Assembly: GCF_019048865.1 (NCBI RefSeq)
Contig: NZ_CP077604.1
Coordinates: 3,224,001-3,288,000 of the forward strand
Direction of reading: 5' to 3'
DNA from: Aquihabitans sp. G128
GTDB lineage: Bacteria > Actinomycetota > Acidimicrobiia > Acidimicrobiales > Iamiaceae
Length of the DNA: 64,000 bases
The translations under genes were made by a program, and so were the position numbers. Every line of letters starts with the position of its first letter. The stretch's first letter is position 1. The notes under the pieces were generated by a model. That model ran no database searches. It saw only the letters and a list, made by a program, of their open reading frames with translations, and was not told the origin of the DNA. Positions 1-64,000 of this stretch are shown piece after piece.

Positions 1-399
1 CTGGTGCAGCGCCTCGGGCAGGTCCCAGTGGTAGAGCGTGACCCAGGGCTCGACGCCGGCCTCGAGGCACTCGTCGACCACCCGGTCGTAGAAGTCGAGG
101 CCCTTGGCGTTGACCCGGCCGGTGCCCTCGGGGAGCACGCGGGGCCAGGAGATCGAGAAGCGCTGGGCGTCGAAGCCGAGCTCGCGCACGAGCGCGGTGT
201 CCTCGGCGGAGCGGTGGTAGAAGTCGCACGCCACGTCGCCGGTGCTGTGGTCGCGGATGCGGCCCTTGCCGTGGGTGAAGGTGTCCCAGATCGACGGGCC
301 CTTGCCGTCGGCGTCCCACGCCCCCTCCACCTGGTAGGCGGCGTGGGCCACCCCCCACGTGAAGTCGTCCCCGAAGTCCCCTCGCGCCAGATCACCCAT
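1..399 (-). CDS. GH1 family beta-glucosidase, N-terminal part (cut by the window edge)
   Basis: The first 133 residues of a glycoside hydrolase family 1 enzyme are present. The N-terminal family signature ([20 protein letters not shown], then SIWDTFTH) covers about residues 15-43, followed by strands of the barrel including RFSISWPRV and the [12 protein letters not shown] segment near the cut. The family hydrolyses beta-linked glucosides and related disaccharides with retention; this one has no signal peptide and should be cytoplasmic. The two catalytic glutamates lie in the part outside the window. The ATG start is preceded on the minus strand by CAGACT six bases upstream, a spacing that matches the leaderless promoters seen elsewhere here. 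Substrate cannot be inferred from this fragment. Confidence 0.93.
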
Positions 400-477
400 C
401 GGTGCAGTCTGGCCGACCCCAGGCGGGCGGCCGACCGTGGGGCGCAGGAGCCGCTGGGCGCCGGCGCCTCCGCGGCC

Positions 478-2433
478 TCAGGTGCCCGACGCCAGGGCCG
501 AGAGGAAGTTGGCGGCGAGGGGGGCGGCCACCGCGCCACCGAAGCCACCGTCCTCGACCAGCACCGCGAAGGCGATGTCGCCCTGGTAGCCCGTGAACCA
601 GGCGTGGGTCTGGGGCGGGTCCTCGGTGCCGAACTCGGCCGTGCCGGTCTTGCCGAAGACGTCGCCGCCGGGGATGCCGAGCAGGGCGTTGCCGGTGCCG
701 TCGGTGACCACGCCGCGCATGAGGTCCCGGAGCTGGGCCACTTTGTCGGCCGGCAGGGCCGCACCGGCGGCGTGGGGCTTGGCGGGGTCGACCACGAGCC
801 GGGGCTGCAGGGACGAGCCGCTGGCCACCGAGGCCGTGGCCAGGGCCACCGCGAACGGGCTGGCCTCGACCTTGCCCTGGCCGATCATGTTGGCGGCGTG
901 CTCGGTGGCGTCGCCGGTGGTGGGCACCGAGCCGCCGAACACGGGGATCCCGAGGTCGGGGAGCTTGCGGTAGCCGAGCAGGCTGGCGGTGATGCTGAGC
1001 TGGTCGGCGGTGATCTTGCTCGACTGGCCGACGAAGGCGGTGTTGCACGAGTCGGCGAAGTCCTTGCGGAACGGGACCGCGCCCAGCACCTCGCCGCCGG
1101 CGTTCTTGAACACCTTGCCGACGGTGACGGTGGCCGGGCAGTCGACCACGGTGTCGGGGGTGAGGCCGTTGACCAGCAGGCCCAGGGTGGAGGCCACCTT
1201 GAACGTGGAGCCGGGCGGGTACTTCCCGATCAGGGCGCGGTTGTAGGCGTCGCTGCCGGTGGGCCCGTTGGCCACGGCGAGCACGTCGCCGGTGCTGATC
1301 CGGATGGCCACCAGGGCGGAGGGGTTGGCCGTGCCGGCCAGGGTGGCATCGGCCACCGTCTGCACCCGCTGGTCGAGCGTGACGGTGACGTTCTTGCCGG
1401 GGACGGGCGGGAAGGTCTTGAGCGCTCGCGGCACCGCGCCCGGCGCCGTGGTGATGGCCTGCACGGTGACGCCGGGCGTCCCGGCCAGCACCGCGTCCTG
1501 CGAGGCCTGGAGGCCCTTGAGGCCGGTGACGTCGCCCGCCACCACACGACCCTTGGAGGCCGCCACGATCTCGGGCGTCGCCGTGCCGACCGTGCCGAGC
1601 AGCGCTCGGGCGTAGTTCTCCGGCAACCCGCTGCCGGCGCTCTCCTCCCGGAACACGGTGCCCGGGAGGGGCTGGATCTGGGCGCGGATCTTGTCGTAGT
1701 CGGCCCGCTCGAGGGTGACGACCTCGATGAACTGGTCCGGGCCGGCAGCCGCCACCTTGGCGACCAAGGCGTTCGGGTCCTGGGCGGTGAGGCCGGCGAC
1801 CGTGCGGGCCAGGCCCTCCGGATCGGTGGTGCGGCTCTTCTTGATCCCGACCACGACCTTGCCCTGCGCACCCACCAGCGCAGTGCCGGTGGTGTCGACG
1901 ATCTGCCCGCGGGTGGCCGCCACGCGGGCGACCTTCAGCCCCTCGTCGGGCTGCAGGCTGGGCTCGACCACCGCCGGGCTCCACCGCACCAGCCAGGTGC
2001 CCTTCGCTTCGACGAGCGGCACGACGGTGGGGTAGCTCCAGGTGAGGCCGCCATCGAGCTTCCAGGTGACGGTGGCGGTGGCCGTGGCCCGGTGGTCGTC
2101 GCCGTCGGCCCGCTTCACGGCCGTGACCTCGACGCCCGGCAGCTCGTTCTCGCCGCTGGTCAGGTTGGCCACGATGAGCGCGGTGCTCCCGGCGACGTTG
2201 GTGCTGGTGGTGCCGGCGGCGAAGCGCACCTGCTTCAGGGTGCCGCCCTGCCAGGCGGCGGCGAAGGCATCGGCCGCTTCGACGGCGGGGTCCTTCTCGT
2301 CGACCCCGGGGCGGCGGCCGGAGGTGGTGCCGCCGTCGTCGTCTCGCCAGGGACCGAACCAGGCGACGCCGCCGGCCACCGCGAAGACGACGAGGACCCC
2401 AAGCGTGACCAGCCCGACACGTTTCTTGTCCAC
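478..2433 (-). CDS. Penicillin-binding protein, transpeptidase with MecA_N-like N-terminal domain
   Basis: A 651-residue class B type penicillin-binding protein that should cross-link peptidoglycan on the outer face of the membrane. It starts with one membrane anchor (about residues 6-24), then an NTF2-like MecA_N domain, a dimerisation region and a C-terminal transpeptidase domain. All three active-site motifs are visible: SxxK as PPGSTFKV (serine about residue 409), SxN as SCNTAF, and KTGTAEF. The domain order resembles mycobacterial PBP-lipo (Rv2864c), but there is no lipobox here. I chose the GTG start because GGAAGG lies 7 bases upstream and the predicted anchor begins directly after it; longer in-frame starts have no support. 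It is monocistronic, with its own upstream regulatory region. PBP class assignment beyond this is inference. Confidence 0.93.
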   Translation of the reverse strand: MDKKRVGLVTLGVLVVFAVAGGVAWFGPWRDDDGGTTSGRRPGVDEKDPAVEAADAFAAAWQGGTLKQVRFAAGTTSTNVAGSTALIVANLTSGENELPGVEVTAVKRADGDDHRATATATVTWKLDGGLTWSYPTVVPLVEAKGTWLVRWSPAVVEPSLQPDEGLKVARVAATRGQIVDTTGTALVGAQGKVVVGIKKSRTTDPEGLARTVAGLTAQDPNALVAKVAAAGPDQFIEVVTLERADYDKIRAQIQPLPGTVFREESAGSGLPENYARALLGTVGTATPEIVAASKGRVVAGDVTGLKGLQASQDAVLAGTPGVTVQAITTAPGAVPRALKTFPPVPGKNVTVTLDQRVQTVADATLAGTANPSALVAIRISTGDVLAVANGPTGSDAYNRALIGKYPPGSTFKVASTLGLLVNGLTPDTVVDCPATVTVGKVFKNAGGEVLGAVPFRKDFADSCNTAFVGQSSKITADQLSITASLLGYRKLPDLGIPVFGGSVPTTGDATEHAANMIGQGKVEASPFAVALATASVASGSSLQPRLVVDPAKPHAAGAALPADKVAQLRDLMRGVVTDGTGNALLGIPGGDVFGKTGTAEFGTEDPPQTHAWFTGYQGDIAFAVLVEDGGFGGAVAAPLAANFLSALASGT

Positions 2434-2464
2434 GAAGACCTTCCAAGGCGCCAGATCGACGCCG

Positions 2465-2507
2465 AACCTAGCGATGCACCCCGTGACAGGACGGTCACAT
2501 CGGTGAC
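2465..2507 (-). promoter_or_regulatory. Promoter region of the penicillin-binding protein gene with repeated GTGAC/GTCAC half-sites
   Basis: On the minus strand a TAGGTT -10-like hexamer (2470-2465) lies about 31 bases before the GTG start. Just upstream are three alternating half-sites: GTGAC 2483-2487, GTCAC 2494-2498 (6-base spacer) and GTGAC 2503-2507 (4-base spacer). Such alternating half-sites are typical of a dimeric regulator site, but no regulator can be named. The rest of the 267-base gap (2434-2700) contains only a 12-base palindrome at 2619-2630. Confidence 0.35.
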
Positions 2508-2700
2508 GAATGACGCGCGATCCGGTGTTGGATCGACGCTGCGGCCCCAGGCGCTGGCCCAGGACCCAGAACGTGCCCGCCCGACCCAGGCTAGACACCT
2601 CGGCCGGCCGGTCGGGTGGGCCGAACGGCCCTGCTACGAGCGGTGGCCGACCGACCACCGGGCGCCGCAGGGCGGGCTCGGACCAGGGGAAGAGCCCACC

Positions 2701-4704
2701 TCAGCCACGCGGGCTCGACCGGCTGGTGGCCACGAGGAGCGGGCGGGTGGCCGCCACCACCAGGGCGCCGGCCACGACCGCGGCGAGCGCCAGCAGGACC
2801 AGCTGCCCGACCGCCGGTTCGGCGATGCGCTCGGGGGCCACCGCGAAGGCCAGCAGCATCACCACCCCGGCCACGACGCCGCTGGCCATGGCCCCCGAGC
2901 TGGCGAACACCAGCGGGAGCAGGGTCTGCCAGCGCCTCGCTCGCTGCAGGACCGAGACCGGTGTGCCCACGAGGCGCAACCGGGCCAGGGTGGTCCGCTG
3001 GTCGAGGATCGAAGCCGAGGTGCTGATGGCGATGGCCGCCGAGGCCATGACCAGCGTCGCCAGGGCCATCACCACGCTGGCCCGCCCGAGGTCGTCGAGC
3101 AGCAAGGCGTACGTCAGGCCATTGTCGTAGGACGACGCCAGGGCGCCGGGGGCGGCGGCGAGCACCGCCGTGCGAGCCCGGTCGAGCTGCGCCGGCGACG
3201 ACGCCTCCACGTAGCCCTGCACCTCGCCGGCCGCGAGCGCGGGGTCGCCGCCGGACCGGTCCGAGAGCACCAGGCGGCTGCCGGGGTCCGCGGCCCGCAC
3301 GGCGGCGCGCACAGCCGCCCCCTGGTCCTGCGGCAGCTGGACCGCGACCTCGGCCGTGCCACCGTCGCCGAGGTCTGCGGCCCGCAGGGTGGGCACCACC
3401 GCGAACAGGAACCCGGCCACCAGGCCGGCCAGCACCATGCCGCTCACCGTGCGGTAGGCGGCGCGCGGGTCGGCCACGATGCGGCGGCCGGCGATGAGCG
3501 TGGCGGGCCGTCGGGCCAGCCGGGCCAGCGTGGCTCCGAGCGCCCAGGCGACCCAGGGCCCGATGACGGCCAGGGTGGCGATGACGGCGCCCAGGCCGGC
3601 CAGGGCGCCCAGGGTCGAGCCGCCGTCGCGCATGGTGCGGGCCGACGACACGAAGGCGACCCAGGCCACCGGCACCACGAGGAAGCGCAAGAGGCTCGGG
3701 CGCCGGCGTCCCACCGCCCGGCTCACGCCCAGCGGGCCGACGACGACCTTGCGCAGCGCGGCGACGGCGCTCCCGGCCGCCGCAACCGGCACGAAGGCCA
3801 GCGTCGCCAGCAGCCACCCGGCGCCCAGCCGTAGGTCCTCGGCGGCGAACGCCCCGCCGGCCAGGGGAACGTGCGCCGCCACCGGGACCGCCGCCACGTA
3901 CCCGACCAGCCCCACGACGGTGCCCAGGAGCGCGGCGCCCAGGATCTCCAGGGCGGTCAGGCCGACCACCGACCCGGGGGTGGCGCCGGCGAGCCGCAGC
4001 ACGGCGAGTCGCTGCTCGCGCTGAGCGGCGGTGAGCCGAGCAGCGGCGCCCACCAGGAGGAAGGTCGGCACCACGAGCAGGACGGCGGCCATCCGGGCGA
4101 GGGTCCGGTAGAGCTCGAGCTCGCTGGTGAGCCCGTGGCGGGCGAACCCCGCGATGGGCACGGCCACGCCGTCGGAGGTCGGGGCGGCGTAGCGGCTCTG
4201 CGCGTCGATCGAGGAGGCGAGCGACCCGGCGGGCCGGCCCACCACGACCACCAGGTCGTCCGGGTGGGCGAGGCCGATCGGCCCGATCTCGCCGACGACC
4301 TCACCGGGGTACCGATCGGCCAGGACCTCGTGGGGCTGCTCGGCCACGAGGGCGGCGAGCGCAGGCGACAGCCAGACGACGCCGGGCGCCGGGAAGGCCC
4401 GCAGGCCGGGCGGCACCGGGGGCGTGCCCCGCCCCGTCGGCGCCAGGTCGACCCGCGTGATCTGCCGGTCCCCGAAGCGATCCGCGGTCGTCCGCTGGAC
4501 CGCGGTGGCCTGGTCGGCGTCGACCGCGACGGCGGTGCGCCAGGCGACGTGGTCGCCGCGGGTGGAGAGGGCAGGCCCGACGGAGAGGGCGAGCAGGGCG
4601 AGGACGACCGAGGCGGCCACGCCGGCAGCGGTGAGGGCCAACGTGGCGCGCTGGCGGGCGCCGCCGCGCTGCCAGAACAGCGCGGCGAGGCGAGGGACCA
4701 CCAT
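2701..4704 (-). CDS. FtsX-like ABC transporter permease
   Basis: A 667-residue membrane protein with two FtsX-type permease halves. An N-terminal TM segment (about residues 20-42) is followed by an extracytoplasmic domain and three TM helices with the cytoplasmic loop RLAGATPGSVVGLT. A central TM region follows, then a second extracytoplasmic part and a final three-TM block with the equivalent loop RLRLVGTPVSVLQ. This is the MacB/FtsX-superfamily plan of exporters for lipoproteins, peptides or antibiotics. ATG was chosen because it overlaps the stop of the ATPase gene (ATGA at 4706-4702), so permease and ATPase are translationally coupled. The substrate is unknown. The adjacent divergent two-component system suggests a stress-inducible exporter. 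Confidence 0.9.
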   Translation of the reverse strand: MVVPRLAALFWQRGGARQRATLALTAAGVAASVVLALLALSVGPALSTRGDHVAWRTAVAVDADQATAVQRTTADRFGDRQITRVDLAPTGRGTPPVPPGLRAFPAPGVVWLSPALAALVAEQPHEVLADRYPGEVVGEIGPIGLAHPDDLVVVVGRPAGSLASSIDAQSRYAAPTSDGVAVPIAGFARHGLTSELELYRTLARMAAVLLVVPTFLLVGAAARLTAAQREQRLAVLRLAGATPGSVVGLTALEILGAALLGTVVGLVGYVAAVPVAAHVPLAGGAFAAEDLRLGAGWLLATLAFVPVAAAGSAVAALRKVVVGPLGVSRAVGRRRPSLLRFLVVPVAWVAFVSSARTMRDGGSTLGALAGLGAVIATLAVIGPWVAWALGATLARLARRPATLIAGRRIVADPRAAYRTVSGMVLAGLVAGFLFAVVPTLRAADLGDGGTAEVAVQLPQDQGAAVRAAVRAADPGSRLVLSDRSGGDPALAAGEVQGYVEASSPAQLDRARTAVLAAAPGALASSYDNGLTYALLLDDLGRASVVMALATLVMASAAIAISTSASILDQRTTLARLRLVGTPVSVLQRARRWQTLLPLVFASSGAMASGVVAGVVMLLAFAVAPERIAEPAVGQLVLLALAAVVAGALVVAATRPLLVATSRSSPRG

Positions 4705-5489
4705 CACCGACGGCCGGCCGGTGTCGGGGCTGCGGGGGCGGCGAGGGCCCCGTCGCGCAGGAGCACGGAGCGGTCGCACGCCTCGGCCACCTCGGGGTCG
4801 TGGGTGACGACGAGGAGGCCGGCGCCCGAGGTCCGCGCCGCCTGCACCAGCAGGGCCACCACCTCACGGCCGGTGGTGCGGTCGAGCGCGGCGGTGGGCT
4901 CGTCGGCGAAGACCACCGCCGGCGTGGTGACGAGGGCACGGGCGATGGTCACCCGCTGGGCCTGGCCACCGGAGAGCTCGCCGGGCAGCCGGTGCTCCAG
5001 CCCGTCGATGCCGAGCGGGGCGAACCACCGGCGGGCCTCCGCCACCGCCCGACGGCGGGGATGGCCTTCGAGCATCAGTGGCAGGGCCACGTTCTCGACC
5101 GCGGGCAGCTCCGGCAGGAGGTGGCCGGACTGGAAGACGAAGCCGAACCGGCGGCGCCGCACCGCGGTGCGGCGCCGCTCGTCGAGGTGGTCGATGCGGT
5201 CGGGCCCGAGCCACACCTCGCCCCGGTCTGGTGGCTCGATCCCGGCGAGGCAGTGCAGCAGGGTCGACTTGCCCGAGCCGCTCGGGCCCATGGCCGCCAC
5301 GGCCTCGCCCCGCCCGATCGCCAGCGTGACCCCGGCCAGGGCGGTCGTGGCGCCGAAGCTCCGGTGCAGGTCGCGTCCCACCAGGACGGCGGGGCCAGAG
5401 GCCGAGGCCGGGCGAGGCCGGCGGATCGCCGTCGTCGGCGCCGAGGTCCACGTGCCGGCCGGCGGCGGAGGAAGCGTGGCGGCGCTCAT
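4704..5489 (-). CDS. ABC transporter ATP-binding protein (LolD/MacB type)
   Basis: A 261-residue ATPase that powers the adjacent FtsX-like permease from the cytoplasmic side. Seen in order: an unusual proline-rich N-terminal extension of about 35 residues, Walker A as GPSGSGKST, a Q-loop in FVFQSGHLLPEL, the ABC signature LSGGQAQRV, Walker B as VVFADEPTAALD and a switch histidine in VVTHDPEV. The phrase ENVALPLMLEG is typical of LolD/MacB ATPases. The ATG start overlaps the stop of the preceding small gene by ATGA, and its own stop overlaps the permease start, giving one tightly coupled three-gene operon. Confidence 0.94.
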   Translation of the reverse strand: MSAATLPPPPAGTWTSAPTTAIRRPRPASASGPAVLVGRDLHRSFGATTALAGVTLAIGRGEAVAAMGPSGSGKSTLLHCLAGIEPPDRGEVWLGPDRIDHLDERRRTAVRRRRFGFVFQSGHLLPELPAVENVALPLMLEGHPRRRAVAEARRWFAPLGIDGLEHRLPGELSGGQAQRVTIARALVTTPAVVFADEPTAALDRTTGREVVALLVQAARTSGAGLLVVTHDPEVAEACDRSVLLRDGALAAPAAPTPAGRR

Positions 5490-5707
5490 CGGAGCGAGCC
5501 GTGCAGGCGGGCCGTCCCGGCAGCGGCGGCGGCCCCCGGGGTCCCGGCGGTGGGGGACGCCCCGGTGCGCCGGCGGCGCCCGCCCTCGACCAGGTCGAGG
5601 CCGGAGACGTCGGTGACGGACACGACGATCCCGGCGAAGAGGAGCACCACGAGGCCGAGCAGGCCGATGGCGGTGCCGAGGCCGAGGAGGAGGGGGCTGA
5701 GGTCCAT
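5486..5707 (-). CDS. Small single-pass membrane protein heading the ABC exporter operon
   Basis: A 73-residue protein with one strong membrane helix (about residues 5-32, rich in L/G/V/I) and a basic, Gly/Ala-rich C-terminal tail starting GGRRRRTG. I do not recognise a family. Its stop overlaps the ATPase start (ATGA), so it is the first gene of the exporter operon; position and topology suggest an accessory or regulatory subunit. The ATG at 5707 is the start that places the helix near the N-terminus. Because it is short, the coding call rests mainly on the overlap and the hydrophobic helix. Confidence 0.62.
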   Translation of the reverse strand: MDLSPLLLGLGTAIGLLGLVVLLFAGIVVSVTDVSGLDLVEGGRRRRTGASPTAGTPGAAAAAGTARLHGSLR

Positions 5708-5768
5708 GGCGCCATGGTGCGGGGGCGAGGGCCGGTCCAGCATCGGCTGGACGGCCACTCCCCGCCCA

Positions 5769-5800
5769 CCGTTCGGCCACCTCGTCCTGGCCGAACGGCC
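5769..5800. promoter_or_regulatory. Inverted repeat between divergent exporter operon and histidine kinase gene
   Basis: An exact 11-base inverted repeat, CCGTTCGGCCA (5769-5779) and TGGCCGAACGG (5788-5798), with an 8-base spacer, lies between the divergent promoters. Its right arm is part of the 12-mer GGCCGAACGGCC (5789-5800). The same 12-mer occurs at 2619-2630, downstream of the permease, and at 7184-7195 inside the response regulator gene. NarL/LuxR-type regulators bind such inverted repeats as dimers, so this is a plausible operator for the adjacent response regulator. That assignment is inference. Confidence 0.5.
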
Positions 5801-5825
5801 GAGGGAAGGCCGGCCGGTCGACCCG

Positions 5826-5831
5826 TAGGGT
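5826..5831 (+). promoter_or_regulatory. Leaderless -10 element (TAGGGT) of the histidine kinase gene
   Basis: TAGGGT lies exactly 6 bases before the ATG at 5838, which places the transcription start at or next to the start codon. No Shine-Dalgarno sequence is present. The same hexamer and a 6-7 base gap precede four other genes in this window. Confidence 0.6.
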
Positions 5832-5837
5832 TCGGAC

Positions 5838-7082
5838 ATGGTCCTGCCCCGCCGCGACGACACCGGCGCGCCAGGACCCCGGACCCTGCCCTCGGGCGCG
5901 GCCACCTGGGAGCGGCTGAGTGCGTTCGGCCCCCACGTGGTCGACGCCGGCCTGCTGCTCGGGGTGACCCTGCTGGTGCTGGCCGACCTGTACGTGCTCT
6001 ACGTGGCCGAGGGCAGCACCTCACGGCGGGCGCTGGCCCACCTGGCGGTCAGCGCCACGGCCATCCCGGTGGTGGCCGTGCGGCGGCGGTGGCCGCTGGG
6101 CTCGATGCTGGCCGCGGTGGCGGTCATCCTGGTGGCCAGCTACGAGCACGACCTGCTGGCGCCCCGCTACAGCGTCGCCCCGTTCTTCGCGCCGGTGGCC
6201 GCCCTGGGTGCGGTGACCACGCCGGTCATCCGCCGCCAGCCGGTGGGCGCCGCGATCACCGCCGGCATCTCGGGCGCCCTCGCCACGTTCAGCCTGGTGC
6301 GGGCGCCGGCGTACGGGGTCGACGTGCTGCTGCTGGCGATCCTCTTCGGCGGCACCTACGTGATCGGCGTCGGCGCCGGGGTCTACCTGCGCGACCTCGA
6401 CCGCCAGCAGCTCGTGGCGGCCGAGACGGCTCGCCTCGACGAGCGGATGGACCTGGCCCGCGAGCTGCACGACCTGGTGGCCCACTACGTGACCGGCATC
6501 GTGGTGCAGGCCCAGGCGGCCCGGGTGGTGGCGGACCGGGACCCCGACGCCGCCGGCCACGCGCTGGACCAGATCGAGGGTGCCGGCAAGGACGCCCTCA
6601 CCGCGATGCGCCGGCTCGTGGGCTCGCTGCGCAACGAGGGAGCGACCGCCCCCACCGCACCGCCCGTGGGCCTGGCCGGCCTCGACGACCTGGTGTCGGC
6701 CAGCAGCACCTTGGGGCTCCACGTCGACCTCCACGTGAGCGAGGATGCCCACACCCAGGTGCCCGGGGCGGTGGCCGCCTCGGCCCACCGGATCGTGCAG
6801 GAGTCGCTCACGAACGTCCGGCGCCACGCCGAAGCCGCCACGCGGGCCGAGGTCGACGTGCGGGTCCACGGGGGCGCGCTGGTGGTGACCGTCACCGACG
6901 ACGGCCACCAGCCGATCGGCGGTCGCTCCGGGGCCCCCGGGTACGGTCTCGTCGGCATGCAGGAACGGGCCCACGCGCTGGGCGGCACCCTCGTCGCCGG
7001 GTCCATCGACCCGCCGGCGCACGGCTGGCGGGTCCAGGCCGTCCTCCCGCTCGACGCCCCCGCCGCGGGGACGGTCCGGTGA
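5838..7082 (+). CDS. Sensor histidine kinase, NarL/DesK type (HisKA_3)
   Basis: A 414-residue membrane sensor kinase. The N-terminal half holds about five or six TM helices (about residues 30-185) with almost no extracytoplasmic domain, the plan of intramembrane-sensing DesK-like kinases. The dimerisation helix carries ARELHDLVAHYVTG with the phospho-accepting histidine at about residue 211. A HATPase_c domain follows, with an N-box in VQESLTNVRRHAE and the glycine loop GYGLVGMQERAHALGG. Its stop overlaps the response regulator start (GTGA). Divergent placement next to an FtsX-type exporter suggests it detects the exporter's substrate or the resulting envelope stress. Confidence 0.92.
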   Translation: MVLPRRDDTGAPGPRTLPSGAATWERLSAFGPHVVDAGLLLGVTLLVLADLYVLYVAEGSTSRRALAHLAVSATAIPVVAVRRRWPLGSMLAAVAVILVASYEHDLLAPRYSVAPFFAPVAALGAVTTPVIRRQPVGAAITAGISGALATFSLVRAPAYGVDVLLLAILFGGTYVIGVGAGVYLRDLDRQQLVAAETARLDERMDLARELHDLVAHYVTGIVVQAQAARVVADRDPDAAGHALDQIEGAGKDALTAMRRLVGSLRNEGATAPTAPPVGLAGLDDLVSASSTLGLHVDLHVSEDAHTQVPGAVAASAHRIVQESLTNVRRHAEAATRAEVDVRVHGGALVVTVTDDGHQPIGGRSGAPGYGLVGMQERAHALGGTLVAGSIDPPAHGWRVQAVLPLDAPAAGTVR

Positions 7083-7732
7083 TCCGCGTGGTCCTGGCCG
7101 ACGACCAGGCCATGGTCCGCACCGGCTTCAAGATGATCCTCGAGGCCGCCGGCGACATCACCGTGGTGGGCGAGGCGGAGGACGGCCGAACGGCCGTGGA
7201 GCTGGCCCGCCACCTGCGACCCGACGTCTGCCTGCTCGACATCCGGATGCCCGAGCTCGACGGCCTGGAGGCCACCCGCCTGCTCGCCGGGCCCGACGTG
7301 GCCGACCCGCTGCGGGTGGTGGTGGTCACCACCTTCGACCTCGACGAGTACGTGCACGCCGCCCTGGTCAACGGGGCCAGCGGGTTCCTCCTCAAGGACG
7401 CCGGGCCCGCCCTCCTGGTCGAGGCCGTCCGCGCCGCGGCGCGAGGCGACGCCCTGGTGTCGCCCCAGGTGACGGTGCGCCTGCTCCAGCACGTGCGAGC
7501 CGGCGCCTCCCGGCGCGCCGCGGTGCCCGAGCCCGTCGACGGCCTGACCGAGCGGGAGGAGGAGGTGCTGCGGCTGGTGGCGCTGGGCCACACCAACGCC
7601 GAGATCGGCGAGCTGATCTTCGTGTCGCCGTCGACCGTGAAGTCGCACCTGGCCAGCCTCCAGGTGAAGCTCGGGGCCCGCAACCGGGTGGAGCTGGCGG
7701 CGTGGGCCTGGCAGTCGGGGCGCATGGACTGA
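7079..7732 (+). CDS. NarL/FixJ family response regulator
   Basis: A 217-residue regulator. The receiver domain has the acidic pair DD at residues 8-9, the phospho-acceptor aspartate 54 in LLDIRMPELDG and the conserved lysine in FLLKDAGP. The C-terminal LuxR-type helix-turn-helix reads LTEREEEVLRLVALGHTNAE followed by STVKSHLASLQVKL. It begins with GTG overlapping the kinase stop by GTGA, so the two are produced as a pair. It probably acts on the inverted repeat between this pair and the exporter operon. Confidence 0.94.
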   Translation: MIRVVLADDQAMVRTGFKMILEAAGDITVVGEAEDGRTAVELARHLRPDVCLLDIRMPELDGLEATRLLAGPDVADPLRVVVVTTFDLDEYVHAALVNGASGFLLKDAGPALLVEAVRAAARGDALVSPQVTVRLLQHVRAGASRRAAVPEPVDGLTEREEEVLRLVALGHTNAEIGELIFVSPSTVKSHLASLQVKLGARNRVELAAWAWQSGRMD

Positions 7733-7782
7733 GCGGGCCACGTACGGTCCGGGCCGACCACGTCCCCGACCGAGGAGCCACC

Positions 7783-8409
7783 GTGCCCCGCCTGCGACCG
7801 GTGCCCCGTGCCGAAGCCCCCGAGGGGATCGTCACGACCATGTACGACTTCATCTTCGGCGACCGCGACCCGGTGGCCGAGCCGGGCCTGCCCAACGGCA
7901 CCACCGGGGACTGGTGGACCGTGGTGGCGCAGTCGCCGGAGCTGCTCGCCCACTGCGTGAGCGGCTTCCAGTTCTACCGCTCGCCCGAGCGCGAGCTCCC
8001 GGCGGAGCTGCGCGAGGTCAGCCAGCTGCGGGTGGGGTGGGCGCGCGGGAGCCGGTTCGTCTTCTCCCAGCACTGCAAGGCGTGCCGCGACAACGGCGTG
8101 CCGGAGGAGAAGATCGAGGCCATCAGCGCCTGGGAGACCTCCGGCGCCTACTCGGCGGCCGACCGGGCGGTGCTGGCGTGGACCGACGCCCTGGTGCTCC
8201 ACGGCGGCCGCGCCTCCGACGCCACGTTCGCCGCGCTGCGCGAGCACCTGTCGGAGCTGGCCGTGCTCGAGCTGACCTACATCGCGTGCTGGTACGACCT
8301 CCACGCCACCATGAGCAAGGCCCTGCGCCTCGAGCTCGACACCGCCGAGGACCCCGTCACCGAGCTCACCGGCGACGGCATCTCCGCCTCGCTGCGCCCG
8401 CCACGCTGA
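7783..8409 (+). CDS. Carboxymuconolactone decarboxylase / AhpD-like family protein
   Basis: A 208-residue all-helical protein of the AhpD/CMD superfamily. The core motif is a CxxC pair in SQHCKACRDNGV (about residue 100) followed by PEEKIEAI, as in alkylhydroperoxidase-like members, where the cysteines reduce peroxides or accept electrons. A second helical stretch resembles the C-terminal half of plant-type decarboxylase-like members. GTG is preferred because GAGGAG lies about 6 bases upstream. The gene follows the response regulator by 50 bases and may be read through from it. The exact substrate is unknown. Confidence 0.8.
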   Translation: MPRLRPVPRAEAPEGIVTTMYDFIFGDRDPVAEPGLPNGTTGDWWTVVAQSPELLAHCVSGFQFYRSPERELPAELREVSQLRVGWARGSRFVFSQHCKACRDNGVPEEKIEAISAWETSGAYSAADRAVLAWTDALVLHGGRASDATFAALREHLSELAVLELTYIACWYDLHATMSKALRLELDTAEDPVTELTGDGISASLRPPR

Positions 8410-8451
8410 GGCGACCGGGCGCAGCCGGGCCAGCGGTAGCCTCGCCCCGAC

Positions 8452-8961
8452 ATGAGCGACCCGGACGAGCTGCCCTTCGCCGACCGGCCCCTCGTGGCCG
8501 CGGAGCCCGGCGAGCGGCCGGCGATCGTGCCGCCCTCGGCACCCCGCTCGTTCCAAGCCGCGGCCGGCATCCAGGGCCGCCAGTTCGCCGAGCAGGCCGA
8601 CACGCTGCTGACCCACCTCGGCTTCGAGCTGCGCGGCCGGCGGGTGCTGGCCGAGGTCGGCGTCGAGATCGACCAGGAGGCGGTCAGCCCCACCGGCACC
8701 CTGGTCTGGTTCGAGTACAAGGGCTCGGTGCAGGGCCACCGCCCCGGCCTGCGCCGCACCGACACGCTGAAGAAGGCCATCGCCAACGGCGCGCTGCTGC
8801 GCGCCCTGGCCGAGCCGGCCCCCTACGTGGTCATCACCTCGCACCTGCCGGAGGCCGGGTCCGGCGCGGCGATGCTGGCCGCCGCCACCGAGCTGGGGTA
8901 CCTCACCGACGTCGTCTGCCTCTACGACCCCAGCGCCACCGCCCGCCTGAAGCGCTGGTAG
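8452..8961 (+). CDS. Stand-alone PD-(D/E)XK nuclease-like protein
   Basis: A 169-residue cytoplasmic protein whose C-terminal 130 residues look like a restriction-endonuclease fold: a helix (GRQFAEQADTLLTHLGFEL), then a strand with VEID (Asp 74) and FEYKGS (Glu 88, Lys 90), matching a D...ExK active site. After this comes RPGLRRTDTLKKAIANGALL. This segment is clearly similar to the C-terminal domain of the DNA methyltransferase at 22803-24251, which has RPGLRRADTLWKALAKAAVL at the same place but lacks the E-x-K. A TAGCCT hexamer 9 bases before the ATG suggests a leaderless mRNA. Nuclease activity is inferred from the motif only. Confidence 0.7.
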   Translation: MSDPDELPFADRPLVAAEPGERPAIVPPSAPRSFQAAAGIQGRQFAEQADTLLTHLGFELRGRRVLAEVGVEIDQEAVSPTGTLVWFEYKGSVQGHRPGLRRTDTLKKAIANGALLRALAEPAPYVVITSHLPEAGSGAAMLAAATELGYLTDVVCLYDPSATARLKRW

Positions 8962-8962
8962 C

Positions 8963-10213
8963 TCAGCCCGGCCGGCGGGCCAGGACGTAGAGCCGCTCGG
9001 TCTCCACCTCGGCCCCGGCGATGGGGCTGCGGCGGTACCACTCGACCTCCACCAACCCGGCGGTGGCGACCGCCCGCAGCACCTGGTCGGCGGCGTGGAG
9101 GGTGAAGTCGACGTCGACCGCGTGGTCCCACCAGTCGTCGAAGTGGCGGACCTCGGAGCCGAGGTGGAGGGCGAAGGCCAGCCAACCGCCGGGCCGGAGC
9201 GCAGCGGTGAGCAGGGCGACCGCCGGCGGCAGCTCGGAGCCGGCGAGGTGGACCAGCGAGTACCAGGCGGTGACCGCCGCCCAGCCTGCGGCCCCGCCGG
9301 CCGGGGCCGGGAGGGCCGTGAGGTCGCCGACCGCGAACCCGAGCTCCGGGAAGCGGCGCGAGGCCTCGGCCACCATGCCCGGCGAGAGGTCGAAGCCCCG
9401 GACGTCGGCACCGGCGGCGGCCAGGTGGAAGGTCACCTGGCCCGGACCGCAGCCGGCGTCGGCCACCGGGCCGCCCTCGGCGAGGTCGGCGACCCGCTCC
9501 AGCAGCCAGCGGTCGAAGGGCTTCCGGTCGAGCTCGTCGAGCAGGTGGTCGGCGTACGAGCCGGCCACCTCGTCGTAGGCCGCCACCACCTTGGCGTCGC
9601 GCGCGGCCGGACCGGCGGCGAGGACGGCCTCGGTGACGGCGGGATCGGGGCCGACGGCCGTCGCCGGGGCCGGGGCCGCACCACCGACGTCGTGCACCGC
9701 GACGGGGCCCAGCAGGTGGATCCACCGCGCCTCCTTCTGGCCCGGCCGGCGCTCCAGCTCCTGCACCAGCGGCTCGGATCGGGCGGCCAGCGAGGCGAGG
9801 GCCTGCTCGACCCCGGTGAGCTCGCGGAAGGCGTGCAGCCGCTCGGAGCGGGACCGCAGCTCGCCCGGCGTCTGCGCGCCGCGGAGCAGCAGCACGGTCA
9901 GCACGGCCCGCTCGCCCCCATCGAGCTCGAGGCGCTCGTCGAGCACCTGGCGGTGCTTCACCACGCGTGCGCCCTGGGCCGCGTGCACGAAGCGCACCAG
10001 GCCGCGGGCCTTGAGGGCGTCGAGGGCGCCCTGCACCTCGGCCTCGACGAGGTCGAGGATCGGGTCGCGGCCCGAGGACTGGTTGCACGCCGTGCGCAGC
10101 CCGTTCAGGGTCATGGGGTACGAGGCGGGCACGGTGCGCTCCTTCTCGAGGAGGCTGCCCAGCACCCGCTGCTCGACGCCGTCGAGCGTGGGCCGTTCCA
10201 TCGAGGCGTCCAT
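8963..10213 (-). CDS. DUF480 (YceH-like) domain fused to a SAM-dependent methyltransferase
   Basis: A 416-residue two-domain protein. Residues 5-170 are a DUF480/YceH winged-helix pair (RVLGSLLEKERTVPASYPMT, then NGLRTACNQSSGRDPI, the hallmark of the family). A Pro/Ala linker leads to a class I methyltransferase domain (about residues 225-415) with the SAM-binding loop DAGCGPGQVTFHLA, an acidic residue at the end of the next strand in VRGFDLSPGMV, and LRPGGWLAFALHLG. YceH alone is a conserved protein of unclear role, so fusion with a methyltransferase suggests DNA- or RNA-guided small-molecule or macromolecule methylation. The upstream ATG is supported by a TAGGGT box 7 bases before it; an in-frame ATG 12 bases later is the alternative. 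Confidence 0.85.
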   Translation of the reverse strand: MDASMERPTLDGVEQRVLGSLLEKERTVPASYPMTLNGLRTACNQSSGRDPILDLVEAEVQGALDALKARGLVRFVHAAQGARVVKHRQVLDERLELDGGERAVLTVLLLRGAQTPGELRSRSERLHAFRELTGVEQALASLAARSEPLVQELERRPGQKEARWIHLLGPVAVHDVGGAAPAPATAVGPDPAVTEAVLAAGPAARDAKVVAAYDEVAGSYADHLLDELDRKPFDRWLLERVADLAEGGPVADAGCGPGQVTFHLAAAGADVRGFDLSPGMVAEASRRFPELGFAVGDLTALPAPAGGAAGWAAVTAWYSLVHLAGSELPPAVALLTAALRPGGWLAFALHLGSEVRHFDDWWDHAVDVDFTLHAADQVLRAVATAGLVEVEWYRRSPIAGAEVETERLYVLARRPG

Positions 10214-10220
10214 GGCCCGG

Positions 10221-10226
10221 ACCCTA
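10221..10226 (-). promoter_or_regulatory. Leaderless -10 element (TAGGGT) of the DUF480-methyltransferase gene
   Basis: Read on the minus strand, TAGGGT ends 7 bases before the ATG at 10213. There is no ribosome binding site in the short gap. It supports the first of two closely spaced ATG codons as the start. Confidence 0.55.
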
Positions 10227-10351
10227 CGAGCGCCGGCGCCGCCGTGGTGCCGGCGCGGACCTGAACGGACCCTGACGGGAACCGCCCGGGCCATCCCATT
10301 CGTCCAGGTCGGTGCCCGGCTCCTACCGTGGAGGCCGAAGGGGAGGCTGGC

Positions 10352-10927
10352 GTGGTCCCAAGGGTGGTGCTGCCGATGCTCGCCGTCGTGGTGCTGCTGG
10401 CGGCCGCCTGCACCCACAAGGGAACGAGCGACAAGGTCACGGTCGAGAGCAAGCCGTACGTCGCCGCCCTCGTCCGAGACCTGGTGGGCCACGGGGTCGG
10501 CGACATCGAGGTCAGCGGCACCCAGGCCCGCTGCCTGGCCCCCCGATGGGTGAACGTGCTCCAGCCCACCCGCCTCGAGGCCGCCGGGATCGAGCCCTCG
10601 GCGCTGGCCGCCGACGCCGGGATGGACGCCAAGGCGGCCAAGGTCCCGCTCACCGACGCCGAGATCGGCAAGCTGGTCGATGCCTTCGGCGACTGCGACA
10701 TGGACCTCAAGGCCGCCTACATCGACCACGCCACCGCCGGGGCCACGCTCTCCGACGACGACCGCTCGTGCCTGACCGACGCCCTCTCCGACGACCTCAT
10801 CCGACGCATCACCACCGTCGAGGTCACCAAGGGCGCCGCCGCGGTCGACCGGGACGCCACCCTGTCGAGCGACCTGTTCACCGCGCTCAGCGCCTGCCCG
10901 GGAGCCATCGCCCTCGACGGGGGTTGA
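10352..10927 (+). CDS. Putative lipoprotein of unknown function
   Basis: A 191-residue secreted lipoprotein. A hydrophobic signal peptide (about residues 5-18) ends in the lipobox LAAAC with the lipidated cysteine at about residue 19. The mature part contains two Asp/Lys-rich helical repeats, each holding a conserved-looking cysteine (IEVSGTQARCLAPRW, and later DRSCLTDALSDDL and LSACPGAIAL). The four cysteines of the mature part could form two disulfides. GTG is chosen because GGGGAGG precedes it by 6 bases and gives a normal signal peptide length. No family is recognised; it lies alone upstream of the glgE operon. Confidence 0.75.
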   Translation: MVPRVVLPMLAVVVLLAAACTHKGTSDKVTVESKPYVAALVRDLVGHGVGDIEVSGTQARCLAPRWVNVLQPTRLEAAGIEPSALAADAGMDAKAAKVPLTDAEIGKLVDAFGDCDMDLKAAYIDHATAGATLSDDDRSCLTDALSDDLIRRITTVEVTKGAAAVDRDATLSSDLFTALSACPGAIALDGG

Positions 10928-11074
10928 AACGGGGCGCGCATCGGATCGGGCATCATCGGGCAGGGGGCAACGGTCCCCCACCGCCACCGAGCCGAGCTCC
11001 CGTGACCCCACCAGCCGAGAAGCCCCGCACCTCGAAGGCCCCCCTTCGCGCCGCCCACGAAGAAGCCGGGCCGG

Positions 11075-12973
11075 GTGCGGGTGGAGCGCCCCCGCCCCGA
11101 CCTCGACGGCGGCCGCTACGCCCCCAAGCGCACGGTCGGCGATCGGGTCGAGCTCTCGGCGGAGGTCCTGCGTGACGGCCACGAGGTCCTGCGGGCCGAC
11201 CTGCTGGTGCGTCCGCCCAAGGGCTCCTGGACCGTCCACCCGATGGTGAACGTCGACGCCGAGACGCTCGGCGTGCGCTGGGCGGCGTCGGTCGACCTCG
11301 ACCGGCCGGGCGCCTGGACGTGGACCGTGCGGGCGTGGGCCGACGTGCTGGCGTCGTGGCGCCACGAGCTGCACCGCAAGCACGACGGCGGGCAGGACGA
11401 CCTCGACAGCGAGCTGGCCGAAGGCGCCCAGCTGCTCGAGGCGTGTGCCGCCCGGGCCGACGACACCGACGGGCCGGCCATCGCCGAGGCCGCCGCTGCG
11501 GCGGCCGACACCACGCTCCCGACCGCCGAGCGGGTGGCGATCGCGCTGCACCCCGCCCTCGTCGACGCCACCGACCGGCACCCCGACCGGTCCGAGGCCA
11601 GCGACCTGTCGCCCTCGCGGACCGTCCAGGTCGCCCCGGCGCTGGCCCGCTTCGGCGCCTGGTACGAGCTGTTCCCCCGGTCGTGGGGCGGCCTGGCCGG
11701 CGTGCGCCGCCGCCTGCCGGCCCTGGCCGAGCTGGGCTTCGACGTCCTCTACCTCCCGCCCATCAGCCCCATCGGGCTCACCAACCGCAAGGGCCGCAAC
11801 AACACCCTCGTGGCCGGGCCGGACGACCCCGGCTCGCCCTGGGCCATCGGCGACGCCACCGGCGGCCACGACGCCGTGCACCCGGAGCTGGGCACCGTCG
11901 AGGACCTGGAGGGCCTGGTGGCCGACGCCCGCGAGCTGGGCCTGGAGGTGGCCCTGGACCTGGCCATCCAGTGCTCGGCCGACCACCCCTGGCTCACCGA
12001 GCACCCCGAGTGGTTCCAGCACCGGCCCGACGGCACGCTCAAGTACGCCGAGAACCCGCCCAAGAAGTACCAGGACATCTACAACGTCGACTTCGACTGC
12101 GAGGACTGGCCCGGGCTGTGGTCGGCGCTCCGCGACGTGGTGCTCACCTGGATCGACCGGGGCGTGCGGGTGTTCCGCGTCGACAACCCCCACACCAAGC
12201 CGCTCTCGTTCTGGGAGTGGCTCATCGCCGGCGTGCACAAGGCGCACCCCGAGGTGGTCTTCCTCGCCGAGGCGTTCACCTACCGGGCCATGATGCAGGA
12301 GCTGGGCCGGGTGGGCTTCGACCAGGGCTACACGTACTTCACCTGGAAGCAGAGCGCCGCCGAGCTGGCCGAGTACGTCACCGAGCTGGCCGGCGACGAG
12401 CGCGAGCTCTTCCGCCCCAACTTCTTCGTCAACACCCCCGACATCCTCACCGAGCAGCTCCAGCACGGCGGGCCGAACACCTTCGTGAGCCGCCTGGTCC
12501 TGGCCGCCACCCTCTCGCCCTCCTACGGCGTCTACTCCGGCTTCGAGTCCTTCGAGCACGTGGCCGTGAAGGAGGGCTCCGAGGAGTACCTCGACTCGGA
12601 GAAGTTCGAGGCCCGGGAGCGCTCGCTCGACGGGCCGCTGCTGCCGCTGGTGGCGGAGCTCAACCGCATCCGCCGCAGCCAGCCCGCCCTGCAGCACCTC
12701 GCCGGCACCCGGGTGCTGGCCACCGAGAACGAGGCGCTGCTCGCCTACGCCAAGGTGGCGGCGGGCGACACCGTGCTGTGCGTGGTGCTGCTCGACCCCG
12801 ACCACGCCCAGGAAGGGGTGTGCATCGTGCCCGACGACCTCGGCCTCCCGCCCACCTTCGAGGTGGAGGACCGCCTGACCGGCGAGCGCTTCCGCTGGCA
12901 GCTCGGCCGCAACTACGTGCGCCTCGAGCCCGGCAGCCGCCCGGCCCACGTCCTCGCCGTGGTCGGTCCCTGA
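11075..12973 (+). CDS. glgE: Alpha-1,4-glucan:maltose-1-phosphate maltosyltransferase
   Basis: A 632-residue GH13 subfamily 3 enzyme that transfers maltosyl units from alpha-maltose 1-phosphate to the non-reducing end of alpha-1,4-glucans. An N-terminal beta-sandwich domain carries GRYAPKRTVGDRVELSAEV and REGHE-like RDGHEVL. The catalytic barrel has DVLYLPPISPIGLTNRKGRN, the nucleophile aspartate in VFRVDNPHTKP and the acid/base glutamate in FLAEAFTYRAMM. The C-terminal domain ends in YVRLEPG. It is the first gene of the glucan/trehalose operon, with mak starting 2 bases after its stop. A GTG at 11002 in another frame begins a Lys/Pro-rich stretch that could be the true N-terminal extension if one base is in error near 11050. 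Confidence 0.96.
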   Translation: MRVERPRPDLDGGRYAPKRTVGDRVELSAEVLRDGHEVLRADLLVRPPKGSWTVHPMVNVDAETLGVRWAASVDLDRPGAWTWTVRAWADVLASWRHELHRKHDGGQDDLDSELAEGAQLLEACAARADDTDGPAIAEAAAAAADTTLPTAERVAIALHPALVDATDRHPDRSEASDLSPSRTVQVAPALARFGAWYELFPRSWGGLAGVRRRLPALAELGFDVLYLPPISPIGLTNRKGRNNTLVAGPDDPGSPWAIGDATGGHDAVHPELGTVEDLEGLVADARELGLEVALDLAIQCSADHPWLTEHPEWFQHRPDGTLKYAENPPKKYQDIYNVDFDCEDWPGLWSALRDVVLTWIDRGVRVFRVDNPHTKPLSFWEWLIAGVHKAHPEVVFLAEAFTYRAMMQELGRVGFDQGYTYFTWKQSAAELAEYVTELAGDERELFRPNFFVNTPDILTEQLQHGGPNTFVSRLVLAATLSPSYGVYSGFESFEHVAVKEGSEEYLDSEKFEARERSLDGPLLPLVAELNRIRRSQPALQHLAGTRVLATENEALLAYAKVAAGDTVLCVVLLDPDHAQEGVCIVPDDLGLPPTFEVEDRLTGERFRWQLGRNYVRLEPGSRPAHVLAVVGP

Positions 12974-12974
12974 C

Positions 12975-14376
12975 GTGGCCGCCACCCCCAAGCCCACCGT
13001 GGCCAACCCGGCTCGCCCGCCGGCCACCACCACGCCCGAGGCGCTGGCCTCGTGGCTGGGTGCCCGCCGCTGGTACGCCGGCGGCGACGGCGACGGTCCC
13101 CGCACCGTCGAGCTGACGACCGTGGCGCTGCCCGTGGAGCCATCGGTCGCCATCGGCCTCGTCGACACCGCCCGGGGCGACCGCTACCAGCTGCTCGTGC
13201 CCGACCCGGCCAGCCGACCCGATGCTGCCGACGACCCCGAGGTCGCCGCCGCCCTCGCCACGTGGATCGCCGAGGGCGGTCGCTCGCCGGCCGCCCCCGC
13301 CGGCTCCGTCACCGGGCACTGGCCCTCAGCCACCGATCGCCTGGGCGACGCGGCGGCTCGCCCGCTCGGCGGCGAGCAGTCGAACACCTCGGTGGTGGTG
13401 GGCGGCACCCACGTGCTGAAGGTGCTGCGCCGCCTCCGCTCGGGGCCCCACCCCGAGATCGAGGTCGGCCGCCACCTCGCACGGGCCGCCGACGCCGGCA
13501 CCGCAGCGCCCGTCGCCCGCCTCGCCGGCTGGTACGAGCTGACCGAGCCCGGCGGCCAGGCCACCGCGCTCGGTGTGGTCCAGGAGCTGGTCCCCGGCGC
13601 CCTCGACGCCTGGGGCCTCGTCCTCTCGGCGCTCGCCGGCGACCCCGAGGGCCTGCTCACCCGGTTGCGCGACCTGGGCCGGGACCTCGCCACGCTCCAC
13701 GACGCGCTCGCCCTCCCTGGCGGCGATGGGGCGCCGGATCCGGGACGCGCCCGAGGCGTTCGGCGCCGTGCCCCTCGCCCGCGCCCGGCTCGCCGACCTC
13801 GCGGTCGGCGTGGCGGCCGGCGCCCAGCGCACGCTGGCCACGGGGCTCGACCGGCCCGACGCGCTCGCCTCGGTCGTCGGCCGCGCCGGCGACGTCACCG
13901 CCCTCGTCGACGGCCTGCTGCACGCACTGGGGACGGACCTCGGCGCCGCCATCCGCCACCACGGCGACCTGCACCTCGGCCAGGTGGTCCTCGGGCCGGA
14001 CGGCTGGGTGATCCTGGACTTCGAGGGCGAGCCCACGCGGTCGCTCGACGAGCGCCGCCAGCGCCACTCCCCGCTCCGCGACGTGGCCGGCATGCTCCGC
14101 TCGTTCGCCTACGCCGCCGCCACCCACCGGCGCTCCGACGGCCGGCCGCTGTCGCCCGGCTGGGAGCCCGCCGCCCGGGCCGCGTTCCTCGACGGCTACC
14201 TGGCCACCGTCGACCCCGCCCTGCTGCCGTCCTCGGCGGCCGCCACCCGCACGCTGCTCACCCTGCTGGAACTGGAGAAGGTCGTGTACGAGATCGACTA
14301 CGAGCTGGCCCACCGCCCCGACTGGGTCGGCCTGCCCGTCGAAGGCCTCCGACGCCTCCTGGAGGGCGGGTCGTGA
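12975..14376 (+). pseudogene. mak: Maltokinase, reading frame disrupted once near position 13720
   Basis: Maltokinase phosphorylates maltose with ATP to give the maltose 1-phosphate used by GlgE. The first part (from GTG 12975) contains the N-terminal cap domain ASWLGARRWYAGG and the nucleotide-binding region RPLGGEQSNTSVVVGGTHVLK. The second part, in a different frame, contains the catalytic HGDLHLGQVVLGPDGW and the metal-binding ILDFEGEPTRSLDERR, then ends with the typical LEKVVYEIDYELAHRP. Both halves are conserved and collinear, and the break falls between about 13700 and 13745. Total length is about 467 residues, normal for the family. Given the intact operon, an assembly indel is at least as likely as a real pseudogene. 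The stop overlaps the glgB start by GTGA. Confidence 0.88.
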
Positions 14377-16280
14377 CCGCCCCCGATCCCGCCGGGCTGG
14401 TCGGCGAGCTCGACCGACACCTCCTCGCCGAGGGCCGCCACCTCGAGCTGCACCACCACCTGGGCGCCCACCTCCGCACCGTCGACGGCGCCGAGGGCGT
14501 GGCCTTCTCGGTGTGGGCCCCCGCCGCCCAGCACATCTCGGTGGTGGGCGACTGGAACTACTGGGACCGGGCCACCACGCCCATGGCCCGGGTCGACGGC
14601 TCCGACGTGTGGGCCGCCTTCAGCACCGATGCGCTCGAGGGCCACCGCTACAAGTTCGCCATCACCGGCCCCGACGGGACCACCGTCGAGCATGCCGACC
14701 CGATGGCGTTCCGCACCGAGGGCGCGCCCGCCACCGCCTCGCTCGTGCACACCTCTCGCCACCAGTGGGGCGACGCCGACTGGCTGGCCGGCCGCGACGC
14801 CGCCGACCAGTGGGCCTCGCCGATGTCGATCTACGAGGTCCACCTCGGCTCGTGGCGGCGCGACCCCGCCGAGCCCCTCCGCGAGCGCACCTTCCGCGAG
14901 GTGGCGCCCGAGCTGGCCGCCTACGTGAAGGACCTCGGCTTCACCCACGTGGAGCTGCTGCCGGTGATGGGCCACCCCTTCGCCGGCTCGTGGGGCTACC
15001 AGGTCACGTCCTACTTCGCCCCCGCCGCCCGCTGGGGCGAGCCCGACGACCTCCGCTTCCTCGTCGACACCCTCCACCAGGCCGGCATCGGGGTCATCCT
15101 CGACTGGGTCCCCGCCCACTTCCCCAAGGACGAGTGGGCGCTGGGCCGCTTCGACGGCACCCCCCTCTACGAGCACCCGGACCCGCGGCGCGGCGAGCAG
15201 CTCGACTGGGGCACATACGTCTTCGACTTCGGCCGCGGCGGGGTGCGGAGCTTCCTCCTCTCCAACGCCCGCTTCTGGCTCAGCGAGTACCACGTCGACG
15301 GCCTCCGGGTCGACGCCGTGGCCTCGATGCTCTACCTCGACTACTCCCGCCCGGCCGACGGCTGGCTCCCCAACGAGCACGGCGGCCGCGAGAACCTCGA
15401 GGCCGTGTCCCTGCTGCAGGAGGTCAACACCGTCGCCCACGCCGACCACCCCGGCGTGCTGTCGATCGCCGAGGAGTCCACCGCCTGGCCCGGCGTCTCG
15501 CGCCCGGTCGACGGGGGCGGGCTGGGCTTCGGCTTCAAGTGGAACATGGGCTGGATGCACGACACGCTCGACTACCTGGCCCAGGAGCCCATCCACCGCC
15601 GCTACCACCACCACGACCTGACCTTCGGGCTGCACTACGCGTTCACCGAGAACTTCGTGCTGCCCCTCTCGCACGACGAGGTCGTCCACGGCAAGGGCTC
15701 CCTGCTCACCAAGATGCCCGGCGACCGCTGGCAGCAGCTGGCCAACGTGCGGGCCCTCTACGGCTGGATGTGGGCCCACCCCGGCAAGCAGCTGCTGTTC
15801 ATGGGCGGCGAGCTGGCCCAGGAGCGCGAGTGGGACCACGACCGCTCGCTCGACTGGCACCTGCTGGCCGATCCCGGCCACGGCGGCGTCCAGCACCTCG
15901 TGCGGGACCTCAACCACGGCTACCAGGCCCGCCCCGCGCTCTGGTCCTGCGACTTCGACCCCGCCGGCTTCGTCTGGCTGGTGGGCGACGACGCCGACCG
16001 CAACGTGGCCGCCTTCCTCCGCATCGGCTCGGCCGGGCAGGTCCTGGCGTGCGCCGCGAACCTCTCGCCGGAGCCCCGCTACGAGTACCTCCTCGGCCTG
16101 CCCGCCGCCGGCCGCTGGCGCGAGGTGCTGAACACCGACGCCGAGGCCTACGGCGGCTCCGGCGTCGGCAACCTCGGTGCGGTCACCGCCGACGGCCCGG
16201 CGGCGCACGGCCAGCCCACCTCTGCGCCCGTCACGCTGCCGCCCCTGGCCGTGGTGTGGTTCGAGCTCGAAGCGACCTGA
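14373..16280 (+). CDS. glgB: 1,4-alpha-glucan branching enzyme
   Basis: A 635-residue GH13 enzyme that introduces alpha-1,6 branches into linear alpha-glucans made by GlgE. An N-terminal CBM48 domain (VAFSVWAPAAQHISVVGDWN, about residues 45-65) precedes the barrel. Catalytic regions are GLRVDAVASMLY (nucleophile Asp), SIAEESTAWPGV (Glu) and LSHDEVVHGKGS (Asp); the branching-enzyme signature WNMGWMHDTL is present. It lacks the additional N1 domain found in many actinobacterial GlgB proteins of about 730 residues. GTG start overlaps the mak stop by GTGA; the stop overlaps the treZ ATG by TGATG, so translation is coupled throughout. Confidence 0.96.
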   Translation: MTAPDPAGLVGELDRHLLAEGRHLELHHHLGAHLRTVDGAEGVAFSVWAPAAQHISVVGDWNYWDRATTPMARVDGSDVWAAFSTDALEGHRYKFAITGPDGTTVEHADPMAFRTEGAPATASLVHTSRHQWGDADWLAGRDAADQWASPMSIYEVHLGSWRRDPAEPLRERTFREVAPELAAYVKDLGFTHVELLPVMGHPFAGSWGYQVTSYFAPAARWGEPDDLRFLVDTLHQAGIGVILDWVPAHFPKDEWALGRFDGTPLYEHPDPRRGEQLDWGTYVFDFGRGGVRSFLLSNARFWLSEYHVDGLRVDAVASMLYLDYSRPADGWLPNEHGGRENLEAVSLLQEVNTVAHADHPGVLSIAEESTAWPGVSRPVDGGGLGFGFKWNMGWMHDTLDYLAQEPIHRRYHHHDLTFGLHYAFTENFVLPLSHDEVVHGKGSLLTKMPGDRWQQLANVRALYGWMWAHPGKQLLFMGGELAQEREWDHDRSLDWHLLADPGHGGVQHLVRDLNHGYQARPALWSCDFDPAGFVWLVGDDADRNVAAFLRIGSAGQVLACAANLSPEPRYEYLLGLPAAGRWREVLNTDAEAYGGSGVGNLGAVTADGPAAHGQPTSAPVTLPPLAVVWFELEAT

Positions 16281-18094
16281 TGGCCGGCCCGCCCCCCGAC
16301 ACCGATCCCCTTCCGTTCGAGCGGCCCCTCGGCGCCCACCCGCTGCGCGGCGGCGGGTTCGAGGTGCGGATCTGGGCGCCGCGCGCCAGCGCGGTCCACG
16401 TGGTCCTCGGCGACCCCGATCGCCCCGACGACCCTGCCCGCCTCCACCGCGCCGAGCCGGAGGGCCACGGCGTGTGGACCTGTCGGCTGTCGTGGGCCCA
16501 GCCCGGGCAGCGGTACTGGATCGACCTCGACGGCTCGCGCTGGGCCGACCCGTGGTCCCGCTCGCAGCCGAGCGGCACGGCCGGCCCCTCGGCCCTGGTC
16601 GACCCCGCCGCCATCGGCGCCGTCGCCCCCGGCACCGCAGGGCGCCCGCCCCGGCCGACGCTGAGCCCTCGAGGCGCGGTGGTCTACGAGCTGCACGTCG
16701 GCACCTTCTCGGCCACCGGCGACTTCGCCGGCGTGATCGACCACCTCCCCGAGCTGGCCGCGCTCGGCGTGACCCACCTGGAGCTGCTGCCGGTCGCCGA
16801 GTTCCCCGGCCACCGCGGCTGGGGCTACGACGGCATCTTCTGGAGCGCGGCGGAATCCACCTACGGCGGCCCCGGCCGCCTGGTGCAGCTCGTCGACGCC
16901 GCCCACGAGGCCGGCCTCGGCGTCATCCTCGACGTCGTCTACAACCACGTCGGGCCCACCGGGGATCTGATCTACGACGCCTACGGGCCGTTCTTCACCG
17001 ACCGCCACGGCACCCCCTGGGGCCAGGCGGTCAACGTCGACGGCGCCGGCTCGGGCGGCATGCGGGAGACGATCCTGCAGAACGCCGAGTGGTGGATCGG
17101 CGAGGTCGGCGTCGACGGGCTCCGCGTCGATGCCTGCCACGCCATCGTCGACCAGGGCGCCCGGCACGTCCTCGGCGAGCTCACGTCGCGAGCCCGGGCG
17201 GTCCACCCCCAGGCCCTGCTCGTGGCCGAGAGCGGCCTGAACGACCCGCACGTCCAGCGCGACGAGGCCCACGGCGGCTGGGGCTTCAGCGCCGACTGGA
17301 GCGACGACTTCCACCACGCCCTCCGCACGCTCCTGACCGACGACCGCCAGGCCTGGTACGCCGACTTCGGCGCGGTGGCCCAGCTGGCCAAGGCGTACCA
17401 CCGGCCCCTGGTGCACGACGGCACCTGGTCGGGCTACCGGGACCGCCGCTTCGGCGCCCCTGCCGACGACCTGGCGCCCGAGCGGTTCGTGGTGTTCGCC
17501 CAGAACCACGACCAGGTGGGCAACCGCCCCCTCGGCGACCGCCTGCCCCAGCCGGTCCGGGCGCTCGCCGCGCTGTGCACGCTCTTCGCCCCCTTCACGC
17601 CGATGCTGTTCATGGGCGAGGAGTACGGCGAGGACGCCCCCTTCCTCTTCTTCTCCGACCACCAGGAGCAGTTCCTGGCCGATGCCACCCGCGAGGGCCG
17701 GCGGGCCGAGTTCGCCGACTTCACCGCCGCCACCGGCGAGGAGGTCCCCGACCCCCAGGCCGCCGACACCTTCGAGCGCTCCCGCCTCACCCGTCGCGTC
17801 GACCAGGGCCTCGCCGACCTCTACCGCCGCCTGCTCGCCCTGCGCCCGCTGCTGCCGCGCACCGAGGTCACCGTCGCCTTCGACGAAGCCGCGAGGTGGT
17901 TGCGGGTGGAACGGGGTACATCGGTGCTCCTGGCCAACTTCGCCGACGTCGCCCGCTCCGTCCCCTGCCCCCCGGGCCGGGTGGAGCTGGCCACCGACGC
18001 CTCGATCGCCTCGCCGGTCAGCCCCGCTGACCCGCACCTCCTGCTCCCCGCCCGCTCGGGCGCCCTCGTCTGGAAAGCACCCCCCACCCCATGA
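16280..18094 (+). CDS. treZ: Malto-oligosyltrehalose trehalohydrolase
   Basis: A 604-residue GH13 enzyme that releases trehalose from maltooligosyl trehalose, the product of TreY. The N-terminal CBM48-like domain (FEVRIWAPRASAVHVV) is followed by the barrel with ELHVGTFSATGDFAG, DVVYNHVGPTGD, the nucleophile Asp in GLRVDACHAI, the Glu in LLVAESGLND and the family-typical QNHDQVGNRPLGDRL. Near the C-terminus is MLFMGEEYGEDAPFLFFSDH, also diagnostic of TreZ. ATG overlaps the glgB stop; its own stop overlaps the glgX ATG (ATGA). Confidence 0.96.
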   Translation: MAGPPPDTDPLPFERPLGAHPLRGGGFEVRIWAPRASAVHVVLGDPDRPDDPARLHRAEPEGHGVWTCRLSWAQPGQRYWIDLDGSRWADPWSRSQPSGTAGPSALVDPAAIGAVAPGTAGRPPRPTLSPRGAVVYELHVGTFSATGDFAGVIDHLPELAALGVTHLELLPVAEFPGHRGWGYDGIFWSAAESTYGGPGRLVQLVDAAHEAGLGVILDVVYNHVGPTGDLIYDAYGPFFTDRHGTPWGQAVNVDGAGSGGMRETILQNAEWWIGEVGVDGLRVDACHAIVDQGARHVLGELTSRARAVHPQALLVAESGLNDPHVQRDEAHGGWGFSADWSDDFHHALRTLLTDDRQAWYADFGAVAQLAKAYHRPLVHDGTWSGYRDRRFGAPADDLAPERFVVFAQNHDQVGNRPLGDRLPQPVRALAALCTLFAPFTPMLFMGEEYGEDAPFLFFSDHQEQFLADATREGRRAEFADFTAATGEEVPDPQAADTFERSRLTRRVDQGLADLYRRLLALRPLLPRTEVTVAFDEAARWLRVERGTSVLLANFADVARSVPCPPGRVELATDASIASPVSPADPHLLLPARSGALVWKAPPTP

Positions 18095-20211
18095 CCCGAC
18101 CAACCTGGCCGGGCCGGCCCTTCCCCGTCGGCGCCACCTGGACCGGAACCACCACCAACTTCTCGCTGTTCTCCGAGCACGCGACCGGCGTCGAGCTGTG
18201 CCTCTTCGACGACGACGGCGTCGAGGAGCGCATCCCCGTCCTCGAGCGCAAGGCGTTCCACTGGCACGTCGAGCTGCCCGACGTCGGCCCCGGCCAGCGC
18301 TACGGCTACCGCGTCCACGGTCCGTGGGCACCGGAAGAGGGCCACCGGTTCAACCCGGCCAAGCTGCTGATCGACCCCTACGCCCGGGCCATCGAGGGCG
18401 GGGTCGACGAGGCCGCCGCCTCCACGTTGCCCTACGTCCCGGGCGGCGAGGACCCCGACCTCGAGATCGACGACGAGGACGACGCCGTCGCCATCCCGAA
18501 GAGCGTCGTGGTGGACGACCACTTCGACTGGGAGGGCGTCGAGCGGCCCCGCACCCCGCTCTCGCAGAGCATCTTCTACGAGATCCACGTCAAGGGGTTC
18601 ACCAAGCAGCACCCCGAGGTGCGCGAGGACCTGCGCGGCACCTACGCCGGGCTCGCCTCCGAGGCGGCCATCGCCCACCTGGTGGAGCTCGGGGTCACCG
18701 CCGTCGAGCTGCTCCCCGTGCACCACATCGCCGACGAGGGGTTCCTCCACGACAAGGGCCTCACCAACTACTGGGGCTACAGCTCCATCGGCTTCTTCGC
18801 CCCGCACTCGGGCTACGCCGCCACCGGCGAGCGCGGCGAGCAGGTCCGCGAGTTCAAGGGCATGGTCAAGGCCCTGCACCGCGCCGGCATCGAGGTCATC
18901 CTCGACGTCGTCTACAACCACACCGCCGAGGGCAACCACCTCGGCCCGTCGCTGTCGATGAAGGGCATCGACAACGTCTCGTACTACCGCTCCATGCCGG
19001 ACGACCCCCGGTACTTCCTCGACTGGACCGGCACCGGCAACTCGCTGAACATCGTGCAGCCGAACGTGCTGCGCCTCGTCACCGACTCGCTCCGCTACTG
19101 GGTGGAGGAGTGCCAGGTGGACGGCTTCCGGTTCGACCTCGCCTCGGTGCTCGGCCGCGAGACCTACGACTTCGACAAGGGCTCGGGCTTCCTCGATGCC
19201 TGCCACCAGGACCCGGTCCTCTCGCAGGTGAAGCTCATCGCCGAGCCGTGGGACGTCGGTCCCGGCGGCTACCAGGTGGGCAACTTCCCGGTGCTGTGGG
19301 CCGAGTGGAACGGCATCTACCGCGACCACGTGCGCGACTTCTGGCGCGGCCAGGACTCGATCGCCAACCTGGCCGACCGGCTGTCGGGCTCCAGCGACCT
19401 CTACGGCGACGACGGCCGGCGCCCCAACGCCTCCATCAACTTCGTCACCGCCCACGACGGGTTCACCATCGCCGACCTGGTGGCCTACGACGGCAAGCAC
19501 AACGAGGCCAACCTCGAGGACAACCGCGACGGCACCGACGACAACCGGTCCTGGAACTGCGGCGCCGAGGGCCCCACCGACGATCCCGCGATCTGCGAGC
19601 TCCGCGCCCGCCAGCAGCGCAACCTGCTCACCACCCTGCTGCTCTCCCAGGGCGTGCCCATGGTGCTCGGCGGCGACGAGATGGGCCGCAGCCAGGGCGG
19701 CAACAACAACGCCTGGTGCCAGGACACCGAGATCAGCTGGCTCGAGTGGGACCTGGCCGACGAGCAACGGGCCCTCCTCCACTTCACGCAGCGGCTGGTG
19801 AAGCTCCGGCGGGACCACCCGGTGTTCCGACGCCGGTCCTTCCTCCGCGGCGCCACCAGCGACAGCGGCTCGATCCCCGACGCGTGGTGGTTCGGCGCCG
19901 ACGGCCGCAAGATGCCGCGCCGGAAGTGGGAGGACGGGTCCGAGAAGGTCCTGGGCCTCTTCCTCAACGGCGGCGCCATCACCGAGCGCGACCCGCGCGG
20001 GGCTCGCATCACCGACGACTCCTTCCTCCTGCTGGTCAACGGCTGGGAGGACGAGGTCACCTTCACCCTGCCGGCGGCTCGCCTCGGCCGGCAGTGGTCC
20101 TTCGAGCTGGGCACCGCCTGGCCCGACACGCCGGCCGGCGACTGGACCGTGCCGGCCCGGGCGCCCGTCGCCTGCCCGGCCCGATCCGTCACCGTCCTCC
20201 GGCGGAAGTGA
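18091..20211 (+). CDS. glgX: Glycogen debranching enzyme (isoamylase type)
   Basis: A 706-residue GH13 subfamily 11 enzyme that hydrolyses alpha-1,6 branches of glycogen. The CBM48 domain (FPVGATWTGTTTNFSLFSEH) is followed by the barrel with DVVYNHTAEGNHLGP, the nucleophile in VDGFRFDLASVLGR, the acid/base in LIAEPWDVGPGGYQVG and the stabiliser in NFVTAHDGFTIADLV. The QGVPMVLGGDEMGRSQGGNN segment is typical of GlgX/TreX. In this operon it would supply linear maltodextrins for TreY. It shares ATGA with treZ and TGATG with treY. Confidence 0.96.
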   Translation: MTRPTWPGRPFPVGATWTGTTTNFSLFSEHATGVELCLFDDDGVEERIPVLERKAFHWHVELPDVGPGQRYGYRVHGPWAPEEGHRFNPAKLLIDPYARAIEGGVDEAAASTLPYVPGGEDPDLEIDDEDDAVAIPKSVVVDDHFDWEGVERPRTPLSQSIFYEIHVKGFTKQHPEVREDLRGTYAGLASEAAIAHLVELGVTAVELLPVHHIADEGFLHDKGLTNYWGYSSIGFFAPHSGYAATGERGEQVREFKGMVKALHRAGIEVILDVVYNHTAEGNHLGPSLSMKGIDNVSYYRSMPDDPRYFLDWTGTGNSLNIVQPNVLRLVTDSLRYWVEECQVDGFRFDLASVLGRETYDFDKGSGFLDACHQDPVLSQVKLIAEPWDVGPGGYQVGNFPVLWAEWNGIYRDHVRDFWRGQDSIANLADRLSGSSDLYGDDGRRPNASINFVTAHDGFTIADLVAYDGKHNEANLEDNRDGTDDNRSWNCGAEGPTDDPAICELRARQQRNLLTTLLLSQGVPMVLGGDEMGRSQGGNNNAWCQDTEISWLEWDLADEQRALLHFTQRLVKLRRDHPVFRRRSFLRGATSDSGSIPDAWWFGADGRKMPRRKWEDGSEKVLGLFLNGGAITERDPRGARITDDSFLLLVNGWEDEVTFTLPAARLGRQWSFELGTAWPDTPAGDWTVPARAPVACPARSVTVLRRK

Positions 20212-22262
20212 TGGCGGCACCGGCCCCACCGGCCTGGCGGGCCACCTACCGCCTCCAGCTCACCGCCGAGTTCGGCTTCGCCGACGCCGAGGCGGTGGTC
20301 GACCACCTCGCGGCCCTGGGCATCTCCCACGTCTACCTCTCGCCCTCGCTGGAGGCGGTGGCCGGCTCCACCCACGGCTACGACGGCACCGACCCCACCC
20401 GCGTGTCCGAGGAGCGCGGCGGCGAGGCCGCCCTGCGCTCGCTGGCCGCCGCCGCCGCCGAGGCCGGCATGGGCGTGCTGCTCGACATCGTGCCCAACCA
20501 CCTGGCGGCGTCGGACGAGACGCCGTGGTGGGCCGACGAGGAGGAGCGCCTCCGCACCTTCGACGTCGACCCCGACACCGGCTGGTACCGCCGCTTCTTC
20601 GACATCGACGGCCTGGCCGGCGTCCGCCAGGAGGACCCCGAGGTCTTCGAGCGCACCCACGTGAAGATCCTCGAGCTGGTCGCCGACGGCGTCGTGCACG
20701 GGCTGCGCATCGACCACCCCGACGGCCTCGTCGACCCCGCCGGGTACCTGCACCGGCTGCACGACCGGGCCGAGGTGCCGATCTGGGTCGAGAAGATCCT
20801 GCACCCCGGCGAGGCGCTGCGCCCCTGGCCGGTGGCGGGGACGGTGGGCTACGAGTTCGCCATCGAGGCCACCACCCTCTTCGTCGACCCCGACGGCGAG
20901 GCGCTGCTCACCGAGACCTACGCCGACCTCACCGGCGACACCCGGCCCTTCGCCGAGGTGGCCTCCGACGCCAAGCGCGAGCAGCTGGCCGGGCCGTTCC
21001 GCCGGGAGCTCGACCGCCTCGTGGCGCTGGCCCCCGACGTCGGCGCCGACGCCCTCGCCGAGGCCATCGTGCGGTTCCCCATCTACCGCACCTACGTGGA
21101 GCCCACCTCGGGCCTGGTGACCAATGACGACCAGGCCGCCGTCCGCGCCACCGAGGCGCCGGAGCGCCTGACCCGCCGGCTGCTGCTCGACGAGCGCGGC
21201 CACGACGAGCTGGTCACCCGCTTCCAGCAGACCACCGCACCCGTGGTGGCCAAGGGCGTCGAGGACACCGCCTTCTACCGCTCCACCCGCCTGCTCGCGC
21301 TCAACGAGGTGGGCGGCGACCCCGAGCGGTTCTCGCTCTCGGTCGACGCGTTCCACGAGGCGTGCGCCGACCGGGCCGCCCGCACACCGTTCGGCCTGCT
21401 CGCCGCCACCACCCACGACACCAAGCGCTCGGCCGACAGCCGGGCCCGGCTCGGTGCGCTGGCCGGCATGGCCGAGGACTTCAGCCTGCACGTGCGGCGC
21501 TGGTTCGACCTGAGCGAGCACCTCGTGGGAGCCGACGGTCCGGACGGCGCCGAGCGCTGGCTGGTGTTCCAGACCCTGCTGGGCTCCTGGCCCATCACCC
21601 TGGACCGCCTCGACGACTTCCTGCTGAAGGCCCTGCGCGAGGCCAAGGTCCGCACCAACTGGGTGGACCCCGACGTCGCCCACGAGGCGGCGGTGCACCA
21701 GTTCGTCCGCGACCTCCTGGAGCTGCCGGCCTTCGTGGCCGACTTCGCCCCGTTCGCCGAACAGGTGGCCAACGCCGGCGAGTGGGCCTCGGTGGGCCAG
21801 ACCCTGCTGCGGGCCACCACCCCCGGCGTCTGCGACGTGTTCCAGGGCGACGAGGACTGGTTCCTCTCGGTCGTCGACCCCGACAACCGACGCCCGCAGG
21901 ACTGGGAGCGGCGGCGCCTGCTGCTCGAGCGCGTCCGCTCCGGTGCGACGCCCACCCGCTCGACGGCCAAGCTCCACGTCCTGTTCCACGCCCTCGCGCT
22001 GCGCGCCAACCGACCGGCCCCCTTCACCGAGGCGTACACGCCGATCGAGGCCGGCCGGGCCACGGTGGCCTTCCTCCGCGGCGACGCCGACGACGTGCTC
22101 GTGGTCGTGCCCGTGCGCGACGACCCCGAGGCCCGCCTCGCCGTGCCCACCGGCCGCTGGCGCGACGCCCTGCACGGGGGCGACCGCGACCTCCCTGGCG
22201 AGGCCCGCGTGGCCGAGCTGGTCGGCCCGCTGCGGGTGGGCCTGTGGGAGCGGCTCGACTGA
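20211..22262 (+). CDS. treY: Malto-oligosyltrehalose synthase
   Basis: A 683-residue GH13 subfamily 26 enzyme that isomerises the reducing-end alpha-1,4 bond of maltodextrins to an alpha,alpha-1,1 bond. Seen are ATYRLQLTAEFGFADAEAVV at the N-terminus, GISHVYLSPSLEAVAGSTHG, DIVPNHLA, GLRIDHPDGLVDP with the nucleophile Asp, PIWVEKIL with the Glu and AATTHDTKRSAD with the final Asp. With TreZ it makes trehalose from glycogen. It is the last gene of the six-gene run. Family members reach 700-850 residues, so this is a compact version with a shortened insert between barrel segments. Confidence 0.95.
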   Translation: MAAPAPPAWRATYRLQLTAEFGFADAEAVVDHLAALGISHVYLSPSLEAVAGSTHGYDGTDPTRVSEERGGEAALRSLAAAAAEAGMGVLLDIVPNHLAASDETPWWADEEERLRTFDVDPDTGWYRRFFDIDGLAGVRQEDPEVFERTHVKILELVADGVVHGLRIDHPDGLVDPAGYLHRLHDRAEVPIWVEKILHPGEALRPWPVAGTVGYEFAIEATTLFVDPDGEALLTETYADLTGDTRPFAEVASDAKREQLAGPFRRELDRLVALAPDVGADALAEAIVRFPIYRTYVEPTSGLVTNDDQAAVRATEAPERLTRRLLLDERGHDELVTRFQQTTAPVVAKGVEDTAFYRSTRLLALNEVGGDPERFSLSVDAFHEACADRAARTPFGLLAATTHDTKRSADSRARLGALAGMAEDFSLHVRRWFDLSEHLVGADGPDGAERWLVFQTLLGSWPITLDRLDDFLLKALREAKVRTNWVDPDVAHEAAVHQFVRDLLELPAFVADFAPFAEQVANAGEWASVGQTLLRATTPGVCDVFQGDEDWFLSVVDPDNRRPQDWERRRLLLERVRSGATPTRSTAKLHVLFHALALRANRPAPFTEAYTPIEAGRATVAFLRGDADDVLVVVPVRDDPEARLAVPTGRWRDALHGGDRDLPGEARVAELVGPLRVGLWERLD

Positions 22263-22322
22263 TCCGGCCCGGCTGGCCGTTCGACGGGCTGGCGGGCCGG
22301 ACCGGCGGGTAGGCGGACCGGC

Positions 22323-22721
22323 ATGGCAGATGCGCAGGACCAGGCCGTGAACCTCGACGACGACGAGCTCGACGGCGAGTACCCGCCGGACCACCTGATG
22401 GGGGCCGAGGCCTACGGCGAGGCCGGGGCCGAGCCCGGCGCCCCCGAGTCGGTCGAGAAGCGCGCCGCCCGCGAGGAGCCCGAGGAGCTGCCGCTCGACC
22501 CGACCCTCACCGTCGGCGAGGACGGTGTGGTCCTGGCGCCCGACGACGACTTCTCCGGCGACCCCACCCTGCGGGACGTGGTCCAGGAGCGAGAGGCCCC
22601 CATCCCGGCCGAGGAGGCGGCCCTCCACGTGGTGGACGAGGGCCTCGCGGACTTCGACTCCGAGGTCGACGACCCGGCGCTCGAAGCCGCCTGGGAGACC
22701 GACCCCGAGGTCGAGCGCTGA
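22323..22721 (+). CDS. Small acidic protein, DUF5709-like
   Basis: A 132-residue highly acidic, probably largely disordered protein. The pattern YPPDHLMGAEAYGEAG, then ESVEKRAAREEPEE, then EEAALHVVDE near the end matches the DUF5709 arrangement known from actinobacteria. There are no cysteines, signal peptide or membrane helices. The role of the family is not known; members are often abundant stress-associated proteins, which is an inference from their distribution. It follows treY by 60 bases and could be read through from the operon. Confidence 0.75.
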   Translation: MADAQDQAVNLDDDELDGEYPPDHLMGAEAYGEAGAEPGAPESVEKRAAREEPEELPLDPTLTVGEDGVVLAPDDDFSGDPTLRDVVQEREAPIPAEEAALHVVDEGLADFDSEVDDPALEAAWETDPEVER

Positions 22722-22790
22722 CGCCGGGCGTCGAACGGGCGCGCGCCGAACACGCGCGACCCGAGCCTGTTCGCCGTCACCCCCCACCGG

Positions 22791-22796
22791 TAGGGT
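22791..22796 (+). promoter_or_regulatory. Leaderless -10 element (TAGGGT) of the DNA methyltransferase gene
   Basis: TAGGGT ends 6 bases before the GTG at 22803. The ten bases TAGGGTTCGG are identical to those before the histidine kinase gene at 5826. No ribosome binding site is present. Confidence 0.6.
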
Positions 22797-22802
22797 TCGG
22801 TC

Positions 22803-24251
22803 GTGGCTGAACGAGCGAACCGGCGCCCCGGCACCTCCACCTCCAACTTTGGGGTCGGCCGCCGCGAGAACCACGACGCATCGGGCTTCTACGAGCGCTT
22901 CAGCCTTCCGGAGGTCTCCACCGACGCCACGGTGGCCGAGCGCCGGGCGATCGACGAGGTGTTCGTCGGCCCCTCAACCGACATGCACCAGCTCGAGGAC
23001 GGCTCGGTCGCGCTGGTCGTCACGTCGCCGCCGTACTTCGCCGGCAAGGCCTACGAGGAGGCCCTCGGCGAGGGACACATCCCGTCGACCTACGTCGAGT
23101 ACCTCGACATGCTCGAAGCGGTCTTCGCCGAGTGCGTGCGCAAGCTGGAGCCCGGCGGCCGCATCGCGGTCAACGTCGCCAACCTGGGTCGCAAGCCGTA
23201 CCGATCCCTGTCGAGCGACGTCATCGAGATCCTCCAGGACCGGCTCCACCTCCTCCTGCGGGGCGAGGTCATCTGGGTGAAGTCGCGCGGGGCGGCGGGC
23301 TCCTGCGCGTGGGGTTCGTTCCAGCGGCCCACGAACCCGGTCATCCGTGACCTCAGCGAGCGGGTCATCATCGCCAGCAAGGGCCGCTTCGACCGAGCCC
23401 TCAACCAGCGCCAGCGGAGCCAGCAGGGCCTGCCGTCAGAGGTCTCGCTGTTCCGGGACGAGTTCATGGAGGCCACCACCGACCTCTGGGAGATCGCCCC
23501 CGAGCGGGCCTCCCGCGTGAACCACCCGGCGCCCTTCCCGGTCGAGCTGCCCCAGCGCCTGATCCACCTGTACACCTACCGCGGCGACCTGGTGCTCGAC
23601 CCGTTCATGGGTTCCGGCACCACCGCGGTGGCCGCCGTCGCCACCGAACGGCACTACGCCGGCTACGACACCGACGCCGACTACGTCGCCGCCGCCCGCC
23701 AGCGCATCGCCGCCGAGCAGGAGCGGGTGGCGGCCCAGCGCGCCGATGCCTCCGCACCGCCTCGGGCGGCCCTGTCGTCGCCGCCGGCCCCCGCCGACGA
23801 CGACGAGGCCTTCCACGTGCGGGCCGTCCGCGAGGGTCGCGCGGCGCGCGACCTGGCCCGTGAGGCGCTGGAGCACAGCGGCTTCACCGACATCCACGAG
23901 AAGCAGGCCCTGCCCGAGGGGGTCGACATCAGCTTCACCGCCCACGACGCGGGCGGCCGCCGGTGGTTCGTCGACGTGTCCGGCGGCTTCACCTCCAGCC
24001 GGCCCGGCCTGCGCCGGGCCGACACGCTCTGGAAGGCGCTGGCCAAGGCCGCGGTGCTGCACCACGCCCACCCCGACGTCCCGCTGCTGCTCCTGACCAC
24101 CGACGCCCCGGCGCCGGGCACCGCCGCCGATGCCGCGCTGCGGACGGTGGTGGGCCCCGATGCCCCCGTGTGCGACGTCGTGGTCCTCTCGTCGCCCGAG
24201 GACCTCGCTCGCCTGGCCGCCCACGGCGGCGGCGCGGCGGCCCGTGCCTGA
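22803..24251 (+). CDS. Site-specific DNA methyltransferase (beta-class order) with C-terminal degenerate nuclease-like domain
   Basis: A 482-residue DNA amino-methyltransferase. Motif IV TSPPYF (residues 74-79) precedes motif I DPFMGSGTT (residues 266-274), the beta-class order; SPPY is common among N4-cytosine enzymes, but N6-adenine cannot be excluded. Residues about 315-345 are an Ala/Pro linker. The last 130 residues form a second domain resembling the free protein at 8452-8961, including GVDISFTA and RPGLRRADTLWKALAKA. At the catalytic E-x-K position it reads FVDVSGG, so the nuclease site appears lost. No cognate endonuclease is adjacent. A leaderless promoter precedes the GTG start, and the next gene overlaps its 3' end by 8 bases. 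Confidence 0.9.
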   Translation: MAERANRRPGTSTSNFGVGRRENHDASGFYERFSLPEVSTDATVAERRAIDEVFVGPSTDMHQLEDGSVALVVTSPPYFAGKAYEEALGEGHIPSTYVEYLDMLEAVFAECVRKLEPGGRIAVNVANLGRKPYRSLSSDVIEILQDRLHLLLRGEVIWVKSRGAAGSCAWGSFQRPTNPVIRDLSERVIIASKGRFDRALNQRQRSQQGLPSEVSLFRDEFMEATTDLWEIAPERASRVNHPAPFPVELPQRLIHLYTYRGDLVLDPFMGSGTTAVAAVATERHYAGYDTDADYVAAARQRIAAEQERVAAQRADASAPPRAALSSPPAPADDDEAFHVRAVREGRAARDLAREALEHSGFTDIHEKQALPEGVDISFTAHDAGGRRWFVDVSGGFTSSRPGLRRADTLWKALAKAAVLHHAHPDVPLLLLTTDAPAPGTAADAALRTVVGPDAPVCDVVVLSSPEDLARLAAHGGGAAARA

Positions 24252-24621
24252 CGCCGCCCGGTCGGGCTGGCCCGGCCGCCTGGCCGTGGCCATCGTGCGG
24301 TCCGACCCGCCGCAGGTGTTCCTCGCGTCGGACCAGGAGGTGCTCGGCCGGGTGCTGGCCCTCCGCCTCGTGGCCCAGACCCGGCCCGGCGAGGTGTCGG
24401 CCGAGGCCATCCAGGAGATCCGCGACGCCCTGCTCGAGGAGCGGTGGGGCGATGCGGTCGCCGCCTGGATCGGGGCCACCGGCGAGGCCATCGACGCCTA
24501 CCCGGACGACGACGTGTGGACCGAGGAGCGCTTGGACCTCGCCATGGCCACGCTCGAGCTGCGCCTGGCGCCGATCTTCGACGACGGGCCCCCCGCCGCC
24601 GACCACGACGTCGACGGCTGA
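24244..24621 (+). CDS. Hypothetical protein translationally coupled to the DNA methyltransferase
   Basis: A 125-residue acidic, mainly helical protein with no recognised family. It contains RLAVAIVRSDPPQVFLASDQ near the start, a central EVSAEAIQEIRDALLEERWG helix and an Asp-rich tail (DDGPPAADHDVDG). The GTG start lies 8 bases inside the methyltransferase gene, a strong sign of co-translation and of a related job. There are no signal peptide, TM helices or cysteines. It could be a specificity or regulatory partner; this is inference from position. Confidence 0.7.
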   Translation: MPDAARSGWPGRLAVAIVRSDPPQVFLASDQEVLGRVLALRLVAQTRPGEVSAEAIQEIRDALLEERWGDAVAAWIGATGEAIDAYPDDDVWTEERLDLAMATLELRLAPIFDDGPPAADHDVDG

Positions 24622-24634
24622 AGGGCCCCGCTGC

Positions 24635-25600
24635 TCAGCGGATGCCGAGGGCGTTGGGCGGGATGACGCCGAGCTTGCCGGCCTCGTAGTCCTGGAACGC
24701 CTGGAGCAGCTCGGCCCGGGTGTTCATGACGAACGGCCCCTGGGCCTGCACCGGCTCGCCGATGCGGCGGCCGCCCAGGACGAGCACGTCGAAGGCGTCG
24801 GTGCGGGCATCCGGGCTGGGGCGCCCGCCGAGGGTGAGCACGTCACCCGCCGCGGTCACGGCGAGCTGTCCGGCCTCGATGGGCCGCTGGTCGGCGCCCA
24901 CCGTGCCGTTGCCGGCGAGCCCGTAGACCAGGCCGTTGAAGTCGCCGGTCCACGGCAAGCGGACCTGGGCGCCGGGAGCGATGGTCAGGTGGGCCATGGT
25001 GATGGGCGTGCGGGTGGAGCCGGGCCCGGCGTGGCCGCCGAGGTCGCCGGCTATGAGGCGCACCAGCGCCCCGCCGTCGGGCGAGGCCAGCAGCGTGACG
25101 TCGTCGCCCTCCAGGCCCTGGTAGTTCGGCGAGACCATCTTCTGGGCGGCCGGGAGGTTCACCCACAGCTGGATGCCGTGGAACAGCCCGCCCTTGGCGA
25201 CCAGCCACTCGGGCGGCGTCTCGATGTGGAGGAGGCCGCTGCCGGCGGTCATCCACTGGGTGGCGCCGTCGGCGATCACGCCGCCGCCGCCATGGGAGTC
25301 CTGGTGGACCATCACGCCGTCGATCATGTAGGTCACGGTCTCGAAGCCGCGGTGCGGGTGCCAGGGGGTGCCCTTGGGCTCACCGGCGGCGTACTCCACC
25401 TCGCCCATCTGGTCCATGTGGATGAACGGGTCCAGCTCGTGGAGGGGGACCCCGGCGAAGGCGCGGTGGACGGGGAAGCCCTCGCCCTCGAAGCCGCGGG
25501 GAGCGGTGGTGAGGGAGGTCACGGCGCGGTCGGTGGCCGTGGTCGGATCGGGCTCGACGAGGCGGGGGAGGGTGAGCGTGTCGGCGGTGACGGCGGGCAT
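24635..25600 (-). CDS. Pirin family protein
   Basis: A 321-residue bicupin of the pirin family. The N-terminal cupin has the metal-binding pattern HPHRGFETVTYMIDG and later HIETPPEWL; the C-terminal cupin carries GLVYGLAGNGTVG. Bacterial pirins act as quercetinase-like dioxygenases or bind metabolic enzymes as redox-linked regulators. The start is the ATG with AAGGAG about 7 bases upstream. The gene is convergent with the upstream methyltransferase operon (13-base gap), and its promoter region holds a clear inverted repeat at 25654-25673. Confidence 0.93.
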   Translation of the reverse strand: MPAVTADTLTLPRLVEPDPTTATDRAVTSLTTAPRGFEGEGFPVHRAFAGVPLHELDPFIHMDQMGEVEYAAGEPKGTPWHPHRGFETVTYMIDGVMVHQDSHGGGGVIADGATQWMTAGSGLLHIETPPEWLVAKGGLFHGIQLWVNLPAAQKMVSPNYQGLEGDDVTLLASPDGGALVRLIAGDLGGHAGPGSTRTPITMAHLTIAPGAQVRLPWTGDFNGLVYGLAGNGTVGADQRPIEAGQLAVTAAGDVLTLGGRPSPDARTDAFDVLVLGGRRIGEPVQAQGPFVMNTRAELLQAFQDYEAGKLGVIPPNALGIR

Positions 25601-25653
25601 CGTGGGCTCCTTCTGGCCAGCCCCCGTTCGGGTGGCTCGGCTCTTGACCCAAC

Positions 25654-25673
25654 ATGGTTGCGCGCACAACCAT
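25654..25673. promoter_or_regulatory. Inverted repeat upstream of the pirin gene
   Basis: ATGGTTG (25654-25660) and CAACCAT (25667-25673) form an exact 7-base inverted repeat around CGCGCA, about 54 bases upstream of the pirin ATG. Size and spacing fit a MarR- or HxlR-type dimer site, and such regulators often control pirin genes. No regulator gene is adjacent, so the assignment is tentative. Confidence 0.45.
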
Positions 25674-25772
25674 TCCCGTCCACCGGGGTGCGCCGTCGCC
25701 CCGTCCACGTGGTGCACCGGTGTGGCACCCTGGTGCCGACCCCGCCTCGTGCGGGTGCATCGGGAGGTGGGC

Positions 25773-26825
25773 GTGGCGGCACCAGACGACGACGACGGCG
25801 GCGGCGGCGAGCTGCCTCCCCTGCCCGACCTGGCGCCGCTGCCGGAGCTCGTGCCGCTCCCGCCGCTCGACGCGGTGGCCCCGATGGTCGACCCCCTCCC
25901 TCCGGTCGAGCCGATCGACCCGGTCGACCCGCTGCCCCCCGGTGCCGTCCGCGGAGCCAGCCGTGGTATCGGGTCGAGGTGCGGGCCCCAGCGCCGGGGC
26001 GGGCGAGGTCCTCCCCGCCGCCGGTCCACGTCGCCGGGCCCGATCGAGGTCGGCCACCGCCGCCACCGCCCCGACCGGCGCCGCCGAGCGCCGACCACCG
26101 TCCACCGCCACCCGCCGCCCCTGCTCCACCGACGAGCTGGCGCCCCGCCGCCTGGAGCCCCACGCCCCGGTCCCGGGCCAGCGGTCCCAAGCTCCCCCTG
26201 GTGGTGGCGGCACTGGTCGTCCTCGGCGCCGTGTTCGCGATCGTCGTCTCCTCCAGCCCGAGCGACGACGCACCCCCGCCCGTCTCCATCGCCGTACCGA
26301 CCTTCGACCCCACGCCGGACCCCACCTCCACGACGGTGTCCCCGGAGCAGGTCGCCGCGGCCTCGCTGGCCCGCTGCCAGGTGATCTCCGGCCTGCTCCC
26401 CGCCGCCCTGGCCACCTCAGCAGCCATCGACGGACCAGCCCTGATCGCCCAACCCGGGATCCCCGACCGCGCCACCGACGAGGGGAGCTGCATCTGGACG
26501 GCGCCCGGGGGCTCGATCGTCGTCGGCCTGCTGCGCTGGCCGAACGCCGGCCTGGCCCTGGCCACGGCCGCCACCCTCGAAGTCGTCAGCTCGCGACGGC
26601 GAGCACGTCGCCACCAAGCTCCTGGAGGCGACGCCCCGGGTTCACCTGGCGCTGCGCGACCACTCGCCGGCCGGCTCCGACGCCGCGTCCACCGACCTCG
26701 AGGTGCTGGCGGTCTCCGGTGACCGCACGCTGCGGTTCCAGTTCTACGGGCTGCCCGCCGAGGGGCGGATCAGCGACGAGCGGGCCTTCAACCTGGCCAC
26801 CACCGCCCTCCTCGTCACCGGCTGA
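25773..26825 (+). pseudogene. Proline-rich single-pass membrane protein with at least two frame disruptions
   Basis: Three collinear pieces in different frames look like one protein. From GTG 25773 (GGGAGG 6 bases upstream) comes an acidic then proline-rich head (ELPPLPDLAPLPELVPLPPL). A second frame gives a Pro-rich stretch and one TM helix (LPLVVAALVVLGAVFAIVV, about 26195-26250), then an extracytoplasmic domain with cysteines in LARCQVISGLLP and GSCIWTAPGG. The last piece, HVATKLLEATPRVHLAL to FNLATTALLVTG, ends at the stop at 26825 in a third frame. Breaks fall about 25935-26000 (next to a run of six C) and 26585-26600. The topology resembles actinobacterial DUF3558-like surface proteins, but I cannot assign a family. 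Indel errors are likely. Confidence 0.55.
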
Positions 26826-26885
26826 CCGGCCTTCGATCGCGACCGCAGGCCCGGTGCCGACCGGAGGTCTCGCGGCCCGGGCGCG

Positions 26886-26917
26886 ACGAGGGCCGACCCT
26901 TGCGGGTCGGCCCTCGT
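26886..26917. terminator. Bidirectional hairpin terminator
   Basis: A perfect 14-base stem, ACGAGGGCCGACCC / GGGTCGGCCCTCGT, with a TTGC loop, lies between two convergent genes (stops at 26825 and 26948). There is no strong U-tract, as is common in very GC-rich genomes. Confidence 0.8.
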
Positions 26918-26947
26918 GGCGCTGGTGCGGGCGGGCGCTCGGGCGGG

Positions 26948-28570
26948 TCAGTCGAGGATCGGCGACGGGGCCAGCACGTGCTCGTCGACCAGGTCGCCGG
27001 CGGCGCCCTCTTCGGCGAGCAGGTCACCGGGCACGGCGCCGGCGGGCACCTGGCTGCCGCGGGGCAGCAGGAACCAGGAGGCGACGGCGGCCGAGATGAC
27101 CACCACGGCGCCGACGATGGAGGCGGCGACGATGCCGTCGACGAAGGCCGACTTGGCCGCCGCAGCCAGGGCGGCACCCTGCTGGCCGCCGAGCTGGTCG
27201 GCCACCTTCAGGGCGCCGGTGAGGCCGGAGTCGGCCACCGTGCGGGCCTGGCCCGACAGGCCGGTGACGGCCGGGCCGAGGCTGGAGGTGAACCGCGAGG
27301 TGACCACCGAGCCGAGGATGGCCACGCCCAGGGCGCCGCCGAGCTCGCGGGTGGTGTCGTTCATGGCCGAGCCCACGCCGGCCTTGCCGAGCGGCACCGA
27401 CGACATGATCAGGGTGGTGAGCGGCGTCATGGTGCTGGCCATGCCGGCGGCGAGCGGCAGGATCGCCAGGTAGACGGCCCAGATCGAGCTGTCGACGTCG
27501 ACCTGGGAGAAGAAGGCCAGGCCGATGGCCACCAGGCCGAGGCCCATGGGCACCACCCGGGCGGCGCCGAAGCGGGCCACCAGCTTGGGCACCTGCGGGG
27601 CGATGCTCATCATCACCACGGCCATGGGCAGCTGCAGCAGGCCGGACTTGAACGGCGAGTAGCCGAGGACCAGCTGGAAGTACTGCGACACCAGGAAGAA
27701 GGTGCCGAACATGGCGAAGAAGACGAGCGTCATGCCGCCCGAGGCCACGCTGAAGCGGCGGTCCCGGAAGAGGCGCAGGTCGAGCATGGGGTGGCGGGCG
27801 GTGAGCTCGCGGTAGCCGAAGGCCAGCAGGGCCACGAGGGCGAGGGCGAAGGTGCCGAGGGTCTGGCTGGAGCCCCACCCCTTGATCGGGCCTTCGATGA
27901 TCCCGTACACGAGGGCGCCGAGGCCCACGATCGAGAGCAGGGCGCCGGGGATGTCGAGCGGCTGCTCGTCGGGGTCCTTGGAGCTGGGCACCAGGAAGGC
28001 GCCGGCCACGAGGGCGATCACGATGATCGGCAGGTTGACCAGGAAGACCGAGCCCCACCAGAAGTGCTCGAGCAGGAAGCCCGAGGCGATGGGGCCGATG
28101 GCGGCGCCGCCGCCGGAGATGCCGGCCCAGATGGCGATGGCCTTGGGCCGCTCGTGGGCGGGGAAGACGTTGGTGAGGATCGACAGGGTCGACGGCATGA
28201 CGAAGGCGGCGGCCACGCCCATGATCGCCCGGGCGCCGATGACCATGGCGGCGGTGTCGGCGACCGAGGCCACCAAGGCACCGAGGAGGAACACCCCGAG
28301 GCCGGCCTGGAGGGCGCCCTTGCGGCCGAAGCGGTCGCCCAGGGTGCCGGCGGTGAAGAGGAGGCCGGCGAAGACCAGCGAGTAGGCGTCGACCATCCAC
28401 TGCAGCGAGCTGGTGGAGGCGTCGAGCTCCCGGGCCAGGGTGGGCAGGGCCACGTTGAGGCTGGTGTTGCCGATGATGACGATCATGAGGCTCGTGCACA
28501 GCACGGCCAGGATCGCCCATCGGCGGTTGTAGATCGCGGGGTCGATCTCGTGGTCGGTGGTGGCGTGCAC
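26948..28570 (-). CDS. MFS multidrug efflux transporter, DHA2/EmrB type
   Basis: A 540-residue inner-membrane transporter with about 14 TM helices, the DHA2 (drug:H+ antiporter, 14-spanner) plan. Motif A-like LGDRFGRKGAL follows the second helix, and the motif C region GGGAAIGPIASGFLLEHF is in the fifth. DHA2 members export drugs, dyes or lipids using the proton gradient. GTG start is preceded by GGGAG at 6 bases. A divergent TetR-family gene 178 bases away is the likely repressor, and a 12-base direct repeat sits in the shared promoter region. Confidence 0.93.
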   Translation of the reverse strand: MHATTDHEIDPAIYNRRWAILAVLCTSLMIVIIGNTSLNVALPTLARELDASTSSLQWMVDAYSLVFAGLLFTAGTLGDRFGRKGALQAGLGVFLLGALVASVADTAAMVIGARAIMGVAAAFVMPSTLSILTNVFPAHERPKAIAIWAGISGGGAAIGPIASGFLLEHFWWGSVFLVNLPIIVIALVAGAFLVPSSKDPDEQPLDIPGALLSIVGLGALVYGIIEGPIKGWGSSQTLGTFALALVALLAFGYRELTARHPMLDLRLFRDRRFSVASGGMTLVFFAMFGTFFLVSQYFQLVLGYSPFKSGLLQLPMAVVMMSIAPQVPKLVARFGAARVVPMGLGLVAIGLAFFSQVDVDSSIWAVYLAILPLAAGMASTMTPLTTLIMSSVPLGKAGVGSAMNDTTRELGGALGVAILGSVVTSRFTSSLGPAVTGLSGQARTVADSGLTGALKVADQLGGQQGAALAAAAKSAFVDGIVAASIVGAVVVISAAVASWFLLPRGSQVPAGAVPGDLLAEEGAAGDLVDEHVLAPSPILD

Positions 28571-28605
28571 GGCTTGCTCCCTGGTGTCGCTCGCGGCGTC
28601 TTGCG

Positions 28606-28738
28606 GGTTTCGCTACGCACGCGGATCAGAACTGTAGAGGGGTCAAGTCCCAGCTCCCCCCCTTTGATTCCAGCTTTCGGGGGTGACGTCGGGCACGTCC
28701 CCGGGGCGACGGGTGGAGTTCACCCAGGTTTCGCTACG
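28606..28738 (+). repeat. 12-base direct repeat in the MFS/TetR intergenic region
   Basis: GGTTTCGCTACG occurs exactly at 28606-28617 and again at 28727-28738, one copy near each divergent gene. The second copy overlaps the -10 element (TACGAT) of the tetR-like gene. It is a candidate operator repeated at both promoters, allowing the regulator to repress itself and the transporter. TetR operators are usually palindromic, so a different half-site arrangement is possible. Confidence 0.45.
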
Positions 28739-28740
28739 AT
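28735..28740 (+). promoter_or_regulatory. Leaderless -10 element (TACGAT) of the TetR-family gene
   Basis: TACGAT ends 8 bases before the GTG at 28749, with no ribosome binding site between. It overlaps the second copy of the 12-base direct repeat. Confidence 0.5.
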
Positions 28741-28748
28741 CTCGAAGC

Positions 28749-29342
28749 GTGGCCCGACCCCGTAGCGAGCAAGCGCACCGTGCGGCGCTGGACGCCACCG
28801 TGGAGCTCCTGTTGGAGGCCGGGGCCGAGGGCGTCACGCTCGAGGAGGTCGCCGCCCGCTCGGGCGTGGCCAAGACCACCCTCTACCGGCACTTCGAGTC
28901 CCGTCACGGGCTCATCGCCCAGGCGGCGCGGTGCTGCGTGGTCGAGCACGCCACCCCGGACACCGGGAGCCTGGCCGAGGACCTGCGGATCCTGTTCGCC
29001 CGCTTCGGCGAGGGCGCCGGCGAGCAGCGCATCAACGACCTGCTGCCCCTGCTGATCGACGCCGGCACCCGTGACCCCGAGATGCGGGACCTCGTCACCT
29101 CGATGCTCCAGGAGCGCAAGCGCCCCATCCGCACCGTGCTGCAGCTGGCCCAGCTCCGCGGCGAGGTGGGCCCCGACCTCGACCTCGACACCGCCCTGGC
29201 GATGGTCATCGGCCCCTTCACGTACCGCAAGACCGTCGAGCGCCGTGAGGTCACCCCGGCCTTCGCCGAGGCCGTGCTGGTCGGCGCCATCGCCGCCCTC
29301 CGCGCCACCGCCACCGCTCCGGCCGACCCCGCCCCGGTCTGA
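28749..29342 (+). CDS. TetR/AcrR family transcriptional regulator
   Basis: A 197-residue regulator. The N-terminal helix-turn-helix is canonical: LEEVAARSGVAKTTLYRHFE (about residues 32-51). The C-terminal ligand-binding domain is helical with a conserved-looking pair of cysteines in AARCCVVEHA. It is divergent from the DHA2 transporter and probably represses it until a transported compound binds. GTG is chosen because it follows the -10 element at leaderless spacing and gives the normal N-terminus ARPRSEQAHRAAL. Confidence 0.93.
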   Translation: MARPRSEQAHRAALDATVELLLEAGAEGVTLEEVAARSGVAKTTLYRHFESRHGLIAQAARCCVVEHATPDTGSLAEDLRILFARFGEGAGEQRINDLLPLLIDAGTRDPEMRDLVTSMLQERKRPIRTVLQLAQLRGEVGPDLDLDTALAMVIGPFTYRKTVERREVTPAFAEAVLVGAIAALRATATAPADPAPV

Positions 29343-29364
29343 GCGATCGACCGGCGGCGGCCGA

Positions 29365-29440
29365 TGGTGGAGACGATCGGAATCGAACCGACGACATCCG
29401 CCTTGCAAAGGCGGCGCTCTGCCAACTGAGCTACGTCCCC
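29365..29440 (-). tRNA. tRNA-Ala, anticodon TGC
   Basis: Reading the minus strand, the acceptor stem pairs GGGGACG with CGTCTCC (one G-U pair). The D arm contains AGCTCAGTTGG, the anticodon loop is TTTGCAA with TGC, and the T arm has GGTTCGATTCC. CCA (29367-29365) is encoded. It lies between the tetR-like gene and a GNAT gene, alone rather than paired with tRNA-Ile. Confidence 0.97.
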
Positions 29441-29558
29441 GAGGTCGCTCGGCCGGGGCCGGGCGATCGGAGGGGCCAGCGTAGACGGCGGCCTCGCGGT
29501 GGCCCACCCACGAAACCTCCGACGCTCGGCGCACGGCCACGGGGCAGGATCGGCGGCG

Positions 29559-30128
29559 ATGACCGATGCCGCTGCCGACGACCTCACCGCTCCCATCGAG
29601 GGGACCGGCCTGCGCCTGGTGCTGGTGCCGGCCGCCGTGCTGCTCGCTGCCAGCGAGGCGGAGGGACCGGTCGACTGGCCGGGGGTCGGCACCATCAGCG
29701 AGGAGCTCGCCGTCGCCATGCCGGCCGCCATGCGCATCCGCCAGGCCGAGGCCGACCCGTCGGTGGCGGCGTGGCTGATCCGCGGCATCGTCGTCGACGA
29801 CGCCGCATCGCCCACTGGCCTGCGGGTGGTGGGCCACCTCGGCGGCCACGACCGGCCCGACGGCGACGGGATGGTGGAGGTCGGCTACACGGTGGCCGCC
29901 GCCGATCGGGGGCGGGGCCTGGCCACCGAGGGCGCCCGCACCTGGTTCGCCTGGGCCCACCGGCACGGGGCGACCACCGCCCGGCTGTCGATCGTGCCGA
30001 CGAACGCCCCGTCGATCGCCATCGCCGCCCGGCTGGGCCTCAAGCCCACCGAGCGGGTGTGGGACGACGACGACCAGGTGTGGGAGCAGGTGTTCGAGGC
30101 CGCGCTCCCGCTCGACCACGCACCGTGA
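29559..30128 (+). CDS. GNAT family N-acetyltransferase (RimJ/RimL-like)
   Basis: A 189-residue acyltransferase of the GNAT fold. The acetyl-CoA binding motif A is DRGRGLATEGARTWFAWA (about residues 113-130), preceded by the strand MVEVGYTVAA, and motif B reads VPTNAPSIAIAARLGLKPTE. This arrangement is typical of RimJ/RimL-type enzymes acting on protein N-termini or small amines. Start at ATG 29559 gives the full N-terminal domain; CAGGAT 8 bases before it may be a weak leaderless -10. Substrate unknown. Confidence 0.9.
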   Translation: MTDAAADDLTAPIEGTGLRLVLVPAAVLLAASEAEGPVDWPGVGTISEELAVAMPAAMRIRQAEADPSVAAWLIRGIVVDDAASPTGLRVVGHLGGHDRPDGDGMVEVGYTVAAADRGRGLATEGARTWFAWAHRHGATTARLSIVPTNAPSIAIAARLGLKPTERVWDDDDQVWEQVFEAALPLDHAP

Positions 30129-30422
30129 GGCGCTGACCGCCCAGGGGACGTGGCCCTCCTCGCCTGGTCCGCCGGCACCGCCACCGTGGCCCGTTCGGGC
30201 CAGGCCTCCGTTCGTTGCTCACACAGGCTTCACGCCGGTCGGCCGCCACGGAGGGACCATCCCCGACCACTGAGCGGAGGGGCCGTACGCTCCGTGTCGG
30301 CGTCCCCGCCAGCGGAGCGATCCACTGGCGACGGGGGCACCGGTAGCCCGTAGTGTTCCAGGATCGTCGGCGCCCACAGGGAGGGCTCGGCGGCCCCCAC
30401 GGTTGGATCGAGGTCCGTCCCC
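30129..30422. other. Intergenic region of 294 bases without a supported gene
   Basis: I see no convincing ORF. There is a perfect 16-base inverted repeat TGGCCCGTTCGGGCCA at about 30187-30202, which could act as a terminator stem for the upstream acetyltransferase gene or as an operator. A TAGTGT hexamer at about 30350-30355 is a candidate -10 for the downstream gene, implying a leader of about 60 bases. Confidence 0.4.
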
Positions 30423-31223
30423 ATGAACCCACCCTCTGCCGCCCAGCCGGGCTCCGGCGCCACCCCGCCCACGGTCGCCCCCACCACGGCCAGCGCCACC
30501 CGCCCCGTGAGCGGCCGCCCCGCCGACCTCCAGCCCGGCCACCGCCTCGTGACCGTCACCGGCGACGACGCGCTGTGGACGTCGTGCGAGGAGTTCGTCT
30601 ACGAGATGTACGTCTCGATCGGGTACACCGAGCCCTCGCCCCGGCACCGCGTCGAGGAGCTGGCCCACTGGGCCGAGGTCTCCCGCTTCCACGCGGTGGT
30701 CGACGAGACCGACCGCGTGGTCGGCACGGTCCGCACCATCTACGGCCCCTACGCCGAGCTCCCGGTGAACCAGTTCGAGCGCACCGACCACACCGATCCC
30801 GATCCCGTGTGCGAGCTCTCCTCGCTGGTGGTCGACCCGCACCAGCGCAGCACCGGCGTCATCGAGCACCTCTACCGCGCCGGCTGGCTCGACGCCTGGC
30901 GCTCCGGCAGCGAGGCCGTCGTCGCCCTCATCGACGACTGGCTGTACCAGGCGTTCAAGGAGACCTACCGGCTCCCCTTCCGACAGATCGGCGTCGGCCA
31001 GCACTACATGGGCACCGACCCCGTGCCCGTGTGCCTGCCGCTGCAGGGCCACCGCTACCTCGACCTGGCTCGCGAGAACCCGCAGTTCTGGGCCTGGACC
31101 CTCGAGGCGCTCACCGCCGGCGAGGTCCGCGACTGGGACCTGCCCATCGTCTTGCTCGACGACACCGGCACCGCCACGGGGACCACCGTCCCCCACGCCA
31201 CCCCCGCGCCCCGCGCCCGCTGA
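30423..31223 (+). CDS. Putative GNAT-like acyltransferase, related to N-acyl amino acid synthase / autoinducer synthase fold (tentative)
   Basis: A 266-residue cytoplasmic protein. The first 40 residues are low-complexity Pro/Thr/Ala. The core begins GHRLVTVTGDD and contains FVYEMYVSIGYTEPS, then a strand pair VVDETDRVVGTVRTIYGPY and CELSSLVVDPHQRSTGVIEH, the position where GNAT and FeeM/LuxI-like enzymes bind acyl-CoA or acyl-ACP. The next helix LYRAGWLDAWRSGSEAVVAL and the GQHYMGTDPVPV segment are consistent with that fold. The similarity was judged by eye. It lies just before a membrane protein and a c-di-GMP turnover protein, so a signalling or lipid-modifying role is possible but unproven. 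Confidence 0.6.
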   Translation: MNPPSAAQPGSGATPPTVAPTTASATRPVSGRPADLQPGHRLVTVTGDDALWTSCEEFVYEMYVSIGYTEPSPRHRVEELAHWAEVSRFHAVVDETDRVVGTVRTIYGPYAELPVNQFERTDHTDPDPVCELSSLVVDPHQRSTGVIEHLYRAGWLDAWRSGSEAVVALIDDWLYQAFKETYRLPFRQIGVGQHYMGTDPVPVCLPLQGHRYLDLARENPQFWAWTLEALTAGEVRDWDLPIVLLDDTGTATGTTVPHATPAPRAR

Positions 31224-31315
31224 GCCTCGCCCTGCGCCGCCCCACCGGGCGGGGCGGACAGCTGGTCGCTCCAGCGACCGGGTCTCGACCCACGACGAGA
31301 CCGAGCGGCGCAGCC

Positions 31316-31778
31316 TCAGGCGGAGACCGAGTCGGTCTTGGCCTTCTCGGCGCACGCGGCGGCGGATGCCGAACACGGCGTTGGCGCCGAGGCTGACCAC
31401 GAACACCGTCGTGACCACGTAGACGATCACCGGGAAGGTGCCCTCGCGGCCGGCCCAGGCGATCCAGAGGTACGGGGCGAGGAAGCAGCCCGAGGCCAGC
31501 GCGCCCCAGCGAGCCGCAGCCTGGTGGTCACCGTCGACCAGACTGGTCACGAGGCGAGCCGTGCCGAGCGCGTAGGGGACCGCCGTGCCGAGGTCGAGCA
31601 GGCCGAACACCACCACGGTGACCCGGCTCTCCGACGCCAGGGCCGAGTACGCGAGGGCGAACCGGATGAGCACGAACACGACGACACCGATGACCCAGGA
31701 GGTCTCCAAGGTCCGGCGTCGCTGGGTGCGCCCCTCGAGGGGGTCGATGTCCGGGTGGTCGGTCAACGCGCGGTCCAC
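31316..31778 (-). CDS. Small multi-pass membrane protein, probable frame disruption near the C-terminus
   Basis: From a GTG at 31778 (AAGG 2 bases upstream) the frame encodes about 140 residues with four hydrophobic helices: SWVIGVVVFVLIRFALAY, a second ending VPYALGTARLV, GALASGCFLAPYLWIAWAG and VIVYVVTTVFVVSLGANAVFGI. After the basic FGIRRRVR the frame stays open far into the next gene, which is implausible. Shifting one base gives EKAKTDSVSA and a stop at 31316. The span is not a multiple of three, consistent with a one-base indel near 31350. No family recognised. It is convergent with the 30423 gene and divergent from the GGDEF-EAL gene. Confidence 0.6.
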
Positions 31779-31902
31779 TGCCTTCTGGTGCGAGCGTCCG
31801 GTCCCTGCGCCGGACGCGCGCCCTGACGGTACCCCAAGTGTGGTCCGACCCACGGAGCGTGGTGAGCTGCGTCGCCGCCGCCACGATTCGCGCTCGGTTC
31901 GC

Positions 31903-31929
31903 TCCACTTCACCCCCCGGCGGCCGATGG
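31903..31929 (+). promoter_or_regulatory. Candidate sigma-28 (FliA) promoter of the GGDEF-EAL gene
   Basis: TCCACTTC (31903-31910), an 11-base spacer and GCCGATGG (31922-31929) match the -35/-10 pattern seen upstream of the fliA-like gene (TCAAGTTC-N11-GTCCGAAA) and the enteric FliA consensus TAAAGTTT-N11-GCCGATAA. The -10 overlaps the ATG at 31926. If the promoter is used, transcription would start close to the GTG at 31938, which would then be the start codon. Confidence 0.4.
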
Positions 31930-34900
31930 ATGACGTCGTGAAGCAACGCGCCTGGCTCATCTACCTCGTAGTGGGGTTGCTGGTCTCGCTCGGCGCGGGC
32001 CTGACCGGGTCGTCCAGCATCAGCGGCGCGGTGACCCAGGTGGTGGGCTGGGCCTCGGTGGGCATCGGCCTGTCGATCGCCCGCCGCAGCCCCAAGGAGA
32101 CCGGTCGTCCGTGGGTCTTCTTCGCCCTCGCGGCGTCTGCGTTCCTCGTGGCCGGCGCGGTGCGCACGTTGCACGGGATGATCATCGACGTCGACCGGCC
32201 GTTCCCCTCGCCGGCCGACGCCATCGCCCTGTCCGGCCACGTGATGCTCATCATCGGCGGCACGCTGCTCGGCCACCTGCGCTCGCCGGACCGGGACCGG
32301 GCGGCGATCATCGACGGCGCCATCATCGCCGGCGGGCTCCAGACCCTGGTGTGGGCCTGGCTGCTGTGGCCGTACATGACCGACAACAGCATCGTCGTCA
32401 GCGAGCGGGCCATCAACGGCGTGTACGCCGCCATGACCATGTGCGTGCTGGCCACCATCGGCCGCCTGGCGGTGGGGCCCGGCGCCCGCACCACCAGCTA
32501 CCGGCTCCTGGCCGGCGCGGTGATCGTGATCTTCCTGCAGGACGTGCTCGTCACCGTCGACACCGTGGGTGGACCCGATGCCAGCCTCGGCCGCGCCCTG
32601 GCCCCGCCGATCTTCGTCCTGTTCGGTGCGGCCGCCCTGCACCCGGCCCGCCTGCGCATCGCCGAGGCCCCCGCCCGGCTCGAGGTCCGGCTCACGTGGC
32701 GGCGGGTCAGCGTGCTCATCGCCGCGCTGCTGATCAACCCGCTCGTCATCGGCATCCAGCTGGCCATGCACCGCAAGCCCACCCTGGTGGTCGCTCTGGT
32801 GAGCTCCACCGCCCTCACGCTCCTGGTGCTGGCCCGCTTCGCCCTGCTGGCCCGAGCGCAGGAGCGGGCCGTCGAGGTCCAGCGGATCCAGCGCGAGGCC
32901 AACGGCGAGCTGGCGGCCGCGTCCAGCCGCCACGCCATGCAGCGCGCCGGCCTGCGCGCCGCGCTGCGCCTCGCCGACGACCCCGACGCCCGCGTGTCGA
33001 TCGCCCAGGTGGCCGGCCAGACCCTGCGGGTCATCGACGCCATCGGCGTCGATGCCGACGCTGCGGTGGGAACGTCGATCGCCATGGACCGCGTGCCCAC
33101 CCCCGTCGTCGACGGGCTCGCCAACCTCGAGCCGTCGGTGGCCGACGGTGCGCTCCCCATCGACCTCGGCGGCTCGGCCGACGGCGCCCAGCGCCACGTC
33201 AGCCTCCTGGTCGCCCCGCTCGCGGCGCAGAACGACCTGTCGGGCGCGCTCGTCCTCACCACCCGCCGGCCCATCGCCGCCACCACCCGCCAGAGCATCG
33301 AGACCCTGTCGTCGACGGTGTCGCTGGCCCTCGAGAGCGCCACGCTCACCGAGAACCTGCTGCGCCGCCGCAGCGAGCGCCGGTTCCGCGCCCTGGTGGA
33401 GAACTCCTCCGACATCGTGCTGGTGGTCAACGACGAGCGGCAGATCTCCTTCGCCAGCCCCGCCGCCCACCGCCTCCTCGGCCTCCCCGAGAAGACCCTG
33501 GTGGGCAGCCACCCGGCCCGCTGGGTCCACCCGGACGACTGGCCCACCCTGGCCCGCATGCTCGACGGCGAGCCCAACCCGACCCTCGGCGACGCGGACG
33601 AGATCGAGGTGCGGATCCGCCACATCGACGGCAGCCACCGCTGGTTCGAGATCCACACCAAGGACCTGCGCCACGACCCCGAGATCGAGGGGCTCGTCGT
33701 GACCGCCCGCGAGATCACCGACCGCAAGGCCACCGAGCAGCAGCTCGCGGCCAACGAGGCCCGCTTCCGTGCGCTGGTCCAGCACTCCACCGACGTCGTC
33801 GCCGTCATCGACGCCGCCGGCCGGTTCGCCTACGTCAGCCCCGCCGTCAACGAGATGCTGGGCTTCCCGCCCGAGGAGCTCGAGGGCACCCAGGCCGTCG
33901 CCCTCCTCGGCGCCGACGACTTCGAGCGCTTCCGGGTCGCGTACCCGGAGCTCTCCCACAGCACCCTCCCCACCGAGAGCCTCCAGGTGAGCCGGGTCGA
34001 GGCCCAGGTGACGCACCGCTCGGGCGAGGTCCGCACGCTCGACATCGCCATCAGCGACCTGCGCCACGAGCCGTCGGTGGCCGGCCTGGTGCTCAACGCC
34101 CGTGACATCACGGTGCGCAAGGCGCTGGAGCACGACCTCCGCTACCAGGCGCTGCACGACACGCTCACCGGCCTGGCCAACCGCACGATGTTCACCCAAC
34201 AGACGGCGTCTGCCCTCCGCGCCGCCGAACCGCACGGCGCCTCGGTGGGCGCCCTGTTCATCGACCTCGACGACTTCAAGACCGTGAACGACAGCCTCGG
34301 CCACGCCGTGGGCGACGAGCTCCTGCAGGAGGTGGCCAACCGGCTCATCGCCTCGCTGTCGAAGGCCGACCTCGCCTGCCGCCTCGGCGGCGACGAGTTC
34401 GCCGTGCTGGTGGTCGACGCCGACGGCGAGCGTGGCGTGGTGGCCGTGGCCGACCAGGTGATCGACCTGGTGGCCCAGCCGTTCCGCATCCAGGGCCGCG
34501 AGATCCGGGTGACCTGCAGCATCGGCATCGCCCTCGCCACCGGAGAGGAGGCCGACGCCGAGGTGCTGCTGCGCAGCGCCGACGTGGCCATGTACCTCGC
34601 CAAGGACCGCGGCAAGAACCGGGCCGCCATCTTCGAGGACCACCTCCACACCAGCGTGTTCGAGCGCCTCGAGCTCAAGGCCGACCTGGTGCGGGCCATC
34701 GAGGACGGCCAGCTGCGCTGCCACTACCAGCCCATCGTCTCGCTGCAGACCGGCCAGATCACCGGCGTCGAGGCCCTCGTCCGCTGGGACCACCCGGTGC
34801 GGGGCCGGCTCACGCCGGACACGTTCATCCCCCTCGCCGAGGACACCGGGCTCATCGTGCCGCTCGGCAAGTGGGTGCTGCGGGAGGCCTGCCAGCAGCT

Positions 34901-35465
34901 GCGGGCCTGGCAGCTCACCCTGCCGGCCACGTCGTCGCTCACCTGCAGCGTGAACCTCTCGGTGCGCCAGCTGGCCCACGAGGACATCGTGCGCGACGTG
35001 CGCGACGCCATCGAGGACGCGCAGCTCGACCCCTCCACCCTGACGCTGGAGATCACCGAGACCACGTTGATGCACGACACCGAGGTCACCCGGCACCGGC
35101 TGGCCCAGCTCCGCGAGCTCGGCCTGTCGCTGGCCGTCGACGACTTCGGCACCGGCTACTCGTCGCTGCAGTACGTGCAGCGCTTCCCGATCGACATCAT
35201 CAAGATCGACCGCAGCTTCGTGACCGGCCTCGGCACCAACCCCGGCGACGGCGCCGTGGTCCAGTCGATGATCGAGCTCTCCCAGCGCCTCGGCGTGCAC
35301 ACCGTGGCCGAGGGCATCGACCGCCCCGAACAGGTCACCCTCCTCCAGTCGCTCGGCGCCGACCTCGGCCAGGGCTACCTGTTCTCCGAGCCCGTCCCCG
35401 CCGACAAGATCAGCGCCCTCCTCGCCAGCTCCCCCCACGAGAACCCCCGCTTCCTCCTCCACTGA
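31926..35465 (+). CDS. Bifunctional GGDEF-EAL protein with membrane sensor and two PAS domains
   Basis: A 1179-residue membrane protein for making and/or breaking cyclic di-GMP. Residues 10-330 hold about nine TM helices in a MASE-like sensor. A GAF-like region (about 350-470) is followed by PAS 1 (FRALVENSSDIVLVVND) and PAS 2 (FRALVQHSTDVVAVID). The GGDEF domain has an intact RLGGDEFAVLV. The EAL domain has GVEALVRWDHP, TLEITETTLM, DDFGTGYSSLQY and KIDRSFVTG, all residues needed for metal binding. Both activities therefore look possible. The start is ATG 31926 or, if the overlapping sigma-28-like promoter is real, GTG 31938 four codons later. The gene ends 66 bases before the convergent kdpE. 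Confidence 0.95.
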   Translation: MDDVVKQRAWLIYLVVGLLVSLGAGLTGSSSISGAVTQVVGWASVGIGLSIARRSPKETGRPWVFFALAASAFLVAGAVRTLHGMIIDVDRPFPSPADAIALSGHVMLIIGGTLLGHLRSPDRDRAAIIDGAIIAGGLQTLVWAWLLWPYMTDNSIVVSERAINGVYAAMTMCVLATIGRLAVGPGARTTSYRLLAGAVIVIFLQDVLVTVDTVGGPDASLGRALAPPIFVLFGAAALHPARLRIAEAPARLEVRLTWRRVSVLIAALLINPLVIGIQLAMHRKPTLVVALVSSTALTLLVLARFALLARAQERAVEVQRIQREANGELAAASSRHAMQRAGLRAALRLADDPDARVSIAQVAGQTLRVIDAIGVDADAAVGTSIAMDRVPTPVVDGLANLEPSVADGALPIDLGGSADGAQRHVSLLVAPLAAQNDLSGALVLTTRRPIAATTRQSIETLSSTVSLALESATLTENLLRRRSERRFRALVENSSDIVLVVNDERQISFASPAAHRLLGLPEKTLVGSHPARWVHPDDWPTLARMLDGEPNPTLGDADEIEVRIRHIDGSHRWFEIHTKDLRHDPEIEGLVVTAREITDRKATEQQLAANEARFRALVQHSTDVVAVIDAAGRFAYVSPAVNEMLGFPPEELEGTQAVALLGADDFERFRVAYPELSHSTLPTESLQVSRVEAQVTHRSGEVRTLDIAISDLRHEPSVAGLVLNARDITVRKALEHDLRYQALHDTLTGLANRTMFTQQTASALRAAEPHGASVGALFIDLDDFKTVNDSLGHAVGDELLQEVANRLIASLSKADLACRLGGDEFAVLVVDADGERGVVAVADQVIDLVAQPFRIQGREIRVTCSIGIALATGEEADAEVLLRSADVAMYLAKDRGKNRAAIFEDHLHTSVFERLELKADLVRAIEDGQLRCHYQPIVSLQTGQITGVEALVRWDHPVRGRLTPDTFIPLAEDTGLIVPLGKWVLREACQQLRAWQLTLPATSSLTCSVNLSVRQLAHEDIVRDVRDAIEDAQLDPSTLTLEITETTLMHDTEVTRHRLAQLRELGLSLAVDDFGTGYSSLQYVQRFPIDIIKIDRSFVTGLGTNPGDGAVVQSMIELSQRLGVHTVAEGIDRPEQVTLLQSLGADLGQGYLFSEPVPADKISALLASSPHENPRFLLH

Positions 35466-35531
35466 CCCTGCGGCAGGCAGCCGGCGCTCGTCCGTCGTCG
35501 ACGACCACCGGCGCAGGCACGACGGTTGCGC

Positions 35532-36209
35532 TCAGGGCTCGAAGCGGTAGCCCATGCCGGGCTCGGTCAGGAAGTGGCGGGGCTGGGACGGGTCGGCCTC
35601 GAGCTTGCGGCGGATGCGAGCGAAGTAGACGCGCAGGTAGTTCGCCTCGCGCTCGTACTCGGGGCCCCACACCTCTTGCAGCAGCTGGCGCTGGCTCACC
35701 AGCTTCCCGGGGTTGCGCACCAGCAGCTCCACCAGGTGCCACTCGGTGGGGGTGAGCCGCACCTCCTCGCCGCCCCGCGTGATCCGCTTGGCAGCGAGGT
35801 CGATGGTGTGCTCGCCCATGGCGACCGAGGACCGCTCGTCGGAAGCCGGCGCCGAGCGGCGCACGGCGGCGCGCAACCGGGCGAGCAGCTCGTCCATGCC
35901 GAAGGGCTTGGTCACGAAGTCGTCGGCACCGGCGTCGAGCGCGGCGACCTTGTCGGCCTCGGACTCGCGGACCGAGAGGATGATGATCGGCACCGCGCTC
36001 CACCCCCGGATGCCCTCCACCACCTCGATGCCGTCGATGCCGGGAAGGCCGAGGTCGAGCACCACCACGTCAGGGTGGCGCTCGGCCGCCAACCGCAACG
36101 CCTCTTCGCCCGTCGGAGCCAGGTCGACGTCGTAGCCGCGGGCCTTCAGGTTGGTGGCGAGGGCGCGGCGGATCTGCGGCTCGTCGTCGACCACCAGCAC
36201 GCGGGTCAC
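35532..36209 (-). CDS. kdpE: Response regulator KdpE
   Basis: A 225-residue OmpR-type regulator that activates kdpFABC when KdpD signals potassium limitation. The receiver has DD at residues 8-9, the phospho-acceptor in VVVLDLGLPGIDG (about residue 52) and FVTKPFGMDELLAR. The winged helix has LTPTEWHLVELLVRNPGKLV and EANYLRVYFARIRRKLE, the latter typical of KdpE. GTG overlaps the kdpD stop by GTGA, so the two are cotranslated. Confidence 0.95.
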   Translation of the reverse strand: MTRVLVVDDEPQIRRALATNLKARGYDVDLAPTGEEALRLAAERHPDVVVLDLGLPGIDGIEVVEGIRGWSAVPIIILSVRESEADKVAALDAGADDFVTKPFGMDELLARLRAAVRRSAPASDERSSVAMGEHTIDLAAKRITRGGEEVRLTPTEWHLVELLVRNPGKLVSQRQLLQEVWGPEYEREANYLRVYFARIRRKLEADPSQPRHFLTEPGMGYRFEP

Positions 36210-38782
36210 GACGCCGCCTCCGGCTCGACGGGGACCTCGGGGCCGGCTGCAGCCGGCATGCGGATCACCATGGTCAGCCCTCCTCCGGGGGTCTCCTCGG
36301 CCTCGAGCTGCCCGCCCATGGCCTCGACGAAGCCTCGCGCCACCGCCAGCCCGAGCCCGACGCCGGTGTCCGACGACGCGTCGCCCAGCCGCTGGAAGGC
36401 CTGGAAGAGGTGCTCGACGCGGTCGGGCGCGATGCCCGGGCCGCGGTCGATCAGACGCAGGTCGACGCGGTCGGCCACCGCGCCGGCCTCGATCCGGACC
36501 GGCGACCCCTCGGGGCTGTAGCGCAGCGCGTTGGCCACCACGTTGGCCACCGAGCGCTCGAGCAGGGCCGGGTCGGCCAGGATCCGCGGCAGGCTCTCGG
36601 GGACCACGACCTCCACCCGCCCGGTGGGCTCGGAGATGCTGGCCAGGGCGCTGGCCACGACCTCCTCCCACCCCACGGGGTACGCCGTCACCTGGAGCAC
36701 GCCGGTCTCCAGCCGGCTCATGTCGAGCAGGTTGCCCACGAGGTCGTTCAGGCGGTCGGTCTCCTCGTCGATGGTGGCGAGGAACTCGGCGGTGGCGTCG
36801 GGTTGCCAGTCGACGTCGTCCTGGAGCAGGCTCGACACCGACGCCTTGATCGACGCCAGCGGGGTGCGGAGGTCGTGGGAGACCGCCCGCAGGAGGGCGG
36901 TGCGCAGGGCGTCGGACTCGGCGGTCACCACCGCGGCGCCGGCCTCTTCGCGCAGCCGCCGCTGCTCGAGCGCCGAGCGCAGCTGGGCCACGAAGGCCTG
37001 GAGCACGCGCTGGTCCTCGGCGGCCAGCGTCGGTCCGTAGAGCACCAGCCGGGCCCGCTCCCCCAGCTCGGCGCCGTCCATGCGCCGCTCGACCTGGGGC
37101 GGCCGCACGCCGGAGGTGGACTCCTCGGTCCAGGCCCCGGTGGTCGGGTCCTGGACCTCGACCACGGTGGCGTCGAGGCCGAACGTGGAGCGCAGCCGGT
37201 CGAGCATGGGCGGCAGCGGGTCGTCGGAGCCGAGCAGCCCGGCCGCCACCCGGGCCAGCGCCTCGGCCTCGGCCCCGGCGCGCACGCCGGCCTGGGCGCG
37301 GCGCGCCGCCTGGGTGGCCAGGAAGGAGATCACCCCGCCCACCACCAGGAAGCCGCCCAGGCCGACGGCGTTCTCGGCATCGGCGATGGTGAACGTGTGG
37401 ATCGGCTCGGTGAGGAACCAGTTCAACGCCAGCGATCCCGCCACCGCGGCGAAGAGCCCGGGCCCGATCCCGCCGATGGTGGCGGCGGCCACCACGAGCA
37501 TGAGGAACGCCATGAGGTCGGCGGACAGGGCGACGTCGGGACGGAAGGGCACCAGCACGGCGGTGAGGAGCGGGACGCCGAGCAGGGCGATGGCCCACCC
37601 CGTGCTGCGCCGGCGGGCCGAGAGCGCGTCGCCGCCCCGCCGGACCCGCGGCAGCGCCGGCCCGTCGGCGCTGGTGTCGTAGCTGATGACGTGCAGGTCG
37701 AACGAGCCGGCCTGCCGCGCCACCGCGTTGATGACCGAGCCCTTCCACAGCTCGGCCCAGCGCGAGCGCCGCGAGGCACCCAGCACCAGCTGGGTGGCCC
37801 GCTCGGCCTCCGCGAAGCGGGTGAGCGCCGGGGCGACGTCGGTGCCCACCACCTCGTGGTAGCTCCCACCCAGGTCCTCCAGCAGCTGGCGGTGGGCGTC
37901 GAGCAGCTCGGGCGGGGCGTCCGCCAGCCCGTCGCTCGGGCGCACGTGCACGCCGAGCAGGTCGCCCTTGGCGCGAGCGGCCATGCGCGCCGCCCGCCGG
38001 ATCAGCGCCTCCCCCGACGCCGAGCCGGTGACCGCCACCACCACGCGCTCCCGGGTCTCCCACGTGCCGGCGATGCCGTGGTTGGCCAGGTAGTCCTGCA
38101 GCGAGTCGTCGACCCCGTCGGCCACCCACAGCAGGGCCAGCTCGCGCAGGGCGGTGAGGTTGCCCACGCGGAAGTAGTTGCCGAGGGCGGCGTCGACCTT
38201 GTCGGCGGCGTAGATGTTGCCGTGGGCCATGCGGCGGCGCAGCGCCTCGGGGACCATGTCGACCAGCTCGATCTGGTCGGCGGCGCGCACCATGGCGTCG
38301 GGGATGGTTTCGCGCTGCTTGGTGCCGGTGATCTTCTCGACCACGTCGTTCAGCGACTCGAGGTGCTGCACGTTGACGGTGCTCACGACGTCGATGCCGG
38401 CGTCGAGCAGCTCCTGCACGTCGCGCCACCGCTTGGCGTGGCGCGAGCCCGGCGCGTTGGTGTGGGCCAGCTCGTCGACCAGCACCACCTCGGGGCGCCG
38501 GGCCAGCACGGCATCGAGGTCGAGCTCCTCCAGCTCCTGGCCGCGGTACGGGAACCGCGCTCGGGGCACGACCTCGAGGTCGCGCAGCTGGGCGACGGTC
38601 TTGGCCCGACCGTGGGTCTCGACGTAGCCGACCACGACGTCGGTGCCCCGCTCGGCCCGGCGCCAGCCCTCGTCGAGCATGGCGAAGGTCTTGCCCACGC
38701 CCGGCGCGGCACCCAGGTACACGCGCAGGCGACCGCGGCGCCGTCCCGCGGGGACCGCCTCGTCGGTCGTGCCGTCGGCCAT
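36206..38782 (-). CDS. kdpD: Sensor histidine kinase KdpD
   Basis: An 858-residue turgor/potassium sensor. The N-terminal KdpD domain has a Walker A YLGAAPGVGKT (about residues 22-32) and VVLVDELAHTN, then a universal-stress-protein-like domain (about 245-370) that in some homologues binds c-di-AMP. A DUF4118 block of four TM helices (about 395-495), a GAF-like region, a HisKA domain with AVSHDLRTPLASIKAS and a HATPase domain with GVGLGLAVARGFVEAMGG follow. A TAGGGT box 6 bases before the ATG gives kdpDE its own leaderless promoter, independent of kdpFABC. It is coupled to kdpE by GTGA. Confidence 0.96.
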   Translation of the reverse strand: MADGTTDEAVPAGRRRGRLRVYLGAAPGVGKTFAMLDEGWRRAERGTDVVVGYVETHGRAKTVAQLRDLEVVPRARFPYRGQELEELDLDAVLARRPEVVLVDELAHTNAPGSRHAKRWRDVQELLDAGIDVVSTVNVQHLESLNDVVEKITGTKQRETIPDAMVRAADQIELVDMVPEALRRRMAHGNIYAADKVDAALGNYFRVGNLTALRELALLWVADGVDDSLQDYLANHGIAGTWETRERVVVAVTGSASGEALIRRAARMAARAKGDLLGVHVRPSDGLADAPPELLDAHRQLLEDLGGSYHEVVGTDVAPALTRFAEAERATQLVLGASRRSRWAELWKGSVINAVARQAGSFDLHVISYDTSADGPALPRVRRGGDALSARRRSTGWAIALLGVPLLTAVLVPFRPDVALSADLMAFLMLVVAAATIGGIGPGLFAAVAGSLALNWFLTEPIHTFTIADAENAVGLGGFLVVGGVISFLATQAARRAQAGVRAGAEAEALARVAAGLLGSDDPLPPMLDRLRSTFGLDATVVEVQDPTTGAWTEESTSGVRPPQVERRMDGAELGERARLVLYGPTLAAEDQRVLQAFVAQLRSALEQRRLREEAGAAVVTAESDALRTALLRAVSHDLRTPLASIKASVSSLLQDDVDWQPDATAEFLATIDEETDRLNDLVGNLLDMSRLETGVLQVTAYPVGWEEVVASALASISEPTGRVEVVVPESLPRILADPALLERSVANVVANALRYSPEGSPVRIEAGAVADRVDLRLIDRGPGIAPDRVEHLFQAFQRLGDASSDTGVGLGLAVARGFVEAMGGQLEAEETPGGGLTMVIRMPAAAGPEVPVEPEAAS

Positions 38783-38788
38783 CAGCGG

Positions 38789-38794
38789 ACCCTA
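38789..38794 (-). promoter_or_regulatory. Leaderless -10 element (TAGGGT) of kdpDE
   Basis: On the minus strand TAGGGT ends exactly 6 bases before the kdpD ATG at 38782, the same hexamer and spacing as before the histidine kinase, DNA methyltransferase and Fur-family genes. It implies that the regulatory pair is transcribed apart from the transporter operon. Confidence 0.6.
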
Positions 38795-38835
38795 CGGCGG
38801 GGCCGGTCCGTGGGGCGGCCGTCGCGGTGGGGTGC

Positions 38836-38869
38836 GGGGGACCGGCCGGTCGTGGACGGCCGGCCCCCC
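38836..38869 (-). terminator. Hairpin between kdpC and kdpD
   Basis: CCGGCCG (38842-38848) pairs with CGGCCGG (38857-38863) around an 8-base loop, extended by GGGGG/CCCCC with one bulged base. It sits 44 bases after the kdpC stop and before the kdpD promoter, so it probably ends the kdpFABC transcript. Confidence 0.5.
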
Positions 38870-38912
38870 ACAGCGATCGGCCCCCGGGCCTGGAGGCGCC
38901 CGAGGGCCGAGG

Positions 38913-39593
38913 TCACGAGGCGGCCTCGGCCACCGACAGGTTCAGCGTGAGCACGTTGACCCCCGGCTCGCCGAGGAAGCCCAGGGTGCGGCCCTGGGTG
39001 TGGGCCCGCACCAGGGCCAGCACCTCGGCCACGGGTAGGCCCCGCTCCCTCGCCACGCGGGGCGCCTGCAGCCGGGCGTTGGCCACCGAGATCTGCGGGT
39101 CGACCCCGGAGCCGGAGCCGGTGACCGCGTCGACCGGCACGGCGGTGCCCTTCGGCAGGTCGTTCTCGGCCCGGTACGCCGTCGCCCGTTCCTCCACCGC
39201 GGCGATCAGGTCGGGGTTGGTGGGCCCGAGGTTCGACGAACCGGAGGCGTCGTTGGCGACGTCGGCCACGTCGGCCGGCTCGACCTTCGGCTGCCCGTCG
39301 GCGTCGAGCACGGCCTTGCCGTCGGCATCGAGCACGGGGACCATCGACCCGGAGGCGCCGGCCCCCGCCGAGCTCGGGCGGGAGTGGAACCACTCGGCGC
39401 CGGTGAACTCCTGGCCGAGCAGGGACGAGCCGACGACCCGGCCATCGACCCGCACCAGCGAGCCGTCGGCCTTGGCGCCGAAGCCCAGCTGGGCGAGGCC
39501 GGTGAGGGCGAGGGGGTAGGCCACGCCGCAGAGCACGGTGAGGACGAGCAGCATCCGCAGGGCGGGCAGCAGTTGGCGGGTGAAGGTGCGCAT
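38913..39593 (-). CDS. kdpC: Potassium-transporting ATPase subunit KdpC
   Basis: A 226-residue single-pass membrane subunit that stabilises the Kdp complex and raises ATP affinity. The N-terminal TM helix (about residues 12-34) is followed by the family patterns [29 protein letters not shown]-like [13 protein letters not shown] and the C-terminal [18 protein letters not shown]. The loop with [18 protein letters not shown] carries an internal 9-residue repeat not typical of the family. It starts one base after the kdpB stop, as the last gene of the kdpFABC operon. Confidence 0.96.
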
Positions 39594-39594
39594 G

Positions 39595-41709
39595 TCAGTT
39601 GACTCCGAGTCCCGTGATGAGGAGGTCGATGAGCTTGATGCCGAGGAACGGGGCGACCAGCCCGCCCAGGCCGTAGACGAGCAGGTTCCGGCGCAGGACC
39701 TCGGCGGCGCCACCGGCCCGGAACTTCACGCCCCGCAGGGCGATGGGGATGAGCCCCACGATGATCAGGGCGTTGAAGATGACCGCCGAGAGGATCGCCG
39801 AGTGCGCCGAGCCGAGGCGCATGATGTTCAGCGCGTCGAGGTCCGGGTACCGGGCCACGAACATCGCCGGCAGGATGGCGAAGTACTTGGCGACGTCGTT
39901 GGCGATCGAGAAGGTGGTCAGGGCGCCCCGGGTGATCAGGAGCTGCTTGCCGATCTCCACGATGTCGATGAGCTTCGTCGGGTCGGAGTCGAGGTCGACC
40001 ATGTTCCCGGCCTCCTTGGCGGCCTGGGTCCCGGTGTTCATGGCCACGCCCACGTCGGCCAGGGCGAGGGCCGGGGCGTCGTTGGTGCCGTCGCCGGTCA
40101 TGGCCACGAGCTTCCCGCCGGCCTGCTCCTCGCGGATGCGGGCCATCTTGTCCTCGGGGGTGGCCTCGGCCAGGAAGTCGTCGACGCCGGCCTCGGCGGC
40201 GATGGCCCGGGCGGTGAGCGGGTTGTCGCCCGTGATCATCACGGTGCGGATGCCGAGCGACCGGAGCTCGGCGAAGCGCTCGACCATGCCCTGCTTCACC
40301 GTGTCCTTGAGGTGGATCACGCCCAGGACCCGGCTGCCCTCCGCCACCGCGAGCGGCGTGCCGCCGTCGTTGGCGATGCGCTCGACGATCGGGGCGAGGT
40401 CGGCCGGCACGGTGCCGCCCTGCTCCTCGACCCAGCGGATGAGCGAGTCGGTGGCGCCCTTGCGGATGGACCGGGCGCCGTTCCAGTCGGTGAAGTCGAC
40501 CCCCGACATGCGGGTCTGGGCGGTGAACGGCACCAGGACGGCGTCGTCGAGCGTGCGCTCGGGGTCGAGCCCGTGGCGGTCCCGGGCCAGGTCCACGATG
40601 GACCGGCCCTCCGGCGTCTCGTCGGCCAGGCTCGAGAGCAGGGCCGCCTCGGCGATCTCGTCGTCGGTGACGTCGCCCACCGGCACCAGCTCGGCCGCCA
40701 TGCGGTTGCCGTAGGTGATGGTCCCGGTCTTGTCGAGCAGCAGCGTCGACACGTCCCCGGCCGCCTCGACCGCCCGGCCCGACATGGCCAGCACGTTCTT
40801 CTGCACCATGCGGTCCATGCCGGCGATGCCGATGGCCGAGAGCAGCCCGCCGATGGTGGTGGGGATCAGGCAGACCAGCAGCGCCACCAGCACCACGATG
40901 GGCTGCTCGGCGCCGGAGTAGACGGCCAGCGGCTGCAACGTGACCGTGGCCAGCAGGAAGATGATGGTGAGGCCCGAGAGCAGGATGTTGAGGGCGATCT
41001 CGTTGGGGGTCTTCTGCCGCTCGGCGCCCTCCACGAGGGCGATCATCCGGTCGATGAAGCCCTCGCCCGGCTTCTGGGTGATGCGCACCACGATGCGGTC
41101 CGACAGCACGCGGGTCCCGCCGGTGACCGCCGAGCGGTCGCCGCCGCTCTCGCGCACCACGGGGGCCGACTCGCCGGTGATGGCCGACTCGTCGACCGTC
41201 GCGATGCCCTCGACGATCTCGCCATCGCCCGGGATGAGGTCGCCGGGCTCCACCACGCACAGGTCGCCGGGGGCCAGCTGGTTCGACGGCACCTCGACCA
41301 CCGAGAGGTCCGCCTGGCGGACCTTGGCCAGCGTCTCGGAGCGGGTCTTGCGCAGGCTGTCGGCCTGGGCCTTGCCCCGCCCCTCGGCCACCGCCTCGGC
41401 GAAGTTGGCGAACAGCACGGTGAACCACAGCCAGCCCGCCACCAGGCCGGCGAAGAGGTGGTCCACGCCCTGGTCCCCCAGGTCCCGCAGGAACAGGAGC
41501 GTGGTGAGCACGCTGCCGATCTCGACGATGAACATCACCGGGTTCCGCATCATCGAGCGGGGGTCGAGCTTGGCGAAGCTGTCGCCCACCGCCCGCTTGA
41601 CGATGGCCGGCTCGAAGAGCGACGCCTTCGGCTTCGGGGCGGGGGTGGCGGCGGTGGGCTCGGGGACCGGGCTCGCCGGTTCGCCGGCCAACGTGGCGGT
41701 GGGGGTCAT
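39595..41709 (-). CDS. kdpB: Potassium-transporting ATPase ATP-binding subunit KdpB
   Basis: A 704-residue P-type ATPase that couples ATP hydrolysis to potassium uptake by KdpA. Visible are the actuator motif TGES in [12 protein letters not shown], the phosphorylated aspartate in [14 protein letters not shown], the nucleotide-binding [24 protein letters not shown] and the hinge [17 protein letters not shown]. An Ala/Pro-rich extension of about 25 residues precedes the first TM segment. The ATG has GGAG 9 bases upstream. It follows kdpA by 23 bases. Confidence 0.97.
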
Positions 41710-41732
41710 GGCAGCGGGCTCCTTCGGGAGGC

Positions 41733-43442
41733 TCACGAGAGGCCCAGGTGCTCGACGATGGGGCCGAGCGCCAGGACGGGGAAGTAGGTCAGGCCGACGA
41801 CGATGAGGATCACGCCGGTGAGCAGGCCGGCGAAGAGCGGCGTGCCCGTGGGGAAGGTGCCGCTGGACGCCGGCACCCGCTGCTTGCGGGCGAGGGAGCC
41901 GGCGATGGCCAGCACCGGGACGATCAGCAGGAAGCGGCCGATCAGCATCGAGAGCCCGAGCGTGGTGTTGTACCAATCGGTCGCCCCGGCGAGGCCGCCG
42001 AAGGCGCTGCCGTTGTTGTTGCCGGCCGAGGTGAAGCCGTAGGCCACCTCGCTGAGGCCGTGGGGCCCCGGGTTGAGGATCGAGGCCTTGTTGCCGGTGA
42101 CCAGCGAGGCGGCGGTGAAGCCGAGCACCGCGAACGGCACGGCCACGATGTAGAGCACCACCAGCTTCATCTCGGCGGCCTGGATCTTCTTGCCGAGGTA
42201 CTCCGGCGTGCGGCCCACCATGAGCCCGGCGATGAACACGCCGAGCAGGGCGAAGACGAGGATGCCGTAGAGCCCGGCGCCCACCCCGCCGGGGCTGACC
42301 TCGCCCAGCATCATGTTGGCCAGCGGGGCCATGCCGCCCAGCGGCGTCATCGAGTCGTGGGCGCAGTTCACGGCGCCGGTGGACGTGCCCGTGGTGCTGG
42401 CGGCGAACACGCCGCACCCGGCCGAGCCGAACCGGACCTCCTTGCCCTCCATGTTGCCGCCGCCCTGGGTGGCGGTGACCACTTGGGTGACGCCGGCCTG
42501 GCGGAGCTCGGGGTTGCCCTTGACCTCCATGCCGGTGGCCAGCGCCACCGCACCCAGCCAGAGGACCATCATCGTGGCGAACAGCACCCAGCCCTGGCGC
42601 TGGTCCTTGATCATCCGGCCGAACGAGAACGTCACGGCGAAGGGGATGAGCAGCAGCGAGAAGATCTGCAGCAGGTCGGTGAACCCGTTGGCGTTGGCGA
42701 ACGGGTGCATGGAGTTGGCGTTGAGCGTGCCGCCACCGTTGGTGCCGAGCATCTTCACCGCCTCCTGGCTGGCGAAGGGGCCGCCGGGGATGGCCTGCGT
42801 GGCCCCCTGGAGGGTGCGGGCGGTGGTGAACCCGTGGAGGTTCTGGATGGCGCCCTGGCTGATCAGGACGAGGCCCACCACGATGCACAGCGGCACCATG
42901 ATCCGCAGCGTGCCGCGCACCAGGTCGACCCAGAAGTTGCCGATGGTGCCGGCCCTGCGGCGGGCCAGGGCTCGCACCAGCGCCATGGCCACGCACAGGC
43001 CCACCACCGGCGAGACGAAGTTCTGGACGGCCAGGCCGACCATCTGCGTGAACGGGCTCATGGTCGTCTCGCCGGCGTAGTTCTGCCAGTTCGTGTTGGT
43101 GACGAAGCTCACCGCGGTGTTCCAGGCGAGCGGCACCGGCACGGCGCCGAAGCCGTCGGGGTTGAACGGCAGCGAGCCCTGCAGGCGCTGGATGGCGAAC
43201 AGGAGCAGGACCGACACCAGCGAGAAGGCCAGCAGGGAGAGGGCGTAGGTGTTCCACCGCTGCTCTCGCTCCTCGTCGATGCCGCAGAGCCGGTAGATGC
43301 GGCGCTCGACGGGGCCGAAGACCTTGTCGGCCCGGGAGGCCGAACCGTCGTAGACGTTGGCCACGTAGGGGCCGAGGACGCGGGTGCCGGCCACGATCAG
43401 CGCCACCAGGGCGAGCAGTTGGAACCAGGACGCAGCAGCCAT
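41733..43442 (-). CDS. kdpA: Potassium-transporting ATPase potassium-binding subunit KdpA
   Basis: A 569-residue channel-like subunit with about ten TM helices and four selectivity-filter-like loops: [38 protein letters not shown], the region [22 protein letters not shown] and [16 protein letters not shown]. These are diagnostic of KdpA. The ATG overlaps the kdpF stop (ATGA). Length agrees with the family (about 555-560). Confidence 0.97.
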
Positions 43443-43531
43443 CAGAACTTCTCCGGGAACACGAGGGTGAGGATCAGGTAGCCGGTGACCAGCAGGGCGA
43501 TCACCAGGCCGATCACGTTGTCGGCGCTCAC
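43442..43531 (-). CDS. kdpF: K(+)-transporting ATPase subunit KdpF
   Basis: A 29-residue single-helix peptide whose N-terminus reads [20 protein letters not shown] and whose tail ends VFPEKF, as in known KdpF peptides that stabilise the complex in the membrane. GTG start overlaps the stop of the preceding small gene (GTGA), and its own stop overlaps kdpA (ATGA). Confidence 0.9.
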
Positions 43532-43716
43532 GACCGGGCTCCGGCGGTCGCGCGGGCCGGGGCCCCGACGGCCTCTGCGGGCGGGTCGGGCTCGCCGGCG
43601 CCCTGGGGGTCGCCGTGGTCCCGGTCCGGCCCGATGATGCGGTCGCAGAGGACGGTGAAACCGGCGGCCACGGCGAAGAACGCCACCGTGACGACGAGGA
43701 AGAGGAGATCGGCCAT
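43528..43716 (-). CDS. Small membrane protein at the head of the kdp operon
   Basis: A 62-residue protein with one TM helix (about residues 3-24, [20 protein letters not shown]) followed by a CDRIIGPD turn and a Pro/Ala-rich tail. Its stop overlaps kdpF by GTGA. Similar short proteins precede kdpF in other actinobacteria, but their role is not known. AGGAGAT lies 5 bases before the ATG, a usable ribosome binding site. Confidence 0.72.
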
Positions 43717-43839
43717 GGGTGCCGGTGTACGACCGGGCCACACCAGGGGGAAGGGTGTTGGCGCGCTGTTGACGCGGCGGCGGGGTTTCTTGTCGCGTTG
43801 TTTGCAGCGCTGCCGCCAGGACGGGCGTACAACGGACCC

Positions 43840-44598
43840 ATGAGACCAGTGATGGACGACAGGGGTGTGATGGGGCTGAGCGTCGGCGTGCTCGGCTCGA
43901 TCGGCGTGGCGGGGCTGCTCACCAGCTTCCGGGGCGAGATCGACCAGACGAACGTGGCCCTGGCCCTGGTCCTGGTGGTGGTGGTCGCCGCCTACACCGG
44001 CGGTCGGGCCGCCGGCTCGCTCTCCGGCGTCGTGGCGGCGGTCTCCTTCGACTTCTTCCACACCCAGCCGTACCGATCCCTGGCCATCAAGAGCGCCGAC
44101 GACGTGTGGACCACGCTGCTGCTCGTGGCCGTCGGGCTGGCCGTGGGCCAGATCGCGACGTCCCGCCGGGTGGCCAAGGTCGCCGAGCGGGCCGGCACCG
44201 AGGAGGTGGCCGGCATCCACCGGGTGACCGAGCTCAGCGCCGGCGGTGCGGCCGGCCCCGAGGTGGTCGCCGCCGTCGAGGCCGAGGTCGCCGCCGTGCT
44301 GCGCCTGCGGCGCTGCACGTTCACCACCGACCCCGTCGACGCGTCGCTGGCCCGCATGGAGCCCGGCGGCCGGGTGGGCGGCGCGCCGTACGTCTTCCAG
44401 GGCGACGCCTTCGTGCTGCCCGCCGACGGGGTCGTCATCGAGGTCCGCCACGGCGAACGCCTCCTGGGATCGCTGGTCGCCACGCCGCCGTCGGAGCCCG
44501 AGGGCATCGACCGCGATCGGCGCCGGACCGCCGTCGCCCTGGCCGACGTCCTCGGCCTGGCCCTCGCCGTGGCCGGCGCGCCGGACGCCGCTCGCTGA
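43840..44598 (+). CDS. DUF4118 (KdpD-like TM) and GAF-like orphan sensor protein without kinase domain
   Basis: A 252-residue membrane protein divergent from the kdp operon. Its first 110 residues match the four-helix DUF4118 module of KdpD ([20 protein letters not shown], then [14 protein letters not shown]), including the conserved F-D/N-F-F-x-T-x-P-x-x-S/T turn. Residues about 125-245 form a small GAF-like domain ([30 protein letters not shown]). There is no HisKA or HATPase domain. Given location and shared module, it may adjust KdpD signalling or act as an accessory sensor. This is inference. Confidence 0.8.
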
Positions 44599-44610
44599 GC
44601 GCCGCTCGCC

Positions 44611-44649
44611 CGCCCTGACCAGGCGGCCCGCCTCGCCGCGGTCAGGGCG
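44611..44649 (+). terminator. Hairpin terminator after the DUF4118 gene
   Basis: CGCCCTGACC (44611-44620) and GGTCAGGGCG (44640-44649) form a perfect 10-base stem. The 19-base loop itself contains AGGCG/CGCCT. It begins 12 bases after the stop codon and precedes the promoter of the next gene. Confidence 0.6.
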
Positions 44650-44677
44650 CGGGGGCCGCCGGGCGGGCCATCCGAAG

Positions 44678-44683
44678 TAGCGT
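44678..44683 (+). promoter_or_regulatory. Leaderless -10 element (TAGCGT) of the MgtE-like gene
   Basis: TAGCGT ends 8 bases before the GTG at 44692 and no ribosome binding site is present in between. Confidence 0.5.
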
Positions 44684-44691
44684 CGGCCGAC

Positions 44692-45894
44692 GTGTCGGCC
44701 TCACCTGCGTTCGTCTCCCGCCTGGTGCGCCTGCTGCTCGTCGACGGCGACGGTGGGCCGGTCGGCCGCGTCCAGGACGTCGTGCTGGTGCCCTCCGGCC
44801 AGGACCTGCGCGTCCTCGGGTTCGTGGCCCAGTTCCAGCGCCGCCACATCTTCGTGAACGTCGCCCGGGTGAGCGAGATCAGCGCCACCGGCGTCCGGCT
44901 CCGAGGCGGCACGGTCGACATGCGCTCGTTCCAGCAGCGCCCCGGCGAGAAGCTGGCGGTCCGGGACCTGTTCGACACCCGCATCGGCGACGAGTACCTC
45001 ACCGACCTCGCCATCACCCCCGGCCCGGACAACGCCTTCTGGTTCGTCACCCAGGCCGCGCTCGGGCGACGCGGGCCGCTGCGACGGCGGGCGCCGCACG
45101 TGGTCCCGTGGACCGACGTCGCCTCGCACTTCGCCAGCACGCCGGAGGAGGCGCAGGTCGCCGAGCTGCGCGACCTGCACCCCACCGACGTCGTGTCCCG
45201 CCTCCAGTCGCTCCCGCTGGCCCGGCGCCAGCAGGTCATGGCCTTGCTGGCCGACGAGCAGGTGGCCGACCTCCTCGAGGAGATGCCCGACGAGGAAGCC
45301 GTGCGCCTCATCGAGACGCTCGACCTCGACCGGGCCGCCCACATCCTGGAGGAGATGGAGCCCGACGACGCCGTCGACCTCCTGGCCGACCTCGACGAGG
45401 GCGACCGCGCCGAGCTGCTCACCCGCATGCGTCCTGAGGAGAGCACGCCCCTGCGCCGCCTCCTGGCCTACGACGAGAACACCGCCGGCGGCCTCATGAC
45501 CCCGGAGCCGGTCGTGCTCGGCCACACCACCACGGTGGCCGAGGCCCTGGCCCAGATCCGCATGCGCGAGCTGCCGGCCGAGCTGGCCGCCCAGGTCTTC
45601 GTCACCCAGCCCCCCACGTCCACCCCCACCGGCAAGTACCTGGGCGTCGTGGGCTTCCAGCGCCTCCTGCGCGAGCCGCCGGCCACCACCCTCGAGCACT
45701 GCGTCAACGACACCCACGAGCCGGTGGCCCCGGACCTGCCGCTCCGCGACGTCGCCGAGCGCCTGGCGTCCTACGACCTCCTGGCCATCCCGGTGTGCGA
45801 CGGCGCCGGCCGCCTCGTCGGGGCCGTCACCGTCGACGACGTGCTCGACCACGTGCTGCCCGAGGGCTGGCGTCGCAGGACGACGCGCCGATGA
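44692..45894 (+). CDS. MgtE-like protein with MgtE_N and CBS domains but no channel domain
   Basis: A 400-residue soluble protein. Residues 1-130 contain two PRC-barrel-like strands blocks (LVDGDGGPVGRVQDVVL). The MgtE N-domain superhelix follows (about 150-260), with repeated LLADEQVADLLEEMPDEEAV and EEMEPDDAVDLLADLDEGDR. Two CBS domains follow (MTPEPVVLGHTTTVAEAL, and LLAIPVCDGAGRLVGAVTVD). This is the cytosolic gate of MgtE magnesium channels without the TM part. The ATGA overlap with a DUF1003 membrane protein suggests the two act together. A magnesium-sensing role is inferred from the domains only. Confidence 0.9.
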   Translation: MSASPAFVSRLVRLLLVDGDGGPVGRVQDVVLVPSGQDLRVLGFVAQFQRRHIFVNVARVSEISATGVRLRGGTVDMRSFQQRPGEKLAVRDLFDTRIGDEYLTDLAITPGPDNAFWFVTQAALGRRGPLRRRAPHVVPWTDVASHFASTPEEAQVAELRDLHPTDVVSRLQSLPLARRQQVMALLADEQVADLLEEMPDEEAVRLIETLDLDRAAHILEEMEPDDAVDLLADLDEGDRAELLTRMRPEESTPLRRLLAYDENTAGGLMTPEPVVLGHTTTVAEALAQIRMRELPAELAAQVFVTQPPTSTPTGKYLGVVGFQRLLREPPATTLEHCVNDTHEPVAPDLPLRDVAERLASYDLLAIPVCDGAGRLVGAVTVDDVLDHVLPEGWRRRTTRR

Positions 45895-46445
45895 AGTTCC
45901 CGGCCTCCAGCTCCCCCCGCGACGGCGACGAGCTCTCGCAGCCCCGCCGCCCCGGCGCGTTCGGTCGGACCTACGACCCCGACGCCTTCGGCCGCTTCGC
46001 CGAGGCCATCGCCCGCACCCTCGGCACCGGGCGCTTCCTCGTCATCCAGACCATCATCGTCGGGGCCTGGATCACGCTGAACGCCTTCGCGTGGCAGCTC
46101 CGCTGGGACAAGTACCCGTTCATCCTGCTGAACCTGGCGTTCTCCACCCAGGCCGCCTACGCCGCGCCGCTCATCCTCCTCGCCCAGAACCGCCAGGACG
46201 ACCGCGACCGCGCCCAGTCCCAGGACGACCGCGACGTGAACGCCCGCACCCAGGCCGACACCGAGTACCTGGCCCGAGAGCTCTCCTCGGTCCGCCTCAC
46301 CCTGGCCGACGTCGTCACCGCCGACGACCTGCGCCAGGCCGTCGACCGCGTCGGCCAGGCGTTGGAGGACCTGAACGAGCGGCTCGACGAGCTCCTGCCC
46401 GCCCCCACCGCCGAAGACCGGCCCGACGACGGGACCCCCGCATGA
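45891..46445 (+). CDS. DUF1003 membrane protein
   Basis: A 184-residue protein with two TM helices: FLVIQTIIVGAWITLNAF and a second ending PLILLAQNRQDDRDR. The DUF1003 pattern is clear: FLNLxFSTQAAYAAPxIxxxQ, here LLNLAFSTQAAYAAPLILLA. The C-terminal third is a charged coiled-coil-like helix (LRQAVDRVGQALEDLNERLD). The ATG overlaps the MgtE-like gene stop, and its stop overlaps the next ATG, so three genes are chained. In other actinobacteria the same pair is conserved. Function unknown. Confidence 0.9.
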   Translation: MKFPASSSPRDGDELSQPRRPGAFGRTYDPDAFGRFAEAIARTLGTGRFLVIQTIIVGAWITLNAFAWQLRWDKYPFILLNLAFSTQAAYAAPLILLAQNRQDDRDRAQSQDDRDVNARTQADTEYLARELSSVRLTLADVVTADDLRQAVDRVGQALEDLNERLDELLPAPTAEDRPDDGTPA

Positions 46446-48000
46446 CCTTCGATCGCCGGTGGGCCCGCTCGGCCCTCGCCACCCTGCTCGCCGCCGGTGC
46501 CCTCGCCGCGTGCAGCACCTCGGGGAGCGACGCCACGCCGAAGACCACCACCACCGTGGCTCGGACCACCACCACCGCCGAACCGGACCGGTCGACCACC
46601 TCCACCACCGAGGCCGCCGCCACCACCACCACGGTCCCCGGCGCGAAGGAGCTCGACTGGAAGGACTGCGACGGCGGCTTCGAGTGCGCCACCCTCGAGG
46701 TGCCGGTCGACTACAAGGACCCCGAGGGCGACACCATCGCCCTCGCCCTCGCCCGCCGACCCGCCACCGACCCCTCGGAGCGCATCGGCTCGCTGCTGAT
46801 GAACCCCGGCGGCCCCGGCGGCTCGGCCGTCGACTTCATCGAGGGCAGCCCGCTGCCCAGCGAGCTCACGAAGCGCTTCGACATCGTGGGCTTCGACCCC
46901 CGCGGCGTGGGCCGCAGCGACCCGCTCGACTGCCGGAGCCACCTCCAGGAGATCTACCAGGTCGACCCCACCATGGAGGACCAGGCCGACAAGGACGCCT
47001 ACCTCAAGGCCTCCAAGGCGTTCGTCGACGAGTGCGCCAAGAAGTACAAGGACCTCCTGCCGTTCCTGGGGACGGTCAACGTGGCCCGCGACATGGACGA
47101 GGTCCGCAAGGCGCTGGGCGAGGAGAAGATCACCTACGTCGGCTACTCCTACGGCACGTCCATCGGCCAGCAGTACGCCAAGGCGTTCCCCACCCACGTG
47201 CGGGCGATGGTCCTCGACGGCGTGGTCGACTCCTCGGTCTCGGGCCTGCAGGCCGCGGCCGGCCAGGCCAAGGGCTTCACCCGCGCCCTCGACAACTTCG
47301 TCGCTGCGTGCGACGCCAACGACTGCGGGCTCAAGGAGCCGGCCGCCCAGGTGATCGACGAGGTCATCGCCGACGCCGAGCAGGCCCCCATCCCCGCCAA
47401 GCGAGCCGGTCGGCCGGCCACCCCCGGGGTCGTCGCCCTCGCCCTCGGCCAGGCCCTGTACTCCGAGACCCTGTGGCCGCAGCTGGCGCGAGCCCTGCAG
47501 CAGGCCGCCACCGGGAACGGCAACGGCCTCGTCGGCCTGGCCGACCAGTACCTGCAGCGCCAACCCGACGGCAGCTACCCGAACGGCTTCGAGATCTACT
47601 TCGCCGTGAGCTGCCTCGACTCGCCGTGGCCGAAGGACCCGAACGAGGTCTTCACCTACGCCAAGCTCGTCGCCGCCCAGTACCCACGGGTGGGCGAGGC
47701 GCTGGTGAACGACTACGTGCGCTGCGCCCTCTGGCCCGGCAAGCCCCAGCCGGTGACCCCGCTGACCGCGGCGGTGAAGGGCCTGCCCCCCCCGTGGTGG
47801 TCATCAGCACCACCGGCGACCCCGCCACGCCCTACGAGTCCGGCGTGAAGGTGGCCAAGCAGATCCCCGGCGCGGTGCTCATCACCAACGTCGGCGAGGG
47901 GCACACGATCTTCGCCCAGGGCAAGGCCTGCGTCGACGACGCGGTCACCACCTACCTGGTCGACCTCACCCCGCCGAAGGCGGGCCTCAAGTGCGAGTGA
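46442..48000 (+). pseudogene. TAP-like alpha/beta-hydrolase lipoprotein, frame disrupted at a run of eight C
   Basis: An exported serine peptidase of the tripeptidyl-aminopeptidase (TAP/SlpD) type. The signal peptide ends in a lipobox (ALAAC), followed by a Thr-rich linker. The oxyanion stretch is MNPGGPGGSA; the nucleophile elbow GYSYGTSIG is intact. The frame from ATG 46442 runs to the C8 tract at 47786-47793, after which the product continues in another frame with VVVISTTGDPATPYE (acidic residue), EGHTIFAQGKACVDDAV (His) and the stop at 48000. Removing or adding one base at the homopolymer restores a normal protein of about 519 residues. A sequencing error is the most economical explanation. 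ATGA overlap links it to the DUF1003 gene. Confidence 0.85.
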
Positions 48001-49587
48001 TCAGCCGGCCTGGTCGCCGGCCACCAAGCTCTCGAGGGTGAGCTCGGGCTGGTCGGCCACCAGCCGATCGAGCCAGTAGACGCTCTCGAACAGGGCGATG
48101 AGGGTGCCGTCGGCCTTGCCGAGGACGTCGACGCCGCGCATCGAGCGCAGCGCCGCCGCGCTGGCCGCGTCGGTGCGGCGGGCCACCGAGTAGGTGGTGG
48201 GGCTCAGCTCGACGGGAGCGCCGAACTCGTTCTCGAGCCGGTGCACCGCCACGTCGAACTGCATCGGCCCGACCGCGGCCAGCACGGGCGCCTGGTCCCC
48301 GGTGTCGGGGTCGCGCAGCACCTGCACCACGCCCTCCTCGTCGAGCTGGGCGATGCCCTTGCGGAACTGCTTGAACCGGCCGGTGTCGCGCACTCGGGCC
48401 ACCGAGAAGTACTCGGGGGCGAAGCTGGGGATCCGGGGGAACGTCACCGGCGACTCGAACCAGAGCGTGTCGCCCACCCGCACGTCGGTGGCGTTGACCA
48501 GGCCGACCACGTCACCGGGGTAGGCGAGGTCGACCGTCTCGCGGTCGGCGCCGTTCACCGAGTGGGCGTACTTGGTGGCGAACGGCTTGCCGGTGTCGGC
48601 GTGGGTGACCACCATGCCCCGCTCGAAGGTCCCGGAGTTGACCCGCAGGAAGGCGATGCGGTCGCGGTGGGACTTGTCCATGTTGGCCTGGACCTTGAAG
48701 GCGAAGCCGCTGAACGGCGCGCCGAGGTCGCGCACCGCACCGTCGATGTCGGGGCGGGCCGACGGCGCCGGAGCCAGGTCGATGACCGCGTCGAGCAGGA
48801 GCCGCACCCCGAAGTTGGTGAGCGCCGAGCCGAAGAAGGTGGGCGACATCTCGCCGCCCAGGAACAGCTCGTCGTCGTGGTCGAGGCCCATGGTCCCGAG
48901 CAGCTCGACCTCGTCGCGCGCCGTGAGCCAGGTCTGGCCCTCCTCGGCCTCGGCCCGCTCGGGGCTCACGACCTCCTCGGGCGCCTCGGTGGCGCCCCGG
49001 GCGGTGCGGGTGAAGCGGATGAAGTCGCCGGAGCGCCGGTCGACCACGCCGCGGAAGTCCCCGGCGATGCCGACCGGCCAGGTGACCGGGGCGGCCACCA
49101 CGCCGATCTTCTGCTCGATCTCGTCGAGCAGCTCGAGCGCCTCGTAGCCGGGGCGGTCCCACTTGTTGATGAAGGTGATGAGCGGCATCTGCCGGGCCTT
49201 CACCACCTCGAACAGCTTGAGGGTCTGCGGCTCGATGCCCTTGGCCGCGTCGAGCACCATCACCGCGGCATCGGCCGCGGCCAGCACGCGGTAGGTGTCC
49301 TCGGAGAAGTCGCGGTGGCCCGGGGTGTCGAGCAGGTTGACCACGCAGTCCCGATACGGGAACTGCAGCACCGTCGACGTGATGGAGATGCCGCGCTGCT
49401 GCTCCATCTCCATCCAGTCGGAGGTGGCCGACCGGCGATCGCCCCGCGCCTTGACGGCGCCGGCGCCACCGGAGAGGGCCCCGCCGTAGAGCAGGAACTT
49501 CTCGGTGAGCGTGGTCTTGCCCGCGTCGGGGTGGGAGATGATGGCGAAGGTGCGCCGGCGGGCGGCCTCGGCGGCAGGCGTGGTCAC
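48001..49587 (-). CDS. prfC: Peptide chain release factor 3
   Basis: A 528-residue translational GTPase that recycles RF1/RF2 from the ribosome. G1 is SHPDAGKTTLTEK, followed by the switch region GDRRSATSDWMEMEQQRG and G3 LLDTPGHRDFSEDTYR; G4 is NKWDRPG. The RF3-specific domains II and III follow (NGADRETVDLAYPGDVVGL; PMQFDVAVHRLENEFG). The stop lies directly against the stop of the convergent hydrolase gene with no gap. GTG start leaves a short ribosome-binding leader of GGAGCT-like sequence. Confidence 0.96.
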   Translation of the reverse strand: MTTPAAEAARRRTFAIISHPDAGKTTLTEKFLLYGGALSGGAGAVKARGDRRSATSDWMEMEQQRGISITSTVLQFPYRDCVVNLLDTPGHRDFSEDTYRVLAAADAAVMVLDAAKGIEPQTLKLFEVVKARQMPLITFINKWDRPGYEALELLDEIEQKIGVVAAPVTWPVGIAGDFRGVVDRRSGDFIRFTRTARGATEAPEEVVSPERAEAEEGQTWLTARDEVELLGTMGLDHDDELFLGGEMSPTFFGSALTNFGVRLLLDAVIDLAPAPSARPDIDGAVRDLGAPFSGFAFKVQANMDKSHRDRIAFLRVNSGTFERGMVVTHADTGKPFATKYAHSVNGADRETVDLAYPGDVVGLVNATDVRVGDTLWFESPVTFPRIPSFAPEYFSVARVRDTGRFKQFRKGIAQLDEEGVVQVLRDPDTGDQAPVLAAVGPMQFDVAVHRLENEFGAPVELSPTTYSVARRTDAASAAALRSMRGVDVLGKADGTLIALFESVYWLDRLVADQPELTLESLVAGDQAG

Positions 49588-49633
49588 GAAGGGAGCTCCA
49601 GAGCGGTTCGGGCGATGGCGGCGGTGGTCGCCG

Positions 49634-50071
49634 CTACGAGCCGCAGTCGGCGCAGCGGCCGAGCAGGTCGAGGCGGTGGTGGTCCGGGCGGAAGCCGGTG
49701 GTCTCGGCCACCCGCTCCATGGCGGCCTCGAGCGAGCGCTCGAGCCGGTCGGACACGGTGAAGTCGGTGACCAGCCCGCAGTTGGTGCAGATCAGGTGGT
49801 GGTGGTGGTGATCGGTGAGGTCCTCGGCCAGCTCGAAGCGGGCGAACTCGTCGGTGCCGGCCACCCGGTGCACCACGCCGCAGGTCTCGAGCACCGACAG
49901 GTTCCGGTACGCCGAGCTCTGCGCCAGGCCGCCCGCCACCAGGATCTCGGCTGCGGTCAGCGGCCGGTCGGCGTCGACGAGGGCATCGACGAGGCTGCGC
50001 CGACCGGAGGTGTAGCGCTGGTCGGCCCCCGTGAGCCGGGCGCTGATCGCGTGGTGGAGGTCATCGGCCAC
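49634..50071 (-). CDS. Fur family transcriptional regulator (Zur/Fur-like)
   Basis: A 145-residue metal-responsive repressor. The N-terminal winged helix has LTAAEILVAGGLAQSSAYRN, and the C-terminal domain has the histidine cluster DHHHHHLICTNCGLV and a second CADCG, i.e. two CxxC pairs for structural zinc. Sequence alone does not tell Zur from Fur or other specificities. GTG was chosen because TAGGGT lies exactly 6 bases before it (leaderless); a downstream ATG is in another frame. It ends 46 bases after the prfC start and in the same direction. Confidence 0.93.
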   Translation of the reverse strand: MADDLHHAISARLTGADQRYTSGRRSLVDALVDADRPLTAAEILVAGGLAQSSAYRNLSVLETCGVVHRVAGTDEFARFELAEDLTDHHHHHLICTNCGLVTDFTVSDRLERSLEAAMERVAETTGFRPDHHRLDLLGRCADCGS

Positions 50072-50077
50072 CCGTCC

Positions 50078-50083
50078 ACCCTA
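50078..50083 (-). promoter_or_regulatory. Leaderless -10 element (TAGGGT) of the Fur-family gene
   Basis: On the minus strand TAGGGT ends 6 bases before the GTG at 50071, identical in sequence and spacing to the kdpDE, histidine kinase and DNA methyltransferase promoters. No Shine-Dalgarno sequence fits in the gap. Confidence 0.6.
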
Positions 50084-50270
50084 CCGGGGGCCACCCGGCG
50101 CGGCCGGGGCCGAACCACCCACCGGAGCCCTCCACATCGGGGCGGAGCCTGCCGATGGGAACGGGACCCGCCTGGGCCGACGCCGGTTCGTAACGCTATC
50201 GTCACATCGCCACCGCCGGCCGCGACGGCTCCCCCTGGTCCACGCCGCCCGATCACGAGGATCTCGACCC

Positions 50271-51695
50271 ATGAGCTGTGCCTGCCACCCTGACCCCGCC
50301 GACCGTGGGCCCGCCGAAGCCGCCGGCGTGAGCCGCCGGGCCGTCATCGCCGGTGGCCTGGCCGCCGGCCTGGTGCCCGCACTGGGCTGGGCCGGCACCG
50401 CCGGCGCGGCGCCCCGGGGCGCCGACGACGGCACGGGCACCGCCGAGGGCACCGGCCCCGGGCCCACCACCAACGACTTCGGCTTCCTGCCGCCCCGCCC
50501 GGCCACCGAGGTCCACCAGCAGAACATCATGTTCCCGGTGCTGCCCGACGCCACCCTGGGCAAGGCCACCTGGACCGACACCTACCTCGCCCCCCGCAGC
50601 AACGGCCGCAAGCACGAGGGCCAGGACCTCATGGGCAAGAAGCTGCTGAAGCTGCTGGCCTGCGTCGACGGCACCGTGGTCGAGCTCCGCTACGAGACCG
50701 GCGGCAACTCCCTCTACATCAAGGGGGTCGACGGCTACTACTACTGCTACCTGCACATCAACAACGACACGCCCGGCACCGACGACGGCAAGAACCCAGC
50801 GGCCTACGCCTTCGCTCCCGGCCTCGCCATCGGCTCCGTGGTCAAGCGGGGCCAGCACGTGGCCTTCCTCGGCGACAGCGGCAACGCCGAGGCCACCGGC
50901 TCGCACTGCCACTTCGAGATCCGCCTCCCCAACGCCAAGTGGTACAACGCCGCCGCCTGCAACGCGAAGTACTCCCTGCAGGCGGCCGAGCCCGCCAAGC
51001 TGCGGGCCCCGGTCGGCCCCGAGGCCTTCGCCCCGGCCGCCGGCGCCAAGCCCTTCGCCCAGCGCCAGGCCGACGACTTCCTCGGCGCCGTGCCGTCGCA
51101 GGCGTGGCTGACCTCGGCCATCTCCAACCTCGAGGGCGGCACGATCTCGCCCGACGCGTTCATCGAGAGCCAGCTCGCCACCGGCCGGGTCCAGGCCTTC
51201 ACCAACCCCGTCATGCGCCTCTACCTCGCCGCCTTCGGCGGGATCCCGGCCTACGACGGCGTCCTGTACTGGGTCCGCCAGTGCCGGGCGGGGCTCACCC
51301 TCGACAAGGCCGCCACCGGCATCGTCGACTCGGCGAAGTTCACCACCCTCTGGGGCACGCTCTCGAACCGCGAGTTCGCCCGCCGCATCGAGCTGAACCT
51401 CAAGGGCGTCGAGCCCACCGCCGCCACTCTGGCCAACCTCACCGCCAAGCTCGACGGGGGCATGACCCGCCCGGCGCTGGCCCGCGAGCGCTGCGAGGAC
51501 AGCACCTACCGGCCCACCATCGCCAACAAGATCCGCGTGCTGACCATCTACCACGCCATGCTCCACCGGGCCCCCGAGGCCAACTGGTGGACCACGTGGT
51601 CCGACCGCGACCGCACCAGCGCCACCGGCCTGGGCGACCTCATCCGGTCCATCCGCACCGGCGGCGAGTACGCCAAGCGCTTCCCCGCCAAGTAG
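50271..51695 (+). CDS. Tat-exported M23 family metallopeptidase with DUF4214-like domain
   Basis: A 474-residue secreted protein. A twin-arginine signal (SRRAVIAGGLAAGLVPALG, about residues 23-41) is followed by the LytM/M23 domain with metal ligands in KHEGQDLMG (His, Asp) and GSHCHFEIRLP (HxH), which cuts peptidoglycan or acts as a hydrolase activator. The C-terminal 200 residues contain DUF4214-like helices (VMRLYLAAFGGIPAYDGVLYW; ILTIYHAMLHRAPEANWW-like segment), often found in surface or matrix proteins. The N-terminal CACHPD before the signal is odd. A TATCGT at about 50199 could be its -10. Confidence 0.88.
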   Translation: MSCACHPDPADRGPAEAAGVSRRAVIAGGLAAGLVPALGWAGTAGAAPRGADDGTGTAEGTGPGPTTNDFGFLPPRPATEVHQQNIMFPVLPDATLGKATWTDTYLAPRSNGRKHEGQDLMGKKLLKLLACVDGTVVELRYETGGNSLYIKGVDGYYYCYLHINNDTPGTDDGKNPAAYAFAPGLAIGSVVKRGQHVAFLGDSGNAEATGSHCHFEIRLPNAKWYNAAACNAKYSLQAAEPAKLRAPVGPEAFAPAAGAKPFAQRQADDFLGAVPSQAWLTSAISNLEGGTISPDAFIESQLATGRVQAFTNPVMRLYLAAFGGIPAYDGVLYWVRQCRAGLTLDKAATGIVDSAKFTTLWGTLSNREFARRIELNLKGVEPTAATLANLTAKLDGGMTRPALARERCEDSTYRPTIANKIRVLTIYHAMLHRAPEANWWTTWSDRDRTSATGLGDLIRSIRTGGEYAKRFPAK

Positions 51696-51830
51696 CGCCG
51701 GGCCCGGCCAGGCCGGGCCAGGCTCGGCCGATCGCCACCGCCACCTCCTGGCGAACCGGGCTGACATCTGGCCGCCCCGACGACCAGAACCCCACCCACC
51801 ACGGCGGGTGTCGGCGTCGACCGCTCGGGT

Positions 51831-54023
51831 TCAGGGCCGCGAGCGACGGGCGATGGCCCGGGCCCAGGCGCGGGCGCCCGCCCCGCTGGAGCGCAGCGAG
51901 GCGCGGGCCTGCTGGGCCGAACGGCGGGCGCGGAGGCGGACCGCTCGAGCCTGGTCGGTCACGCCTGCGGCCCGGGTCCGGATGGCGTGCCCGACAGCAC
52001 GGCGGGACGCGCCGGCGCGCTGGGCCGCCGACCGGAGGCTGGCGCCCACCGCTCGAGCCGGCGCGACCGCCGAGCGCAGCCCGGACCGGATCGCCCGTCC
52101 CGTCGACCGCACCGAGGACGTCGCGGCCCCACCAGCGCGCCGGAGCGCCGCCACCGCCGCTCGGGCACCGGCGGCGCCGGCAGCCGCAGCCGAACGGATC
52201 GGCGCCAGTGCAGCGCCGGCCAGGCGGCGGACCTGTCCCCACCCGCCCGCGATCGCCGCTGCCGACCCCCGGACCAGGCCTGCGGCGCCTCGGGCGATCG
52301 CCCGCACGGGTGCGACGCTCGCACGCAGCCCACGGCCAACGCTGCTCAGCACGACCTTCGTGCCGGCCCCGATCGCCGCCCCACCCCGCCGTACGGCTCC
52401 GACGAGGAGGACCGCGGGTCGCAGCCCGGCGCGTCCGATGGCCACCGCCGCCGCTCCGGCACGTCGGAGCCCCACGCCCGCCCCTCGTACGACGAGCGCC
52501 ACCGCTCGGCCGACGGCCTGCACCGGTGCGACGATCACCCGCACCGTCGCCCGGATCGCGGATCCGGCCTGCGCCACCAGCCCCCGCACGCCCCGACCGA
52601 CCGCCAGCAAGGGCGAGGCCACCGCACGAGCACCTGCCCGCACGGCCTCCCCCACCCGCTTCCCCAGCGCCCGCGCGCCGCGCCCCAACCGCCGCACCGG
52701 CACGGTGATCGCACGAGCACCCGCGGCCAACGCCGCCCCGACACCGCGCACCATCGCCACCACACCCCGACCCAGCTGCCGCAGCGGTGCCACGACGACA
52801 CGGGCACCGCTGCGCAACGCCACCCCGATCCGCCGCACCACCGCCACCGCACCCCGACCCAGCTGCCGCACCGGTAGGGCCACGCCACGAGCCGCGGCCC
52901 GCAGCGCAACGCCGACCCGCCGCACCAGAGCGACCGACCCCCGACCGAACGCCCGCACCGGCAGAGCCACCGCCCGCGCCCCGGCACGCAGCGCCACCCC
53001 GACCCGCCGCACCAGAGCGACCGCACCCCGGCCCAGCTGGCGCACCGCCGCAGCCACGCCACGGGCGCCGCCCCGCAGCGCAACGCCGACCCGCCGCACC
53101 AGGGCGACCGACCCCCGGCCGAACGCCCGCACCGGCAGAGCCACCGCCCGCGCCCCGGCGCGCAGCGCCACCCCGATCCGCCGCACCAGAGCGACCGCAC
53201 CCCGACCGAGCTGGCCCATCGGAGCGACGACGACACGGAGGGCGGCACGGAGGGCGACGCCGACGCGCCGCACCAGGGCGACCGCACCCCGGCCCAGCTG
53301 GCCCGCCGCCGTCGCGATGGCCCGCCCCGCCGAGCGAACGGCGTGGTCCGCTCCTCGGCCGAGGGCCGCCAGGCTCCGACCTGCTCCAGCCAGCACCGCC
53401 CATGCGGCGCGGAAGGGCCGGGCGGCGCCCCGCACGAGCGCCGAGGCGGCGCGGTCGAAGGCGTCCTCGACCCGACGGCCCAGCTCCACCGCCCCGTGGC
53501 CGATGCCGGCGACGCCTCGGCCCAGGCCCTTGAGCGCCTCCCACCCGAGCACGAACGGCAGCAACGGCACGGCGAGGATGCGCCCCACCACGCCGATCTC
53601 CTGCTCCTCACCGGCCGGCGCCACCGTCCCGCCGGCCCGGGGCTGGGTCGGCGCCGAGCCCGACGACCGTGCCGGCGCGGTCGGTGCGCTCGACGTCGGA
53701 CCGCGCCGGGGTGGCGCGGCGACCTGCGCCACCGACGGGTCCGGCGCCGGCGCCACGCTCGAGGGTGCCGGCGCCGACGCGGGACCACGACGGGCCCCGA
53801 CTCGCGCCGGTGGGGGCTCGAGGTCGAACGGCCCCGGCCTCCGGGTGGGCTCACCGACCTCCCCGCTCGGCGGCACCGCCGCGGTCTGGCCCACCGGCTT
53901 GCCTGTCGCGGGGCCGGAGTCGGTCGCCGCGGGCGCGGCCGGAGGCGCCAACGCACCGGGCACCGCGGCCCCGGCACCCGCTCCGTCCCCGGCGGGGGCG
54001 GTCTGGCCCTCAGCCCCGCCCAC
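51831..54023 (-). CDS. Basic alanine/arginine-rich protein made of 29-residue tandem repeats
   Basis: A 730-residue protein. Residues about 1-130 are Pro/Ala-rich and probably disordered; residues 135-160 form a hydrophobic helix (VVGRILAVPLLPFVLGWEAL). The rest is a long, very basic series of amphipathic segments. The best repeats are 29 residues, QLGRGAVALVRRVGVALR with a tail such as AGARAVALPVR, alternating with AFGRGSVALVRRVGVALR. About eight are regular, with more diverged copies towards the C-terminus. There are no enzymatic motifs. The GTG start overlaps the end of the upstream two-TM gene by 14 bases. Together with the GyrB-like ATPase gene it forms a three-gene operon. Membrane or nucleic-acid binding is guessed from charge only. 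Confidence 0.72.
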   Translation of the reverse strand: MGGAEGQTAPAGDGAGAGAAVPGALAPPAAPAATDSGPATGKPVGQTAAVPPSGEVGEPTRRPGPFDLEPPPARVGARRGPASAPAPSSVAPAPDPSVAQVAAPPRRGPTSSAPTAPARSSGSAPTQPRAGGTVAPAGEEQEIGVVGRILAVPLLPFVLGWEALKGLGRGVAGIGHGAVELGRRVEDAFDRAASALVRGAARPFRAAWAVLAGAGRSLAALGRGADHAVRSAGRAIATAAGQLGRGAVALVRRVGVALRAALRVVVAPMGQLGRGAVALVRRIGVALRAGARAVALPVRAFGRGSVALVRRVGVALRGGARGVAAAVRQLGRGAVALVRRVGVALRAGARAVALPVRAFGRGSVALVRRVGVALRAAARGVALPVRQLGRGAVAVVRRIGVALRSGARVVVAPLRQLGRGVVAMVRGVGAALAAGARAITVPVRRLGRGARALGKRVGEAVRAGARAVASPLLAVGRGVRGLVAQAGSAIRATVRVIVAPVQAVGRAVALVVRGAGVGLRRAGAAAVAIGRAGLRPAVLLVGAVRRGGAAIGAGTKVVLSSVGRGLRASVAPVRAIARGAAGLVRGSAAAIAGGWGQVRRLAGAALAPIRSAAAAGAAGARAAVAALRRAGGAATSSVRSTGRAIRSGLRSAVAPARAVGASLRSAAQRAGASRRAVGHAIRTRAAGVTDQARAVRLRARRSAQQARASLRSSGAGARAWARAIARRSRP
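52660..53355 (-). repeat. Array of 87-bp tandem repeats encoding 29 residues each
   Basis: The phrase CGCACCA(G/C) recurs exactly every 87 bases, at 52747, 52834, 52921, 53008, 53095, 53182 and 53269 on the plus strand, with a degenerate copy at 52660. Units at 52921-53094 and 53095-53268 are nearly identical as 174-base pairs, a higher-order duplication that must be recent. Repeats further out have decayed at the DNA level but keep the 29-residue period in the protein. Confidence 0.85.
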
Positions 54024-54747
54024 GGCGGCCGCCTCGGAGCTCGTCGCGGATGGCCTCCAGCCGACGCAGGGTGCTCGCGGGATCGAGCCGATCGAGCTCG
54101 TCGCGGGCGGCCACCACGGCGTCGGCATCCGCGGTCGCACCGGGCTCGGCGTCCGGCGCGGCAGGCAGGGCGCGGAGCTCGGCCACCAGCGCCTCGATCG
54201 CCACCGTCCGCTCCTCGACGTAGCCGACCTCGCGGTCGGTCCCCGGCGCACGGCCGTCGAGCAACGACGCCGCCTCGAGGACCGCGCCGTGGCCGGCCGC
54301 CACCGCCGCGCTCGCCGCGCCCGCCACCTCCAGCAGCGCGCCGTAGGCCGCCGCCAACCGCCGCCCGACCTCGCTGCCGACGTCGAGCGGCACCCCGGTG
54401 GCCAAGGCTGCGCTCGTCCGACGACCAGCACGCAGCTGCCGGCCCCGCCGCCAGGCGCTGCGCACCGGCAGCACGCAGCCCAGTCCGGCGGCGAGGATGC
54501 CGATCACCAGGACGAACGTCGAGCCCCCGAGCAGCCCCCACGCCACCAGGGCCAGCCCGCCCGCCACCAGCGTGGCGTCGAACCAGCCCGGGCCGCCCTC
54601 GACGTCAGGCAGCAGGTCGTCGATCAGCTCGTCGAGCTCGTCTCGTGACCGGCCGGGCGCGGTCTCGAGTGGCCGCAGCGGCCCCGGCTCGCGCGGCACC
54701 ACCACCACCGCCCTGCCGTCCTGGACCCCCCGGTCGTCGTCAGCCAT
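54010..54747 (-). CDS. Two-TM protein with helical C-terminal domain, middle gene of the GyrB-like operon
   Basis: A 245-residue protein with an acidic N-terminus (RSRDELDELIDDLLPDVEGG), two close TM helices (ATLVAGGLALVAWGLLGG and TFVLVIGILAAGLGCVLPV, about residues 58-98) and an alanine-rich, coiled-coil-like cytoplasmic region (LRRLEAIRDELRGG near the end). No family recognised. GAGGAGGC 4 bases upstream supports the ATG. It begins 24 bases after the GyrB-like gene and its 3' end overlaps the repeat-protein gene, so all three are probably made together. Confidence 0.75.
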   Translation of the reverse strand: MADDDRGVQDGRAVVVVPREPGPLRPLETAPGRSRDELDELIDDLLPDVEGGPGWFDATLVAGGLALVAWGLLGGSTFVLVIGILAAGLGCVLPVRSAWRRGRQLRAGRRTSAALATGVPLDVGSEVGRRLAAAYGALLEVAGAASAAVAAGHGAVLEAASLLDGRAPGTDREVGYVEERTVAIEALVAELRALPAAPDAEPGATADADAVVAARDELDRLDPASTLRRLEAIRDELRGGRRGRG

Positions 54748-54771
54748 CGCCGCCTCCTCGCGACGACCGGT

Positions 54772-55878
54772 CTACCCCCTCCGCGCACCCCCGCCGACAC
54801 GACTGCGGGTGAGCACGCGCGACCGCAGGTCGGCGTCGAGCTCGGGATGCTCCCGAAGGGCCCGTGGCAGGCCATCGGCGATCGCATCGGCCACCAGCCA
54901 CACCGCGGCCGGGCTGGCCAACCGCTGCCGGGTGGGCCCGGGGAACTCGATGTCGAGCATCTTCACGTGCAGCAGGGCTCGAAGCCCCTTCAGCACCTCA
55001 CCCATCGGTCCGCGCCCGAACACCTCGCGCAGGCCCTCCTCGATCCCCTCCTCGTGGCGGCCGCCTTCGACCGTCGACACGTAGTTCCCGTACGAACGGA
55101 TGGCGGGCTTCCAGCTGCCGTCCCACCCGAGCGCCAGGTCGACCACGTTGCGGTCCCGCTCGAAGTGCAGGAGCAGGGGCGGGTCGGGGATGCGCCAGCC
55201 GTCGTGCGCCAGGATCGAGTACTCGTGGTCGTAGGCCGGTCGCAGGTCGTCGACCGGCCCGAACACCCGCCGGCCATCGGCATCGGTCGACAGCTCCGTG
55301 GTCAGCCCGGGCGTGAGGTGGGCGAGGGCGCGCAGGTGCTCGGCGAGCCCTTCGATGCTCGGCCCGGCCCCGTCGAACACCGCAGGATCGGGGAGGAACC
55401 GCACGGTGGTGCCGCTCGCCGTGGCCGGACCGACCCGCTCGAGCGCCGAGCTCCGCCACCCCTGGGCGAAGGACTGGCGGTGCGTGCCGGCCGGGCTGCG
55501 GACCTCGACCTCGAGCTCGGCGGACAGGGCGCAGACCGGGCCGAGCCCGATGCCGACGGAGAGGTGCACGTGCGGCACGTGGCCGTCGGCCGTGGCCGTG
55601 GCCGTGTCGCGGAACGAGGTGAAGCTGCGCTCCAGGAACGAGGTGCCGTCAGGGCCCGCCGCGATCGAGATCCCCGGACCGTCGTCGTCGACGGTGACCC
55701 ACCCGTCCTCCGCGAGGTGGACCGCGATGCGGGTGGCGTGACCGCCGAGCACCTGGTCGAAGCTGTTCGCCACGACCTCCATCACGAGGTGGGTGAGCCC
55801 CCCTGGGCCCGTGCCCCCGATGTACATCCCGGGGCGCTTTCGCACGTGGGCCAGCTGATCCGAGAGGGTGTCGACCAT
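54772..55878 (-). CDS. GyrB-like GHKL ATPase lacking the TOPRIM domain
   Basis: A 368-residue homologue of the N-terminal half of DNA gyrase subunit B. The start VRKRPGMYIGGTG is a gyrase hallmark, followed by GHKL motifs: EVVANSFDQ (Glu 34, Asn 38), VDDDGPGI (residues 63-70) and a glycine-rich lid SVGIGLGPVCALS (107-119). The transducer domain ends with LHVKMLDIEFPGPTRQRL, where gyrase has the QTK loop; the lysine is replaced by arginine. The protein then stops: no TOPRIM or tail domain. It cannot be a gyrase subunit by itself; an ATP-driven clamp or switch is plausible. It heads an operon with two novel genes behind a TACGAT leaderless promoter. Confidence 0.88.
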   Translation of the reverse strand: MVDTLSDQLAHVRKRPGMYIGGTGPGGLTHLVMEVVANSFDQVLGGHATRIAVHLAEDGWVTVDDDGPGISIAAGPDGTSFLERSFTSFRDTATATADGHVPHVHLSVGIGLGPVCALSAELEVEVRSPAGTHRQSFAQGWRSSALERVGPATASGTTVRFLPDPAVFDGAGPSIEGLAEHLRALAHLTPGLTTELSTDADGRRVFGPVDDLRPAYDHEYSILAHDGWRIPDPPLLLHFERDRNVVDLALGWDGSWKPAIRSYGNYVSTVEGGRHEEGIEEGLREVFGRGPMGEVLKGLRALLHVKMLDIEFPGPTRQRLASPAAVWLVADAIADGLPRALREHPELDADLRSRVLTRSRVGGGARRG

Positions 55879-55884
55879 GCCCCG

Positions 55885-55890
55885 ATCGTA
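55885..55890 (-). promoter_or_regulatory. Leaderless -10 element (TACGAT) of the GyrB-like operon
   Basis: On the minus strand TACGAT ends exactly 6 bases before the ATG at 55878. No ribosome binding site precedes the ATG, and the first two codons read MV-D, as usual for short N-termini of gyrase-type ATPases. Confidence 0.55.
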
Positions 55891-55935
55891 CTCGTCCGGG
55901 GGCGTCCACGACCGGCCGGCGACGGTGTCAGATCA

Positions 55936-56035
55936 TTGTGTCACAAGGGTTTGCGGGCAATCTGCGAGAAATCCGAAGGGTCCCTCCGAGGGCGGCCTGG
56001 GACCGGTCGAGAGGGCCCTCCAGAGCGCCTTCGGA
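55936..56035 (+). other. Structured region between the GyrB-like operon and the phosphatase gene
   Basis: This stretch is rich in inverted repeats: TTGTGTCACAA (55936-55946), GGTCCC/GGGACC (55979-55984 with 55999-56004), CCCTCCGAGGG (55982-55992), GAGGGCCCTC (about 56011-56020) and outer arms TCCGAAGG (55972-55979) and CCTTCGGA (56028-56035). It could be a small RNA, a structured leader or an operator cluster. I do not recognise an RNA family. Confidence 0.4.
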
Positions 56036-56068
56036 GGGGGTGGGGGCGACGTGCGAAGATTGGCCCTT

Positions 56069-56833
56069 ATGGCTACGCCCGTGGATCCCGAACTGCTCGA
56101 CACCGCCGTCACCATCGCCCGCCAGGCCGGCGAGCTGACCCTGCAGTACTTCCGCCGGGACGACCTGGCCATCGACCGCAAGGGCGACGGCACGCCCGTC
56201 ACCGCCGCCGACCGCGGCGCCGAGCGCCTCATCCGCGAGGAGCTCGAGGCCCGCTACCCGGACGACGGCATCCTCGGCGAGGAGGAGGCCGAGAAGATCG
56301 GCACCTCCGGCCGTCGCTGGATCATCGACCCCATCGACGGCACCAAGGCCTTCACCCACGGGGTGCCGCTCTACACCAACCTCTTGGCCCTCGAGGACGA
56401 GGACGGCATCGCCGTCGGCGTCATCAACGTGCCGGCCCTGGGCGAGACCGTCTACGCCGGCCGCGGCCTCGGCTGCTTCGACAACGGCGCCCCGTGCTCG
56501 GTCAACGACCGCGAGGGCATCGCCGACGCCTACCTCACCTCCAGCGGCCTCTCCCCCTGGGACGACGACTGCCTGCTGCGAGCCAAGGCCGCCAAGCTGA
56601 ACCTGCGCACCTGGGGCGACGGCTACGGCTACGTCCTCGTGGCCACCGGCCGGGTGGAGGCCATGTTCGACCCCAAGGCCGAGCTCTACGACGTCGCCCC
56701 CATGCCGGTGATCCTCGCCGAGGCGGGCGGACGGTTCACGGCGCTGGACGGCAGCCTCTCGCCCGATGGCGGCAACGGCCTCGCCACCAACGGCAAGATC
56801 CACGACGAGCTGCTCGGCATCCTCAACGGCTGA
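56069..56833 (+). CDS. Inositol monophosphatase family protein, histidinol-phosphatase-like
   Basis: A 254-residue magnesium-dependent phosphatase. Metal-binding motifs are GEEEAEK, WIIDPIDGTKAFTHG (Asp-Pro-Ile-Asp-Gly) and the C-terminal ELYDVAPMPVILAEAGG. The DPIDGTKAF version, rather than DPLDGTTNF, is frequent in HisN-type histidinol phosphatases of actinobacteria, which complete histidine synthesis; inositol-phosphate activity remains possible. ATG at 56069 gives the normal N-terminus; GAAGAT 8 bases before it may be a leaderless -10. Confidence 0.9.
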   Translation: MATPVDPELLDTAVTIARQAGELTLQYFRRDDLAIDRKGDGTPVTAADRGAERLIREELEARYPDDGILGEEEAEKIGTSGRRWIIDPIDGTKAFTHGVPLYTNLLALEDEDGIAVGVINVPALGETVYAGRGLGCFDNGAPCSVNDREGIADAYLTSSGLSPWDDDCLLRAKAAKLNLRTWGDGYGYVLVATGRVEAMFDPKAELYDVAPMPVILAEAGGRFTALDGSLSPDGGNGLATNGKIHDELLGILNG

Positions 56834-56906
56834 ACCAGCCATCGCCGGCCCTGACCGGGCCGGGCCGGACGACCGCCAAGCCGGGCCGGGCAACCGCGAG
56901 GCGGCT

Positions 56907-57452
56907 TCAGGCCTCGGCGGAGCCGGCCTCGTCGTCCTGCGCGGCGTCCCAGCCCACCAGGAGGTCGGCCCGGGCACGCGCCACGCGGGAGCGGATGGTG
57001 CCCACCGGGCACCCGCAGACCTCGGCGGCCTCGTGGTACGAGTAGCCCAGCAGCTGGGTGAGCACGAACGCCGTGCGGCGGTCGGGGTCCAGCAGCGCGA
57101 GCAGCTCCTGCAGCTCCAGGCCCAGCTCGTCGATCCCCGCGGAGCGCTCCACGGCCAGGACCCGCAAGCGGGCCTCGCGGGTCCGCATGCGGGTCCGGCG
57201 TCGGATGGTGTCGATGCAGGTCCGCCGGGCGATCGAGAGCAGCCACGTGCGGGCCGACGAATCGCCGCGGAACGCGTGCAGCCCCCGCAGCGCCCGCTCG
57301 TAGACCTCCTGCGTGAGGTCGTCGGCCGCCCCCCGGTCCACGAGGTGGGCGGCGAGGCGCCACACGTCGGCCTGGCTCTCCCGCACGAAGCGGGCCAGCG
57401 CCACCTGGTCGCCGTCGCGAGCCGCCAGGGCGGTGCGGGTCAGGTCGTCCAC
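56907..57452 (-). CDS. ECF sigma factor (SigK/RpoE type)
   Basis: A 181-residue extracytoplasmic-function sigma factor. Region 2 contains ADDLTQEVYERALRGLHAF and FRGDSSARTWLLSIARRTCI; region 4 has LGYSYHEAAEVCGCPVGTIR and SRVARARADLL, the helix-turn-helix for the -35 element. There is no regulatory tail. No anti-sigma gene adjoins it on the same strand; the divergent neighbour (57564) is an exported membrane protein. GTG is the most likely start; CATGCT six bases before it has the spacing of the local leaderless promoters. Confidence 0.9.
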   Translation of the reverse strand: MDDLTRTALAARDGDQVALARFVRESQADVWRLAAHLVDRGAADDLTQEVYERALRGLHAFRGDSSARTWLLSIARRTCIDTIRRRTRMRTREARLRVLAVERSAGIDELGLELQELLALLDPDRRTAFVLTQLLGYSYHEAAEVCGCPVGTIRSRVARARADLLVGWDAAQDDEAGSAEA

Positions 57453-57563
57453 CCGTCCAGCATGGCCCCCGCGACCGGGTCGAGACGACTCCGGAGCGCC
57501 GGCCTCGGCCGACCGTCGAGCGGCCGCGGGAACCACCTGGGCCCGCCGTGCGACCCTGGGGAC

Positions 57564-58668
57564 ATGGTTCGACGTCCGCCTGCCGTGCTGCACCCGGGAC
57601 CGCCCCGCGCTCGGGCTCGGCGCCTGCTGGCGTCGGCCGTGATCGTCGTGCTCTCGGTCCTCGGGACCGCCCGCCCGGCGGCGGCAGACCCCGCCAAGCC
57701 GACGGACTACCGCTCCCGCATCCTGACCGTGCACCCGGCGCTCCCCCGCGGCGTCGACCTCCGGGTGGTGGGCGGGGATGCCTTCCTCGAGCTCCAGGTC
57801 GACCGGGGCCACACCGCGGTGGTGGCCGACTACCAGCAGGGCCGCGACACCACCCCGCCGCCCTACCTCCGGGTCCGGGCCGACGGCACCGTCCAGGTCA
57901 ACATCCGGTCGATCGCCTACGCGATCAACGCCTCCCGCTACGGGTCGGACTCCTCGGCCGCCCGTCCGGACGAGGCACCCCGCTGGAAGGTGGTCGCCAC
58001 CGACGGCACCTACACCTGGCACGACCACCGCATCCACTGGATGTCGCCGCGCCCCCGTCGCGATCGACGGCAACCGGCGGGTCGACATGGGCGGTGCCGG
58101 CGGCACCTGGACGGTCGACGTCACTGCCGACGGCACCCCGGTCACCGTCCGCGGCGAGCTGCTCCTCTACCCGTCACCGTCGCCGCTGCCCTGGCTGGCC
58201 ATCGTGGCCGTCGCGGCCGCCGTCGTGCTCGGCGTCGCCGTGGCCGCCGTGCGCCGCGGCGCGGCACCTCCCCACCGCGCCATCGCCTTCGGGCTGGCGG
58301 GCCTCGGCGGGCTGGCCACCGTCGTCGGCACGGTGCAGTGGCGGTCGATCCCGCCCGGCGCCGGGGGCAACCCGGTCACGGCGGTGGTCCCGGCCATCGC
58401 CGTGGTGGCCGCGCTGGCCGCCGCGCTCGTCGATCGCTACGTGGTCCGCCTCGCCGGGCTGGCCGCCGCCGCAGCCGCCCTCACGGGTTGGGCCGTGCTG
58501 CGCCGCCAGGTCCTGTTCCGTGCCGTGCTGCCCACCGACCTGTCGTTCCCGGTCGACCGGGTGGGCACCGCCCTGGCCCTCGGCGCCGGCGTGGCCACCG
58601 CGGCGGTGCTCGCCTGGCGACCGCCCACCAAGCGCCCAGCGTCCGCTCGAGCCGGCCGCGCCGCCTAG
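57564..58668 (+). pseudogene. Exported, membrane-anchored protein of unknown function, frame disrupted near 58050
   Basis: From ATG 57564 the first frame gives a signal peptide (ASAVIVVLSVLGTARPAAAD) and a beta-rich secreted domain with RSRILTVHPALPRGVDLRVV, PPYLRVRADGTVQVN and the distinctive TYTWHDHRIHWM. After about 58050 the protein continues in another frame with GTWTVDVTADGTPVTV, then about five TM helices and the stop at 58668. The join lies at CGCGCCCCCGTCGC, a C-run. Similar secreted proteins with WHDHRxHWM exist in actinobacteria, where they are unassigned. The reconstructed length of about 368 residues is normal, so an indel error is likely. Confidence 0.65.
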
Positions 58669-59627
58669 AGCCAGCCGCTCTGGCGGAAGCGGCGGTAGAG
58701 CACCACGACCACCAAGGCCATGAGCCCCAGGGCTACCGGGTAGCCGACCCACCAGTCCAGCTCCGGCATGTGGGTGAAGTTCATGCCCCAGATGCCGGCC
58801 AGCAGCGTGGGGGCGGCGATGAGCGCTGCCCAGCCCGAGATGGTGCGCATGTCGTCGTTCTGGCGGACGCTGACCTGGGCCAGGTTGGCGTTGAGGGCGT
58901 CGGTGAGCAGGTCCCGCACCAGCTCGGCCCGGCCGATCACCCGGCGCAGGTGGTCGGCCACGTCCCGGAAGTAGGCGTGCAGCTCGGGGTGGGCGGCGTC
59001 GGGCTCCTGCAGGTCGTCGAGCACGTCGACCACCGGGAGCACGTTGCGCAGCAGGTCGAGCACCTGGCGCTTGAGCCCGAAGATGCGCTCGGCGGGGTTC
59101 TCCCGGGCGTCGCTGAAGACCGACTGCTCCGCCTCGTCGACGTCGAGCTCCAGCTCCTGGATGACCGGGGCGTAGTCGTCGACCAGCTGGTCGGCCACCC
59201 CGTAGAGCACCGCCGCCGGGCCGCGGGCCAGCAGGTCGGGCTGGGCCTCGAGGCGCTGGCGCACCGGCTTGAGCGGGGTGGCGTCGCCGTGGCGGACCGT
59301 CACCACGAAGTTCGGGCCCAGCACCACCTGGATCTCGCCGATGGCCACCGAGTCGGGGCCGGCGTAGCGGGCCGTCTTGAGGACCACGAAGCTCACGTCG
59401 TCGGCGTAGTGCTCGAACTTGGCCCGCTGGTGGGCCTTGCACACGTCCTCCACCAGCAGCTCGTGGAAGCCGAACTCGGCGGCCACGGCGTCGATCTCGT
59501 CCATCGACGGGTCGTGCAGCCCGATCCAGGCGAAGCCACCGCCCGCCGCCGCCGTCTCCGCAGCGTCGGCCAGCTCCGTGTGCCCCTCGCGGCGGCCCGA
59601 GCGGTACACCCCGCAGTCGACGATCAC
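58665..59627 (-). CDS. corA: CorA family magnesium/cobalt transporter
   Basis: A 320-residue divalent-cation channel subunit. The cytoplasmic part begins VIVDCGVYRSGRREG and contains FAWIGLHDPSMDE and the long stalk helices. The two C-terminal TM helices are joined by the signature GIWGMNFTHMPE (GMN motif), which forms the ion entry. The C-terminus is basic (YRRFRQSGWL). GTG at 59627 matches the usual MIVDC start of actinobacterial homologues; CAGACT six bases before it has leaderless spacing. The TAG stop shares two bases with the stop of the convergent gene. Confidence 0.95.
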   Translation of the reverse strand: MIVDCGVYRSGRREGHTELADAAETAAAGGGFAWIGLHDPSMDEIDAVAAEFGFHELLVEDVCKAHQRAKFEHYADDVSFVVLKTARYAGPDSVAIGEIQVVLGPNFVVTVRHGDATPLKPVRQRLEAQPDLLARGPAAVLYGVADQLVDDYAPVIQELELDVDEAEQSVFSDARENPAERIFGLKRQVLDLLRNVLPVVDVLDDLQEPDAAHPELHAYFRDVADHLRRVIGRAELVRDLLTDALNANLAQVSVRQNDDMRTISGWAALIAAPTLLAGIWGMNFTHMPELDWWVGYPVALGLMALVVVVLYRRFRQSGWL

Positions 59628-59672
59628 CCCGGCAGTCTGCCCCAGCTCCCAGGTGATTCTGCGACCGAAGGG

Positions 59673-59699
59673 TTCAGCGCCGGGCCACGCCGCCGATGG
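59673..59699 (+). promoter_or_regulatory. Candidate sigma-28 (FliA) promoter of the flgN-like gene
   Basis: TTCAGCGC (59673-59680), an 11-base spacer and GCCGATGG (59692-59699) fit the sigma-28 pattern, strongly so for the -10. The sequence GCCGATGGATG is shared exactly with the GGDEF-EAL gene promoter. Transcription would start near the ATG at 59709. Confidence 0.4.
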
Positions 59700-59708
59700 A
59701 TGGGGCGC

Positions 59709-60218
59709 ATGGAGCGGATCGCAGCAGTACTCGAACGGGAGCGGGAGCTCCTGGAGCTCCTCCTCTTCAAGTTGGTCGAGACCCGACTGATCCTCGAGAG
59801 CGGCGAGGTCCGCTTCCTCTCCCGTGCCACCCGCGAAGTCGAGCGGGCCCGCACCCGCACCCGCGAGGTCGACCTCATGCGGGCCGCCACCGTGGCCCAG
59901 CACGCCGACGGCTCCACGCTCCGCCGCCTGGCCGCCACCGCGCCCGAACCGTGGCCCGGCATCTTCCGGGACCACCACGACCTCCTGGTCGCCCTGGTGG
60001 CCGAGATCGAGGTCACGGCCCACCGCAACGCCGGCGAGGCCCGCTCCGGCCTCGACTCCCTGCGGTTGGCCAAGGTCTCCGCCGGCATGACCGAGCACCC
60101 CGGCGTCGACCGCCGTGACGCCGAGCTCGTCCGCCTCGCCCAGGGCGCCGCCTACGAGACCGTGCTGGCCACCGCCAGCCGCCTCCGCATGCCCGACCTC
60201 CTCGACTTCCTCCGCTAG
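59709..60218 (+). CDS. flgN: FlgN-like flagellar export chaperone (tentative)
   Basis: A 169-residue all-helical protein. The N-terminal long helix ERERELLELLLFKLVETRLI and the following SGEVRFLSRATREVE resemble FlgN chaperones, which hold hook-associated proteins FlgK and FlgL before export. The C-terminal part (YETVLATASRLRMPDLLDFL) is also helical, as expected for FlgN. It is convergent with a FliA-type sigma factor gene 224 bases away, and a sigma-28-like promoter precedes it. Upstream in-frame ATG 59700 is an alternative start. No other flagellar gene lies in the window, so the family call depends on sequence pattern and neighbour. Confidence 0.6.
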   Translation: MERIAAVLERERELLELLLFKLVETRLILESGEVRFLSRATREVERARTRTREVDLMRAATVAQHADGSTLRRLAATAPEPWPGIFRDHHDLLVALVAEIEVTAHRNAGEARSGLDSLRLAKVSAGMTEHPGVDRRDAELVRLAQGAAYETVLATASRLRMPDLLDFLR

Positions 60219-60386
60219 CCGCCAACGGGCCGGCCTGCGGCAGGTGCAGGAGGTTCCTGGCTCCCGACACGTGCGGGTGCGGCCGGGCTCCTCCCCAGGG
60301 TCCGCGGCGGGGTCCGCGCAACCCCGGTGACCCGAACCCGGTTCGGTCGACCCGAGGACGATGAGGATCGAGCCCGGGACGCGGAA

Positions 60387-60410
60387 CGCCCCGGGCGTGA
60401 GCCCGGGGCG
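60387..60410. terminator. Hairpin terminator between the convergent flgN-like and fliA-like genes
   Basis: CGCCCCGGGC and GCCCGGGGCG form a perfect 10-base stem around GTGA. On the minus strand it comes 33 bases after the sigma-factor stop. A G7 run and TTT follow on the plus strand. Confidence 0.75.
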
Positions 60411-60442
60411 CTTCGACGAAGGGGGGGTTTGGTGCGGTGGCG

Positions 60443-61306
60443 CTAGGCGCTGGCCGCGACCTGCTGCTGCTGGGTGCCGATGCGGTCGTGCCAGTGGCTG
60501 GCCTCGCCGATGGCGGTGGCGTAGCCGGCCTTGCGGCGGGCCACGCGGCCCTGGGGCTCGGCGGCCAGGTCGGCGGCCTCATCGGCCCCGTACTGGGCGG
60601 TGATGCCCTCACGGAGCATCTCGAGGGCCTCGGAGCGCAGCTGGGAGATGCGGGACTCGGTCACGCCGAGGAACGTGGCCAGCTCCTGGGACTTGCGCCC
60701 GTCGAGGAAGTAGCCGACGACCACGAGGCGGTGGCGCTCGGGCAGCAGGTGCACGGCGTCACGCAGGTAGGCGTGCAGCTCGCGGTTCTCGAGCTCCTCG
60801 CTCGGCTCGAGCATCGAGTCGTCGGTGAGCACCTCGACCAGGGTCAGGTCCTCTTCGCCGTCGTTCACGTCGTACTCGAGGGCGAGGACGACGGAGCGGA
60901 ACATCTTGTCCTGGAGGCGGCGCAGTTCTTCCTGGCTGACGCCCAGGGCCTCGGCGGTCTCCTCGGGCGACGGCATGCGGCCCAGGTTCGAGGCGAGGCG
61001 CTGCTCGATCGACTCGAGGCGGCGGGCCAGGTTGCGGACCGAGCGGGGAGCCCAGTCGGCGGCCCGGACGGCATCGAGGATCGCGCCCCGGATGCGCTGG
61101 GCGGCGAAGCGGTCGAACGGGACGCCCCGCTCCTCGTCGTAGCGGCGGGCCGCCTCGACCAGGCCGAGGGCGCCGGCGGTGGCCAGCTCCTCACGGTCGA
61201 CGTGGCGGGGGAAGTTCACCGCCACCTGGAACACCACGTGCCGCACGAGCGGCAGGTGCTGTTCGATCAACTCCTGGGTCTTGGGATCGGTCCCGGTACG
61301 CATCAT
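60443..61306 (-). CDS. fliA: RNA polymerase sigma factor, FliA/WhiG family (sigma-28)
   Basis: A 287-residue sigma factor. Region 2 has YDEERGVPFDRFAAQRIRGA and ILDAVRAADWAPRSVR, the FliA/WhiG signature. Region 3 has RMPSPEETAEALGVSQEELR; region 4 has LPERHRLVVVGYFLDGRKSQ and ELATFLGVTESRISQLRSEA. It lacks region 1. A unique C-terminal extension of about 50 residues (Ala/Gln-rich, ending QQQQVAASA) is not found in enteric FliA. AGAGGG precedes the ATG. A sigma-28-like promoter about 46 bases upstream suggests autoregulation, and a FlgN-like gene is adjacent, supporting a flagellar rather than sporulation (WhiG) role. Confidence 0.92.
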   Translation of the reverse strand: MMRTGTDPKTQELIEQHLPLVRHVVFQVAVNFPRHVDREELATAGALGLVEAARRYDEERGVPFDRFAAQRIRGAILDAVRAADWAPRSVRNLARRLESIEQRLASNLGRMPSPEETAEALGVSQEELRRLQDKMFRSVVLALEYDVNDGEEDLTLVEVLTDDSMLEPSEELENRELHAYLRDAVHLLPERHRLVVVGYFLDGRKSQELATFLGVTESRISQLRSEALEMLREGITAQYGADEAADLAAEPQGRVARRKAGYATAIGEASHWHDRIGTQQQQVAASA

Positions 61307-61351
61307 CGCCCTCTTCTCGTTGGAGCCCCGTGTCCAGTGGAGCTTCATCCG

Positions 61352-61378
61352 TTTCGGACGCTCAGCTCCGGAACTTGA
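61352..61378 (-). promoter_or_regulatory. Candidate sigma-28 promoter of the fliA-like gene
   Basis: On the minus strand TCAAGTTC (61378-61371), 11 bases and GTCCGAAA (61359-61352) closely follow the sigma-28 consensus TAAAGTTT-N11-GCCGATAA. Transcription would begin about 40 bases before the ATG at 61306, leaving room for the AGAGGG ribosome binding site. The surrounding 229-base gap is unusually AT-rich for this genome. Confidence 0.55.
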
Positions 61379-61535
61379 GCCATAATCTCGCGAAATACGG
61401 ACCCAAATGCCACTTTTCGCCCGAAATGGGCCGGACGGCCCACGCTGAATGGCGCGGGCCGCAAATGACACGCTTGGGATTCGCATGGGCCCATCGGCCT
61501 ACCCCGGTGACCTGGGGATTCGCGGATCGCGCGCC

Positions 61536-62513
61536 TCAACCGAAGCGGGCAGCCTTGACCCCGCGACGACCCAGCTCGGCCAGGAACGATTTCGCTTCCA
61601 CCAGCTCCGCCAAGCCGCCGGCACCGGCGCGCAGCGCACGGCCCGAACCCAGCTCCACCGCCGCCAGGGCAGCGACCGCACCGCCGGCCACACCCGGTCG
61701 GTCCATGGCGCCGAGGATCTCCACCCGGATCCCGTCGTCGGCCCGGCCACGGACCTCGACGCGCACGGCCCCGAGGCCGGCCTCAGGGTGCGGGCGCCGC
61801 AGCATGGGCAGCGGCGCGGTCAGGCGGTCCCGACGGGTGGCGGCGAGCCGGGCGGTGACCCGGCCCACGCCCTTGAACGCCGGGACCAGCAGCAGCGCGT
61901 CGGGAAGGGCCGCCCGGTAGCAGTCGGCCGCGCCGATGGGATCGGGGAACCAGTTCAGCTCGCGACCGGAGCCCGCCGGCCGGCGCTGCCAGCCGCCGTC
62001 GCGCCAGTCGAGGGCGGTGCCGCGCAGCGAGTCGTGGTGCTGGCGGGCGCAGGCCGGTCCCCCGGTGCCGATCCGGGCGACGTGGATCTCGTCGACGGTG
62101 TCGAGCTGGTCGGCGGCGAAGCGAGCCAGGACGCAGGTGAGCCCGGGAGCGAACGTGGCCCCGATGGCCAGCGGCACGCCCCGGGCATCGGCCTCGGGAC
62201 CGAGGTCGAGCAGGGCCGAGACGTCATCGATGGCGTCGGAGGTGGTGACGACCGGCGTGCCCCGGCCCACCAGGGCGCGGGCCAGGTCGACCTGGGTGCC
62301 GGCCGGCGTGGCGATGACCACGACGTCGGCCTCGGGGACCGACGGGTACGGGCCCAGCTCCGGCCGGGCCTTGGCGCCGAGCGCCGAGGCGACCTCGGTG
62401 ACCCGGGGGCTGCGCTCGTCGCGCAGCACGACCTCGGTGACGGCGTCGGTGGAGGCGAGCTGGCGGGCGGCTCGGGTGCCGACGGCGCCCAGGCCCACGA
62501 CCGCGACGCGCAT
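61536..62513 (-). CDS. NAD(P)-binding Rossmann-fold dehydrogenase, saccharopine-dehydrogenase-like
   Basis: A 325-residue protein. The dinucleotide-binding loop is VAVVGLGAVGTRAARQLA at the N-terminus; VVVIATPAGTQVDLARALV and GTPVVTTSDAIDDVSALLDL continue the Rossmann domain. The central APGLTCVLARFAADQL and the C-terminal return to the Rossmann-like fold fit the saccharopine dehydrogenase/DapB-like superfamily. The substrate is unknown. The ATG overlaps the stop of a small upstream gene by ATGA. Confidence 0.8.
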   Translation of the reverse strand: MRVAVVGLGAVGTRAARQLASTDAVTEVVLRDERSPRVTEVASALGAKARPELGPYPSVPEADVVVIATPAGTQVDLARALVGRGTPVVTTSDAIDDVSALLDLGPEADARGVPLAIGATFAPGLTCVLARFAADQLDTVDEIHVARIGTGGPACARQHHDSLRGTALDWRDGGWQRRPAGSGRELNWFPDPIGAADCYRAALPDALLLVPAFKGVGRVTARLAATRRDRLTAPLPMLRRPHPEAGLGAVRVEVRGRADDGIRVEILGAMDRPGVAGGAVAALAAVELGSGRALRAGAGGLAELVEAKSFLAELGRRGVKAARFG

Positions 62514-62650
62514 CAGCGCAGCTCGTCGGGCGAGAGCTCTCGCCAGCCGCCCCGCTGGGGAGGCGTGCCGCCGCTGCCCCGGAGGCGCAGCACGGCGGCG
62601 ATCCCACCGGCGACCCCCACCGCGACCAGCGCTCGTCGGATCAACGTCAC
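62513..62650 (-). CDS. Small membrane-anchored protein coupled to the Rossmann dehydrogenase
   Basis: A 45-residue protein starting at a GTG with AGGAG 8 bases upstream. A basic start (LIRR) leads to a short hydrophobic stretch (ALVAVGVAGGIAAVLRLRG), followed by a Gly/Pro linker and WRELSPDELR. The last four bases of its frame overlap the downstream ATG. No family recognised; the coding call rests on the ribosome binding site, overlap and amino-acid pattern. Confidence 0.6.
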   Translation of the reverse strand: MTLIRRALVAVGVAGGIAAVLRLRGSGGTPPQRGGWRELSPDELR

Positions 62651-62691
62651 GGCTGGGCTCCTGCGGAGGCTCGGGGACCGGGGGGCTTTCG

Positions 62692-62765
<74 letters not shown>

Positions 62766-62842
62766 GAGCGGGTGCCGATGGTAGGAGATCGGGCACCGGT
62801 GATGCGAACCGCAAAGGCGCCACGCCGTGGCAGCCGTGGCGC

Positions 62843-63601
62843 TCAGCGCCGTGGCGTGACGTCTTCCTCGATGACCACCAGGCGGATGCCGCCGGTCATC
62901 TCGCTGATGACGTTGATCAGGGCTGCGGTGAGCACGGTGACCACGGTCCCGGCCAGCACCCCGACGGCACCGATGGCGGCGCAGGCCCGGAACATCTGGT
63001 CCCCGTAGAACCGGTAGTTCTCGAGGCCGACGTCGGCCAGGAACTTCTGGAGGTTCTCGATCTGGCCGCTGGAGTACGCCAGGCCCCAGACGAGGGCGAT
63101 GACGCCGAGCACCGCGAGGTACAGGCAGGTGTAGAGCACGAGGGCCAGCTTCAGCACCGACCACAGCTCGACGCGGCGGACCACCCGCTTGACGCGGCGG
63201 CCACGGCGCACCGCGCCCTGGGAGCGGGCCGGCGCCGCAGCAGGGGCAGCGGGCGGCGCATCGACCATCGGCGCCGGAGGCGCCAGGACAGGTGAGGCGG
63301 TGACCGCGGTGTCGTCGTGGGAGCTTCGCTCGGCGGGTGCCGGGGCGGGCGTGGCTCGGGTGCCACGGCGGGCGGCAGCACCGCCGTTGGCCGACTTGGC
63401 CGCCGCCTTGGCGCCGGCCCGGTTGCCGCTCTTGGCGCCGATCTTGGCCGAGCCCGGGCGCTTGCCGACCGAGTCCGGGCGGGGCGTGCGCTTGGGACCG
63501 GCGCCGCCGCGGGCAGCCGTCGGCGGCCGCTCCGGCGCAGCCGACGGGGCAGCACCGGGGGGCGCTTGGGGTCCGGCCTCGCCGGGACGGTCAACAGACA
63601 C
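62843..63601 (-). CDS. DUF3566 transmembrane protein
   Basis: A 252-residue protein. The first 150 residues are basic, Pro/Ala-rich and probably disordered (KRPGSAKIGAKSGNRAGAKA). The DUF3566 domain follows with two TM helices: VLKLALVLYTCLYLAVLGVI and a second around IGAVGVLAGTVVTVLTAAL, joined by SSGQIENLQKFLADVGLENY. The family usually sits directly after gyrA, before tRNA-Ile, in actinobacteria; the tRNA is kept here but gyrA is not next to it. GTG is supported by TACACT 7 bases upstream. Function unknown; in other species it is linked to the cell division or membrane machinery. Confidence 0.92.
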   Translation of the reverse strand: MSVDRPGEAGPQAPPGAAPSAAPERPPTAARGGAGPKRTPRPDSVGKRPGSAKIGAKSGNRAGAKAAAKSANGGAAARRGTRATPAPAPAERSSHDDTAVTASPVLAPPAPMVDAPPAAPAAAPARSQGAVRRGRRVKRVVRRVELWSVLKLALVLYTCLYLAVLGVIALVWGLAYSSGQIENLQKFLADVGLENYRFYGDQMFRACAAIGAVGVLAGTVVTVLTAALINVISEMTGGIRLVVIEEDVTPRR

Positions 63602-63608
63602 GCGTGAG

Positions 63609-63614
63609 AGTGTA
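63609..63614 (-). promoter_or_regulatory. Leaderless -10 element (TACACT) of the DUF3566 gene
   Basis: On the minus strand TACACT ends 7 bases before the GTG at 63601, with no ribosome binding site. It supports this start over longer frames. Confidence 0.5.
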
Positions 63615-63639
63615 CGGGATCGGGCGTGACGGCCTGCCG

Positions 63640-64000
63640 TCAGCCGCCACGCGCCGCCGTCGGCCGACCACCGGCCGGACCGTCGTCGGGCTCCCAACGG
63701 GCGCGAGCGCTCGCCCGGGCGCCTCGACGCTCGACCGCCACCACCACGTCGTCGCCCTCCTCGCGGTAGCGCACGAGCCGCGCCTGGTTGGCCGCAGCCA
63801 CCTCCGTCGCGGCGGCCCGGCCGCCGGCCGCGCCGGCGAGCGCGGCCGCATCGGCGGCCGCCTGGGCCGCCGCCCGGCGCGAGGCGCCGGCCGCCAGGTG
63901 GACCAGGCCGAGGCCGAGCACCCCGGCGAGCAGCAGCGCCACCGCCACCAGCGGGACCACCTGGCCGCCCTGGCCGCGGCCCCGGGCCCGGGCGGGCCAG
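63640..64000 (-). CDS. TadE/TadG-like pilus or secreted protein, 5' end outside the window
   Basis: About 120 residues are visible. The pattern RGRGQGGQVVPLVAVALLLAG is the TadE/TadG N-terminus: a Gly-rich basic part, then a TM helix (VPLVAVALLLAGVLGLGLVH). This is followed by AAAQAAADAAALAGAAGG, a helix typical of small Rv3654c-like proteins. No stop separates it from the window edge, so the gene may start beyond 64000. The family takes part in Flp-type pilus assembly or secretion. Confidence 0.65.
   Translation of the reverse strand, partial: WPARARGRGQGGQVVPLVAVALLLAGVLGLGLVHLAAGASRRAAAQAAADAAALAGAAGGRAAATEVAAANQARLVRYREEGDDVVVAVERRGARASARARWEPDDGPAGGRPTAARGG

Follow-up and report, generated by a model that had tools for sequence, protein, structure and literature searches.

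What could a gyrase-like ATPase, a membrane protein and a long repeat protein do together? We analyzed three adjacent genes for such proteins in a 64,000-nucleotide stretch of the Aquihabitans sp. G128 genome (the window). A sequence-only reading of this DNA had proposed that they form a three-part system. We asked which of the three genes belong together in other genomes, and what the encoded proteins are likely to be.

Gene arrangement and insertion site

All three genes are on the minus strand. The first (54772 to 55878) encodes a 368-residue ATPase, which was characterized by GyrB model matches, tblastn, and residue alignment. Exactly 24 bp downstream is the gene for a 245-residue membrane protein, TM (54010 to 54747), which was studied by hydropathy, homologue comparison, and AlphaFold2. 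The gene for the 730-residue repeat protein, REP (51831 to 54023), has a GTG start and overlaps the TM gene by 14 bp; it was analyzed by repeat statistics and hydrophobic moment. The sequence-only reading had given the same frames, coordinates, gap, and overlap, and all were found again here. The arrangement, with its 24-bp gap, suggests that the ATPase gene is part of the TM-REP transcription unit. The window genome was assembled as one 4.9-Mb contig. Its full gyrBA genes are beside recF, dnaN, and dnaA, about 12 kb from the locus.

The three genes are enclosed in a lineage-specific stretch of 4.37 kb (51696 to 56068, strand not applicable) between an M23-peptidase gene and an inositol-monophosphatase-like gene. 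These two flanking genes adjoin in sister genomes of the genus and the family. In one of them (G008), they are 63 bp apart, and the inositol-monophosphatase-like protein is 91% identical to that of the window. None of the three genes is at this site in the family genomes. Therefore, the simplest reading is that the cassette was gained in the window lineage. The other carrier in the family, G015, has the TM-REP pair elsewhere in its chromosome. No mobile-element ends were found at the cassette. The M23-peptidase gene (50271 to 51695) is itself variable, with 37 to 60% identity between family genomes, compared with 66 to 95% for the PrfC and phosphatase neighbors.

A -10-like TACGAT box (55885 to 55890, minus strand) precedes the ATPase ATG by six bases. 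This is a leaderless spacing, and a CATACT box has a like spacing in homologues. The three genes had been placed behind this one promoter; the box is indeed there, but a consensus promoter scan did not pick it up. The window TM gene has a GAGGAGG ribosome-binding site (54753 to 54759, minus strand), recognized from the sequence and by contrast with the TM starts of homologues. In three homologous loci (G135, G291, and G040), an identical CATACT box is located exactly six bases 5' of the TM ATG. Therefore, with a ribosome-binding site here and a promoter-like box there, the window TM gene reads as an internal operon gene. The TACGAT box before the ATPase gene and the ribosome-binding site before the TM gene would be compatible with insertion of the ATPase gene between a promoter and the pair. 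The CATACT boxes upstream of TM at L117, L092, and L093 have the spacing of leaderless-type promoters in Acidimicrobiia.

The GyrB-like ATPase and its relatives

Residues 8 to 360 of the ATPase match GyrB models, and then the protein ends (NF004189, E = 5e-52, aligned to positions 20 to 385 of 641). This agrees with the original description of a gyrase-like GHKL ATPase that stops after the transducer. The protein comprises the GHKL and transducer domains only, and the full gyrB of the genome is a separate gene. It aligns over its full length with the N-terminal 43-kDa fragment of GyrB/ParE at 30 to 42% identity, and it has the RKRPGMYIG, E..N..D, DDGPG, and GTTVRF motifs. The GHKL domain retains DxGxG, the catalytic Glu, the Asn and Asp that bind Mg, and the threonine of GTTVRF; the residue roles follow those of the GyrB 43-kDa fragment. 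Unlike GyrB/ParE, the ATPase has no TOPRIM, as the chain stops after the transducer, and the N-terminal arm is missing. The ATP-lid motif GGLHGVG is changed to LSVGIGLG, and the QTK switch loop is PTR. The reported change of the QTK lysine to arginine is thus present, but the glutamine is replaced too. Judged by these residues and domains, the ATPase most likely still binds ATP, and it most likely cannot make a gyrase.

An assembly error had been named as a possible cause of a missing TOPRIM. We searched the operon by tblastn with the genome's own GyrB, and only GyrB residues 41 to 400 aligned, with no TOPRIM remnant in any frame. This result, together with the 24-bp spacing to the next gene, led us to reject such an error. 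The gene is an unbroken frame of 368 codons, and its coding signature is normal (codon-position GC of 0.73/0.51/0.94).

We found no orthologue of the ATPase in 24 genomes of the family, 397 of the order, and 396 of the phylum. Matches in these genomes covered most of the query at identities of 42% or less, and one 64-residue fragment had 59%. The matches listed are gyrB genes, either frames as long as gyrB or pieces of gyrB where a contig ends. A scan of genome contigs with the C-terminal half of the ATPase found no relative. Short GyrB matches in G008 and G016 proved to be pieces of full gyrB genes, and for G010, where a short match had also come up, there was no short GyrB-like gene. In the tree, the ATPase is a very long branch of unsure placement outside the family's GyrB clade, which rejects a recent duplication of the genome's own gyrB. 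Some order genomes have a second full-length GyrB/ParE-like gene, which forms a separate long branch (L108, L109, L110, L112, and L113).

Stand-alone TOPRIM-less GyrB-like genes are present on Streptomyces and Kitasatospora plasmids (L118:4938-6110, L119:4914-6083, L120:3295-4473, L121:3923-5113, L122:3914-5104, L125:2938-4113, and L123:3938-5110). Their products of 389 to 396 residues, and the 369-residue PDB entry 3cwv, named "DNA gyrase, B subunit, truncated," equal the window ATPase in domain content and size. In most of the Streptomyces proteins, QTK is STR or ATR, comparable to the PTR of the window. However, their catalytic Asn is replaced by W, Y, or R, whereas the window ATPase retains it. 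The plasmid genes apparently represent a non-catalytic GyrB-derived family without a described function. The Streptomyces genes and the window ATPase are long branches in the tree and share no supported clade. No TM or REP gene is beside any of the plasmid genes within the annotated stretches. The sequence-only reading had held that homologues lacking the other two genes would speak against its three-part system, and these nearest stand-alone relatives with annotated surroundings are all solo. A literature search found no paper on TOPRIM-less stand-alone GyrB ATPases or on 3cwv.

The TM-REP pair

The TM-REP pair occurs in 7 of the 397 order genomes, that of the window included, and as one remnant; the carriers are scattered among Acidimicrobiia. 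TM relatives were found in eight of these genomes (counting the window's and the remnant), in five families and at 32 to 57% identity. There were none in the 396-genome phylum sample outside the window's own genome. Plasmids and viral contigs gave none either, which led us to reject a phage or plasmid origin. The REP homologue is directly downstream of TM, with the order kept, in G135, G165, G015, G158, and G291, and as a remnant in G101; the G040 locus ends inside TM at a contig end. REP starts inside the TM gene by 14 (window), 17 (G135), 8 (G015), and 11 (G158) bases. This overlap in four loci suggests translational coupling.

The ATPase is absent next to TM-REP in the seven other genomes, one of which has the remnant and one the locus cut by the contig end. 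The six pair carriers that were searched in full have no short GyrB-like gene, and the window genome alone in the sample has all three genes together. The expectation of conserved synteny holds for the pair, whose TM relatives span five families, but not for the ATPase, which is beside it in one genome. With the pair found without the ATPase and the plasmid ATPases found without the pair, a conserved three-part system is not supported. TM-REP is a real, rare, and undescribed two-part unit, absent from the family libraries searched. The window TM and REP have no match in Pfam, NCBIfam, PHROG, or PADLOC, and a defence system was rejected on the PADLOC result.

The TM protein contains a VVVP..PGPL motif, an acidic LIDDLLPD-type segment, a two-TM hairpin, and a basic stop. 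The hairpin (residues about 56 to 99; 54451 to 54582, minus strand) is evident by hydropathy and kept in all homologues, in line with the two-TM helical protein first described. RSAWRRGRQLRAGRR directly follows it. Therefore, the N- and C-terminal ends are probably both cytoplasmic. Every member has an excess of acidic residues among its first 50; the N terminus of the G165 protein is cut by a frameshift or a wrong start. Among the TM genes, conservation is lowest at third codon positions, which argues for selection at the protein level. AlphaFold2 (three sequences) modeled residues 121 to 195 as a helical bundle with a pLDDT of about 90, and elsewhere at low confidence. The cytoplasmic part is thus predicted to be a three-helix bundle. 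A profile search found no PDB match to TM, and a fold search with the model gave nothing significant.

REP has a net charge of +97, almost all from Arg. It consists of a Pro-rich leader, a conserved LAVPLLPxVxxWE motif, and a long cationic predicted amphipathic helix. The N-terminal motif, VGRILAVPLLPFVLGWEALK (residues 146 to 165; 53529 to 53588, minus strand), is also seen in G135, G015, G158, and G291. After the leader, the LAVPLxPxVxxWE type is found in the window, G135, G158, and G291, and in weaker form in G015. Eight similar 29-residue repeats occupy residues 242 to 473 (52605 to 53300, minus strand) according to lag-identity statistics. The lag-29 identity is 35% over the whole protein (shuffle 99% limit, 0.19) and about 70% over residues 241 to 470 (limit, 0.29). 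These values are far above the limits, and the proposed 29-residue repeat in this basic protein is secure.

Twenty-nine residues make 8 helical turns. The hydrophobic moment of the window REP is highest at 99.5 degrees (3.62 residues per turn), where it is 1.01 versus a shuffle maximum of 0.44. At the heptad angle (102.9 degrees) it is only 0.04, which rules out a canonical heptad coiled coil, and it is 0.11 at the 11/3 angle versus 0.89 at 29/8. Over residues 151 to 500, the phase hardly changes (150 to 163 degrees for segments with starts from 151 to 470), and over the final third of the protein it drifts. Arg is in one sector, and V, L, and I are in the opposite one. Exact tandem duplication of 29 residues alone would give such coherence, and it is therefore the diverged homologues that carry the amphipathic argument. 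In five REP proteins, the maximum is at 99 to 100 degrees, at about 0.6 to 1.1, where the median over the other angles is near 0.1. One of the five is from G158, which has diverged repeats, a Lys/Glu composition, and a much lower-GC genome. By its periodicity, REP is predicted to form an amphipathic helix that runs on for hundreds of residues without a break. Gly and Pro occur in each repeat and may break the helix. The structure model of REP had a mean pLDDT of 45, too low for a fold search.

A candidate membrane coat and the alternatives

We tentatively suggest, at somewhat less than even odds, that the TM-REP core is a membrane-surface coat made of an anchor and a giant cationic amphipathic helix, and that the ATPase is a lineage-specific addition. 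In this scenario, TM would form a hairpin in the inner membrane, its two ends on the cytoplasmic side, and REP would be a very long alpha-helix on the cytoplasmic membrane surface. The hydrophobic stripe of REP would be in the lipid, and its arginine stripe would face the acidic headgroups and the acidic TM tail. TM would anchor or nucleate REP, and the two would coat, stiffen, or curve a membrane patch, with perilipin 4 on the lipid droplet as a parallel. In the window genome, the pair would have acquired the TOPRIM-less GyrB-type ATPase upstream, in one transcript. The ATPase may switch the coat by ATP-dependent dimerization, or it may be a hitch-hiker. Membrane binding by REP, TM-REP contact, co-transcription, and any role of the ATPase are what we infer from the sequences. 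Lipid binding is suggested by sequence periodicity, and a cationic helix of this kind could also bind DNA, RNA, or polyphosphate. The membrane-associated basic repeat polymer proposed earlier agrees with the REP and TM sequences, but its link to the ATPase comes from a single genome; the other proposal, a DNA-binding complex, is a possible alternative. The fuller idea of a TM-anchored helical coat switched by a gyrase-derived ATP clamp outside DNA topology is in our view quite improbable.

The ATPase could also be a decaying or passenger gene before the pair, which would still allow TM-REP to be a membrane coat. Its very long branch, its altered QTK and lid, its absence from every relative, and the loss of the catalytic Asn in the Streptomyces stand-alone homologues point this way. 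However, the intact frame, the normal coding signature, and the retained E, N, D, and T residues speak against it, and we consider a decaying or passenger gene somewhat unlikely. Another reading is a single three-gene machine: the repeat polymer would be loaded or switched by the GyrB-like clamp, and the ATPase gene would have been lost or relocated in other genomes. It would account for the tight operon, the single insertion holding all three genes, and the retained ATP-binding residues. We consider it unlikely, with the ATPase beside the pair in one of eight genomes and no short GyrB-like gene in the others searched. The altered QTK, lid, and N-terminal arm, and the leaderless-type promoter box that TM has for itself in three homologues, also stand against it.

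A third view takes REP as a histone-like nucleic-acid binder tethered by TM, with the GyrB relic marking a DNA-topology role such as chromosome membrane attachment. The Arg-derived charge of REP, the homology of the ATPase to GyrB, and the 12 kb between the locus and gyrBA and recF-dnaN-dnaA are in keeping with it. In G135, moreover, TM-REP is immediately preceded, on its own strand, by a topoisomerase IB gene (L092:7644-9304) and a small gene. However, five other carriers have topoisomerase IB at another place, and none was found in G158. This adjacency looks accidental, and we rejected the topology link drawn from it. The pair is also at different sites in different genomes, and the strong, regular V/L/I face of REP is atypical of Lys/Ala-rich H1-like tails, so we regard a nucleic-acid binder as unlikely. 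Far less probable still is a phasin-like coat of PHA granules or a relic of a phage-tail tape measure. These proteins also have long amphipathic helices, and weak profile matches came from two REP homologues. The G158 REP matched Phasin_2 (E = 3e-4, below the cut-off), and two homologues matched tape-measure PHROGs (E of about 1e-5). Such weak matches are expected between amphipathic Ala-rich helices. PHA synthase is present in G101, G135, and G291, but it was not found in five carriers (G000, G015, G040, G158, and G165). No tail genes were seen beside the copies, whose neighbors are housekeeping genes where identified, and TM has no viral-contig or plasmid relatives.

For the membrane coat, the nearest analogue in form, though not in membership, is perilipin 4. 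In that protein, near-identical tandem repeats extend over hundreds of residues and make one uninterrupted giant amphipathic helix, and the repeat is a near-neutral, weakly hydrophobic 33-mer of 11-mers, a 3-11 helix (PMC5889406). REP shares the long tandem-repeat amphipathic helix, but it has no sequence relation to perilipin 4. Its repeat is an Arg-rich 29-mer with 3.62 residues per turn and a V/L/I hydrophobic face. With a period of 29 and the low moment at the 11/3 angle, it lacks the 11-residue repeat of a 3-11 helix.

The ATPase may be a gyrase clamp that is re-used outside topology, as one genome only would suggest. Should REP prove to lie on membranes, bacteria would have an independently arisen counterpart of the giant amphipathic helices of eukaryotic lipid-droplet proteins. 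REP would bring its own membrane anchor and a different repeat length, one that is near-exact in helix register. It would then allow a clean test of how membrane targeting depends on repeat length, charge, and hydrophobicity.
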